IMG/VR virus record: IMGVR_UViG_3300025120_000144
Span: 1 to 42,650 of that record
Length of the DNA stretch: 42,650 nucleotides
Strand: one strand, 5' to 3'
Origin: a virus
Under the pieces are notes generated by a model. The model was not told the origin of the DNA. It saw only the letters and a program-made list of their open reading frames with translations, and searched no databases. Positions 1-42,650 of this stretch are shown here, piece after piece (within the stretch, counting starts at the first letter, position 1; each line of letters begins with the position of its first letter). The translations under genes were made by a program, and so were the position numbers.

Positions 1-117
1 TGACTAAAAATGATTCTATTGCACAATTAAACGACATACCTCAACTTAGAAACATAGACCCTTATGTTAAAAAATTATTAGTAGGTGTTAAAGATGAAGA
101 TGTTATGCGTGAGGTTG
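1..117. repeat. Terminal overlap, left copy
   Basis: These bases match 42534-42650 at 113 of 117 positions, with differences at window positions 2, 8, 20 and 113. All four fall at third codon positions of the giant gene and are silent. The overlap shows that the sequence is circular or circularly permuted, and the mismatches suggest two co-occurring variants rather than a true duplicated end. Confidence 0.95.
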
Positions 118-3100
118 TTAAAAGTCTTATGCGTGGTGGTGACTTAGAAGGTATCTTATTAGCACCATATTCTGGAACATACTTTAATGCAAAAGTAATG
201 AATGAATTAATTAATGCAAGACCATTAAATAAATTACCTATGCAACCAAAAGCATTATCTGTATTAGCTAATAATTTAGCAGAAGCATTAACTGGTGGTT
301 CTGCAGATATAGCACCACTTCGTAGAACAGTAGGTGCGTTAATAGGCAAAAAAACAAACAACCAATTTGGTGGTGTTATAGGTCTAGGCGGACAACTTAC
401 AGGTGTGTTACCAGTAAAACTTAAAAGAGCATTTGGATTAGCACCTACACGAATTGCATCTATCAATCTTATGACAGAAACAGCAGATAACTTAGATAGA
501 TTAATGAAAGTTTCAGGTGCAGGGTACAAAGAAAGAGATGAAATTATATTCCAATTACTAAAAGCTAAAAATCAACAAGATGTAAATGCTGTAGTCAATA
601 GCGTATTTAGAACAATGACTAAGTCTATAAAAGATTCTAATCCTGATTTAGTTGATGAAGGTGAAATATTTGATTACATATCAAAAGTGTTTCAAGATGA
701 AAGCAGAGAGAGAATGTATTTTTATGGTGAAAAAGGAATCCCTATGCAGTTTCCTGGCACAAAAGTAAATACATCATCTTTTGTAGATGAAGCAGGAAAC
801 ATTATTGATGAAGTAAACGAAGCAGTGCCTACAGCTTTTTCTTTAAGAGAAATGGCAGAACATTATGCTGTATTACCAGATTACCAAGATTTATTAAGAG
901 CAACATCTATGTTTACAAGAGTTGTTGGTCCAAAAGGAAGTCGTATGAGAGAAGCATTTAGTAAAGCTACAACATGGGAAGATGCACAAGAAATACTTAA
1001 ATTTGCAAAAATACCAAAAAGAGGTTTTGAAAAATCATGGAGAACAGGAGGAATAGAACAAATTGCACCTGAAGGCAGACTTCGTTTTATTTACAATGAC
1101 ATAATACAACAAAGAGCATTAAAACCTATGTGGATGCTTAGAGCAGCATTGGCTATTCGTGTTCCTGGGGAAGAACACATAAGAATGTTTTTTAAAGGTG
1201 CACCTTCTTTAATTAATCATCCATACGAATATCATTTGTTAAACCCATACATGAAAAAAATGTTAGGTAGGTCAGACAATCCTTCAATATCTTTAGTCAA
1301 TGCAAATAAAGAAGTTTTGTACACAACAAGAATAATGAAAGATGAAATATCTGATGCAACGCAATTATTAGGTTCAGATGAGTTTTCTGATGGTTTAAGT
1401 AAAGTTACATTTCCTGAAATACAACAATTAATTAAAACAACAAACTTAGGTGTCAACATAGAAGGACAAGTAGGTAGTCGTTACCTTAAAGCAGCTTTTG
1501 AAGGTAATGATGCTAAGTGGTGGGAGTTTGAAGATATAGGAGAACTTAAAACACTTAAAGATGATGGTGTTATAAACAGAAAAACTGTTGATGAAGTTAG
1601 TAATCAGTTAGGAGATATTGTAACAAGTGGTGAATCACAAGGTGGTTCTGTAGCACTTAATAATAAAAATAAAGCTAGATATGAAGGTAATGTTATTGCT
1701 TATGTATCTCCCTACAAACCATATCAGAGAATTATTAATGATGAGTATTTAAACAACCAGGCATTAATAAACAATACTGACAGAAAAGGTGCTTTAAAAG
1801 TTATCTTAGAAGATTACATAACTGACCCTAAAATAAAAAGTTTATTAGAAAAAGAAAATCATGTGTTCGGATATTGGTGGGATGATTCCACAAAAGAATG
1901 GTTTTTTGATATTAGCGTTGCTGTGCCAAAGATTACAAAAGAAGGTGATTTAGCACTTAAAGACACCATACGACAAATACAAAACTCTATGATTATAGGA
2001 ATTAAAGGACACCAAAAATCTATATTTATACCTAGAGATGTTATTGACAGTTTAGGTAATGCAGTTCCTAAAGAATTAAACGATTTGTTGTTTGAAGTAG
2101 ATGAAGGTTATTTAGTTAGTCTTGTAGATGACATAAGTGGTAAACAAAGAACCATACAAGATACGCTTACATCTGATGTAAATTTATACACAGTCATAAA
2201 CAAAAATGTATTGGAGTATCTGTATGAAGAAAACTTTACAGTAGCTAAACAAATTATTGATTCTAAACCAGGAACATTTGCATCAACTAGAGTTACTGGT
2301 CAAAATTTCAGACATACTGATGAATTTATGAAAGCATCAGCAGACCAGTCTATTATACAAAGACTTAGACCAGGTAGAACAAGAAACAAAATAAGAGATG
2401 ATTTTTACGACACTGTAACTAAAAGAGATGCTAGTGGAAACATAAGACCTGAATGGTGGAGATTTTTTACAACAAGAATATTAAATTTTTCTACAGATGA
2501 ACTACATATTCGTGTTGCTAGAGATGGTGTAGAGGAAACACTTAACTGGGTGCAAAACTCTAAAACAGGTAGAGAGTACATAGAGAAAATAATATCTATG
2601 TCAGAAGATTATAAAATGCGTGGAGAACTACTTAAACCAGGAGGTTTAGAAAAATATGTTAAAGCTGCTGCATATAGAATTGGTCAATTGCAAGGTAACT
2701 CTACTCTTAAAATATTTGATGATGCAGGTAATGAAATACTAAATAGATACTCTGACATACTTAAAAAAAGTGACCAAGGAGAATTTTTATTTCACAACTA
2801 CGAAGTAGATTTATCACAAGGGTCAAGACAAGTACTTGACTTTATCGCTAATGGTGGATTTATAGATGGAGAAGATTTTGTAGAGTATGCAAGAAAAGTA
2901 AATATTAATACTGCTAAAAAATCATTTGTTAATAAATTTATGCCATCACTCAAAGAAGCATTTAAAAAAGACCTTATAGATTTAGATTTAGGTGCAAAAG
3001 AACTTGCAGGAAACATGAATAAAGAATATATGTTAGATGGTGTTAATGCACAAAACTTAGGAGAAGCATTAGATATATTTTTAAGAGATGCTTACAGTCT

Positions 3101-5060
3101 ATTACTTACTAAACCATCAGATACATTAAACAGAGAACCATTATTTAAGTGGGCATATTTTCATTTGTCCAAAGAAGAAATAGCATTTCTTAACAAAGAT
3201 GCCAGACAAGAGTTAGGTGTGTTTGCTAATAAATGGTTAACAGGTTCTAAATTAAATGATGACATACAAAGACAAGTTCGTGAAACTCCATTGGACCCAC
3301 AAGAATCCATAATGACACTAGAAGATATGGACCTAAGACTTAAATCAAAATCATTAGAGTTTGTAAGTGATTTGTTATATGCAAGTACAACAAGACATGT
3401 GGCATCCGATTTAGGAAAAACTTATGTACCATTCCCAGAAATATGGGCAGAGGTTCCTAAGACCTGGAGTAACTTAATAAAAGATAATCCACAGAAATTT
3501 TACAGGGCAAGTCTTGCTATAGATTCTGGTAAAGAAGCAAAACCATGGGATAGCAAAAATGGATTTTTTGAAGAGGACCCAGTCACTGGGGAGTTAATGT
3601 TTCACTGGTTAGATGTATTTAATATTATGTCAATGGGTATTCCTAAATTATTGAATAGAAAATCAGGTCTTAATGCTGCACCTATGCAACAAGCATTTTT
3701 AGGTGGCAACTATCAAGATGAAGGTTTAAGAGTAAAACCAGAAGGTTTTGTGTCTGGTCTTAACTTAGTGTCTGCTAATGGTTATTCACCTGGTTTCGGT
3801 TGGTGGGTAACAGTACCATACAGATTATTTAGTAGGCGTTATGGTGTAAATCCACCAGAGTTTGTAGAAGAGTTTTTATTAGGTTCTTTTGGAGATAGAA
3901 AACAAAGATTCGGAATATTAGACCAAGTAGGTTGGGCAAGAGATATTATCAAAGGTTCGGATGTTGCTAGAGATGTATTAGATGACCCTGAATATGATGA
4001 AGCATTTAACAGTACAGTTATGGACATTTATACAATGTTATATTATGCAGGAGAATGGAAACCAGATGATGCTGCATCACAAGATAGAGCATGGGAACAA
4101 GCAGAACAAGCTGCATCAAATCACTGGTTTTTCAGAGGTGGTGCTAAGTTTGGTTTACCTACAGGTATACAACCTAGGTATGAACTAGAAGATAAAAATG
4201 GTAGATGGTGGCAAATACAGGCATTAACTAAATCATATAGCGATATGTTGGTAGAAAACGATTATGACTATTACTTAACAACACAAACATTTATAGAAAA
4301 GTATGGAATAAACCCAGTACCACTTAGAGAAAGACAAACTGCAAGAATTGGTAACAGACCAGTAACTGAAGATTCTTATAGATTTTGGTCAGAAGTAAAA
4401 AACGAAAAACATTTAAATGAGTTTCCTCTTACAGGTGTATATCATTTTCCAGATAATTATGATGATGAGTTTTCGTATGAAGGATATTTAAATGCAAATG
4501 TAAAACTAAAACCTGCAGTGTATGGTGATTTATTAAACCAAACATTATTGCAATTAGAAATAAAAAACGAAAAGAAAAGAATTAAACTAGCTAATCCTGC
4601 TATTCAACGAAATGATTTAGAAGCACACATGGCAGCTTTTACAGAAAGAAAAGTACAAGAGTATGGTGTATTACCATTTGGTTCATTAGGAGAAAGTGTA
4701 GATACTGCAGACTGGAAACAAAAAATAGTAGAAGCACAACAATGGGATAATGATGAGTTTTTTAACCAGAGTCCTACGAACACACCATTACAAGAATATT
4801 TAAAAGAAAGAAATAGATGGGTTAGGTTACAACAACAAGGTGGTACATACAAAGGTGTTACTGTTGACCCAAAAGATGTTCTCAAAGGTGCATATCTTAT
4901 AAGTGAAAACAAAGAATTTGGGGATGCAATAAGAGCTAATTTGCATAGTTATGGATTAGAATTAATGAAAAAGTATCCTTATCCTGACTACTATTGGAGT
5001 AGTATGTATTATGGTGTATTTTATAGAGAAGTAAACAACAGACTTTATGGAGATAAATAA
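1..5060 (+). CDS. Giant virion-type protein, C-terminal part (residues ~371-2056)
   Basis: This is the 3' part of the gene that starts at 41423; the frame is open from base 3 with no start needed here. Joining the two parts across the terminal overlap gives 2,056 residues. I recognise no enzymatic domain. It is largely hydrophilic, with few cysteines, and has a tryptophan/proline-rich segment KPMWMLRAALAIRVPGEE near window 1120-1175. Its place after the portal, its size, and the following run of large proteins suggest an internal or ejected virion protein, comparable in role to T7 gp16 or other podovirus pilot proteins. That is inference from context. I looked for polymerase motifs (DxDxD) and saw none. 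It ends with TAATGG, overlapping the next start by one base. A tape-measure-like role is an alternative. Confidence 0.85.
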   Translation, partial: TKNDSIAQLNDIPQLRNIDPYVKKLLVGVKDEDVMREVVKSLMRGGDLEGILLAPYSGTYFNAKVMNELINARPLNKLPMQPKALSVLANNLAEALTGGSADIAPLRRTVGALIGKKTNNQFGGVIGLGGQLTGVLPVKLKRAFGLAPTRIASINLMTETADNLDRLMKVSGAGYKERDEIIFQLLKAKNQQDVNAVVNSVFRTMTKSIKDSNPDLVDEGEIFDYISKVFQDESRERMYFYGEKGIPMQFPGTKVNTSSFVDEAGNIIDEVNEAVPTAFSLREMAEHYAVLPDYQDLLRATSMFTRVVGPKGSRMREAFSKATTWEDAQEILKFAKIPKRGFEKSWRTGGIEQIAPEGRLRFIYNDIIQQRALKPMWMLRAALAIRVPGEEHIRMFFKGAPSLINHPYEYHLLNPYMKKMLGRSDNPSISLVNANKEVLYTTRIMKDEISDATQLLGSDEFSDGLSKVTFPEIQQLIKTTNLGVNIEGQVGSRYLKAAFEGNDAKWWEFEDIGELKTLKDDGVINRKTVDEVSNQLGDIVTSGESQGGSVALNNKNKARYEGNVIAYVSPYKPYQRIINDEYLNNQALINNTDRKGALKVILEDYITDPKIKSLLEKENHVFGYWWDDSTKEWFFDISVAVPKITKEGDLALKDTIRQIQNSMIIGIKGHQKSIFIPRDVIDSLGNAVPKELNDLLFEVDEGYLVSLVDDISGKQRTIQDTLTSDVNLYTVINKNVLEYLYEENFTVAKQIIDSKPGTFASTRVTGQNFRHTDEFMKASADQSIIQRLRPGRTRNKIRDDFYDTVTKRDASGNIRPEWWRFFTTRILNFSTDELHIRVARDGVEETLNWVQNSKTGREYIEKIISMSEDYKMRGELLKPGGLEKYVKAAAYRIGQLQGNSTLKIFDDAGNEILNRYSDILKKSDQGEFLFHNYEVDLSQGSRQVLDFIANGGFIDGEDFVEYARKVNINTAKKSFVNKFMPSLKEAFKKDLIDLDLGAKELAGNMNKEYMLDGVNAQNLGEALDIFLRDAYSLLLTKPSDTLNREPLFKWAYFHLSKEEIAFLNKDARQELGVFANKWLTGSKLNDDIQRQVRETPLDPQESIMTLEDMDLRLKSKSLEFVSDLLYASTTRHVASDLGKTYVPFPEIWAEVPKTWSNLIKDNPQKFYRASLAIDSGKEAKPWDSKNGFFEEDPVTGELMFHWLDVFNIMSMGIPKLLNRKSGLNAAPMQQAFLGGNYQDEGLRVKPEGFVSGLNLVSANGYSPGFGWWVTVPYRLFSRRYGVNPPEFVEEFLLGSFGDRKQRFGILDQVGWARDIIKGSDVARDVLDDPEYDEAFNSTVMDIYTMLYYAGEWKPDDAASQDRAWEQAEQAASNHWFFRGGAKFGLPTGIQPRYELEDKNGRWWQIQALTKSYSDMLVENDYDYYLTTQTFIEKYGINPVPLRERQTARIGNRPVTEDSYRFWSEVKNEKHLNEFPLTGVYHFPDNYDDEFSYEGYLNANVKLKPAVYGDLLNQTLLQLEIKNEKKRIKLANPAIQRNDLEAHMAAFTERKVQEYGVLPFGSLGESVDTADWKQKIVEAQQWDNDEFFNQSPTNTPLQEYLKERNRWVRLQQQGGTYKGVTVDPKDVLKGAYLISENKEFGDAIRANLHSYGLELMKKYPYPDYYWSSMYYGVFYREVNNRLYGDK

Positions 5061-6709
5061 TGGGTGTATATATATCAGAAGTTAGAGATGAACGAGAATT
5101 AACATTTAACGAATTAGTTAATTGGTATCAAGAAAATCCTGATTCCTTAGTAGGTAAAACTACACAAGATATAATTGAAGATATTATAACTGTAGTAGTT
5201 ATTGGTACATACACAGGAGAAGGATTAGGAGAAAATTTAACAATACAAAAACTTATGGATAAAGGTGTTGATTTCGGTCTTAATGGAGGAAATATAAGTT
5301 ATGAACAATCCATGTTAGATGCACCATCATTAGGTTTTGTAAAAAGTAATAAACAATATCAAGGTAGATTAGTTCAAATAAATGACTTAAAAGGTATTCT
5401 TCACAATTTACAATATGATGTAAGTATAGCTACACAAATAGCTATGAATGCTGAAGATGCACAAGAAATTGAAAACTATGATTTTACTGCTTTAAAAGGT
5501 TTAAATAGCACATTTGCATATCCAGACAATATAAAGTCATCTGTAAATATATTTGTTGGAGATTCAGAACAAACTGGTTTAAGTGTCGGTGACTTCATAC
5601 CAGTTGCAGACCCTGACCCAATGACAGGACAACCAGTAACTTTTTATTATGGAAACACACCAGGATATATAGCAATAGAAGATGGTTCATTTATTAAAAC
5701 AGGAGATGAATCTGCTGAATCTATTAAAGATGCTAATGGCAATGTTGTTAAATCAGTATTTAAATTAGGTGATGCAGAAGAGTTATTGTACTCATTAAGC
5801 AATACAGAGATAAAAGAATTACAAGACCTTATGATATTTTACGATAGACAAACATTTGAAGGATTAATAGAAAGAGAGGGATTTATTAGTCCAGATAATC
5901 CAGAGTTAAAGTTTATTGCATTGTTAATGGAAGAGGGTAACAACAGTATATTAATGAACGCATTAAATCCAGATGCGTATGACAATGTTGTATCTAATTA
6001 TGATTCAGAAGTATCTGATTGGAACAACTTAGGTTTTGGTGCAAGTAAATCAAATATTGTCCAAGGCATTATAGACAAAACAACAGAGATAAATTCATTG
6101 GATGCAGCTATGGGTGTCGGTTCAGAATATTGGCAAGATAGAATATACAATTTAATAAATCCAAGTCCAATAGAAATGGAAGCAGAACTTCAAAAGTATT
6201 TTAATGCTTTAGGACTAAACATGACATCTAGTGATGCTGTAAGGTTTGGACAACACTTGTTAGCCACAAGAGCAACAGAAGCTAAAAGACAAGGAGAAAT
6301 AGAGAGTCAAATAGAAATGTTGCTGAAAAGCACAAGGTTATTAGAATCACAAGCGTTAGTTACAGAAATGCCAGAACCACCAGCACCAGGTGCAGATTAT
6401 ATAGAAAAACAAGCATATAATAAAAACTTAAAATTGTATAACGAATATATACAAGCAAAAGAAGAAGGAAAAATTAGAACTGTTGCAGGTGTAGGAGAAT
6501 ACATTGTTCCTACTGAAGAAGAACTACGAGAACGATATAATATGCCTGAACTAGAAACTTACAATTCTGAACTAGAGTTTAATAAAATATTAGAAACAGG
6601 ACTTGCAGATAGATTAGGTGCTGTTAACAATGTAAAAGCACTTAGAGAACAAGGTGCAAAGTTTCAAAATAGATTTTTAGCAGCTAGACAATTTATGACA
6701 GAGGGATAA
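5060..6709 (+). CDS. Virion-type protein of unknown function (549 aa)
   Basis: The ATG overlaps the stop of the giant gene (TAATG) and the stop overlaps the next start in the same way, so the three genes are likely translationally coupled. The protein is acidic and mostly helical in appearance. Residues ~400-470 are rich in Glu, Gln and Lys and may form a coiled coil, with a PEPPAPGADY linker inside. There is no signal peptide or membrane segment and I recognise no family. The neighbours suggest a structural or ejected protein. Confidence 0.85.
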   Translation: MGVYISEVRDERELTFNELVNWYQENPDSLVGKTTQDIIEDIITVVVIGTYTGEGLGENLTIQKLMDKGVDFGLNGGNISYEQSMLDAPSLGFVKSNKQYQGRLVQINDLKGILHNLQYDVSIATQIAMNAEDAQEIENYDFTALKGLNSTFAYPDNIKSSVNIFVGDSEQTGLSVGDFIPVADPDPMTGQPVTFYYGNTPGYIAIEDGSFIKTGDESAESIKDANGNVVKSVFKLGDAEELLYSLSNTEIKELQDLMIFYDRQTFEGLIEREGFISPDNPELKFIALLMEEGNNSILMNALNPDAYDNVVSNYDSEVSDWNNLGFGASKSNIVQGIIDKTTEINSLDAAMGVGSEYWQDRIYNLINPSPIEMEAELQKYFNALGLNMTSSDAVRFGQHLLATRATEAKRQGEIESQIEMLLKSTRLLESQALVTEMPEPPAPGADYIEKQAYNKNLKLYNEYIQAKEEGKIRTVAGVGEYIVPTEEELRERYNMPELETYNSELEFNKILETGLADRLGAVNNVKALREQGAKFQNRFLAARQFMTEG

Positions 6710-7632
6710 TGGAAGAAGAAAACAACAGTGCAGATGTATTTGGAGAACTTGATTGGTATAAAGCTAAAACAATAGAAGAAATGCGTAGTGATTTAGTCCT
6801 ATTGGCACAAGGAAAATACTTTGATAATGACCAAGACTATGCTGCTGCTAATGATAATCCAAATAACAAAGGACCTAAATTAGGTGGTAATGACAAAGTA
6901 TCTATTATTAGTGGTTTTGATTTAAACGACCAAGCACCTGAAGGACCTGGACCTGAAGAGTATAAAGATATGTCTGATGACCAAATTGTTTCTGTGTACA
7001 TTAGTAGAATTAAGCGATACCCACCAATAGTCGAAATTAAGGACCCAGTAGCATTTGCTGATGCGTTTCTTCCTGCATTAGATAACATAAACAATGTTGC
7101 ACAATATTTTCGAACAGGTGAAGGCACTAAAGAAAGTCCAATGGGTAGCAAAGTTCAATATGATGAAGGAATGATTATAGCTTCAGAAATACAAACAGGT
7201 TCAGTAACAGATTATATTGATGGAGGTTTTAAAAATACAGCAGAGTTTTATGAATGGTATTTAAGAGATGTTGCAAATCTACAAGCTGTATTACAACCAG
7301 GACAGAAACAAGCAGAAGATTTTAGTATTGTTGATGCAGGATTTTATGATGATAAAGAACCATTTGTAGACCCTATGTCTACACCTAATACTAAGTTCCC
7401 AACAAAACCTGAACAACAAGAAGATGTACCAAACTCTAAATTTCCAAGACCAGAATTTTCACAGTACAACAGACCAAATAAATTTGCAATTAATCCTAAT
7501 GAGCAACCCTTAAAACCACAGGTTAATCCTTTACAAAAAGGACAAGACTTTATAGATATAATGGCAGACATGAGAAGAACAAACCCTAAAGTGGCTAATA
7601 AAAAAAAGGTAGAAAGAAGAAGGTTTTTTTAA
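6709..7632 (+). CDS. Virion-type protein with proline-rich, basic C-terminus (307 aa)
   Basis: Coupled to the upstream gene by TAATG. The first two thirds are acidic. The last ~80 residues are Pro/Asn/Gln-rich with a repeated (N/T)(S/T)KFP motif, and the protein ends in a strongly basic tail (KKKVERRRFF). A low-complexity basic tail of this kind could contact DNA or another virion protein, but no family is recognised. Its position between two giant proteins suggests it belongs to the same assembly. Confidence 0.8.
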   Translation: MEEENNSADVFGELDWYKAKTIEEMRSDLVLLAQGKYFDNDQDYAAANDNPNNKGPKLGGNDKVSIISGFDLNDQAPEGPGPEEYKDMSDDQIVSVYISRIKRYPPIVEIKDPVAFADAFLPALDNINNVAQYFRTGEGTKESPMGSKVQYDEGMIIASEIQTGSVTDYIDGGFKNTAEFYEWYLRDVANLQAVLQPGQKQAEDFSIVDAGFYDDKEPFVDPMSTPNTKFPTKPEQQEDVPNSKFPRPEFSQYNRPNKFAINPNEQPLKPQVNPLQKGQDFIDIMADMRRTNPKVANKKKVERRRFF

Positions 7633-7815
7633 ATGCTTGGTCATTATTTCTTTACACAAGCAGATGAAACTGAAAAAAAACTTATGTTAGATAACAACCC
7701 AAAAAGTTTATATAAATATGGTGTAGATAATGACAAACCATGGATTGTCTTTACAGACCCAAATCCAGAAATAGAAGAGATACAAGATGCTATGGACCTA
7801 CTTAGTGGTATATAG
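7633..7815 (+). CDS. Small hypothetical protein (60 aa)
   Basis: Starts directly after the TAA of the previous gene and ends directly before the ATG of the next, so it is part of the same transcript. It is soluble and acidic at the C-terminus (EIEEIQDAMDLL). No family is recognised. The tight packing on both sides supports it as a real gene. Confidence 0.65.
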   Translation: MLGHYFFTQADETEKKLMLDNNPKSLYKYGVDNDKPWIVFTDPNPEIEEIQDAMDLLSGI

Positions 7816-10800
7816 ATGTCAGAAATAGATGTTGCACTAGAACAAAAATACTTAGCTACCTTAAAAGATTTTTTTAACTTGTATGCTGTGACATTTAAAG
7901 AATATTTAGATGAATATGACAGAGTAAAAATTCAAGATATACAAAATGAACTAGGAAGTTCTGATGCAGATACACAAGGGCAGAATGCAAAAAGATTTTT
8001 TGAAACATTAGGATTGCATCAATTCAAAAGAATTGAACCTAATGTTAATAAAGATGATTATAAAGTTATTAAAAAAGAAAATGATTTTTCTTTATCAAGA
8101 TTAGTTGACATTGAAGATAACCAATTAGGTGAATATTTAAATCTGGATAGTAGTGGAAATTCACTGCACCAAGCAGTATTAGATAGGGTTATTGGGATAA
8201 TGATGGGAAATGATTTTCACACAGGAAGTAGTAAAAACTTTAATTTTATGGCTTTGAAGTCAGATTTTCCAGAACTCTATGATGCTTTAGCTTGGAGTTT
8301 TATAAACAATCACTTATCTATGTCAGGAGAAATGACACACCTTAGTGTAAATGGTGATTTATACACATACCCAGAAATAAAAAATTTGTTAGACATAGAA
8401 GGTTTGCCTTCTAATAGAACACCTGGAGTTGATTTATTTAGAGCATTACTTAAAAATTATGATATGAATATGGATGTAAATCTTATACCAACAATGTCTT
8501 ATAAAATAAAAATAGGTGAAAAAATTAGAGAAATTATACCTTCAGAGTCTTTAAAACTACTAGATTCTATAGAAACAGATTTAGGTGGTTTGCCTGGTGG
8601 AACAATACAGGGTTCAATAGAGCTAGAAAAATCTACTAATACAAATCCTTTAGGTGTATTAGAAAATTATACAGGTAATGATACAAGCATACTAGCATCA
8701 TTGTTTAAAAATATATTTCAACTAACAGATGAACAAGCGAATGCCTTGCCAGATATTGTTGATGATGAAGCAAGATTGGTTGCAGATAAACTAAATATAC
8801 CTCTGGATAACATGATGAAAATTGATTGGAGTTTTATGCAAGTAGGTTCAGCAGATGGATTCTTACCATTTTTAAATGACCCTGCAGTATCAAATGGTGC
8901 GGCAAGAAGTAAGTTAAAAACTCAATCTTTAGTTCCATTGATGCATCTAGTTACTGATTTTATGGGTCATTTTAAAACTCAGAACATACCAATAACATCA
9001 AGTGCAAGTAAAGGATTACCAAATTTAATAAGTATGTACCAAAGTTTTGGTGCTATGCTTTTAGCTGATTATTCTGACTTTAAAAAAAATTACAGAGGTA
9101 GAAATACAGGACAAGACACAACAAGTATTCTTATTCTTCCTGAATATATGTTGAACGATAATGTCACTAAAAAAATAATAATACCAACTCAAAGAAATAC
9201 TGTGTGGAATGATGAAGTTAGACAATTAACAAAAGACTTTAAGTGGATAGATAAGGATGGAGAGCCAAAAATAATTAGAAAAGGTGAAATTCTTTTTGAC
9301 TCTCAGTTTAAAAATTTAAAACAGATGGCAAAAAGAATGGGTATTGATTTACCAGAATCACCTGTAAGTAGAGTTACTGGTGCTAAAAAACTAGGAAATG
9401 TTCCAGTAGCAGCTATAGGTTATGCCAGAACTGCTATTGATATGAAATTTGGTAGTGGTGCAGCAAATAGACTTCTGCAAACAACTGATATGTTAAACAG
9501 AGAACTGCTAAATACAGGCATTTCTCAACCTGCTTTAGGTTACGACATAGAAGAATTTACTTATAAAACCTGGGATAAAGCACCAAGTAAAACATCTATA
9601 TATACAGATTTTTTTACTAAATTTAGATTAGCACTTCGTGATATAGGTACTGAAGAATTATTTCTCAAACAAATAGTAAAGACATTATTTAATGGAGAAT
9701 TTATTGATGGAGATGCACAACAACTATTAGCTGTTCCTATACCAGAAAGAGCAGGATTTACATTTATTCCTTTAGGTGCAATGTCAGCAGATGATATGGT
9801 AAACCTTGCATACATGAAACAAGGTAATAAGAATTACACCCCAGATATATATTTCGGTGGCAGTATAGGCAAAGTAAATTATACACCTGAACTTGTAGAA
9901 GGTTTTAGAAACATTTTATTCACCGAAGATTTATTAGATTTCTTTAGTAGTAATGTTTCTCAAATCGTTTCAGTTCCACCTGTTGGATTAGAAAATCCTG
10001 ATGGTGTAAAACCAACAGCATCAACAGTATATTCAATACAAGATATATTTAAAAAGTCACCTAAAACATTTTTAAATTTATTTATAACTTACCACAACTC
10101 ATTAAATGATGAAGTATTTGATATATTACCTGATGCAGTTTTAAGAAATTTAGAAAGATTAACAGCACAAATGGGTCGTGATGATATTACTATAGCAGAT
10201 TTACCAGATGTAGATAAAGATGGCAACCCTATAAATTTTGATAAATTACTAACCGAAGGGGCTAGTGAATATACAACTATAATGGAAAGTTTAAACAAAC
10301 AACTAGAAGATATAGACTTAGGAACCTTGGATGAGGATGCTTCTGTTGCAGATATGAGTAGTGCAGAAGCAAGAATTAGAGCAAGACATCAAAGATTATT
10401 AGACACAAGAGCCAGTAGTGGAGTTGACAATAATTCACCATACTCACAATTAATAAACATAACAAACAATCCAGAAAATACTATTACTTATTATGACACA
10501 CCTCATTTAGGTAGAAACATAGATGAAGCAGTTAATGGTGTTGATGCTTTAGCTAATTTTTTTGACCTTACACAACATAGTGAGTATGAGTTATTGGTTA
10601 CTGGTTTAGCACAAGGTCCTAGTCATATAGATGGTAAGGATATTAATGAAGCTAAATCTGTTGTAGCAAATTTAGTTAATGGCAATCCAACTGTGTATAG
10701 AAATTATTCTTTTAAATTTTTAGATAGATTTGATGGAACTACAGCAGTTTCGTTTTTGAATGAAAACGCAAAAGATGTTTTTAAGAAAAACTTATTAATA

Positions 10801-13215
10801 AGTAATAGAATTTACAGTAGTGGAGATACATCTACTAATTTTTTAAATAGAGCAACTACTTCACCAGATACAAAGGTATTATTTTTTGATGTATCTCCAG
10901 TACAAACAAACGCTGTGTTTAAAAACAGAATACACATGTTAGAATTTGACATAGGAATTGGTCAAAGACTACCTAATGGTGCAGAAGATGTATCTCGAAT
11001 ATACACACAAGTTGCTTATTCATTAGATGAAGCAACTGGCGAATTAAAAATACATCATTACATAGACAATATACCAAACGACCAAAATCCAAATATGGGA
11101 AGCGTTGTTAGAAATCAAGGCAATATAAATAATATATACGCTATTAAAGATTCAGCAATAATAAGGAGTCTAATGGATTTGCATGATGTTACTGATGAAT
11201 CATTAGTCGTAGATGGCGAAGGATTTTTACCTTTGTCGCAAGGCGTAGAAGTTGATGCGACTGGAAATTTTGATACTGTTAATATTGTACCAGGTAGAAT
11301 AGCACACTCATTTAAATTAGTTGGTACAGATGACCCAGACCCAGATTCTAGTATGTACACAAAAACATTATCGGAATCTAATGCACCATTACTACGAAGT
11401 AGAAAAGTAGGTACATTATGGGGTATGTTTACAGATTCTCCTATACAGGAGTTTAAAGATACAGAAGAATTGTTGCGTGATACTGATGTAAGATTGCAAC
11501 CTATTACTAATCATCCTAATTTTTATACAACAGGTATACAAAATGAAACTCTTTCAACAGATTTTATTAATAACGCATCTACATTGTTTGAACCTTTTGG
11601 AATGAAACAAGACAATATAAATGGTTTTAAAATCTCAAATGTACACATTTTGTTTGAAGCAGAATCAGGTGAGAATATAGAATTAATTGGAGATTTAAAT
11701 CAAGATTTAGTTTTACTAAGAGTACATAGTATAAATAGTGACAACTTAGATGATGCACAAATAACAAATGTTATTGATGAAACAATAGAAAGAAATTACC
11801 CTAATTTTGATGAGCTAAATTCAAAAGAACAACAAGATTTGCGACAATCATATTTATCATTTGCAGAGTTAGATACTACAACTGGTAAGAGAAATTTAAG
11901 TTCTTTAGGTGATAGTAATTTAGGAGAATTTAAAGTTAAAAAAATACAATTTTTTGACAGTACTTTAACTATGTATGGCGATACAGAAACAGCATTAGAA
12001 GTAAATGAAGTATTTAAAGATTTAAGAATTAGTTTTATTGATAACACTGGAACAGGCGTACATACATACAATCCTTTTGTAACAGACATAATGGAAAGTA
12101 ATAATTACATTGGAATGGGTGATAGAGATGATGTTTCTCGTATGGACCTTTACCAGTCTGGAGTTGAAAATCTTGATGCAAGAGATTTTGATACTGCGTT
12201 TGAAATGTATGTTAAAAATATGTATGGTAGATTTTCTACTAACTTATATCCTCTTAGAGGTAGATACCCAACACCTTTAAGGAGAGCAGAAGTTATTAAC
12301 AATTTCAGTAATATAGGTTTAGAACCAGATATTGTAAGTAGCCCAGAATACACAGATGGTCTTTCTAGGCATAGTCTTGTAACTTCTTCTGATATTTCTA
12401 AAGTTGCTAGGTTGTCAGGTTCTGCTATAAAAACAGTATTAAAACCAGTTGGTGGTGCATTTAAATTACTAGAAAAATTTGATGTAGCTGACAAAATAGT
12501 TATGAAATCAATTAGACCTGTATCAAGTGCAATAGCCAAAGGTGTATCTATGACAGGAGGTAAAGCAGTAGTAGCAGCATTAGGTGGTGCAGCAGCAGCA
12601 GGAACTATTGGTGCAGGATTGGCAACAATATATGCTGCACAGGAATTGTATTTACTAGCACATGGTCTTATAAAAGAAGGTGATTTGTTTGGTGATACAC
12701 AAAAACTAATGAAAGAATTAAGAGATGACAACGCAAGTGATGGTGCATGGAAACGATTCTGGGTAAGCACAGGTAAAAATGCCTGGAGAGGGTTAGAGTG
12801 GCAACAAGACCATTCAGTATCAGGATGGGTAGAAGAACAATTAATGAGTGGTGCAGGGAAGGCATTTAACATGGGGATGAATGAAATAACTGAAAGAAGA
12901 AATAATAACTATAATTATGTACAAGAAGTTGCAAGTTTTGCTAACAATAACCAAAATATATTTGACAATGTTAATAAATACGACCCACAATATAACGAAA
13001 ATTTTGACAATATAAATAGACATGTCAATATGTCTATGCAAAATTCAGGAACACCAGGACATAAAGCAACATTAAATAAAGAACTAAATAATGTAACTAA
13101 ATATGGAGTGTGGAACAATACTGAAGATTTATTGTACAATGGTAATGAAGAATTTTTAGCTACTGTAGATAATTATATTAAAATAGCTGAAGCATACGAA
13201 AGTATAGGATATTAA
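7816..13215 (+). CDS. Second giant virion-type protein (1799 aa) with C-terminal hydrophobic segment
   Basis: The second longest gene. Most of the protein is hydrophilic with mixed alpha/beta character. Near residues ~1575-1620 (window ~12540-12680) lies a long Ala/Gly-rich hydrophobic stretch that could insert in a membrane (GGAAAAGTIGAGLATIYAAQ), followed by an Asn-rich C-terminus. In podoviruses, large ejected proteins with such segments help carry DNA across the envelope; here this is inference. I see no RNA polymerase, peptidase or muramidase motif. The stop overlaps the next start by one base (TAATGG). Confidence 0.87.
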   Translation: MSEIDVALEQKYLATLKDFFNLYAVTFKEYLDEYDRVKIQDIQNELGSSDADTQGQNAKRFFETLGLHQFKRIEPNVNKDDYKVIKKENDFSLSRLVDIEDNQLGEYLNLDSSGNSLHQAVLDRVIGIMMGNDFHTGSSKNFNFMALKSDFPELYDALAWSFINNHLSMSGEMTHLSVNGDLYTYPEIKNLLDIEGLPSNRTPGVDLFRALLKNYDMNMDVNLIPTMSYKIKIGEKIREIIPSESLKLLDSIETDLGGLPGGTIQGSIELEKSTNTNPLGVLENYTGNDTSILASLFKNIFQLTDEQANALPDIVDDEARLVADKLNIPLDNMMKIDWSFMQVGSADGFLPFLNDPAVSNGAARSKLKTQSLVPLMHLVTDFMGHFKTQNIPITSSASKGLPNLISMYQSFGAMLLADYSDFKKNYRGRNTGQDTTSILILPEYMLNDNVTKKIIIPTQRNTVWNDEVRQLTKDFKWIDKDGEPKIIRKGEILFDSQFKNLKQMAKRMGIDLPESPVSRVTGAKKLGNVPVAAIGYARTAIDMKFGSGAANRLLQTTDMLNRELLNTGISQPALGYDIEEFTYKTWDKAPSKTSIYTDFFTKFRLALRDIGTEELFLKQIVKTLFNGEFIDGDAQQLLAVPIPERAGFTFIPLGAMSADDMVNLAYMKQGNKNYTPDIYFGGSIGKVNYTPELVEGFRNILFTEDLLDFFSSNVSQIVSVPPVGLENPDGVKPTASTVYSIQDIFKKSPKTFLNLFITYHNSLNDEVFDILPDAVLRNLERLTAQMGRDDITIADLPDVDKDGNPINFDKLLTEGASEYTTIMESLNKQLEDIDLGTLDEDASVADMSSAEARIRARHQRLLDTRASSGVDNNSPYSQLINITNNPENTITYYDTPHLGRNIDEAVNGVDALANFFDLTQHSEYELLVTGLAQGPSHIDGKDINEAKSVVANLVNGNPTVYRNYSFKFLDRFDGTTAVSFLNENAKDVFKKNLLISNRIYSSGDTSTNFLNRATTSPDTKVLFFDVSPVQTNAVFKNRIHMLEFDIGIGQRLPNGAEDVSRIYTQVAYSLDEATGELKIHHYIDNIPNDQNPNMGSVVRNQGNINNIYAIKDSAIIRSLMDLHDVTDESLVVDGEGFLPLSQGVEVDATGNFDTVNIVPGRIAHSFKLVGTDDPDPDSSMYTKTLSESNAPLLRSRKVGTLWGMFTDSPIQEFKDTEELLRDTDVRLQPITNHPNFYTTGIQNETLSTDFINNASTLFEPFGMKQDNINGFKISNVHILFEAESGENIELIGDLNQDLVLLRVHSINSDNLDDAQITNVIDETIERNYPNFDELNSKEQQDLRQSYLSFAELDTTTGKRNLSSLGDSNLGEFKVKKIQFFDSTLTMYGDTETALEVNEVFKDLRISFIDNTGTGVHTYNPFVTDIMESNNYIGMGDRDDVSRMDLYQSGVENLDARDFDTAFEMYVKNMYGRFSTNLYPLRGRYPTPLRRAEVINNFSNIGLEPDIVSSPEYTDGLSRHSLVTSSDISKVARLSGSAIKTVLKPVGGAFKLLEKFDVADKIVMKSIRPVSSAIAKGVSMTGGKAVVAALGGAAAAGTIGAGLATIYAAQELYLLAHGLIKEGDLFGDTQKLMKELRDDNASDGAWKRFWVSTGKNAWRGLEWQQDHSVSGWVEEQLMSGAGKAFNMGMNEITERRNNNYNYVQEVASFANNNQNIFDNVNKYDPQYNENFDNINRHVNMSMQNSGTPGHKATLNKELNNVTKYGVWNNTEDLLYNGNEEFLATVDNYIKIAEAYESIGY

Positions 13216-14441
13216 TGGCAGATTATTTTGTTGATGAATTTATAGAACCAGATGAACTAATACAAATTGGTGATAGTTTGTATGGCGTAATTTATATGAC
13301 AACATCATCAGGTGGCAATTTACCAATATATATAAGAGTAGATGAACCATCAATGTTAAAAGACAATGTCAAGCCAGATATGGTGTTTGCAACTATAGAA
13401 GAGGTTGAAGAATATAATGGAGAGTATGTTTTTATGGAGTATCAATTAGGGTACAGCGAAGTTATGACACTTGCTGAACAATCAGCATCAAACACAAGCA
13501 CTGATAAAATTCTTAATATTACACAAGACCAGTTAAATTACAACGCTAAACATATTGGCGACCATTATTTAGATTTAGATATGCAGTATGCTTTTGCATT
13601 ATCAGCATTGTTAAATCTTGATACTGTGCCTACAGAGTTGTTGTCAGAAACATCTTGGTATAAATCACATCCCTCTGGTGCAGCTAGAGCATGGTCAGAG
13701 TTTTCATTTCAAAATGAAGAAGAAGCAACACAGATTATTAATGATAACCTAGCTTATTATAAATTAGAAGCAGGTAAAAAAGGACTAGCAGGTGAAGAAA
13801 TTAACAATCTTATTGTTGATTTAAACAGTGCTGTAACGACAGGAAAAATTACACAACCTGAAGCTAATGAAATAATTAGAAATTTAGGTGATACTTCTAG
13901 GAGAAACCTTATGGGTGGCGATAGTGTCATACATGAAGATTTCCAAAAATACATTGGAAAGATAGAAGAAACTAGAAGTGGATATTCTGCTGCAGAAATA
14001 CTTATATTAGATTATGGCGGACCATTGTTATTAGATGGGTATAAAAATAATGGTAAACTAGATGAGATAGCTGCAAAACTTAGATTAGATGCAGAGGGTG
14101 ACACAAGTAATAACGAAACATTAATTAAAGAAGATTTACAGAAAGCTGCTGATGCTTTATATCCTTGGGCAAAAGGTAGCAAATACTCTGGTTGGGCAGG
14201 TAGCTTTGAAAGTCTGACTACAAAAATACTTGGACAAAAAACATTAACAGAAACACAACTTACAAATGTAGCAAGACAAGCACAAAAATTTCAAGGAAAC
14301 TACCAGGATTTTGAAACATACATGTACAAGGAATATATAGACACACCATATATTCAAGAAGAAATATTAGGTGAAGCATCTAGGCAATTACAAAGTGATG
14401 TGTCTGGTGTGTTTAACGCATCTACAATATACAGGAGATAA
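13215..14441 (+). CDS. Virion-type protein of unknown function (408 aa)
   Basis: The start overlaps the stop of the 1799-residue gene. The protein is acidic, soluble and helix-rich, with no signal or membrane segment. I recognise no family. Its coupling to the giant gene and its position before scaffold and capsid genes make a structural role likely, perhaps as part of the ejected complex. Confidence 0.83.
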   Translation: MADYFVDEFIEPDELIQIGDSLYGVIYMTTSSGGNLPIYIRVDEPSMLKDNVKPDMVFATIEEVEEYNGEYVFMEYQLGYSEVMTLAEQSASNTSTDKILNITQDQLNYNAKHIGDHYLDLDMQYAFALSALLNLDTVPTELLSETSWYKSHPSGAARAWSEFSFQNEEEATQIINDNLAYYKLEAGKKGLAGEEINNLIVDLNSAVTTGKITQPEANEIIRNLGDTSRRNLMGGDSVIHEDFQKYIGKIEETRSGYSAAEILILDYGGPLLLDGYKNNGKLDEIAAKLRLDAEGDTSNNETLIKEDLQKAADALYPWAKGSKYSGWAGSFESLTTKILGQKTLTETQLTNVARQAQKFQGNYQDFETYMYKEYIDTPYIQEEILGEASRQLQSDVSGVFNASTIYRR

Positions 14442-14443
14442 CA

Positions 14444-15502
14444 ATGGCATCAGTAACAATATACAGATATGACAATCTTGCAGGTGAAACATTTGATGAT
14501 GCTTATGCAAGAACACAAAAAAAAGAAGATGGTTCTTCATACAGTACTGCACAAGAATTTGCAGAAGATTTAGTAAGAACCTCTAGTTACAAATTTTCAA
14601 AAAACCAAGCAGAAGATGACCAAGTATCAAGACAAGCAAATCAATTTAGAGTAGAAGATACTGAAACAGAAAATATAGCTGCACCTGTAGCAAAAAATAC
14701 TACTAAAGAAGAAATGGCTAGAAGATACCCATACTTAGATGCAAGATTAGTAGATGTATTATTAGAATCTTATACAGTATCACAAGATATGACACAATCA
14801 CTTGCAGACATGAGAGCTAATCCATTAATGGAAGCTATATATCCAGGCATAAGAGATGAATCAACTGGCGTATTAAGAATGACAGAAGTAGAGTATTTAA
14901 CTTCTGTAGATACAATGAGTAGTTATTTAAGAGATTATAATTTAAATCCATCAGAGTTTTCTGATGACATAGTTGCTGCTATAGCAGGTAGTGTATCGCC
15001 TGATGAGTTTAATACAAGATTAACATTAGGTTACGAAGGCATTGTAAATAATATACCAGAGGTAAAAGCAGCTTACTTAGAAAACTTTGGTATTGATTTT
15101 CCAGATGAAGCAATATTTGCTATGTTTGTATCTCCTACAGTAGGTAAAAATATATTAGAAGGTAATATAAGAGCAAGTCAAATATTAGCTGAATCAGAAG
15201 TAGCAGGTATGGGAATGGTAAATGTAGCATTTGCACAAAGTTTAGCTAGACAAGGTCTGACACAAACACAAGCAAAAGAAATATTTCAAACTACAGCAGC
15301 AGTAGCACCAGGACTTATGGGTGCAGCAGCAGCACAAGGTAGGCAACTAACAGAAGGACAGATTATAGGTTCTAGGTTAGGTGAATCAGATGACATACAA
15401 ACTGTGCAAAGAATTGCAGAACAATCTGCATCACAGTCAGCAGTTCAATTAGGTTCTGCAACAACACAAACAGGTCAAGTAATAGGATTAGAAGAACAAT
15501 AG
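14444..15502 (+). CDS. Virion-type protein of unknown function (352 aa)
   Basis: ATG follows the previous stop by two bases, with AGGAG just upstream at the end of the previous gene. The C-terminal third is rich in Ala, Gln and Ser, with a segment (QTTAAVAPGLMGAAAAQGRQ) that could be weakly amphipathic. It is the last gene before a 189-base gap holding a promoter and structured leader. Function unknown; position suggests the same large-protein module. Confidence 0.83.
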   Translation: MASVTIYRYDNLAGETFDDAYARTQKKEDGSSYSTAQEFAEDLVRTSSYKFSKNQAEDDQVSRQANQFRVEDTETENIAAPVAKNTTKEEMARRYPYLDARLVDVLLESYTVSQDMTQSLADMRANPLMEAIYPGIRDESTGVLRMTEVEYLTSVDTMSSYLRDYNLNPSEFSDDIVAAIAGSVSPDEFNTRLTLGYEGIVNNIPEVKAAYLENFGIDFPDEAIFAMFVSPTVGKNILEGNIRASQILAESEVAGMGMVNVAFAQSLARQGLTQTQAKEIFQTTAAVAPGLMGAAAAQGRQLTEGQIIGSRLGESDDIQTVQRIAEQSASQSAVQLGSATTQTGQVIGLEEQ

Positions 15503-15504
15503 AC

Positions 15505-15531
15505 TTGCACCTTTAAAATATCTGTTATACT
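15505..15531 (+). promoter_or_regulatory. Candidate promoter for scaffold/capsid (TTGCAC - 15 bp - TATACT, extended -10)
   Basis: TTGCAC at 15505-15510 and TATACT at 15526-15531 with TG one base upstream (TGTTATACT). It lies in a gap between genes, directly before the scaffold and major capsid genes. The same extended -10 form recurs at other + strand gaps, which raises confidence. Not tested. Confidence 0.55.
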
Positions 15532-15691
15532 AAACATTGACCCTGTAGTTAGGTCTGGGGGTAAAAGAATGACCTACAATTTTGTAATCGGTCTTGATGC
15601 CTACTGACAAGACCTGTCAAATAAAAACAGTAGTGTAAGACTAAAACGCAGTGGTAACTTATACACCACTTGTAAAAATATCGTATAAAGA
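15532..15691 (+). promoter_or_regulatory. Structured 5' leader before the scaffold gene
   Basis: The gap holds a 7-bp hairpin, GGTCTTG (15590-15596) with CAAGACC (15608-15614). An alternative longer pairing is CTACTG (15601-15606) with CAGTAG (15628-15633), stacked on TGACA/TGTCA. The two cannot form together. A third hairpin, AGTGGT (15650-15655) with ACCACT (15665-15670), lies about 20 bases before the scaffold start. No ORF of use and no tRNA fold was seen. Confidence 0.45.
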
Positions 15692-16156
15692 ATGGACAAT
15701 AGAATAATGACAGAAGAACTAAACAACTCTGACACTGGCGAAAAGAACTGGAAAGAGATGAGGGAAAAACTTAATCTCTATGAAACAAAAATCGCAGAAT
15801 ACGAAGGTAAAGAAAGACACGAAGTTTTTAACAAAGCAGGTCTTGACACTACTAAGGGTGTTGGAAAAGCAGTTGAGATGATGTATGAAGGTGACATGAC
15901 TGTCGAAGGAATACAGCAATACGCATCTAATGAATTTGGAGTTGAGTTTGGGAATCAAGACAGATTACAAGATACTGTACAAGCTACAGAACAAAGTCAA
16001 GATAGACTAAACAATATACAAAAAAATTCAGTTGTAGATTTATACAACGAGGATGTAATATCGCAAGTTCGTGAAGTAGAAAAGTCAGGCAACATACGAA
16101 ATTCAATATCTGCTAAGTTATCTGTTATAGAGGAAGCGAAGAAAAACTCTAAATAG
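15692..16156 (+). CDS. Probable scaffolding protein (154 aa)
   Basis: A small, charged, helix-rich protein directly before the major capsid gene, the usual place for scaffold. It is rich in Glu, Lys, Gln and Asn, lacks cysteine and has a likely coiled coil around residues 18-40 (WKEMREKLNLYETKIAEYEG). No ribosome site is clear. The ATG at 15692 is used here, but the ATG at 15707 (MTEELN) is nearly as good. The function call rests on position and composition, not on a recognised domain. Confidence 0.7.
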   Translation: MDNRIMTEELNNSDTGEKNWKEMREKLNLYETKIAEYEGKERHEVFNKAGLDTTKGVGKAVEMMYEGDMTVEGIQQYASNEFGVEFGNQDRLQDTVQATEQSQDRLNNIQKNSVVDLYNEDVISQVREVEKSGNIRNSISAKLSVIEEAKKNSK

Positions 16157-16213
16157 ATTTTCTAAACTTCTTCTAACAACAAGTAAACAATTAACTTATA
16201 GGAGAAGATAAAA

Positions 16214-17332
16214 ATGGCAAATATTTCGTTAACTAACAGTACGATTTATGCACAAAATATTAATAACTTTACTGGTGAATTGTTTAAAGTTGGTGGTCAA
16301 AGAACACCTTTACTTTCAGCAGTTGGGGGTCTGAATGGTGGTAAAACATTAAACTCTACATTTTGGCAAGTCCAAGTAGAAGATAATGCAACCATTTCTT
16401 CAGAACCTGACAAAGGAAAAGAGGGTGATGCACCTACAGAATACCTTGGAAGAGATAGAGCAGCATATACTTATGTAACTCAAATTTTCCATAAGGGTGT
16501 ACAAATGACTTACACAGCTTTAGCATCAACAGGCAACCAAAATCCTTTTGATTTATCCGCTAATATTGCTAACTCATCTGATGGAGATGGAACAACAACA
16601 GCAGCAGATAAACTAGGATTGTTTGGTGGCAACCCAGTAAATGATGAATTTGCATTGCAACTTGAAAAAGCAATGGAAAAAGTAGCAAGAGAAGTTGAGT
16701 GGTTTGCATTCAATGGTTCCTTTTCAGATGGTGCAAATGTCACCCCTGGTACAGGAATAAGAGAAATGTATGGTCTTGACCATTGGATTACCATTGGCAA
16801 GAACGCAAACAACGCAGCAGCAGTTAACCCCTTAGGTGGTAACTGTTTCTACAATGATGTAGATGGTGATGGAACAGGTGCATCACAAGTTATATCCTTT
16901 AAAACCATTTCAGGTGCTTTAAAGAGAATGTATGACAATCATGCACCAATGAATCAACCAGTGTTGTGTGTTTCACCACAACAATTACTAGACCTTAACA
17001 ATGAACTTGTTAAAGGTACAGTTGATATAGCAGGGGCAATCATTCCTAGAGATAGAAATGTTGCAGGGCTAGATATTGATACAATAGTGACCCCATTCGG
17101 TTCAATCGGAATGATGGTTATGGACCCTAATATCATACCTGCAGGTTCTGCTTTCATCTTAGACCTAGCACACATACAACCAGTATTTACCAATATCCCA
17201 GGATTTGGTACTGTGTTTGTTCGTGACTTAGACCAAGATGCAAACGCTAGAATTGGTAAAGCAATTTATATGGAGATGGGATTCGAGTTCGGACCTCCTT
17301 CATACCATTGTAAAATTCAATCAGTAGCATAA
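16214..17332 (+). CDS. Major capsid protein, SU10/DUF5309-like HK97 fold
   Basis: 372 residues, a usual length. The N-terminal pattern (FTGELFKVGGQRTPLLSAVG, then TFWQVQVEDNATISSEPDKGKEGDAP) resembles the SU10-type major head protein family, which has the HK97 fold and forms the shell. It is preceded by a strong ribosome site (TAGGAGAAGATAAAAATG) and by the probable scaffold. A rho-independent terminator follows at 17350, the common arrangement for a highly expressed capsid gene. Family assignment is by recognition of the pattern, not by search. Confidence 0.85.
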   Translation: MANISLTNSTIYAQNINNFTGELFKVGGQRTPLLSAVGGLNGGKTLNSTFWQVQVEDNATISSEPDKGKEGDAPTEYLGRDRAAYTYVTQIFHKGVQMTYTALASTGNQNPFDLSANIANSSDGDGTTTAADKLGLFGGNPVNDEFALQLEKAMEKVAREVEWFAFNGSFSDGANVTPGTGIREMYGLDHWITIGKNANNAAAVNPLGGNCFYNDVDGDGTGASQVISFKTISGALKRMYDNHAPMNQPVLCVSPQQLLDLNNELVKGTVDIAGAIIPRDRNVAGLDIDTIVTPFGSIGMMVMDPNIIPAGSAFILDLAHIQPVFTNIPGFGTVFVRDLDQDANARIGKAIYMEMGFEFGPPSYHCKIQSVA

Positions 17333-17349
17333 AATAAAATTGAAGATTA

Positions 17350-17375
17350 GGGTGGATTTCCACCTCCACCCTTTT
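17350..17375 (+). terminator. Rho-independent terminator after the capsid gene
   Basis: Stem GGGTGGA (17350-17356) with TCCACCC (17365-17371), 8-base loop, followed by TTTT. It lies 18 bases after the capsid stop. Confidence 0.8.
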
Positions 17376-17379
17376 CTTC

Positions 17380-17388
17380 TGCTATAGT
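17380..17388 (+). promoter_or_regulatory. Candidate extended -10 promoter (TGCTATAGT)
   Basis: TGCTATAGT lies between the capsid terminator and the next start, where new transcription would be needed. No good -35 is visible. It matches the TGNTATANT form seen in other + strand gaps. Confidence 0.5.
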
Positions 17389-17397
17389 AAGGAAGAT

Positions 17398-17727
17398 ATG
17401 ATTAGTAAATTAGCTTTAATAGATGTTTCAGCAGATAACAATGACAGCTTAGGTGTACAAACAGATGGAATGCTACTTTGTGGTATTCAATTCCCTGCAG
17501 CTATGACAGGTTCTGCAATTACATTTGACTTTGCAATGGACAATTCTACATGGTTAGATGTCAAAGAAACAGATGGTACTGAAGTAAGTTACACTGTTTC
17601 AGCAGGTGATATTGTAAGAGTAGACCCTTCAGGTTGGGCTTTCGCAAGTAATGGTTATCTAAGAGTTTCATCAAATGGAACTGAAGCAGCAGACAGAAAA
17701 ATAGTATTACACTTTAGACATAGTTAG
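17398..17727 (+). CDS. Probable small beta-rich structural protein (109 aa)
   Basis: A beta-rich protein with no cysteine-rich or membrane region. The layout (an early GIQFPAAMTGSAITFDFAMD strand pair, then a VDPSGWAF turn and a final IVLHFRHS strand) resembles small phage structural proteins often placed after the capsid gene, which may be decoration or connector parts. Ribosome site AAGGAAG lies just before the ATG. The exact role is not shown by the sequence. Confidence 0.7.
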   Translation: MISKLALIDVSADNNDSLGVQTDGMLLCGIQFPAAMTGSAITFDFAMDNSTWLDVKETDGTEVSYTVSAGDIVRVDPSGWAFASNGYLRVSSNGTEAADRKIVLHFRHS

Positions 17728-17736
17728 GAGATACTT

Positions 17737-17922
17737 ATGGGTATTCTCTTAATGTTAAAAGAAGGAAGAAATCTTGGTATAGAAAGTATTCCTGACCAAC
17801 CACTAGAACCTTCATTCCCTATTGTTGACCCAAACAATACAGCTAATGATGGGTGGTTTGGATTAGGTGCGTTTGGACAAGCAATTTTTGCTGCAGAATT
17901 AGTTGAAGAAGGTGCTGCATAA
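17737..17922 (+). CDS. Small hypothetical protein (61 aa)
   Basis: Preceded by TTAGGAGATACTT, a good ribosome site, and overlapping the next gene by one base (TAATG). The C-terminal half is mildly hydrophobic (GWFGLGAFGQAIFAAELV). No family recognised. Confidence 0.65.
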   Translation: MGILLMLKEGRNLGIESIPDQPLEPSFPIVDPNNTANDGWFGLGAFGQAIFAAELVEEGAA

Positions 17923-18938
17923 TGAGTACAAATATACAAGGATTAGTTGATAGAGTTTATAGAGAATATCTTGAACCTATGGATGACTTAACCTCTTATA
18001 CAACATTAAATGAAGGTTCTGAATTAAGTGCATCAGATACAGTAATTACATTTAATGGTGACTTACTTACACAAGAAGAAGAAGATGCTATGGATGCAGG
18101 AACAATCATAGAGTGTGAAACAGAACTTATGCGTTGTGTATCTTTAGACACAGTAAATAATCAAGTAACTGTAGTTAGAGGAGTTAGAGGAACAACAGCT
18201 TCAACACATGCAGATGGAAAGGTATTAAAAATATCACCTCCATTTCCTCGTAAAAATGTTTTTGATGCAGTGTGTGACCAAATTAAAAATTTATTTCCTA
18301 CAATATTTGCTGTAGAAACACAATCAATTACAACAGGGTCAGGATATACACTTATTGGAAGTCACGATAGTCCTGGAACAAACAATTATTTAGTTTCAAT
18401 ACTTAGTGCAATATCACAATATACAGATTTTAGTTCAGGTACAAACACCACTAGTGTTAACTTTTCACCTGTAACTTGTTCCCTTGTTGAATTACCTAAT
18501 CCATTTACATACACAGATAGTGATGGAGTATCAAGGACTATAACATATACCACTGGTCCTTCTACTGTACACGCAATACAGTTTGCAGGTATAGCATCAG
18601 GTCATACAGCACATGTAACTTTTAAAAAGAAATTTATAGAACCAACTGCAGAAACAGATACATTAGCAACAGTAGGGTTGGAAGAAGAATATGTTCCAAT
18701 TATTATGGCAGGTGTAGCAGCACAAATGATGTCAGGTAGAGATATACCTGCAGCAACAGCAGATTACATATCTGACCAATTAGCAACTAGCAACTACCCT
18801 GTTGGTAGTTCTAACAGTGTAAGAAATTCTTTATTGCAGTATCAACAACTTCTTATTAATCAGGCGAGAAAATATTTAAGAGCCAAATATCCTGAAGCAG
18901 TATCAGTTGATGGAATGGTGTTCGGAATACAGGCATAA
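17922..18938 (+). CDS. Probable head-tail connector/adaptor protein (338 aa)
   Basis: The N-terminal half is beta-rich, with a VVRGVRGTTASTHADG turn of a kind seen in phage structural proteins. The C-terminal half is helical with RNSLLQYQQLLINQARKYLR near residues 295-320, like neck or adaptor proteins. It sits between capsid and nozzle-like genes, where podoviruses encode connector parts. Assignment is by context and general shape. Coupled to both neighbours by TAATG overlaps. Confidence 0.65.
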   Translation: MSTNIQGLVDRVYREYLEPMDDLTSYTTLNEGSELSASDTVITFNGDLLTQEEEDAMDAGTIIECETELMRCVSLDTVNNQVTVVRGVRGTTASTHADGKVLKISPPFPRKNVFDAVCDQIKNLFPTIFAVETQSITTGSGYTLIGSHDSPGTNNYLVSILSAISQYTDFSSGTNTTSVNFSPVTCSLVELPNPFTYTDSDGVSRTITYTTGPSTVHAIQFAGIASGHTAHVTFKKKFIEPTAETDTLATVGLEEEYVPIIMAGVAAQMMSGRDIPAATADYISDQLATSNYPVGSSNSVRNSLLQYQQLLINQARKYLRAKYPEAVSVDGMVFGIQA

Positions 18939-20860
18939 TGCCTAGATTAACAACGCAAGCAGAAGAAACTAACCCTAAAAGAAAAGGTTATGACTTTCGT
19001 ATAGACAATCAATTATATAGAAGTGCTATTGGTCCTGGTAGAGAGATGACTATACAATCATCAGATGTTCAAGAACAAGGTGTAAATGTTAAACAAAACC
19101 CAGAAGATTTTACATCAAACATAGGTCGTATATATTCTAGGAATGACTTTAGTGGTGGTTCTAATTTAGATAATGCACATAAAGCAAATGGCAATCCTAA
19201 TGATGTTACAAGATTTTGGGATAGTGAAAGCGTAGATGTATTTAATACAGATTTAGGTAAAGGATATAATGTACAGTTACTACACACTACAGAAAAAGAA
19301 CAAGCATTAGCTTCTGCTGTAAGCCACATGGCAGTAGTTGGAACAAGAATATATGTATCTGATGATGAAACTTTGTACAAGTCGGATGATGGTGGTGAAA
19401 ACTGGGGTACAGTTACTGAAGGTTTAACTGCAGGTTATCAAATAAAAGGTTTAGCTGCACATGGTGACTTACTTTATATAACAGCTAACAATGGTTCAGC
19501 AGGTGAAATAGAAAATTTAACAAGTGGTGGTACATCTACACAAAAAATGTCAGCAGCAGTATATGACAAAATATTTTCTGTAAAAGGACAATTAATTGTA
19601 AGTATAGGTAATGCTTTACATGCGTATGATGGTAACACAACTGTAGGTGCAGCTATTGTTACATTACCTTCAGGACAAACATTTACAGATGCGACAGATG
19701 CAGGTGCTGTTGTTTTAGTTACAGCAACAGATGGAAGGATATATTCTCTTAAAGATGTAACAGGTACATTAACTTTAAAAGGGCAAACAGAAATATCAGG
19801 AGAACAAGTTACTTGTATTGTAGAATCGCAGGGTATAGTTTTTTATGGAACTAAAGAATTACAAACAGGTAGTAAAGTTATTGGAAGATTATATCGTGCA
19901 AATTTAACAGTTGCAGATGATTTATATGTACTTGCTAACAATCAATTAATAAAACAATGGGATGTTGATGGCATAGACAATTCACCGAATGCTTTATTTA
20001 CTACTAGAGATAGTGTGTACACAGGTATAAAAGAATCAGGAAGTTCAAGTTTTTTATGGAGATATTATTTACCTACAGCAGGTATAGCTAGGTATTACAA
20101 AGCTAGTGCAGGAGGTACAGTAAATAATATAGCCAGTGTAAATGAAAAGTTTTTATTTACAGTTAGTGCAGATGGTGTATATCAACAAACATCTGTGCAT
20201 GAACAGGAAGGTTTTCTTATAGCACCTCCTGCAGATTTTTTTACTGCAGAAAATAAACAGTTTGTAGAAGCAAGTATTGAAGTAGAAGCATTATCAGACA
20301 GCAACACTGTAGAATTATACCTATCAAATAAATACGAAGCTATTAATGATAGCAGTGACAGCACTTGGGATTTAGAAGTGAATGTTTTATCAGGAGTAGG
20401 AGAAGAATCAGTACAGTTATCAAGAGTAGCAAGATATGTGGTAGCAAAAATTGTTTTAAAATCTCCTAATCAAGTCAACTCTCCAAAGTTTAAAGCATTT
20501 AAAGTAAGAGCATTAGCAAGACCAGAGCTTATAGTTATACAGATACCAGTAAACATATCTGATAGAGTAGAAAGACCATACAGAAAACCAATCCTTGTTA
20601 AGAATTTAGGTGAAACTATTTATCAATCTTTAAAAGAAAAAGAAGGTGCTGCTATAACTTTAGAACTATATGACCCTGCTGAGATAGTTAGAGGTGTTGT
20701 AGAAAAAATTACATACCCAATACAAAGTAATCCAAATGTTGGCAGCGTAACACAATATGCTATACTAACTGTCAGAGGTACAAGACAAACAACCTTTAGC
20801 CAAGTTACATCAGGTAATGTACCTGGAGTAAATGGTTTTGGAATAATGAGATTTGGATAA
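18938..20860 (+). CDS. Probable tail nozzle/hub protein with beta-propeller (640 aa)
   Basis: Residues ~125-400 carry repeated beta-blade patterns. An Asp-box-like SDDGGENWG sits near residue 150, followed by repeated sequences of the type GRIYSL, GTKEL and DSVYTGI. Beta-propellers of this kind form the tail nozzle in P22- and T7-like podoviruses. The remaining C-terminal ~240 residues are beta-rich and end with a glycine-rich tail. It follows the adaptor and precedes the fibre, which fits. No sialidase active-site set was recognised, so enzymatic activity is not claimed. Confidence 0.7.
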   Translation: MPRLTTQAEETNPKRKGYDFRIDNQLYRSAIGPGREMTIQSSDVQEQGVNVKQNPEDFTSNIGRIYSRNDFSGGSNLDNAHKANGNPNDVTRFWDSESVDVFNTDLGKGYNVQLLHTTEKEQALASAVSHMAVVGTRIYVSDDETLYKSDDGGENWGTVTEGLTAGYQIKGLAAHGDLLYITANNGSAGEIENLTSGGTSTQKMSAAVYDKIFSVKGQLIVSIGNALHAYDGNTTVGAAIVTLPSGQTFTDATDAGAVVLVTATDGRIYSLKDVTGTLTLKGQTEISGEQVTCIVESQGIVFYGTKELQTGSKVIGRLYRANLTVADDLYVLANNQLIKQWDVDGIDNSPNALFTTRDSVYTGIKESGSSSFLWRYYLPTAGIARYYKASAGGTVNNIASVNEKFLFTVSADGVYQQTSVHEQEGFLIAPPADFFTAENKQFVEASIEVEALSDSNTVELYLSNKYEAINDSSDSTWDLEVNVLSGVGEESVQLSRVARYVVAKIVLKSPNQVNSPKFKAFKVRALARPELIVIQIPVNISDRVERPYRKPILVKNLGETIYQSLKEKEGAAITLELYDPAEIVRGVVEKITYPIQSNPNVGSVTQYAILTVRGTRQTTFSQVTSGNVPGVNGFGIMRFG

Positions 20861-20884
20861 AAAAATAGTATATAATGGAGAAGA

Positions 20885-21841
20885 ATGACAGCACAAGAAT
20901 CTAATATAGTAAACGCTTTTGAAACTACATTAGCTGCACAGTTAAGTGCGGGTGGACCAACAGGTACAATGAATTTAGCGGCAGACCCAGGAATTAATAG
21001 TCCTGCATATTTTGTAATAGACCCTGATAGTGACAACAGAGAAATAGTTTTTTGGTCAACAGGAGATGACCACGCTGCTGCTTCTATTAACAGAGATTTA
21101 GATGGTGATAATAGTGGTCCAACACACGCATCAGGTACTAAGGTAAGACTTGCAGTAGTTAAACAACATTTTGAAGATATACATGACAGAGTTAATGACA
21201 TAGCTCTAACAGGAGATATTACAGGTACATTAGCTTCAGCTACACAAGATGTAGCTACAACAATAGGTGCAGGTGCAGTAGATTTTGCTATGATAAATCC
21301 TGCAGATATTATTACACAAACAGAAACAATTACTGGAAATGATAGTGAAACAAAGATACCTACAACAGCAGCAGTTAAGAACTATGTTGATGCAGAAACA
21401 GCTACTCTAACAAATAAAACATTAGGTGCTGTTACTTTATCAGGTGCTGTAACAGGTGCTGACCAAACAATATCAGCAGCAGTATTAAAAGACTATAATG
21501 AAACAACAGCAACTATTACATCAGCAGAAGATATGGCTATAGATTTAGCAAATGGTAATACAGGTACAGTAACATTAGGACACAATGTTGATGACTTACA
21601 TTTTACAAATGTACCTACATCAGGAGTAACAACATTTACTTTAGTAGTAACACAAGATGGTACAGGTTCAAGAACAATGGACATAGATGCAGTAAGTGTT
21701 AATGGTGGTGGTGATGTCACTGCTAAAACTGCAGGTGCTGCAGGACTAACACTATCAACAGCAGCAGCATCTATAGATATACTTACATTTGTATTTGTAG
21801 GTACAACACCATTTTTATTTAGTCAACTAGCTTTCGCATAA
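20885..21841 (+). CDS. Probable tail fibre protein (318 aa)
   Basis: The middle contains the fibre-type pattern KIPTTAAVKNYVDAETATLT followed by NKTLGAVTLSGAVTG, found widely in tail fibres of marine phages. The rest is low-complexity Ala/Thr/Gly-rich beta sequence, and the end (TPFLFSQLAFA) is hydrophobic, as in fibre tips or trimerisation ends. GGAGAAG lies directly before the ATG. It probably links the nozzle to the three small proteins that follow. Confidence 0.75.
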   Translation: MTAQESNIVNAFETTLAAQLSAGGPTGTMNLAADPGINSPAYFVIDPDSDNREIVFWSTGDDHAAASINRDLDGDNSGPTHASGTKVRLAVVKQHFEDIHDRVNDIALTGDITGTLASATQDVATTIGAGAVDFAMINPADIITQTETITGNDSETKIPTTAAVKNYVDAETATLTNKTLGAVTLSGAVTGADQTISAAVLKDYNETTATITSAEDMAIDLANGNTGTVTLGHNVDDLHFTNVPTSGVTTFTLVVTQDGTGSRTMDIDAVSVNGGGDVTAKTAGAAGLTLSTAAASIDILTFVFVGTTPFLFSQLAFA

Positions 21842-22386
21842 TGTCACCTTTAGGTGTAGCCAGAGCTTTAATCACAGCAGGTGGTGCTGTTGAATCAATA
21901 CAACTTATTGAAACCAAAACTTTTAGTGGTGCTAGTTCAGTAGCTTTTGATGATTTAGGAGATTTTAAAGTTCACAAAATTCAATGGAATAATATTCATA
22001 CAGGAGATAATCGTGACATTAATCTTAGAGCAAAAGTAGGTGGCACAGTACAGTCAGCAAGTAGCACTTACGCTAGAGCTATGCAAGTTGGTGGTAGTTC
22101 AGAAGCCGAAGATAAAGACCCTAATCTAGACAGATTAAGATTATCAGCACAAACAGGTAATGCAACAGGAGAAGCAATCAATGGTTTTATTTGGATGTAT
22201 TGTGCAGTAGATAGCACTAAATATACAACATTTAATCAACACCTTAGTCAAATAATTTATAATGGGGTGTTCGAGGGTAGCTTTGGAGGTGGTGCCTATA
22301 AGGTAGCTAACACTCTAAGTGGTGTACATTTCTATCCTAATGCAGATACTTTGACAGGTAGCATGTCTTTATATGGGGTCAAATGA
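21841..22386 (+). CDS. Probable receptor-binding/fibre-tip protein 1 (181 aa)
   Basis: A beta-rich protein ending in TLTGSMSLYGVK, the strand pattern that closes many phage fibre-tip domains. Coupled to the fibre gene (TAATG) and to the next gene (ATGA). One of three consecutive genes of the same size and general shape. Confidence 0.65.
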   Translation: MSPLGVARALITAGGAVESIQLIETKTFSGASSVAFDDLGDFKVHKIQWNNIHTGDNRDINLRAKVGGTVQSASSTYARAMQVGGSSEAEDKDPNLDRLRLSAQTGNATGEAINGFIWMYCAVDSTKYTTFNQHLSQIIYNGVFEGSFGGGAYKVANTLSGVHFYPNADTLTGSMSLYGVK

Positions 22387-22916
22387 GTAATTTAAAATTA
22401 TTAGATACAACAACTATAAGCACTTCAGTAGCTAATGTAAGTGTTACTAATGTTTTTAGTGCTGACTATGAGGTCTATCAAATAATTGCTAATGGAGTTT
22501 CTACTGTAAGTACAACTGCAACAGAAGTATATTTAAGATATATTAAATCAGATGATAGTATTATCAGTGCTGATTACGATTATGCTAGTTGGTATATGCC
22601 AGCTGATACAGGTTACTCTAAGATAAATAGCACCAATACAGGAGATGCTACACAAATTCATTATGCAATGGGAAACGCAGACCAAGCACCAGATGTAGCT
22701 AGTGGTTTTTTAAATATATATAACCCATTTAGTAGTGCTTGTTATACTTATAATACTGGGCAACAGAGTTCGCATTATTCAAATCCAAGATACCTTTCAA
22801 CTATCGGTGTTGGTCGTTTAAAACAATCTGTTAGTATTACAGGTTTTCAATTTTTGTTTCCTAGTTCAAATGTGAATAGTGGAGAAATTAAAGTTTATGG
22901 ATTGCAGGTTGATTAA
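22383..22916 (+). CDS. Probable receptor-binding/fibre-tip protein 2 (177 aa)
   Basis: Starts inside the end of the previous gene (ATGA overlap). Beta-rich, ends in SGEIKVYGLQVD, like the first protein of the set. Little direct identity to its neighbours, but same length, order of strands and closing motif. Confidence 0.65.
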   Translation: MSNLKLLDTTTISTSVANVSVTNVFSADYEVYQIIANGVSTVSTTATEVYLRYIKSDDSIISADYDYASWYMPADTGYSKINSTNTGDATQIHYAMGNADQAPDVASGFLNIYNPFSSACYTYNTGQQSSHYSNPRYLSTIGVGRLKQSVSITGFQFLFPSSNVNSGEIKVYGLQVD

Positions 22917-23444
22917 ATGAAATTAGTACAAGTAAACAAACATATTGTTACATCAGGTAATGAAACACAAGTTGTATCAATGACAGGTATATCAGATAAT
23001 TCAGTTTATATGTTAACTGTCAATAATTTGAATGTTGGTGCTGATGGTGGTGTATGTGATTTACAACCATTAACCAGTGGTTCTGCTGATACAACAAATA
23101 ATATTGCTATATCGTGGACTTTAGTTAGAGCAAATAATAGTTATCAAAACTTTGGTAATCAACCACAAGATATATTTAGATATACTGATGGTATGTCATC
23201 AGCCCCTGCTTCATTAAATGCTACTGCATTTTTATATAATTGGTATGATGCTAACGAATATTCTTATGTTACAATTCAACCTGCTTACAATCATGCCACT
23301 GAAGGAGTCAGAGGTCATATTCAAGCAGGTGTTAAAAAAGAACAAACATCACACAATGGCGTTAACATAAATACTAATCAATCAGGTGGTGGTGGTTTTC
23401 AAGCAGGTAGTACATTTGTTTTATATAAAGTAGATAGTACTTAA
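22917..23444 (+). CDS. Probable receptor-binding/fibre-tip protein 3 (175 aa)
   Basis: Starts directly after the previous TAA. Beta-rich and Asn-rich, ending in AGSTFVLYKVDST after a GGGG turn. The third member of the tandem set. It may form a heteromeric tip or give alternative host specificities. Confidence 0.6.
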   Translation: MKLVQVNKHIVTSGNETQVVSMTGISDNSVYMLTVNNLNVGADGGVCDLQPLTSGSADTTNNIAISWTLVRANNSYQNFGNQPQDIFRYTDGMSSAPASLNATAFLYNWYDANEYSYVTIQPAYNHATEGVRGHIQAGVKKEQTSHNGVNINTNQSGGGGFQAGSTFVLYKVDST

Positions 23445-23476
23445 TTAAATAAAGTATGCTAACATAGGAGAATATT

Positions 23477-23779
23477 ATGGCAACAAAAGAAGAACTACAA
23501 ACGCAAGCTGATTCTGAAATAGAAGCAGCTAAACCCATGTATGCTCAAGTTGACAATGAGCGTAGAGAGTTTACAGATTCTGAGTATGCACAAGCTAAAA
23601 CTGATTTAGGTAATAGCAAGTGGAATGCACAACAGTTTGGTTATGTACAAGCTAGGCAAGATGCTTATGGTTTCATTGGCGACCAACTTGATATGCAATA
23701 TAAAGACTTGGTAAATGGTACAACCACATGGAAAGACCACATAGCTAAAGTTAAATCAGATAATCCTAAACCTGAATAA
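23477..23779 (+). CDS. Fibre-associated small protein, possible chaperone (100 aa)
   Basis: Soluble, acidic, with the closing pattern GDQLDMQYKDLVNGTTTWKD. Proteins with this pattern are often found directly after tail fibre genes in marine phages and are thought to assist fibre assembly. The role is inferred from position. Ribosome site ATAGGAGAATATT. Confidence 0.65.
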   Translation: MATKEELQTQADSEIEAAKPMYAQVDNERREFTDSEYAQAKTDLGNSKWNAQQFGYVQARQDAYGFIGDQLDMQYKDLVNGTTTWKDHIAKVKSDNPKPE

Positions 23780-23785
23780 ATAATA

Positions 23786-23794
23786 TGTTATAAT
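23786..23794 (+). promoter_or_regulatory. Candidate extended -10 promoter (TGTTATAAT)
   Basis: A perfect -10 (TATAAT) with TG upstream in the 22-base gap before the 44-aa gene. No clear -35. Would start a transcript for the membrane-protein and lysis genes. Confidence 0.5.
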
Positions 23795-23801
23795 CCAGTC
23801 T

Positions 23802-23936
23802 ATGGATTATTTTATCGGTTTTATAATAGGATATTGTTGCAAAGAAATATACAATTTAATTAAGTATATGAGTACATCCGAAACTATTTTCTTAGATGAG
23901 GACTGGGATATGTTATCCCATGATGATTTACCATAA
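23802..23936 (+). CDS. Small membrane protein (44 aa)
   Basis: The N-terminus (MDYFIGFIIGYCCKEIYNLI) is a short membrane segment, followed by an acidic tail. There is no clear ribosome site; the start lies ~8 bases after the candidate -10, so translation may be nearly leaderless. It ends at the base before the next ATG. Supported mainly by packing and by its membrane-type composition. Confidence 0.5.
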   Translation: MDYFIGFIIGYCCKEIYNLIKYMSTSETIFLDEDWDMLSHDDLP

Positions 23937-24104
23937 ATGACAAACAGCAATGGCTATACCCAAAAGGAACTTCTTAATATGGTTATTGAACGACTAGACA
24001 AAATAGAAGATAAACTAGATGCAAAGCTAGACAAAACAGAATTTTATAAAGTATTAACATTATTTGTAGCAATAGGTGGAGTTGTAGCAGCACTTGTAAT
24101 GTAA
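23937..24104 (+). CDS. XhlA-like coiled-coil/membrane protein (55 aa)
   Basis: A heptad-type helix (LDKIEDKLDAKLDKTEFYKV) is followed by one hydrophobic segment (LTLFVAIGGVVAALVM) at the C-terminus. This is the layout of XhlA-type proteins that act beside holins. Resemblance is in architecture only. It overlaps the next start by one base (TAATG). Confidence 0.6.
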   Translation: MTNSNGYTQKELLNMVIERLDKIEDKLDAKLDKTEFYKVLTLFVAIGGVVAALVM

Positions 24105-25990
24105 TGTGGAGATTATGTCTTGCACTATTTTTATTAATACCTACACCTGTATTTGCAAATGAAGTAACAACAGTTACAGAATCTTTTGATGAAAATGGTT
24201 GGACATCTGTAATATCTTACGATAGTGGTGGTGCAGAAAACTCTGTAACAAATCTATATGATGGCACTCATTTATGTGTTGGTTATTGTTTAGAATACAA
24301 TCGTAACTCTGGTAGTGGACATGTCCTTAGATTATGGTGGGAAAGAACAGACATACAAACTTTTGCTGTTGACCTTAGTGGACTAAACAATGACTGGGAT
24401 ATAAAGTATTTATATACAGATGATACAGATAGTGGATGGATAGCTAATACATTTACTGCTAATAAACCTGATGAAAGTCCTGCTTGGGAAGATAAAGAGT
24501 TTAGTTACACAGAAACATCAGGCAAATTTATAAAAGAAATAAACCTTAATTTTTATAGTGATTATGTAGGACTAGATGATATAGCTATTACTTACGCTAC
24601 TCCTACTCCAACAACTACTACAACATCTACAACTACCACTACTACAACTACCACAACTACTACAACTGTACCTCCTCAACCAGAACCTGAGCCAGAACCT
24701 TACATACCACCACCTCCACCACCTCCATTACCTGAAGAAATTATTGTAGATATAGTGGTAGAAGGTGTTGATAAAACTTATACACAAGCTGATGTTAATG
24801 ATGGCACTATTGAGCGTGACCAAGAGCGTATAGATAATGAGGATATGTTTGGTTGTTTTATGACTAATGCACAAATAGAGCGTGGTGATTGCATTATTAT
24901 AATAGAAGAAGTTATAGAATATGAAGATGAGATTATTGATGAAGAATACATTGAACTTACTGAAGAAGAGTTACTTGAACTTGAAGAAGAAATGGAAATC
25001 ATCATTCTTGAAGATGATACTGTGGTACTCGACATACTCGAAGAGGAGATTCTTGAAGAAGAAATTATTGTATTTGAAGAAGAAATACTGGAGTTTGAAG
25101 AACTACCTATTGAGTTCGAGATTATTGAATTTGATTTGGAAGATATTGTTACCGAAATCGTGGATGAAGTACCAATACAAGATGAAATAGAAGAGGAGAT
25201 TATAGATGAAGAAGTTGAAGAAGATGTCAAGGAAGTTTTGGATGAGCCAATACAGGAAATTGTTAACGAGGATGTCACTGGAGAGATACCCCAGGAACAG
25301 GACCTGGAACAGATAGAACTTACTGAAGAGGAAGTCGCTGTTGAAGTTGCAGAGATAGAAGAAATTATTGTTATTGAGTTAGAAATAGCAACAGAAGAAG
25401 AGATAGAAGAGTTTACAGAAGAGGAGTTAGTAGAGTATGAAGAAGCTAAAGAAGAAGCAATACAAGAGTATGTCGAAGAGCTTACCAATGAAGAAGCATC
25501 AGAGGTCTTAGAAGAAGTTAATGATGTTGGTGTACAGAACTTGGAACAAGTATCTGTAGAAGTTCAAGAGATAGTACAAGCTGTTGTTGAGGAAGCTATT
25601 GCAGATGTTGCAGAGCTTACTGAAGAACAGGTAGAAGTTGTAGCTGAAGTACTACAAGTAGAAGCAGAAGATGTAGCTATTATTGCTGAATCTGTAAAAG
25701 ATGATGAAGTAATAGCAGAAGCTGTAGAAGAATATGTAGAGAGAGCTGTAGAGAACGCAGCTGTAGAGAACTACACACTTGCTGATGTTGTAACAGAAAA
25801 AACTTACGAAGCGTTTATAGAAAACCCTATAGAAATATTTGTTGATTTAGATTTTGAAGATGTCACACTATCAAACATTGGTGATGACATGACACAAGAC
25901 CAGAGAGAAAAAGCACAAGAAGTTGTAGTGCCAGTTATTTTGACTAGAATAGCTAGTATGGCAGCTTTCGTATTTAGGAGAAGTTTATGA
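24104..25990 (+). CDS. Secreted Thr/Pro-linker protein with long acidic region (628 aa)
   Basis: Signal peptide at residues 1-18 (cleavage likely after VFA). Residues ~20-165 form a beta-rich domain with paired cysteines (C58, C62). A near-continuous threonine tract follows at ~168-188, then Pro/Glu at 190-210, and an extended Glu/Ile/Val region of ~390 residues. The C-terminus has a weak hydrophobic stretch (VPVILTRIASMAAFVF) ending in RRSL. Signal peptide plus Thr/Pro linker is typical of actinobacterial surface proteins, so it may have been taken from a host. Possible roles are surface modification, superinfection exclusion or lysis timing; none is shown. Its stop overlaps the next ATG (ATGA). 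Confidence 0.8.
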   Translation: MWRLCLALFLLIPTPVFANEVTTVTESFDENGWTSVISYDSGGAENSVTNLYDGTHLCVGYCLEYNRNSGSGHVLRLWWERTDIQTFAVDLSGLNNDWDIKYLYTDDTDSGWIANTFTANKPDESPAWEDKEFSYTETSGKFIKEINLNFYSDYVGLDDIAITYATPTPTTTTTSTTTTTTTTTTTTTVPPQPEPEPEPYIPPPPPPPLPEEIIVDIVVEGVDKTYTQADVNDGTIERDQERIDNEDMFGCFMTNAQIERGDCIIIIEEVIEYEDEIIDEEYIELTEEELLELEEEMEIIILEDDTVVLDILEEEILEEEIIVFEEEILEFEELPIEFEIIEFDLEDIVTEIVDEVPIQDEIEEEIIDEEVEEDVKEVLDEPIQEIVNEDVTGEIPQEQDLEQIELTEEEVAVEVAEIEEIIVIELEIATEEEIEEFTEEELVEYEEAKEEAIQEYVEELTNEEASEVLEEVNDVGVQNLEQVSVEVQEIVQAVVEEAIADVAELTEEQVEVVAEVLQVEAEDVAIIAESVKDDEVIAEAVEEYVERAVENAAVENYTLADVVTEKTYEAFIENPIEIFVDLDFEDVTLSNIGDDMTQDQREKAQEVVVPVILTRIASMAAFVFRRSL

Positions 25991-26175
25991 TAAAAAAAAT
26001 ATGGTCATGGTTAGTAAGTATAATTAAAGAAACATTAAACCTTTCGTGGACTTTAGTTGGTTTAGTAATCGCAACACTGACCTTAACTGGTTCTGCACAA
26101 CAAGTGACAGGACTAGCTACTGTAATTACATTAGCTGTTTGGTTATTAACAATAGGATTTAGGAAAGGAGAATAA
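25987..26175 (+). CDS. Small membrane protein with two hydrophobic segments (62 aa)
   Basis: Two membrane segments (about residues 18-34 and 39-57), a basic N-terminus and a short basic tail (RKGE). The layout fits a small holin or holin helper. Coupled to the secreted protein by ATGA. Since another holin candidate lies at 26877, this could be a second holin or an antiholin. Confidence 0.65.
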   Translation: MIKKIWSWLVSIIKETLNLSWTLVGLVIATLTLTGSAQQVTGLATVITLAVWLLTIGFRKGE

Positions 26176-26176
26176 C

Positions 26177-26218
26177 ATGAGTGAATGTTGTGGTGGTGGA
26201 TGCTGTGGGGGCAAGTAA
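26177..26218 (+). CDS. Cys/Gly-rich micro-peptide (13 aa)
   Basis: ATG preceded by AGGAAAGGAGAATAAC, one of the strongest ribosome sites in the window. It encodes MSECCGGGCCGGK, with two CC pairs separated by glycine. It starts right after the stop of the membrane protein. The strong ribosome site and non-random composition suggest that it is translated; it could bind a metal or be a lysis or regulatory peptide. Function unknown. Confidence 0.5.
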   Translation: MSECCGGGCCGGK

Positions 26219-26219
26219 G

Positions 26220-26228
26220 TGTTATACT
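26220..26228 (+). promoter_or_regulatory. Candidate extended -10 promoter (TGTTATACT)
   Basis: TGTTATACT follows the micro-peptide stop and precedes the DUF5675 and holin genes. It is identical to the element before the scaffold gene. No clear -35. Confidence 0.5.
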
Positions 26229-26286
26229 TACATTAATGAAAAAGGAACTTACATTACAATATGTAACTGTAAGTATGGAGGTATAG

Positions 26287-26877
26287 GTGAAACTAACAGT
26301 TGTTAGAAATCAGTTTGGAACTGATGCGACCAATGGAATTTTATTAATTGATGGTATCTTTGAGTGTTATACATTAGAGGACCAGTATCAAGCGGTAAAA
26401 GTAATGCACGAAACCTGCATACCAGAAGGTACATACGATATAAACTTTAGAAAGACAGGTGGATTCCACGCTAAGTATACAGAAAGATACCAAAACGCAC
26501 ATTATGGTATGTTACACATACAAGATGTACCTAACTTTACCTATATTTTAATTCATACAGGAAATTCAGATGAACACACGAGCGGTTGTTTAATAATTGG
26601 GGAAACTCAACAAGATTTAGACATATCTAAAGATGGATTCATAGGTTCAAGTGCTGTGGCGTACAAAAAAATGTACAGAAAAGTAGCAGGTGAATTACTA
26701 CAAGGTAAACCAGTCAGTATAGAATACACAACAATAAATAAATTACTAGACAAAGAAGTAGATAACAAAGCTAAAGACCACACTGTATTAGCTACCACAG
26801 TTTATGATAAATTGCAGGAAATAAATGGAAATGTTTTAACAATAAAAGCAAAACTTAGTGGAAGGGTAATAGAATAG
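26287..26877 (+). CDS. DUF5675-like protein (196 aa)
   Basis: GTG start with a good site (TATGGAGGTATA). The core has H90 and a conserved-looking HTSGCLIIG (S99, C101), resembling the DUF5675 family, whose His/Ser/Cys pattern recalls L,D-transpeptidase-type folds; an envelope role is possible. The C-terminal ~60 residues are a helical extension (LLDKEVDNKAKDH and on). It sits next to the holin. The family call is by pattern, the function is unknown. Confidence 0.7.
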   Translation: MKLTVVRNQFGTDATNGILLIDGIFECYTLEDQYQAVKVMHETCIPEGTYDINFRKTGGFHAKYTERYQNAHYGMLHIQDVPNFTYILIHTGNSDEHTSGCLIIGETQQDLDISKDGFIGSSAVAYKKMYRKVAGELLQGKPVSIEYTTINKLLDKEVDNKAKDHTVLATTVYDKLQEINGNVLTIKAKLSGRVIE

Positions 26878-27167
26878 TGTCAGATTTATTTGAAAAAAAT
26901 AAAAGAAAAAGAAACCGAGAAGGTAAGTTCAAAAAGGACTTAAAGTGGACACCTTGGTCCGAATCATGGAGTTATAAAATGAGTGAAGAACTTAAAGATA
27001 TGCTTGAAAGAACTATATGGACTTTCGTTGAAGCATTCCTTGGGGCTTTAGTTGTCGCACCTTTGATTTCTGTTGATGCAAATACTTTAGAGTTAGCTGC
27101 ATTAGCAGGTGGTGGTGCTGCACTTGCAGTTGTCAAGACATACGCTAAAAAACAAATATCTAAATAG
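26877..27167 (+). CDS. Probable holin, r1t-type (96 aa)
   Basis: GTG start overlapping the previous stop by one base (TAGTG). A basic N-terminus of ~30 residues is followed by a first hydrophobic helix (TIWTFVEAFLGALVVAPLI). A second segment (LAALAGGGAALAVVKTYAKK) ends in lysines. This arrangement matches r1t-type holins of Gram-positive phages, which open the membrane at the end of infection. Its partner endolysin is likely the - strand gene at 28515. Confidence 0.75.
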   Translation: MSDLFEKNKRKRNREGKFKKDLKWTPWSESWSYKMSEELKDMLERTIWTFVEAFLGALVVAPLISVDANTLELAALAGGGAALAVVKTYAKKQISK

Positions 27168-27189
27168 AAAAATTGTCTGCTTAGTCCTG

Positions 27190-27195
27190 TATAAT
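27190..27195 (+). promoter_or_regulatory. -10-like element before the phosphoesterase
   Basis: TATAAT in the 54-base gap, preceded by TG without the usual one-base spacer. A perfect ribosome site (AAAGGAGGTATC) follows before ATG 27222. No -35 at proper spacing, so promoter activity is uncertain. Confidence 0.35.
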
Positions 27196-27221
27196 AGTAT
27201 TAACAGGGCAAAGGAGGTATC

Positions 27222-28388
27222 ATGCCTAATATACCTGAAGATTGGGGTAATAATTTCTACAAAACTGGGTGGCAACCAGGACTAGAAGTCAATGAACAGA
27301 CTGGTCTAGGTGAGATTACTCATGTAGGAACAGACCCAAACTACAGAAATAAATTCGATTCTATATTAAAAGAATGGGGTTTTAATCCAGAGCAATATGA
27401 AATAGAGGGTTCAGTTCGTGCATCCTCATGGAATACACAACTTAAAGGTGGCACAGTTGAAACTTTTTATGCCTTTAAAGGTATTGTAAAGAAGAAAAGA
27501 CCTGGACAAGATAAATATTTTAAAGAATTATTTAAACAAGCAAAGAAAAAACCACCATTAAAAAGTAAAACATTCGGAGGTGACACTGCCTTTTTATTTT
27601 TTATGGCAGACTGGCAACTTGGAAAAAAAGATTATGGAGTAGAGAACACGATTAAAAGATACGACATAGCTTTACAAGATGCAGTGAATCGTATAAAAGA
27701 TTTAAGAAAGACTGGCGTAAAGATAGATGAAATCTATATGATAGGATTAGGCGACCTTACAGAAAACTGTTATGGGTTTTACGATAGCCAACCATTTAAT
27801 ATTGAACTAACAATGATAGAACAGTATGCGTTGGCTAGGTCTATGATGATGAAAACTATAGAAACATTTCTACCTCATGCTGATAAATTAATATTGGCAG
27901 GTTGTCCAGGAAATCATGGAGAAGCATCTAGGTCACAGAAAGGTCAAGTCGTAACTAACAGATTAGACAATACAGACACTATGCACTTGCAGATATGTGA
28001 AGAGATAATGAAAGCTAATCCAGATAGATATAAAAAAGTATCTGTAAAAGTACCTGATGGATTTCATCAGGTTATGACCATCAAAAATATACCTTGTGCT
28101 TGGACCCATGGTCACATGACTGGTGGTTCTGGAAATCCTGAAAACAAAATAGAAAACTGGTGGAAGGGTCAGATGTATGGTTTTCTACCTGCAAAAGATG
28201 CACAGATTTTGATAACAGGTCACTACCATCATTTTAGAAGTAAGCAACAAGGTGATAGGACTTGGTTTCAATCTCCTAGTTTAGATAAGTCATTAGACTT
28301 TACTGCAAGAACTGGTATGTGGTCGCATCCTGGAGTATTAACTTTTACTGTTAATAAAAAAGGTTGGGATAACTTAAAGATTCTCTAG
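27222..28388 (+). CDS. Metallophosphoesterase (388 aa)
   Basis: Calcineurin-like fold motifs in order: DxQ (D130, Q132), GDLTE (D178), GNHGE (230-234), HGH, then GHYHH near the end. The residues ligate two metal ions and hydrolyse phosphoesters. The first ~90 residues (EWGFNPEQYEIEGSVRASSW) resemble the N-terminal region of phosphoesterases common in actinophages. The first motif has Gln where the family usually has His. It may be a nuclease of the Mre11/SbcD group or a nucleotide phosphatase. It closes the + strand block and its end overlaps the - strand gene at 28374. Confidence 0.8.
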   Translation: MPNIPEDWGNNFYKTGWQPGLEVNEQTGLGEITHVGTDPNYRNKFDSILKEWGFNPEQYEIEGSVRASSWNTQLKGGTVETFYAFKGIVKKKRPGQDKYFKELFKQAKKKPPLKSKTFGGDTAFLFFMADWQLGKKDYGVENTIKRYDIALQDAVNRIKDLRKTGVKIDEIYMIGLGDLTENCYGFYDSQPFNIELTMIEQYALARSMMMKTIETFLPHADKLILAGCPGNHGEASRSQKGQVVTNRLDNTDTMHLQICEEIMKANPDRYKKVSVKVPDGFHQVMTIKNIPCAWTHGHMTGGSGNPENKIENWWKGQMYGFLPAKDAQILITGHYHHFRSKQQGDRTWFQSPSLDKSLDFTARTGMWSHPGVLTFTVNKKGWDNLKIL

Positions 28389-28502
28389 TTTAGATTCTCT
28401 TTTAACTTTTTCTGCATTAGTTTCATATAAACCAGTTTGTTTAAAGTTTTCTTTCATTTGTTTGTGTGCTTTTTTCATTAAGCCATTTGCGTGTACTGAC
28501 AT
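28374..28502 (-). CDS. Small basic hypothetical protein (42 aa), last - strand gene
   Basis: Helical, basic (MKKAHKQMKENFKQ). Its 3' end overlaps the convergent phosphoesterase by 15 bases. The upstream site (AAGG) is ~15 bases from the ATG, too far for a good ribosome site, so it is moderately supported. Confidence 0.45.
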   Translation of the reverse strand: MSVHANGLMKKAHKQMKENFKQTGLYETNAEKVKRESKLENL

Positions 28503-28514
28503 AATCTTATTATA

Positions 28515-28898
28515 CTACCTTCCCCAACAATGTTTACTACTATTCCAGTGATGCCATCCATCATTGTAAACTAACCAACTTGCAACTGCAGTAGATATTT
28601 TTGCATTAGTTCTTTTACTTGTAATGTTTAATTTATTTTTTAACCAGGACCATGTGTCATCATTGAATTGCCATAGTCCTACATCCTTTGTACCATTTGT
28701 ATTCTTGCCAACTGCCGCTTCTATGCCAGAACTTTCGCAGTATATAACAAGTAATGCTTTCCTAGAATCATCCATAGTAAAGTATTTATGTACAAGTGGT
28801 AGCCACTCAACAACATGTTCTACTTTCTCATTTGTATCGTTACACCATCTGTACTCTTGTAACATATCAAAAGTTAATGGTCCAGTTATGTACATCAT
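28515..28898 (-). CDS. Lytic transglycosylase/lysozyme-like protein, probable endolysin (127 aa)
   Basis: The pattern YCESSG (E55), DVGLWQFND (72-80) and a closing WLVYNDGWHHWNSSKHCW is that of SLT/resuscitation-factor-type transglycosylases, with Glu55 as likely catalytic acid; these cut the glycan chain of peptidoglycan. No signal peptide, so export would depend on the holin. The closing motif is typical of actinobacterial members. The start is the first of two adjacent ATGs; no ribosome site is visible. Placement on the early strand, away from the holin, is unusual. Confidence 0.75.
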   Translation of the reverse strand: MMYITGPLTFDMLQEYRWCNDTNEKVEHVVEWLPLVHKYFTMDDSRKALLVIYCESSGIEAAVGKNTNGTKDVGLWQFNDDTWSWLKNKLNITSKRTNAKISTAVASWLVYNDGWHHWNSSKHCWGR

Positions 28899-28918
28899 GC
28901 ACGATAAAATAATAGATT

Positions 28919-29395
28919 CTATAATGGTAATTCCTTGTATGCTTTTTTGTTACCTTGAAAATCTAACTCTGGATAATGCTTCATAGGTATGCGTGGGTCT
29001 ATCCAATAATCTCTTAATTTAAGATGGTCAACCCATACTGGTTCAGCATCTGGTGTTTTAAAATACATGATGCCTACTTTAACTTCTTTAAATCTTGTAC
29101 CTTTAAACGCCATCTCTTGTATCTTAAAGTAATCTTCTTCTTTAAGTTTGTTTGTACCTTTAACTTCTATAAAAAAGATGTAACCTTTACGCACTAGGAT
29201 GTAGTCTGGTATTAGTAACACCTTAGTTGCAAACCAGAATAGGTCTAATTTATTTTCTTTAGGGTCAGTTCCTATTCTTAAATAGTCTTGATACTCTACA
29301 CAATCATTGTCTTTAAGATACTTCTGCATAGCAAGGTCTGCCATATCTTCACCAGAATTTCTATCCTTGTACGAATCTTTGTATGTACTACCCAT
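28919..29395 (-). CDS. PD-(D/E)XK nuclease (158 aa)
   Basis: Core motif LLIPDYI (P63, D64) followed at the right distance by FIEVKG (E77, K79), with E17 as a possible helix residue. These are the metal-binding residues of the PD-(D/E)XK fold, used by resolvases and recombination nucleases such as RecB-type and VRR-NUC. It lies beside the annealing protein, so a role in recombination or processing of replicating DNA is likely. Starts in the TAATG overlap with the previous gene. Confidence 0.7.
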   Translation of the reverse strand: MGSTYKDSYKDRNSGEDMADLAMQKYLKDNDCVEYQDYLRIGTDPKENKLDLFWFATKVLLIPDYILVRKGYIFFIEVKGTNKLKEEDYFKIQEMAFKGTRFKEVKVGIMYFKTPDAEPVWVDHLKLRDYWIDPRIPMKHYPELDFQGNKKAYKELPL

Positions 29396-29691
29396 TAGAA
29401 AGGTAACTCATCTGGTTCAACACCTTGTTCTGCTTTTTTTAACAGTGCATGACATTCTCTATATTCCCACGACCATGGCTTCTTTTCATCCGCTACTAAC
29501 TTGTATCTTCTGCCACAAAAAACATTTCCATCTTTATCGTAATAGGTTATGTTAAGTACTCCATTGCAACCAAATTGGCTTTTACATTTTGTGTCTGGTT
29601 CAGGTGGTATATCCCAGTTATAGCTAGGATATTTTTCTTTTACCCTAGCGATAATTTTATCAAGATTACTACCTGCTTGTTCTAAAGCCAT
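29395..29691 (-). CDS. Cysteine-containing small protein, possible zinc binding (98 aa)
   Basis: Cysteines at CKSQFGC, VFCG and YRECH are spaced like a zinc site. Starts 10 bases inside the end of the annealing protein gene and ends in a TAATG overlap with the nuclease gene. The three together look like a recombination module. No specific family is claimed. Confidence 0.65.
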   Translation of the reverse strand: MALEQAGSNLDKIIARVKEKYPSYNWDIPPEPDTKCKSQFGCNGVLNITYYDKDGNVFCGRRYKLVADEKKPWSWEYRECHALLKKAEQGVEPDELPF

Positions 29692-30548
29692 TCTGTTGGG
29701 CAGTCAGTGTCGCCCCAAGCAGTCCATCCACAACCATTGTTGCCTTGATACTTACTGCAACTCCAACTAGGTATCTTGCCATACTTGTCTGGGTCATCCT
29801 GCTTCTTTTGTCTATTGTCCTCTATATTCTCTGACTTACCACACTCAGGGCAGTTTTTTGTCAGGTCTTTAACTTCTCCAAATACATCTTCTATCAAATC
29901 TGTATCAGACTTTGTTGCTTCAACCTCTTTTTCAAATAGGTCTAAGAATTTACTCATGTCATCATTGGTCCAAGATTCAACATCTTTAGACAATCCAGAC
30001 TTCTTAAACGCATCACGCTTGTAATTTTGTGCTACAGTTTTGTCTAACTCAAAGGCATCTATAAGCATGTTCATCTGGTCAGCTTTGTTTGTAGATGGTT
30101 TTTCGGTAATAGACTCAGCAAATTCTTGCTTTGCTTTTTCTAAGACTTGTATGTCCTCTTTGTCTGTAGTTATCTTTGGTTTCTCTACTTTAACATCAGC
30201 AGGTTTGTTGCCTACCTTAGACATCTCTTGTCTGCTAGGTCTTGGTGCTTTGCTTCCTTGGTAATTCCAATTAGCTAACGCTCTACCTATTGCACTTGTT
30301 TCACAGTTCTCAACCCACGCATCAGTATTAGCAAATCCACCTTGTCCTTTAGTTTCTTGTGCAATACCAGTAGCCACTGGATGTTCATCTGTATTTTTAA
30401 TATAGACTTCTGCTTTGATAGTGACACAAGTACCATCAGCAGTTTCATGCACCACCTCTGTACTAATCCTACCTTCAGGATTATCTATCCAATATTGTTT
30501 AAGTCTTTCTTCTACTGTTTCGTAATTATCTAAATTAAATTTAGCCAT
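29682..30548 (-). CDS. ERF-like single-strand annealing/DNA-binding protein (288 aa)
   Basis: The N-terminal half carries ENCETSAIGRALAN (80-93), the signature-like motif of ERF-type phage recombination proteins. The last ~60 residues contain CPECG and a C..CGW pair that could form a zinc ribbon. ERF-type proteins anneal single strands, which fits phages lacking their own polymerase. Middle region (Lys/Glu-rich) is probably flexible. Coupled to the HTH gene by TAATG. Family assignment by motif only. Confidence 0.65.
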   Translation of the reverse strand: MAKFNLDNYETVEERLKQYWIDNPEGRISTEVVHETADGTCVTIKAEVYIKNTDEHPVATGIAQETKGQGGFANTDAWVENCETSAIGRALANWNYQGSKAPRPSRQEMSKVGNKPADVKVEKPKITTDKEDIQVLEKAKQEFAESITEKPSTNKADQMNMLIDAFELDKTVAQNYKRDAFKKSGLSKDVESWTNDDMSKFLDLFEKEVEATKSDTDLIEDVFGEVKDLTKNCPECGKSENIEDNRQKKQDDPDKYGKIPSWSCSKYQGNNGCGWTAWGDTDCPTEWL

Positions 30549-30760
30549 TATTCCTCCTCCACTGAATCAATAGACTTGTAAACAAAATCTCTTGTCTTGT
30601 CTAGATGACTTGCTATGTTTATAGCACTCCATCCTAATTGCTTCAGTTTTTTTATTATCTTATTTCTTTGTTGTATCATAGCTTTTTTGTCATCTTCATT
30701 ATTATCAATTAATTTTTGTATTGAAGTTAACTTAATTGCTAATTTAATTTCATTCTCCAT
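30548..30760 (-). CDS. Small helix-turn-helix protein (70 aa)
   Basis: Residues ~40-65 (KKLKQLGWSAINIASHLDKT then RDFVYKS) form an HTH pattern. A Lys/Asp-rich helical part comes first. May regulate early or late promoters. Start overlaps the upstream gene and the end overlaps the annealing protein (TAATG). Confidence 0.6.
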   Translation of the reverse strand: MENEIKLAIKLTSIQKLIDNNEDDKKAMIQQRNKIIKKLKQLGWSAINIASHLDKTRDFVYKSIDSVEEE

Positions 30761-30896
30761 TTCTCTCCCTATATAATCTGTTTTGTAATATTCTAAATTT
30801 AATATAAACTATGTCTGTTAACCAGTTGCTAATTGTCCAAGCACCTACTATATACACTGGCACTGACAAAAAAAACCAAAACTCCCAAGTTTCCAT
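30750..30896 (-). CDS. Small membrane protein (48 aa)
   Basis: A single membrane segment near the N-terminus (WFFLSVPVYIVGAWTISNWL) followed by a basic tail. Good site (GAGGAGTA) before the ATG, which lies in a TAATG overlap with the 22-aa gene. Its end overlaps the HTH gene by 11 bases. Confidence 0.55.
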   Translation of the reverse strand: METWEFWFFLSVPVYIVGAWTISNWLTDIVYIKFRILQNRLYRERNGE

Positions 30897-30964
30897 TACT
30901 CCTCTTCCTCGTGCATTTGCTTATGTATTTCTTGATGGGCTTCATAATTTCTAAATTTACTCAT
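30896..30964 (-). CDS. Tiny protein (22 aa)
   Basis: Encodes MSKFRNYEAHQEIHKQMHEE and two more Glu. Coupled to both neighbours by TAATG and preceded by AGGAGGAAGAG. A poly-Glu end is shared with several neighbours, where the GAGGAAGAG codons also form the ribosome site of the next gene. It may be a real peptide or mainly a coupling device. Confidence 0.45.
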   Translation of the reverse strand: MSKFRNYEAHQEIHKQMHEEEE

Positions 30965-31167
30965 TACTCTTCCTCCTGTATTTCTTTTGCAATTTTTAGT
31001 GTGTTTGCATTATGGTCTGCAACAAATTCATCTAACAATTCTGATATCCTTTTTGTGTTTAACTGTGTGAACACAATAGATTTCTCTACCTTTTGTCCAC
31101 CACATGCGTTAGCTAACTTAATGCACCATGCTTTAAGTAACTTTGGCTCATCAAATATATTAGCCAT
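30964..31167 (-). CDS. Small hypothetical protein (67 aa)
   Basis: ATG at 31167 is preferred over the TTG at 31170 because GAGGAGG lies five bases upstream. Helical, ends in EIQEEE. No family. Confidence 0.6.
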   Translation of the reverse strand: MANIFDEPKLLKAWCIKLANACGGQKVEKSIVFTQLNTKRISELLDEFVADHNANTLKIAKEIQEEE

Positions 31168-31197
31168 CAAATCCTCCTCTTTTATTCTTTTGTTTGT

Positions 31198-31362
31198 TTA
31201 CTTAATTAGTTCTTGTTTGTTCATATCAAATACAGTGATAATAAAATGGTTAGTTCCACCACTGTCTTTTAATTCTCTGACTTTGCATTTAACATCATCT
31301 TCCGAATCAAAGAACCATTCCATGTTCCCACCATAAATTGATACACTTTCTACTCTATACAT
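31198..31362 (-). CDS. Small hypothetical protein (54 aa)
   Basis: Encodes MYRVESVSIYGGNMEWFFDS and on, alternating strand and helix. Ribosome site AGAGGAAG before the ATG. A candidate extended -10 lies upstream at 31389-31397. Confidence 0.6.
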   Translation of the reverse strand: MYRVESVSIYGGNMEWFFDSEDDVKCKVRELKDSGGTNHFIITVFDMNKQELIK

Positions 31363-31388
31363 AACTTCCTCTGTATAATCTTATATCC

Positions 31389-31397
31389 AGTATAACA
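31389..31397 (-). promoter_or_regulatory. Candidate extended -10 promoter on - strand (TGTTATACT)
   Basis: Reading the - strand, TGTTATACT lies at the end of the SGNH-like gene, ~30 bases before the 54-aa start. It is the one - strand match to the motif used in + strand gaps. Confidence 0.4.
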
Positions 31398-31399
31398 CA

Positions 31400-32080
31400 T
31401 TATTCGTTTATGTGTTGTGCTATTTTCTCTGCAATTAATAATCCACCACTGTCATTAGGTTCTATGTCATTAAAATAATCTTCTGGCTTTAATGTGTTTG
31501 TTATGTCTATATAACTTGCATTAATACCTCTGTTATTTAATCTTTCAATAGTGTCTTGTAGCTTCTCGTTATGTGTAGCAATAAGTTCTGGCAATAGGTG
31601 TGCTACTGGCTTCCAATCTTTGTTCCATGATAAGTTGCCTTCGTACAATCCTAAAAACACCACCTCCGCTTTTGGATAACGATAGTTTAAAAGAACTGCT
31701 ATTGCTTCCACCTCTGTCATATATCCTGAATAAAATGGTCCTGACAATATAGATAACATATCATAACTTACTTCATTATAAATAGTTTGCTTTACGAACA
31801 TAGCTTTAAAATTGTCTGCCATCTCGTTGTCCAGTACTAATTTTTTTAAATCAAGAAGATTATTACCACCAACACTAATAACAAAGTGTGTTGTATCAGT
31901 AGAATAACCACCTTTAAGAGTAGAAGCCAACACTTCGTTTGTTGTCACTCCATCTACTGAATCATTAGATATAACATCATCATTTAATAATGTTCTAACA
32001 TGATAATCAACATTATAGTTTTCTACATACAATGTATTGTCTATAATGCTATCTCCTAATAAAACTATACTATTATTCAT
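31400..32080 (-). CDS. SGNH/GDSL hydrolase-like protein (226 aa), catalytic His replaced
   Basis: Block I GDSI (S11), block III GGNN (71-74), and a block V-like segment DIEPNDSGG (205-213) in the right order for the SGNH fold. The family active site normally uses Ser with Asp-x-x-His in block V, and here Glu207 stands in the His position. It may have altered or no esterase activity. Such enzymes act on acyl groups of polysaccharides, lipids or peptidoglycan. The gene is in the early block, coupled to its neighbours by short overlaps. Confidence 0.7.
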   Translation of the reverse strand: MNNSIVLLGDSIIDNTLYVENYNVDYHVRTLLNDDVISNDSVDGVTTNEVLASTLKGGYSTDTTHFVISVGGNNLLDLKKLVLDNEMADNFKAMFVKQTIYNEVSYDMLSILSGPFYSGYMTEVEAIAVLLNYRYPKAEVVFLGLYEGNLSWNKDWKPVAHLLPELIATHNEKLQDTIERLNNRGINASYIDITNTLKPEDYFNDIEPNDSGGLLIAEKIAQHINE

Positions 32081-32264
32081 TTACCTCCCTAAAAAATAAA
32101 TCAGCTAGTTCAGTTCTGTAGTGGCTTGTTTTAACATTAAGAAATTCATTAGTTATGCTTTGTGCTAACTCTTTACCATCCTCAGTGTCCATCCACCTAC
32201 CAACAACCGCTAATGCTTGGTTAAGCTCTTGCAGTTCTTCTATAATTTGTTCATCTTTTTTCAT
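32073..32264 (-). CDS. Small hypothetical protein (63 aa)
   Basis: Helical and acidic. Starts in a TAATG overlap and ends inside the start of the SGNH-like gene (8 bases). No family. Confidence 0.6.
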   Translation of the reverse strand: MKKDEQIIEELQELNQALAVVGRWMDTEDGKELAQSITNEFLNVKTSHYRTELADLFFREVNE

Positions 32265-32482
32265 TATTCTCCTTCTCCTCTGAACATCTCCTCAAAACAT
32301 TCTGGGTGTACGCCAGTCAACAGTTGTTCTCGCTCTGCTCTGCTATGTTCTGGAAATATGTCCTGTATTAATCTGCGTAGGTGTCTTGGTGTTTGGGTAA
32401 ACTCAATGTACTTTTCTGGGTCCACCATTACGCTACCTGTTTGCCTACAATGTATACATTCTTTAGTTGATACTGCGAACAT
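32264..32482 (-). CDS. Small zinc-finger-like protein (72 aa)
   Basis: CxxC (C9, C12) and a C-terminal HPEC (H59, C62), joined by a REQLLTGVHPECFEEMF segment. The pattern is like a small family seen in several actinophages and is compatible with one zinc ion. Role unknown. Confidence 0.6.
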   Translation of the reverse strand: MFAVSTKECIHCRQTGSVMVDPEKYIEFTQTPRHLRRLIQDIFPEHSRAEREQLLTGVHPECFEEMFRGEGE

Positions 32483-32649
32483 TATTCTTCCACCTCTAAC
32501 TTGTTAACAAATCCATTCAAATCATTAACAATATTGTATGCTTGACTACTGTAATTATCGTGGTCAAATCCACTATCAATATCATTATCAACTGCGAATG
32601 GATACTCTTTACCATTTATAGTAAGAGTTCCCTCTATCCATATAGCCAT
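32482..32649 (-). CDS. Small hypothetical protein (55 aa)
   Basis: Encodes MAIWIEGTLTINGKEYPFAV and on, beta then acidic helix. TAATG overlaps at both ends, ribosome site GGAAGAAT. Confidence 0.55.
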   Translation of the reverse strand: MAIWIEGTLTINGKEYPFAVDNDIDSGFDHDNYSSQAYNIVNDLNGFVNKLEVEE

Positions 32650-32780
32650 TATTCTTCCTTTCTTGGAACTGAATGTCCATTGTCTAAATCTAATAAATAT
32701 TGACTATAAAGTTTTGGAGTAAACTCTTTTTTTCTCCAACCCCACCTAGTTGTGTGTTGGTAGTAAAATAACTTAGCCAT
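32649..32780 (-). CDS. Small basic/aromatic protein (43 aa)
   Basis: Aromatic-rich, basic N-terminus (MAKLFYYQHTTRWGWRKKEF). TAATG overlaps at both ends and GAGGAAGAA before the ATG. No family. Confidence 0.55.
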   Translation of the reverse strand: MAKLFYYQHTTRWGWRKKEFTPKLYSQYLLDLDNGHSVPRKEE

Positions 32781-32923
32781 TATTCTTCCTCTCTTGATTC
32801 TGTATAAGTTTTAAAGGCATCTTTGACAATTAACAATTGTTTGTTGTCACCTTTACGCTCGTAGAGATTTTTTGCTATTAAAGAATCTATTGTGTTAATA
32901 ACATATTCTTTTCCTAGTGTCAT
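32780..32923 (-). CDS. Small hypothetical protein (47 aa)
   Basis: Mixed charge, ends in EEE. ATGA overlap with the upstream gene, TAATG with the downstream one. No family. Confidence 0.5.
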   Translation of the reverse strand: MTLGKEYVINTIDSLIAKNLYERKGDNKQLLIVKDAFKTYTESREEE

Positions 32924-33165
32924 TCTTCCTCCTCTTTTGTATCGCCATAGATACTGACATAACTGTCATCTCCATACTCAACGCCCTCGTAACTTACTTC
33001 TATGATATTGCTATCTCTTCGTATCACTTCAACACTATACTCATGCATGTGTGCATCTTCTGCTATCATATTGAGTTCATGTTCTGTTAGTTTTTTTTCG
33101 CTCGTAACAGTCCACTTTCTAATATCATGAGATGATTCTTCTAATGTGTATTCGTGTATAGCCAT
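32920..33165 (-). CDS. Small acidic protein (81 aa)
   Basis: Beta-strand rich (ARM: HEYTLEESSHDIRKWTVTS), ends in a run of Glu. Start overlaps the stop of the 89-aa gene. No family. Confidence 0.6.
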   Translation of the reverse strand: MAIHEYTLEESSHDIRKWTVTSEKKLTEHELNMIAEDAHMHEYSVEVIRRDSNIIEVSYEGVEYGDDSYVSIYGDTKEEEE

Positions 33166-33434
33166 TATATTACTTCCAATATTTCGCCATCTTCAGATAT
33201 GTAACCTGCTTCTATTATTGCTCTGGCAGTTCTGCCATAGTGTCCTTGTAATCTCCATGCTTGTCCAGATTTTATAAGGTTACTAAATAATTCCAATGTT
33301 TCATTGTCATTTAGTTCTCCAGATTCATACGCAATAATCATATCTACTACATTTGTTTTTTGCTTTGCTTTAGCTCTAGCTAGTCGCTCATCTCTATCTG
33401 CTATTGCCTGTGCTTGTTTTTTAGTTAGTTTCAT
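33165..33434 (-). CDS. DUF7417-like small protein (89 aa)
   Basis: Carries IIAYESGELNDNETLELF and GQAWRLQGHYGRTARAII, the motif pair of a small family (DUF7417) found in many phages and without assigned function. First gene of a transcript from a strong promoter (33464-33492), with ribosome site AGGAC before the ATG, so likely made early and in quantity. Confidence 0.65.
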   Translation of the reverse strand: MKLTKKQAQAIADRDERLARAKAKQKTNVVDMIIAYESGELNDNETLELFSNLIKSGQAWRLQGHYGRTARAIIEAGYISEDGEILEVI

Positions 33435-33463
33435 ATTGTCCTACTTTCTTGTTTGTATTAATT

Positions 33464-33492
33464 ACTATACACTAGCTTCTTTTAGTTGTCAA
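33464..33492 (-). promoter_or_regulatory. Early promoter P4 (TTGACA - 17 bp - TATAGT)
   Basis: On the - strand: TTGACA (33487-33492), 17-bp spacer, TATAGT (33464-33469), then an ACAAACAAG leader and the 89-aa start. It overlaps the end of the upstream gene. Confidence 0.8.
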
Positions 33493-33742
33493 ATAGTTCT
33501 CTATCTGAGTCATCAATTAATAGAAGCTCTTCAACATGACTTTTGACTGCTTCAAGGTCCACATCTTTAAACTTGTTTTGTAGAACCCAGTACAAATCAT
33601 TCATGTAGGTATGTTGGTCATCCATATAAGCCATTTTTAAATAGTAAGTCATAAGACTTTTGTTTTGCTTCTCAAACATTTCCTCCACTACTTTAGTGGC
33701 AACATCTTGTCGTGGTTCGTAATATCCTGTATCTCTACACAT
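33482..33742 (-). CDS. Small hypothetical protein (86 aa)
   Basis: Helical and acidic with two aromatic clusters. Overlaps P4 at its 3' end. TAATG coupling upstream. No family. Confidence 0.6.
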   Translation of the reverse strand: MCRDTGYYEPRQDVATKVVEEMFEKQNKSLMTYYLKMAYMDDQHTYMNDLYWVLQNKFKDVDLEAVKSHVEELLLIDDSDRELFDN

Positions 33743-33993
33743 TATTCTTCCTCCTGTTTGTATTCTTCTAGTACTTCATCAATTAATCTTGTTGCTTCAT
33801 CATATCCATTGTTCTCAAAGATAGTTAGACATTTGCCGAACAGTACCAACTCCATGTAACCATAGGTTGAAAAATCTATGTCGTACTCCTCAAAGTCATT
33901 GTGGGCTATGCTTAGAAAATCTACCCAACAACTATGTCCATTTAAAGACCAGTCATAGAGTTCTCTAAGATACATTGTTTCGTATCGGTTCAT
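33742..33993 (-). CDS. Small acidic protein (83 aa)
   Basis: Aromatic-rich N-terminal half, then a helix ending in EEYKQEEE. TAATG overlaps at both ends. No family. Confidence 0.6.
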   Translation of the reverse strand: MNRYETMYLRELYDWSLNGHSCWVDFLSIAHNDFEEYDIDFSTYGYMELVLFGKCLTIFENNGYDEATRLIDEVLEEYKQEEE

Positions 33994-34124
33994 TATTTTC
34001 CTTTCACTATTCTGTTTACCCTTGTATATAAGTCATCATATTTTTGTAATAGTTCATCTTCGGTATGTTCATCACATCTAAACACACCCTCTAATATTTC
34101 TATCATTGTTAGTTCAATTTCCAT
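33993..34124 (-). CDS. Small hypothetical protein (43 aa)
   Basis: Helical, acidic, TAATG overlap downstream and AAGGGGGAAA before the ATG. No family. Confidence 0.5.
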   Translation of the reverse strand: MEIELTMIEILEGVFRCDEHTEDELLQKYDDLYTRVNRIVKGK

Positions 34125-34132
34125 TTTCCCCC

Positions 34133-34267
34133 TTACTTTTGTATTGTTAGCTTGTAGTATTTACTATTCGCCCAACAAGAAAAACATAACCAAACTGTTT
34201 TCCTTGTTAAAGTATTTATTACTTCAACAGAATTTGTGTAATACTGTTTACATTTTTTACAATCCAT
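34133..34267 (-). CDS. Small zinc-finger-like protein (44 aa)
   Basis: CKKC near the N-terminus and CFSC near residue 28-31 (MDCKKCKQYY ... VWLCFSCW), a four-cysteine zinc site. First gene after promoter P3, ribosome site CAAGGAG. Could be a DNA- or RNA-binding regulator. Confidence 0.6.
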   Translation of the reverse strand: MDCKKCKQYYTNSVEVINTLTRKTVWLCFSCWANSKYYKLTIQK

Positions 34268-34291
34268 AGATTCTCCTTGTTTGTCTAAAGT

Positions 34292-34319
34292 ATTATACAC
34301 ACCTAACGATAGTTGTCAA
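34292..34319 (-). promoter_or_regulatory. Early promoter P3 (TTGACA - 16 bp - TATAAT)
   Basis: TTGACA (34314-34319), 16-bp spacer with TGTG before the -10, TATAAT (34292-34297), then ACAAACAAGGAG leader. Best -10 of the set. Confidence 0.82.
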
Positions 34320-34339
34320 GTGTGCATAATACATGGTTG

Positions 34340-34747
34340 TTACTTGACTGGAGTAACTACAGTCCTGCTATATCTGTCAGCTATATCATAGATTTCATCT
34401 CTAATATCTTGGTCTTGTGCTACCTGCTCGGACCCCAGTGTATGGGCTTCTGATATAGTGCCATCATATTCTCTGATTCTTACAAGACATTTGTGGATTC
34501 TTAACCACATTGCCTTAGCGAATTTCCAGTCCTTTTGGTCAAAGGTTATAAAGTTACCTTCGCCTAAAGATGTCGCAGTTGTCTTGATATGTGTCACTTC
34601 GCCATTGACATAACTATCGCCATTTATCTCTACCCTATCAAAGTCTTGACCTGATGAGTATTCATGGTTAGCTATTGCTTCTTCTCTAGTTTCCCCAAAT
34701 GATACATATTCGTGTACCAATGTTTCTTTAATTTTATATGCTTTCAT
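34340..34747 (-). CDS. Hypothetical protein (135 aa)
   Basis: ATG at 34747 is chosen because CTGGAGG lies five bases upstream; a GTG at 34777 would fall inside the -10 of promoter P2. The protein is beta/alpha mixed and has no recognised family. It stands alone between promoters P2 and P3. Confidence 0.65.
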   Translation of the reverse strand: MKAYKIKETLVHEYVSFGETREEAIANHEYSSGQDFDRVEINGDSYVNGEVTHIKTTATSLGEGNFITFDQKDWKFAKAMWLRIHKCLVRIREYDGTISEAHTLGSEQVAQDQDIRDEIYDIADRYSRTVVTPVK

Positions 34748-34775
34748 ATATTCCTCCAGTTTGTTTGTATGACCC

Positions 34776-34804
34776 ACTATACATTAGCAGGTCATTATTG
34801 TCAA
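34776..34804 (-). promoter_or_regulatory. Early promoter P2 (TTGACA - 17 bp - TATAGT)
   Basis: TTGACA (34799-34804), 17-bp spacer, TATAGT (34776-34781), then an ACAAACAA leader and the 135-aa gene. Confidence 0.82.
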
Positions 34805-34810
34805 GTACCT

Positions 34811-35197
34811 TTAAGCGTGTAACCAGTTGGTGTTAGTGCCACCATTGACACCACCATTGACATCTACGCTATCTATCTCAGCTCGTTTTAAGAATCCACC
34901 TAAGTCAAATAATCCTATTGCATTCATTGAATACAGGTCTTTAACTTGTGCCTGATGTTTTCTGGTTGTTATTGAATAGAAGTCATTGCATAAAATAACC
35001 TTAGTTTCATTTAAGAATGTTCCATTCTCTATGTCTACCACATAAGCGATAGGAGTATTGTACGATACAATTAAGTCGTATCGTGTTCCTGCTACTCTTC
35101 TAAGTGACCCAGTACTATTTAGGTTACGAACAGACAACACTTCGTTGTACTCATATCCATCAATAGATGCTACTGGTTCTTTGTATATTGTTTTCAT
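34811..35197 (-). CDS. Hypothetical protein, first early gene (128 aa)
   Basis: Beta-rich N-terminal part, then a GG-rich C-terminal end (NGGVNGGTNTNWLHA). Ribosome site AGAAGGAAC before the ATG. It is the first gene of the - strand block and so likely the first product after entry; host-takeover proteins often sit here, but no family is recognised. Confidence 0.7.
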   Translation of the reverse strand: MKTIYKEPVASIDGYEYNEVLSVRNLNSTGSLRRVAGTRYDLIVSYNTPIAYVVDIENGTFLNETKVILCNDFYSITTRKHQAQVKDLYSMNAIGLFDLGGFLKRAEIDSVDVNGGVNGGTNTNWLHA

Positions 35198-35225
35198 TGT
35201 TCCTTCTTTCTTGTTTGTCTAAGTA

Positions 35226-35253
35226 ACTATACACAGATATGAATCATTGTCAA
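35226..35253 (-). promoter_or_regulatory. Early promoter P1 (TTGACA - 16 bp - TATAGT)
   Basis: TTGACA (35248-35253), 16-bp spacer ending in TGTG, TATAGT (35226-35231), followed by ACAAACAAG and the ribosome site of the first early gene. Confidence 0.82.
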
Positions 35254-35381
35254 GTATCTAAAGAACCCTAATGATTACTGGGTTGCTTGTGTGGTTGTTC
35301 TTCTTCTATTGTTACTGAGATGCTTCTACTGTCTAGTTAGCACACCCACCCACAGAACAAAAACAAATGGTATACATAATG

Positions 35382-35422
35382 ATACATACACCACCTAGTA
35401 CCACAACATATTGTGTATGTAT
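35382..35422. repeat. 10-bp perfect inverted repeat, 21-base loop
   Basis: ATACATACAC (35382-35391) with GTGTATGTAT (35413-35422). The loop contains ACAACATAT, the core of the repeats that follow. Could form a cruciform or a single-strand hairpin. Confidence 0.6.
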
Positions 35423-35590
35423 GTAGGCAATAACGCAACATATAGTGGTACAACATGTAGTGTTTTTATTGGACATACAACATATAGGGGGGTTAAATGT
35501 GGGGTGCCTTGTGTGTGTGTGTACACCCTCTGTAGATATGCTGTTAAAGGGTACTCTATATAGAGGTACTACATATAGTGGTGTACCTAA
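35401..35590. repeat. Iteron-like repeats, consensus ACAACATATAGTGGT
   Basis: Approximate copies: ACAACATATTGTG (35403), CAACATATAGTGGTAC (35436), ACAACATGTAGTG (near 35450), ACAACATATAGGGG (35477), CTACATATAGTGGTGTAC (35569), plus the perfect palindrome CTCTATATAGAG (35554-35565). A more distant copy CTATATAGTAAC is near 35693. No gene is present. Could be an origin or a multi-site operator. Confidence 0.5.
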
Positions 35591-35877
35591 TTGCTAGTAA
35601 AAGGTAACTTTAAAAGTAATCGTTTTACTGTCTTTAAATGTAAAGATGAATAGTGCTAACCCTGTGTCACTCCCTCCCAAAAACCAGAATGAACTATATA
35701 GTAACATTTAAATATGTGAAGTAATGGGCTTTAACCCCAGTTAGCATGGTCCTGCTAGTCCACTTGATTTACTGTTATTGGTCAAGAATCCTTTTCTAAA
35801 AGCAGGAAGAATCCTTTGCTTGTTTCTCTACTATAGCACCTTGTTTTAAAAATGGTATTATTTAAGTGCAGGGTTTT
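35591..35877. other. Non-coding gap, no gene seen
   Basis: Only short unsupported ORFs lie here. An 11-bp direct repeat AAGAATCCTTT occurs at 35784-35794 and 35807-35817. There is also a hairpin-capable GGG CTTTAA CCC near 35727. No tRNA fold was convincing. Confidence 0.5.
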
Positions 35878-35886
35878 TGTTATAGT
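35878..35886 (+). promoter_or_regulatory. Candidate extended -10 promoter (TGTTATAGT)
   Basis: TGTTATAGT, the same form as in other + strand gaps. A start ~7 bases later (about 35893) would begin the first short RNA unit. Confidence 0.5.
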
Positions 35887-35892
35887 AGGAGT

Positions 35893-35940
35893 TCCTCCTT
35901 TCGCCTACACATAATCATATAGAAACCCTGCAGGTTTCTT
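35893..35940 (+). ncRNA. Candidate short RNA with 16S-tail (anti-SD) sequence, unit A
   Basis: From the expected start, the RNA would begin UUCCUCCUUUCGCC, holding CCUCCUUUC, which is identical to part of the 16S rRNA 3' tail. It would end in the terminator hairpin AGAAACC-CTGCA-GGTTTCT (35921-35939). It has no ORF with a ribosome site. Hypothesis only. Confidence 0.3.
35921..35940 (+). terminator. Terminator-like hairpin A
   Basis: Stem AGAAACC (35921-35927) with GGTTTCT (35933-35939), 5-base loop CTGCA, then TTT. An alternative pairing with TGCAGGGTTT (35867-35876) would prevent it from forming. Confidence 0.55.
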
Positions 35941-35966
35941 TGATTACTGTAACAGTGTGCTATACT
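35940..35966 (+). promoter_or_regulatory. Candidate promoter (TTGATT - 15 bp - TATACT, extended -10)
   Basis: TTGATT (35940-35945), 15-bp spacer, TATACT (35961-35966) with TGC before it. Same spacing and form as the promoter before the scaffold gene. Would start the second short RNA unit. Confidence 0.5.
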
Positions 35967-35972
35967 TCTTTT

Positions 35973-36065
35973 ACAAGAAAGGCAATATAAATCAATCCTT
36001 CTGGATTAATATATAGCCCTCCTTTCTTTGTTTGTATAGTACGACCCTCACGCAAGTGAGGGTTT
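35973..36065 (+). ncRNA. Candidate short RNA with 16S-tail (anti-SD) sequence, unit B
   Basis: Between the promoter at 35940 and the terminator at 36044 is a ~90-base segment with a small hairpin (AATCC-TTCT-GGATT near 35995) and CCTCCTTTCT (36019-36028), an exact copy of the ten-base 16S 3' tail. No ORF with a start and ribosome site was found on either strand. Hypothesis only. Confidence 0.3.
36044..36065 (+). terminator. Terminator hairpin B, GCAA-capped
   Basis: Stem ACCCTCAC (36044-36051) with GTGAGGGT (36056-36063), GNRA loop GCAA, then TT. Symmetric enough to act on both strands. Confidence 0.6.
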
Positions 36066-36110
36066 GCTATTGGTAATATAAAAATTTTTTTCTCCCTTCT
36101 TAAATTACAA

Positions 36111-36166
36111 CAATAGATACAATAGATATACCTGGAAAATCCAGGTGCAGCGTATGGGGATACGCT
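36111..36166. repeat. Tandem 9-bp repeat and two adjacent hairpins
   Basis: CAATAGATA occurs twice in tandem (36111-36128). Hairpins follow: ACCTGGA-AAA-TCCAGGT (36130-36146) and AGCGTAT-GGGG-ATACGCT (36149-36166). A TCTCCCTTCTT tract lies just upstream (36091-36101). Structured RNA or protein-binding sites are possible. Confidence 0.5.
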
Positions 36167-36234
36167 TCTATTTATAATAAGAAAGAAAAACTTTCATCTA
36201 AGAAAAAGTACTTGGTGTACAATGTAAGAGAGGA

Positions 36235-36330
36235 ATGTTTTTGTGGATTGTTATATTTTTCATAACAGTTTGGACAACTGTACGAACAGAACCTCGCTTC
36301 GGCGAGGTTTTGTGTTATAGTAATGAATAA
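36235..36330 (+). CDS. Possible 31-aa membrane peptide
   Basis: Starts at ATG 36235 directly after AGAGGA and encodes a hydrophobic N-terminus (MFLWIVIFFITVWTTV). Its 3' part includes the terminator hairpin at 36290. The ribosome site is too close for a normal start, but TACAAT at 36218-36223 could give a nearly leaderless message. Weakly supported. Confidence 0.3.
   Translation: MFLWIVIFFITVWTTVRTEPRFGEVLCYSNE
36290..36311 (+). terminator. Terminator hairpin with UUCG loop
   Basis: Stem AACCTCGC (36290-36297) with GCGAGGTT (36302-36309), TTCG loop, then TT. It would insulate the late operon from upstream transcription. Confidence 0.65.
36313..36321 (+). promoter_or_regulatory. Candidate late operon promoter (TGTTATAGT, extended -10)
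   Basis: Directly after the terminator hairpin and ~27 bases before the first late gene, in the expected place. Same TGNTATANT form as other + strand elements. Confidence 0.55.
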
Positions 36331-36348
36331 GCAACAACAGGAGAAATA

Positions 36349-36420
36349 ATGCCTAACAAACCAGGTAAAAAGAAAAAAAGATACTCTGCAAAACGCAAGA
36401 GTAAAAACATGGGGTACTAA
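36349..36420 (+). CDS. Tiny very basic protein (23 aa)
   Basis: Encodes MPNKPGKKKKRYSAKRKSKN and three more. Ribosome site CAGGAGAAATA. TAATG overlap with the next gene. Highly basic; may bind DNA or RNA. Confidence 0.55.
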   Translation: MPNKPGKKKKRYSAKRKSKNMGY

Positions 36421-36638
36421 TGGCTAACACCTATAACAGGGAAATTCTTAGTCGTTATAAACAACACGACAAATTATTAGATAAGCAAAACAAAGCAGGT
36501 AGAGCTGCAGCTAAAAGAGGAGATATTCTTGGTACTGCCAGGTCGGCAATAAAAGCTAGTAAGCTATCTAAAAGTATGGACAAATTAGGTTCTGCTTATG
36601 TAAGTCCAAAACCTTACACTAAAAAAAATTACAATTAA
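36420..36638 (+). CDS. Small basic protein (72 aa)
   Basis: Lys/Arg/Ala-rich helix, then YVSPKPYTKKNYN. TAATG overlap with the previous gene. DNA-binding in composition; no family. Confidence 0.65.
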   Translation: MANTYNREILSRYKQHDKLLDKQNKAGRAAAKRGDILGTARSAIKASKLSKSMDKLGSAYVSPKPYTKKNYN

Positions 36639-36640
36639 TC

Positions 36641-36898
36641 ATGGCAACATATCAAGGTAAGTCTGTAACTTTAAATTCACCTTCTGCAATAAGCAAGGGT
36701 GAACCTGGGTATGGTAGAAAAAAATCTAAAGTCTATGTTAAAGATGGCGACAAAGTAAAGAAAGTTATGTTTGGCGACCCTAACATGAAAATTAGAAAAA
36801 ACAATAAAGAAGCGAGAGCATCCTTTCGTGCAAGACATAAATGCAGTACTGCGACTGACAAAACCACAGCAAGGTACTGGTCTTGCAAAGCATGGTAA
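36641..36898 (+). CDS. Small basic protein with RARHKC...YWSCK motif (85 aa)
   Basis: Ends in the pattern ARASFRARHKCSTA then TTARYWSCKAW, a motif common in small marine phage proteins, with a possible His/Cys metal site. Basic throughout. Probably head- or DNA-associated, but the role is unknown. Confidence 0.65.
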   Translation: MATYQGKSVTLNSPSAISKGEPGYGRKKSKVYVKDGDKVKKVMFGDPNMKIRKNNKEARASFRARHKCSTATDKTTARYWSCKAW

Positions 36899-36915
36899 AA
36901 GAAAGTAGGTAAATA

Positions 36916-37059
36916 ATGGCTAAAAAAGGTCTATACCACAATATGAATAAAAGAAAAAAAGCAGGAACAAGTAGGTCTAAAAAGAACTCTACTATAAGTC
37001 CTAAAGCGTATGCCAACATGAAGGCAGGTTTTCCTAAAAAAAAGAAAAAGAAGAAATAA
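36916..37059 (+). CDS. Tiny basic protein (47 aa)
   Basis: Encodes MAKKGLYHNMNKRKKAGTSR and on, with STISPKAYANMKAGFPK and a poly-Lys end. Small proteins with this pattern recur in marine phage genomes. Ribosome site AAGTAGGTAAATA. Likely binds nucleic acid or is packaged. Confidence 0.6.
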   Translation: MAKKGLYHNMNKRKKAGTSRSKKNSTISPKAYANMKAGFPKKKKKKK

Positions 37060-37155
37060 TTGATTGACATTCCATGTCCAAAGTGTGGAGTGCTACTAAA
37101 ACCTAAAAATAAAATGAGGTGCAAAAACAAGGTGTGTGATGGTTACAGCAGATAA
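37060..37155 (+). CDS. Small zinc-ribbon-like protein (31 aa), TTG start
   Basis: TTG directly after the previous TAA, encoding CPKCG (6-10) and CKNKVC (21-26), four cysteines of a zinc ribbon. It overlaps the terminase start by 17 bases in another frame. The rare start and shared bases lower confidence. Confidence 0.45.
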   Translation: MIDIPCPKCGVLLKPKNKMRCKNKVCDGYSR

Positions 37156-39061
37156 AAAATTATGTTATGCAGGAGGATGCCATAGAGTATTGCCTAAAGG
37201 TAGGTCAAAATTTTGTAGCGATAGATGTTCTAACAGAATTAAAATGCAAAAGAAAAGAGCTAAGGATAAAGGCACCGAGTGGATACAGGAAGAAAAAAAA
37301 TTATCTATACCTAGTAAAAATGTTGAATCACGCAGAGGTCAAGTGTACAACGACATTGTCGAATCAGGTTTAGCTAAAGAAATTTTAAAAGAAAAAAACA
37401 CATTAACAGATGTAGCAAAAATATTAGGAACAACTGTTGGTGCTGTATCAATGGCGTACAACGCATACTTACAAGATTTAGAAAAACAAGCAGCACAAGA
37501 CAAATGGGAGTTACCACAAGTTGCAGAAAAATCCCTAGAAAATTTTAGTAATTTTCGAGATAGATATTTTCAAACAGAAACAGGAGAACCATACGAAACA
37601 CCAGATTTCCATATTAAATGGATTAACTCTATTTTAGATGCCATAAAGAATGGTGAACAACAGATGATATTGTCACCACCACGACATGGTAAAACAGATT
37701 TACTTATACATTTTGCAATATGGCTTATTTGCACCAAACCAAACATTCGTATTTTATGGGTTGGTGGTAACGAAGAGATTGCAAAAAACGCTATAGGTTC
37801 TGTACTTGACCAACTAGAAAGTAACGAATTGTTAGTAGAGGAGATATGTGGACCAGGACCTAAATTTAAACCTACAACAAGAACTGGTAAATCCTGGTCA
37901 CAGAGTGGTTTTACTGTAGGTACTAGAACAGTTACAGGAATTAAAAGTCCGACTATGGTTGGTATTGGTAGAGGTGGTAAAATACTTTCTCGTGACTGTG
38001 ACTTAATTATTGCAGATGACATTGAGGACCACACATCTACTATGCAACCTGCATCAAGAGAAAACACTAGAAGTTGGTGGACAACAACATTGTCAAGTCG
38101 TAAAGAAGAACACACAGCTATGGTCGTTATAGGTTCTAGGCAACATTATGATGACTTGTATTCTCATTTGCTAGATAACGAATCTTGGAAAACTATTGTA
38201 GAAGAAGCACACGATACAGCTTGTAACATGCCTGACTGGGATGAAGCTGAACATAAAGATTGTATGTTGTGGTCTGGTAAAAGAACTTACAAGTGGTTAA
38301 TGGACAGAAAACGAGCAGCAGAAACAACAGGTGGTAGAGCTATATACGAAATGGTCTATCTTAATGTTGCTATGCCAGATGGATTATCTTTGTTTGACAG
38401 AGTAGAGATAGAAGAGTGTCGTGACCAAAAGCGTGACATAGGACATATACCACAAGGTACAAGATTAATTGCAGGATTAGACCCTGCTTCTACAGGTTAT
38501 CAAGCAGCATTTTTATGGGCATACGAACCTGTAGAAAATAAACTGCACATGGTAGATATGAACAACTCTTTAGGTGGTGGTATTCCACAAGCACTAGACA
38601 TTATTAAACAATGGTGGTTAAAGTATAATTTGTCACATTGGGTTATAGAGGAAAATGGTTTCCAAAAAGCAATACGACAAGATATCAGTATTAGAGAGTT
38701 TGCATCTTCACATGGTATCTTTTTAGAAGGACACGAAACATTTAAGAACAAATTTGACCCATTGTATGGTGTTACAGCTATGCGACCAATGTTTCAGGAA
38801 AACAAAATTTCTTTGCCATATCTTAGCTTTGAAGCACAAGAGAAGGTAAACTTATATACAAGTCAGTTAGTGTATTTTAGTTCTGCTAAAAATAAAAGCA
38901 AGACAGTGGGTACAAAGACTGACATAGTTATGGCTAGTTGGTTTCCAATGAGAGCCATAAGAAGAATGCAAAAAGAACGCTTTGCAGAGTTAGGTTACGA
39001 TTATAGTCCTAGCTTTGAAGGGTACGAACCTAGTAGTATGGATTTAGATAATTGGAGTTAA
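37139..39061 (+). CDS. terL: Terminase large subunit with N-terminal zinc finger and HTH-like region (640 aa)
   Basis: Walker A SPPRHGKTD (about residue 179-187) and Walker B DLIIADDIED (about 288-297) of the packaging ATPase, then a C-terminal nuclease region starting at AGLDPAS. The first ~40 residues have CYAGGC and CSDRC, a zinc finger, followed at ~88-108 by an HTH-like TLTDVAKILGTTVGAVSMAY. No separate small terminase was found, so this front part may supply DNA recognition. ATG 37139 is chosen; a GTG at 37136 is next to it. The portal gene follows at once. Confidence 0.85.
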   Translation: MVTADKKLCYAGGCHRVLPKGRSKFCSDRCSNRIKMQKKRAKDKGTEWIQEEKKLSIPSKNVESRRGQVYNDIVESGLAKEILKEKNTLTDVAKILGTTVGAVSMAYNAYLQDLEKQAAQDKWELPQVAEKSLENFSNFRDRYFQTETGEPYETPDFHIKWINSILDAIKNGEQQMILSPPRHGKTDLLIHFAIWLICTKPNIRILWVGGNEEIAKNAIGSVLDQLESNELLVEEICGPGPKFKPTTRTGKSWSQSGFTVGTRTVTGIKSPTMVGIGRGGKILSRDCDLIIADDIEDHTSTMQPASRENTRSWWTTTLSSRKEEHTAMVVIGSRQHYDDLYSHLLDNESWKTIVEEAHDTACNMPDWDEAEHKDCMLWSGKRTYKWLMDRKRAAETTGGRAIYEMVYLNVAMPDGLSLFDRVEIEECRDQKRDIGHIPQGTRLIAGLDPASTGYQAAFLWAYEPVENKLHMVDMNNSLGGGIPQALDIIKQWWLKYNLSHWVIEENGFQKAIRQDISIREFASSHGIFLEGHETFKNKFDPLYGVTAMRPMFQENKISLPYLSFEAQEKVNLYTSQLVYFSSAKNKSKTVGTKTDIVMASWFPMRAIRRMQKERFAELGYDYSPSFEGYEPSSMDLDNWS

Positions 39062-40834
39062 ATGCCTTTAAGTAGTAAAAAATTATATGACAAAATAGAT
39101 TACCTAAGAGTAATCAATCAAGAACAAATGGTTGATAGGTCTAGGATTCGTGACATTATGAATGGTGGTGAAGCTGCAGTAAAAGCACTTCTTGGTAATT
39201 CAGTTAATGTAGAATATCACGAACTACCTGCACCAAACATGTTTCTTACAGCATTAGAAAGATTTGCACAAAAACTAGGTAGAAGTCCTGATTTAAAAGT
39301 AGATATTATAAATGAAAAAGATAGCGAAAGAGCTAGAAAGAAATCAGAAAAACTAGAACGCATTGTCACTTCATACGATAAATTTCAAAAACTACACATG
39401 CAATTACCACAAGCCGCAAGATGGTTGCCTGGTTATGGTTTTATCGCATGGACTATAGGACATAGAAGAGATAAAGATGGCAATCCTTATCCTTATGCTG
39501 AACTACAAGACCCATTTAGTTGTTACCCTGGAATATTTGGTAACGACCAACAACCAAAAGAATTAGCAATAATTCGTAGAGTGCCACACACAGTGTTGGC
39601 AGAACAATATCCAGATGCTAAAAAATATATATTTGCACAAGAAGAAAACAGTGATGGTTTTACAAATCCATATTCTGCGTTATTAGACAGTTCAGATAGA
39701 GCAGCAGGATGGGCTAACTCTACAGGACATGGCAAGGTTGTAGTTGAGTATAGAGATGAAGAAGGAACTTATGTATTCCTACCAGAGAACAAAAAAATAA
39801 TAGACTTTATGCCTAATATTTTAAAGTCAGGACCATGTTTTGTAGTAGCTAAACGATATTCGTTTGACCAGATGCAATCACAATTTCAACACATTACTGG
39901 TCTTATGGCGAACATGGCAAAGATTAACATACTTGGAACTATTGCTATGGAGGATGCAGTATTTACAGAAACAAACATTGTTGGTGAGATAGAGTCAGGA
40001 AAATATAGAAAAGGCAGATTTGCTGTTAACTATTTAACACCTGGTTCGCAAGTGTCTAAGCCAGTCAATAATCTACCATATCAATTATTTCAACAAGTAG
40101 ATAGACTTGAAAGACATTTGCGACTTGGTGCAGCTTATCCAGTATCTGATGATGGACAATCACCTAACGCATTCGTAACAGGTAGAGGACTAGAAGAATT
40201 AGGACAATCTGCATCTTTACATGTAAGAGAGTATCAAGGTATATTACAAGAAGCATTACAAGAGTTAGATGCTAAAAGATTAGAATATGATGAGAATATG
40301 TTTCCTGGTTTGCGTAAACCTATTGCAGGTAGGCACAAAGGTACTGCATATAAAGAATCTTATACACCTACAACAGATATTAAAGAAGTCTATGAAACAA
40401 GAAGAGTGTATGGTGTCATGGCAGGATTTGATGAGCCACAAAAAATAATTACTGGTTTGCAACTAAAACAACAAGGCATTATTGACACACAGACATTACA
40501 AGAAAATATGGATGGGTTGGACAACATTACTAAGATACAACAACGCATTAATGCAGAAAAAGCAGAAACAGTGTTGTTTGAATCATTGATGTCACAAGCA
40601 GCACAAGGTAACCCACAAGCTACTATGGCAGCAATAGAAATAAGAAAAGACCCACAAAAAATGACAGAGATACTAGATAAATTTTATACAGCAGAAGGTG
40701 AAGAACCTAGTCCAGAAGAACAAGCATTACTTGGACAAGGTGGACCACAAATTCCTGGAGGTCCAGGTGGTCAACCTGCAGGTATAGAACAAGTATTAGG
40801 TGCATTAGCAGGAGGTCCTGGTGGACAACAATAA
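39062..40834 (+). CDS. Portal protein (590 aa)
   Basis: Follows the terminase without a gap, as in most tailed phages. The size, the mixed alpha/beta N-terminal half with paired Pro/aromatic motifs (LPAPNMFLTALERFAQKL) and a Gly/Pro/Gln-rich C-terminal tail fit a podovirus-type portal, the ring through which DNA is packed and leaves. Identification rests on position, size and general pattern. It overlaps the next gene. Confidence 0.75.
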   Translation: MPLSSKKLYDKIDYLRVINQEQMVDRSRIRDIMNGGEAAVKALLGNSVNVEYHELPAPNMFLTALERFAQKLGRSPDLKVDIINEKDSERARKKSEKLERIVTSYDKFQKLHMQLPQAARWLPGYGFIAWTIGHRRDKDGNPYPYAELQDPFSCYPGIFGNDQQPKELAIIRRVPHTVLAEQYPDAKKYIFAQEENSDGFTNPYSALLDSSDRAAGWANSTGHGKVVVEYRDEEGTYVFLPENKKIIDFMPNILKSGPCFVVAKRYSFDQMQSQFQHITGLMANMAKINILGTIAMEDAVFTETNIVGEIESGKYRKGRFAVNYLTPGSQVSKPVNNLPYQLFQQVDRLERHLRLGAAYPVSDDGQSPNAFVTGRGLEELGQSASLHVREYQGILQEALQELDAKRLEYDENMFPGLRKPIAGRHKGTAYKESYTPTTDIKEVYETRRVYGVMAGFDEPQKIITGLQLKQQGIIDTQTLQENMDGLDNITKIQQRINAEKAETVLFESLMSQAAQGNPQATMAAIEIRKDPQKMTEILDKFYTAEGEEPSPEEQALLGQGGPQIPGGPGGQPAGIEQVLGALAGGPGGQQ

Positions 40835-41045
40835 AGTTACAAATATATTTTTTGACATGATTAATCAGGAAGATTGGTCAGAAGAAGTATTTACAGGAAC
40901 AAAAGAAGATTTAACTGCACTTACACAAGATGATGTAGTTGTTGCAAAACAATTTTTAACTTTGCCTACACCACATCCACACTTTTTTATAAATTTAACA
41001 TTTGAATACGAATACAACCCAGAGTTAGGAAAAGATTTATGGTAA
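40821..41045 (+). CDS. Small hypothetical protein (74 aa), GTG start
   Basis: GTG at 40821 has GGAGGT five bases upstream, inside the portal end. Acidic, with aromatic C-terminal half. Overlaps the next gene by seven bases. No family. Confidence 0.55.
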   Translation: MDNNKVTNIFFDMINQEDWSEEVFTGTKEDLTALTQDDVVVAKQFLTLPTPHPHFFINLTFEYEYNPELGKDLW

Positions 41046-41422
41046 GAAAAAGTAAAGCGTTACGAGATGCAACCGATACTGATATGACAGGTGGAGGTGC
41101 ATACCAAGATGTTGTTGCACCACCAAGAATGGAAGGCGACCCAACAGGTCAGACTACAGCATTAGAAAACCAAATAGCTGCAGTTGGTGGTTCACCACCT
41201 ATGGATGGTGGTCCTGCAGGTGCAATACCAGGTCCAAGACCACAACCTATGTCATTATCAGCACCTACACAAAGACCTAGCGAACCTGTTACCGCAGGTA
41301 TTCCTTTTGGTCCAGGCAACAATGGTCCAGAACCGATTGTTACAAATACAGTAGATAATTTTTTAATGGCAGCAAGAGAGGTATTTCCAGACCCTATATT
41401 TGACCAATTATTGGATTCCTAA
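41039..41422 (+). CDS. Gly/Pro-rich protein (127 aa)
   Basis: Low complexity, rich in Gly, Pro and Thr between a basic N-terminus and a short helical C-terminus (NFLMAAREVFPDPIFDQLL). Likely disordered. Its helical end could bind the portal or the giant protein. Its stop touches the giant gene's start. Confidence 0.65.
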   Translation: MVRKSKALRDATDTDMTGGGAYQDVVAPPRMEGDPTGQTTALENQIAAVGGSPPMDGGPAGAIPGPRPQPMSLSAPTQRPSEPVTAGIPFGPGNNGPEPIVTNTVDNFLMAAREVFPDPIFDQLLDS

Positions 41423-42650
41423 ATGGTCAAGCCATATTTTTTTATACCACCTGAATTAGAGGAGTATTACTCAGCACAATCTACTGCTAACAAAAAAGAA
41501 GTAGATTTATTTAAAAAACAAATTACTCCTGAATTAGCACAACAAGTTGCAGATGTAAGTCGTGCATATCCTACGCTAGATAAAAGATTAGTGTCTTACT
41601 TACCACAAATGGGTGTACAAGCTGATGATGAATTATTGTTAGATATAGCAGCTAAACAATTTTCATCACAAGAAAAACAAGATAGAGAAAAGGTAATAAC
41701 AGATGTAAATCCATTCAAAAGATTTACCCAAATGTCAGACTTAAAACTTACACAAGGATTTGAATGGGTATCAAGAGGTTTTAAATCTGCTGCAGTCGCT
41801 TCACAAGCTACAGATACACCATTATTAGAAGGTGTTTTAAAAAGTGGTTTGTCAGGTTTTGCACTGCAGAAAAATGGTCCAGATGAATTACGAAGAAAAT
41901 TATTAGGAGATACTTTTGCTGATGCGTATAACGAATCAAAAGAAAAATATGGTGCAACAAGATACACACGAGCAAAAGAATCACAAGAAAAATATGGTGT
42001 TAGAAACTTAGGTACTGGTTTTTTTGCAAACAGTCAAGATTTAACACAGACAGAGGGATATAAACAATCTCTTAATTTAGGTTACTCCCCTGCTAGAGCT
42101 AGAAAGGAAGCAGCAAAAATATATGGTGATTCTGTTACACAAGACTTTGCTGAAGATGAAAATCAATTTAAATACGATACAAAAGTTGCAGGAGATGTCA
42201 ATATATCACCAGGTAGAATACTCGCAGGTACATTTTCACCAGAGGGTTCTGTAGGTTATTCTTTAACATCAGCATTAGTTGATGGTGTATTTAGATTAGG
42301 TGCTGACCCTACAAACTTGTTATTTATGTATGGTTCTGGTGTGAAAGCAGGTTCAAGAGCAATATTGTCAAATGCAGAAAGAACAGCTTATGTAAATAAA
42401 ACTACCAAAGCAGGTAGAGCAGTAAAAACTATTATGCCTGGAAAAAAAGGTAAAGAAGCTAGAAGGCAAGTATTTGGTAAAACTGCAGATGAAATATTAA
42501 ATTCAAGATGGGGTAAAGATTTTATTACAGGGTTAACTAAGAATGATTCTATCGCACAATTAAACGACATACCTCAACTTAGAAACATAGACCCTTATGT
42601 TAAAAAATTATTAGTAGGTGTTAAAGATGAAGATGTTATGCGTGAAGTTG
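41423..42650 (+). CDS. Giant virion-type protein, N-terminal part (residues 1-409)
   Basis: ATG directly after the TAA of the previous gene, open to the end of the window. Residue 372 coincides with window base 3, so the gene continues at 1-5060 for a total of 2,056 residues. No clear ribosome site, so it is probably translationally coupled. N-terminus begins MVKPYFFIPPELEEYY. No enzymatic motif recognised. The partial gene here is not a truncation but an effect of where the circle was opened. Confidence 0.85.
   Translation, partial: MVKPYFFIPPELEEYYSAQSTANKKEVDLFKKQITPELAQQVADVSRAYPTLDKRLVSYLPQMGVQADDELLLDIAAKQFSSQEKQDREKVITDVNPFKRFTQMSDLKLTQGFEWVSRGFKSAAVASQATDTPLLEGVLKSGLSGFALQKNGPDELRRKLLGDTFADAYNESKEKYGATRYTRAKESQEKYGVRNLGTGFFANSQDLTQTEGYKQSLNLGYSPARARKEAAKIYGDSVTQDFAEDENQFKYDTKVAGDVNISPGRILAGTFSPEGSVGYSLTSALVDGVFRLGADPTNLLFMYGSGVKAGSRAILSNAERTAYVNKTTKAGRAVKTIMPGKKGKEARRQVFGKTADEILNSRWGKDFITGLTKNDSIAQLNDIPQLRNIDPYVKKLLVGVKDEDVMREV
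42534..42650. repeat. Terminal overlap, right copy
   Basis: Counterpart of bases 1-117 with four silent differences. It runs to the last base of the window, so no extra sequence follows. Confidence 0.95.

Follow-up and report, generated by a model that had tools for sequence, protein, structure and literature searches.

Our analysis suggests, with moderate confidence, that units A and B, two short plus-strand elements of a virus contig, act as base-pairing RNAs, masking early ribosome sites and thereby lowering the translation of early genes. The comparison of related sequences supports conserved structured elements, their promoters, and a complementarity between unit B and early leaders in the lineages that carry the corresponding form of unit B. 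That the units are transcribed, at what time, that they pair in the cell, and that translation is reduced is what we infer.

Genomic setting of units A and B

The window, i.e., the whole stretch of DNA analyzed, is a 42,650-base virus contig (IMGVR_UViG_3300025120_000144). Its plus strand carries the major head protein (16214-17332) and the terminase large subunit (37136-39061), and its minus strand carries many small genes with nearly all functions unassigned (28515-35197). Units A and B sit in the divergent gap at 35198-36345, between the minus-strand and plus-strand gene blocks, which we refer to as early and late, respectively; these labels are drawn from layout and strand. Genes were called in this analysis with a Shine-Dalgarno (SD) criterion. 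The gap was compared across 80 relatives fetched by their terminase, plus others fetched by motif. No close cultured relative was found (terminase just 23-25% identical), and a search of 50,697 phage records gave no convincing match to unit A in cultured phages. The carriers of both units are a family of uncultured marine phages, with the units kept across highly divergent relatives.

The initial annotation placed a copy of the 16S rRNA 3' tail, CCTCCTTTC, between a promoter and a terminator in each of the two units. Both copies are indeed present on the plus strand: CCTCCTTTC lies at 35894-35902 in unit A, and CCTCCTTTCT lies at 36018-36027 in unit B, one base from the 36019-36028 given originally. 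The window contains 3 occurrences of CCTCCTTT against 1.15 expected, a number that is not significant by itself because 8 of 100 shuffles reach 3. The weight rests on the conservation of the copies in relatives and not on their number.

Unit A is a two-stem hairpin with a nearly fixed loop

On the basis of a covariance model, pair counts, and the folding energy (z -3.7), unit A is predicted to be a two-stem hairpin RNA (approximately 35866-35942, plus strand) whose apical loop holds the 16S-tail copy and whose 3' end is a U-rich tail. The covariance model, which combines sequence and structure, matches the window at 35860-35942 with 75.6 bits and detects unit A in 35 of the 80 relatives fetched by terminase, many of the remainder being truncated or of another type. 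In the outer stem, TGCAGGGTTT (35867-35876) pairs with AAACCCTGCA (35923-35932); its sequence varies widely among relatives, yet pairing holds in each. An ordinary alignment shows both sides changed in 7 of the 10 pairs, and the outer-stem flanks pair with their own partners at a mean of -21.4 kcal/mol, compared with -13.7 kcal/mol when flanks are swapped between sequences. The inner stem joins GUAGG (35885-35889) to CCUAC (35904-35908) and takes four forms in 76 sequences, all of them paired (GTAGG/CCTAC, GTAAG/CTTAC, CTAGG/CCTAG, and GTGGG/CCTAC).

The apical loop AGUUCCUCCUUUCG (35890-35903, plus strand) is nearly invariant, and we propose it as the pairing site for ribosome-binding sites. 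Its 16S-tail copy, AGUUUCCUCCUUUCG (AGTTTCCTCCTTTCG between the stems), is nearly fixed, and among the model matches of the terminase set one relative alone (L050) departs from it, with CUCCC. We judged loop invariance on the terminase set because part of the collection had been gathered with a motif that contains the loop. A hairpin with variable stems and a fixed loop is characteristic of RNAs that act via the loop.

The conserved stem is not the one proposed initially, which was a terminator hairpin at 35921-35939; the local palindrome there (35922-35938) is not conserved, and we rejected it as a terminator. Likewise, TGTTATAGT (35878-35886), originally taken as the promoter of unit A, comprises the linker and the first inner-stem bases. 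Being within the hairpin and kept in just 21 of 76 relatives, it was discarded as a promoter. What is kept instead is an upstream candidate extended -10 promoter, TGGTATTAT (35853-35861, plus strand), whose TGnTAnnAT form occurs in 74 of 76 distinct relatives and from which unit A would start near 35866-35868.

Several features bear on the strand of unit A. The region 3' of the stem is 57% T on the plus strand versus 27% on the other strand, and three sequences have G-U pairs in the inner stem on the plus strand. One relative (L153) has a clear plus-strand terminator hairpin with a long T run after unit A. Folding energy barely separates the strands, with the plus strand favored in 48 of 76 sequences. 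The earlier idea of small RNAs that mimic the 16S tail is supported for unit A by its upstream -10, hairpin, U-rich tail, covarying stems, and near-invariant loop copy.

Unit A seems to be confined to viruses. Its 21-base core was found in at least 120 viral stretches, and the exact core had no occurrence among 84,980 bacterial and archaeal genomes, on which ground we rejected a bacterial element. The Rfam 15 covariance models gave no match over unit A at E values up to 1.

Unit B combines a covarying hairpin with a predicted pairing site for early leaders

Unit B (approximately 35973-36069, plus strand, with ends predicted) would be a small RNA made up of a 5' hairpin, an exposed linker, and a closing hairpin, as indicated by comparative folds and a folding z score of -5.0. 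On the plus strand, its promoter is followed by the predicted hairpin, by CCCTCCTTTCTTTGTTTGT, and by the closing hairpin with a GCAA loop. The promoter proposed at the outset was upheld in both of its boxes: TTGATT (35940-35945) and TGCTATACT (35958-35966; TATACT with a TG extension), with a 15-bp spacer between TTGATT and TATACT. Of 56 distinct relatives, 44 have the extended -10, and 38 of those 44 also have a TTG at a fitting distance. The second hairpin named at the outset (36044-36063) also proved sound, as a covarying closing hairpin at 36045-36062; in the alignment, 96.5% of cells are paired, 45 are changed on both sides, and none of 500 shuffles was as good. Its loops are of the GNRA type on the plus strand in 43 of 47 sequences.

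The linker contains CCUCCUUUC and then an exposed UUUGUUUGU. More specifically, the predicted pairing site CCUCCUUUCUUUGUUUGU (36018-36035, plus strand) consists of a 16S-like part (36018-36027) and an anti-leader part (36027-36035). Among relatives we distinguish type 1 (TTTGTTTG, as in the window), type 1b (CTCCTGATTGTTTGTTCAG), and type 2 (CTGATTGA). In several relatives the CCTCC of unit B has become CTTCC, TTTCC, ACCTTC, or similar, while the hairpin and TTTGTTTG persist; the exact 16S copy is therefore less strictly kept in unit B than the 16S-mimic idea predicts. The better-kept part is UUUGUUUG, which is complementary to early leaders, so that unit B looks more like an antisense RNA to these leaders than a pure 16S mimic. 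Aligning the gap across relatives, a check set beforehand, thus gave a divided answer: the stems of unit A covary and its loop is kept, whereas the CCUCC of unit B is lost in some relatives in which the hairpin stays, an outcome named at the outset as one that would weigh against the 16S-mimic idea. For unit B, the conserved plus-strand promoter and the covarying closing hairpin speak for a small RNA, and the altered CCUCC speaks against strict mimicry.

The opposite strand of unit B required separate attention. It reads a strong ribosome site, in many relatives with an ATG (ACAAACAAAGAAAGGAGGGCTATG), and in this respect the original statement that no start codon lies near the units on that strand does not apply to many relatives. 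No gene follows at unit B in any relative, the peptides being 1-38 residues long, unrelated, and shifted by indels, and we rejected unit B as a minus-strand gene start. Unit B could also, though this is very unlikely, derive from a minus-strand early leader and its ribosome site, either as a remnant or as a copy that still works, since ACAAACAAAGAAAGGAGGGCTATG resembles early leaders and the similarity to ACAAACAAG noted initially is correct. Apart from the broken frames, such a copy lacks a matching minus-strand promoter; early leaders carry a TATAAT-like box 7 bases upstream of ACAAACA, and unit B has GGGTCG at that place. The plus-strand promoter, the GNRA loops on the plus strand, and better folding on that strand also argue against it. 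The ATG, which is TTCAT on the plus strand, is accounted for by base pairing within the plus-strand RNA, where it pairs with an ATGAA of the 5' arm; the lineage of the window has AATAT and ATATA as its two arms.

No tRNA or tmRNA was found. With Rfam 15, no match over unit B reached the gathering score, and at 36040-36090 Chlorobi-1 alone appeared (20.3/50 bits).

Early leaders are predicted targets of unit B

The minus-strand block contains four consensus promoters (TTGACA), at all of which ACAAACA lies 7 bases downstream of the TATAAT-like box; these messages are therefore predicted to start with ACAAACAA. Unit B is predicted to form duplexes of -17 to -24 kcal/mol with all four leaders. A whole-window complementarity scan gave the minus-strand gene start at 34747 as the best trans match of unit B (ATACAAACAAACTGGAGGAATATATG, -23.6 kcal/mol), behind a putative promoter and leader ACAAACAAACTGGAGGAATAT at 34748-34804. 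The other putative early promoters and leaders with ACAAACAA are at 35211-35253 (TTGACA-16-TATAGT; -19.9 kcal/mol), 34277-34319 (TTGACA-16-TATAAT; -17.2 kcal/mol), and 33449-33492 (-21.5 kcal/mol), all on the minus strand.

In eight genomes, we kept the CCTCCTTTCT core and shuffled the flanks of unit B alone (60 shuffles). Against opposite-strand gene starts, only 0-6 of the 60 shuffles were as good as the real flanks, versus 6-41 of 60, mostly chance level, against same-strand starts. The distribution of the leaders follows the type of unit B. CAAACAA leaders were found at 76 of 391 early and 3 of 321 late starts in phages with a type 1 unit B (approximately 4 of the 76 are unit B itself on the minus strand and were removed in the later binding comparison), and at 17 of 78 early and 0 of 58 late starts in those with type 1b. 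The corresponding figures for type 2 were 1 of 92 and 2 of 149. In addition, type 1 and 1b unit B sequences showed their strongest predicted binding to early starts from phages of these two types, and type 2 unit B showed no preference for early starts. Simple tests gave strong values (6e-18 and 8e-7) but treat related genes as independent. On a finer scale, we compared within lineages the two bases after UUGUUUGU with the two before ACAAACAA; the match was partial and confounded by relatedness, and we set this co-match aside.

Unit A has a loop complementary to AAAGGAGGAA. In type 1 phages, the loop complement GGAGGAA stands at 60 of 391 early versus 3 of 321 late starts. In type 2 phages, the majority of which are without unit A, it stands at 2 of 92 early starts. 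This distribution fits early messages as targets of unit A, and it would also fit strong host ribosome sites. Any SD-using gene is expected to have a ribosome site that can pair with a 16S copy, so the targets of unit A are not specific. One could suppose that the 16S copies are directed mainly at the host, masking its strong ribosome sites and aiding a takeover of translation, with the complementarity to early leaders following secondarily from shared ribosome sites. In unit A, the loop copies the 16S tail in a generic way, and the weaker ribosome sites of the plus-strand block would be spared (GGAGG in 9% of late versus 33% of early starts). We nonetheless hold this to be quite unlikely: ACAAACAA is outside the ribosome site, yet it is matched by unit B, and the two go together across lineages.

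Other conserved elements in the gap

The gap contains further conserved features. A third conserved noncoding element of approximately 180 nt lies on the minus strand (approximately 35655-35838) behind an extended -10, TGCTATAGTA. Compared with column-shuffled controls, its alignment folds at -53 versus -17 +/- 4 on the minus strand and at -36 versus -15 on the plus strand. Both sides are changed in 14 of 29 predicted pairs, and many of the G-U changes fit the minus strand only. Folding of the window sequence by itself showed no excess on the minus strand at 35640-35829 (z +0.6), though the alignment covaries. At least 119 viral stretches contain the core of this element, GTGGAYTAGCAGGACCATG; no bacterial genome did, and Rfam gave no match.

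A conserved third plus-strand block (36253-36329; folding z -5.1) has a small hairpin, CAGTTTGGACAACTG, and then a strong hairpin, AACCTCGCTTCGGCGAGGTT, after which comes TTTTG; it is probably a terminator or another small RNA. Weak, sub-threshold Rfam matches at 36200-36313 to istR (30.5/45 bits) and RsmY (22.9/57 bits) overlap the third plus-strand hairpin. In seven relatives (L012, L036, L049, L056, L095, L115, and L135), TGnTAnnAT follows the closing hairpin of unit B, and an ATG comes 6-8 bases further on with no ribosome site, an arrangement that resembles a leaderless gene. At 36080-36091, an A run is joined to a T run (AAAAATTTTTTT, often then ACAC), and many relatives have this feature at the corresponding place after unit B.

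Arrangement of the units and their proposed role

The plus-strand block begins with a tandem series made up of unit A, unit B, and a third hairpin (36290-36309), with a promoter-like site after each, and in most relatives the terminase lies downstream in the same direction. Such an arrangement would suit leader or terminator elements of the late operon that act in cis: polymerase would start at each promoter, halt at the hairpins, and pass only if modified, the 16S copies being of minor importance. We regard this as unlikely. In one relative (L059:360-442, minus), unit A and its flanking promoter sequences are inverted relative to the terminase, while the unit B-like hairpin keeps its direction; alignment of unit A with late genes is therefore not required. 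Moreover, a terminator role leaves unexplained both the near-fixed loop of unit A amid changing stems and the match of unit B to early leaders.

The gap is the single divergent intergenic region and is rich in palindromes, and its A-tract/T-tract recurs in relatives; this could also suggest that the palindromes act as DNA (e.g., at an origin, in packaging, or in protein binding), the RNA-like pattern being incidental. This is extremely unlikely in our view, given that RNA fits the stems that change yet pair, the inner-stem G-U pairs on the plus strand, the occurrence of GNRA loops on one strand, and the fixed places of the promoters.

In the reading that we prefer, namely, base-pairing RNAs that mask early ribosome sites, units A and B would be transcribed from the plus strand just ahead of the structural gene block. 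Unit A would form a stable hairpin whose fixed loop presents a copy of the 16S tail to strong ribosome sites of the GGAGGAA type, and unit B would pair with the start that the minus-strand messages have in common (ACAAACAA, then the ribosome site), covering the place where ribosomes load. Together, they may reduce the translation of early genes, and perhaps also of host genes with strong ribosome sites. The likeliest use would be to shut off early messages while the late block comes on.

The usual explanations for early-to-late switches in phages are new sigma factors, new RNA polymerases, or antiterminators. More tentatively, the two sRNAs with 16S-tail copies might constitute a post-transcriptional early-to-late switch, one of them general and the other acting on the shared early 5' end and changing together with the leader across lineages. 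If this is true, uncultured marine phages of a widespread group shut off their early messages through pairing with the common 5' leader and through a copy of the ribosome's rRNA tail, a simple way of reaching many messages together.

Comparison with known RNAs

A 2025 review of phage-derived small RNAs makes no mention of an anti-SD RNA, the nearest case being c4 (PMC12197685), and our literature search, with most subscription papers beyond its reach, found no phage anti-SD sRNAs. In alpha-proteobacteria, the alphar14/cuckoo sRNAs, such as NfeR1, display the anti-SD motif CCUCCUCCC unpaired in three hairpins with variable stems and have been proposed to pair with the ribosome sites of many messages (PMC10746234). 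Unit A likewise has a fixed unpaired anti-SD motif and varying stems. It is, however, one two-stem hairpin with CCUCCUUUC in place of three hairpins with CCUCCUCCC each, and it was found in viral contigs only, whereas the alphar14/cuckoo sRNAs belong to bacterial genomes; unit A is therefore not a member of that family.

Exposed C-rich stretches in or beside hairpin loops are also used by staphylococcal C-rich sRNAs, such as IsrR, which pair with SD sequences and lower translation (PMC9410917). Units A and B share with them one feature of SD-masking sRNAs, an exposed C-rich stretch complementary to the ribosome sites of their predicted targets. The IsrR-type RNAs differ in being chromosomal and longer, with several C-rich regions and an unrelated sequence, and their function has been demonstrated experimentally, that of units A and B being predicted.

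Short structured RNAs can also head a phage transcription block and act in cis on RNA polymerase, as do the late-leader 6S RNA of lambda and the put RNA of HK022. Units A and B are similarly short, structured, and located at the head of a transcription block, but the lambda and HK022 RNAs are not known to have a 16S-tail loop, and in L059 unit A is inverted relative to the late block.

Among phage RNAs that act by base pairing, lambda OOP and P22 sar RNA block the ribosome site of a message of their own phage. The c4 RNA of P1 and P7 is an antisense RNA that blocks a ribosome site in the same manner (PMC12197685). Unit B is predicted to resemble all three in being a phage-encoded RNA that pairs with the ribosome site of its own phage's message. 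Each of those RNAs addresses one message, whereas unit B matches a 5' leader that several early messages share and carries a 16S-tail copy as well.
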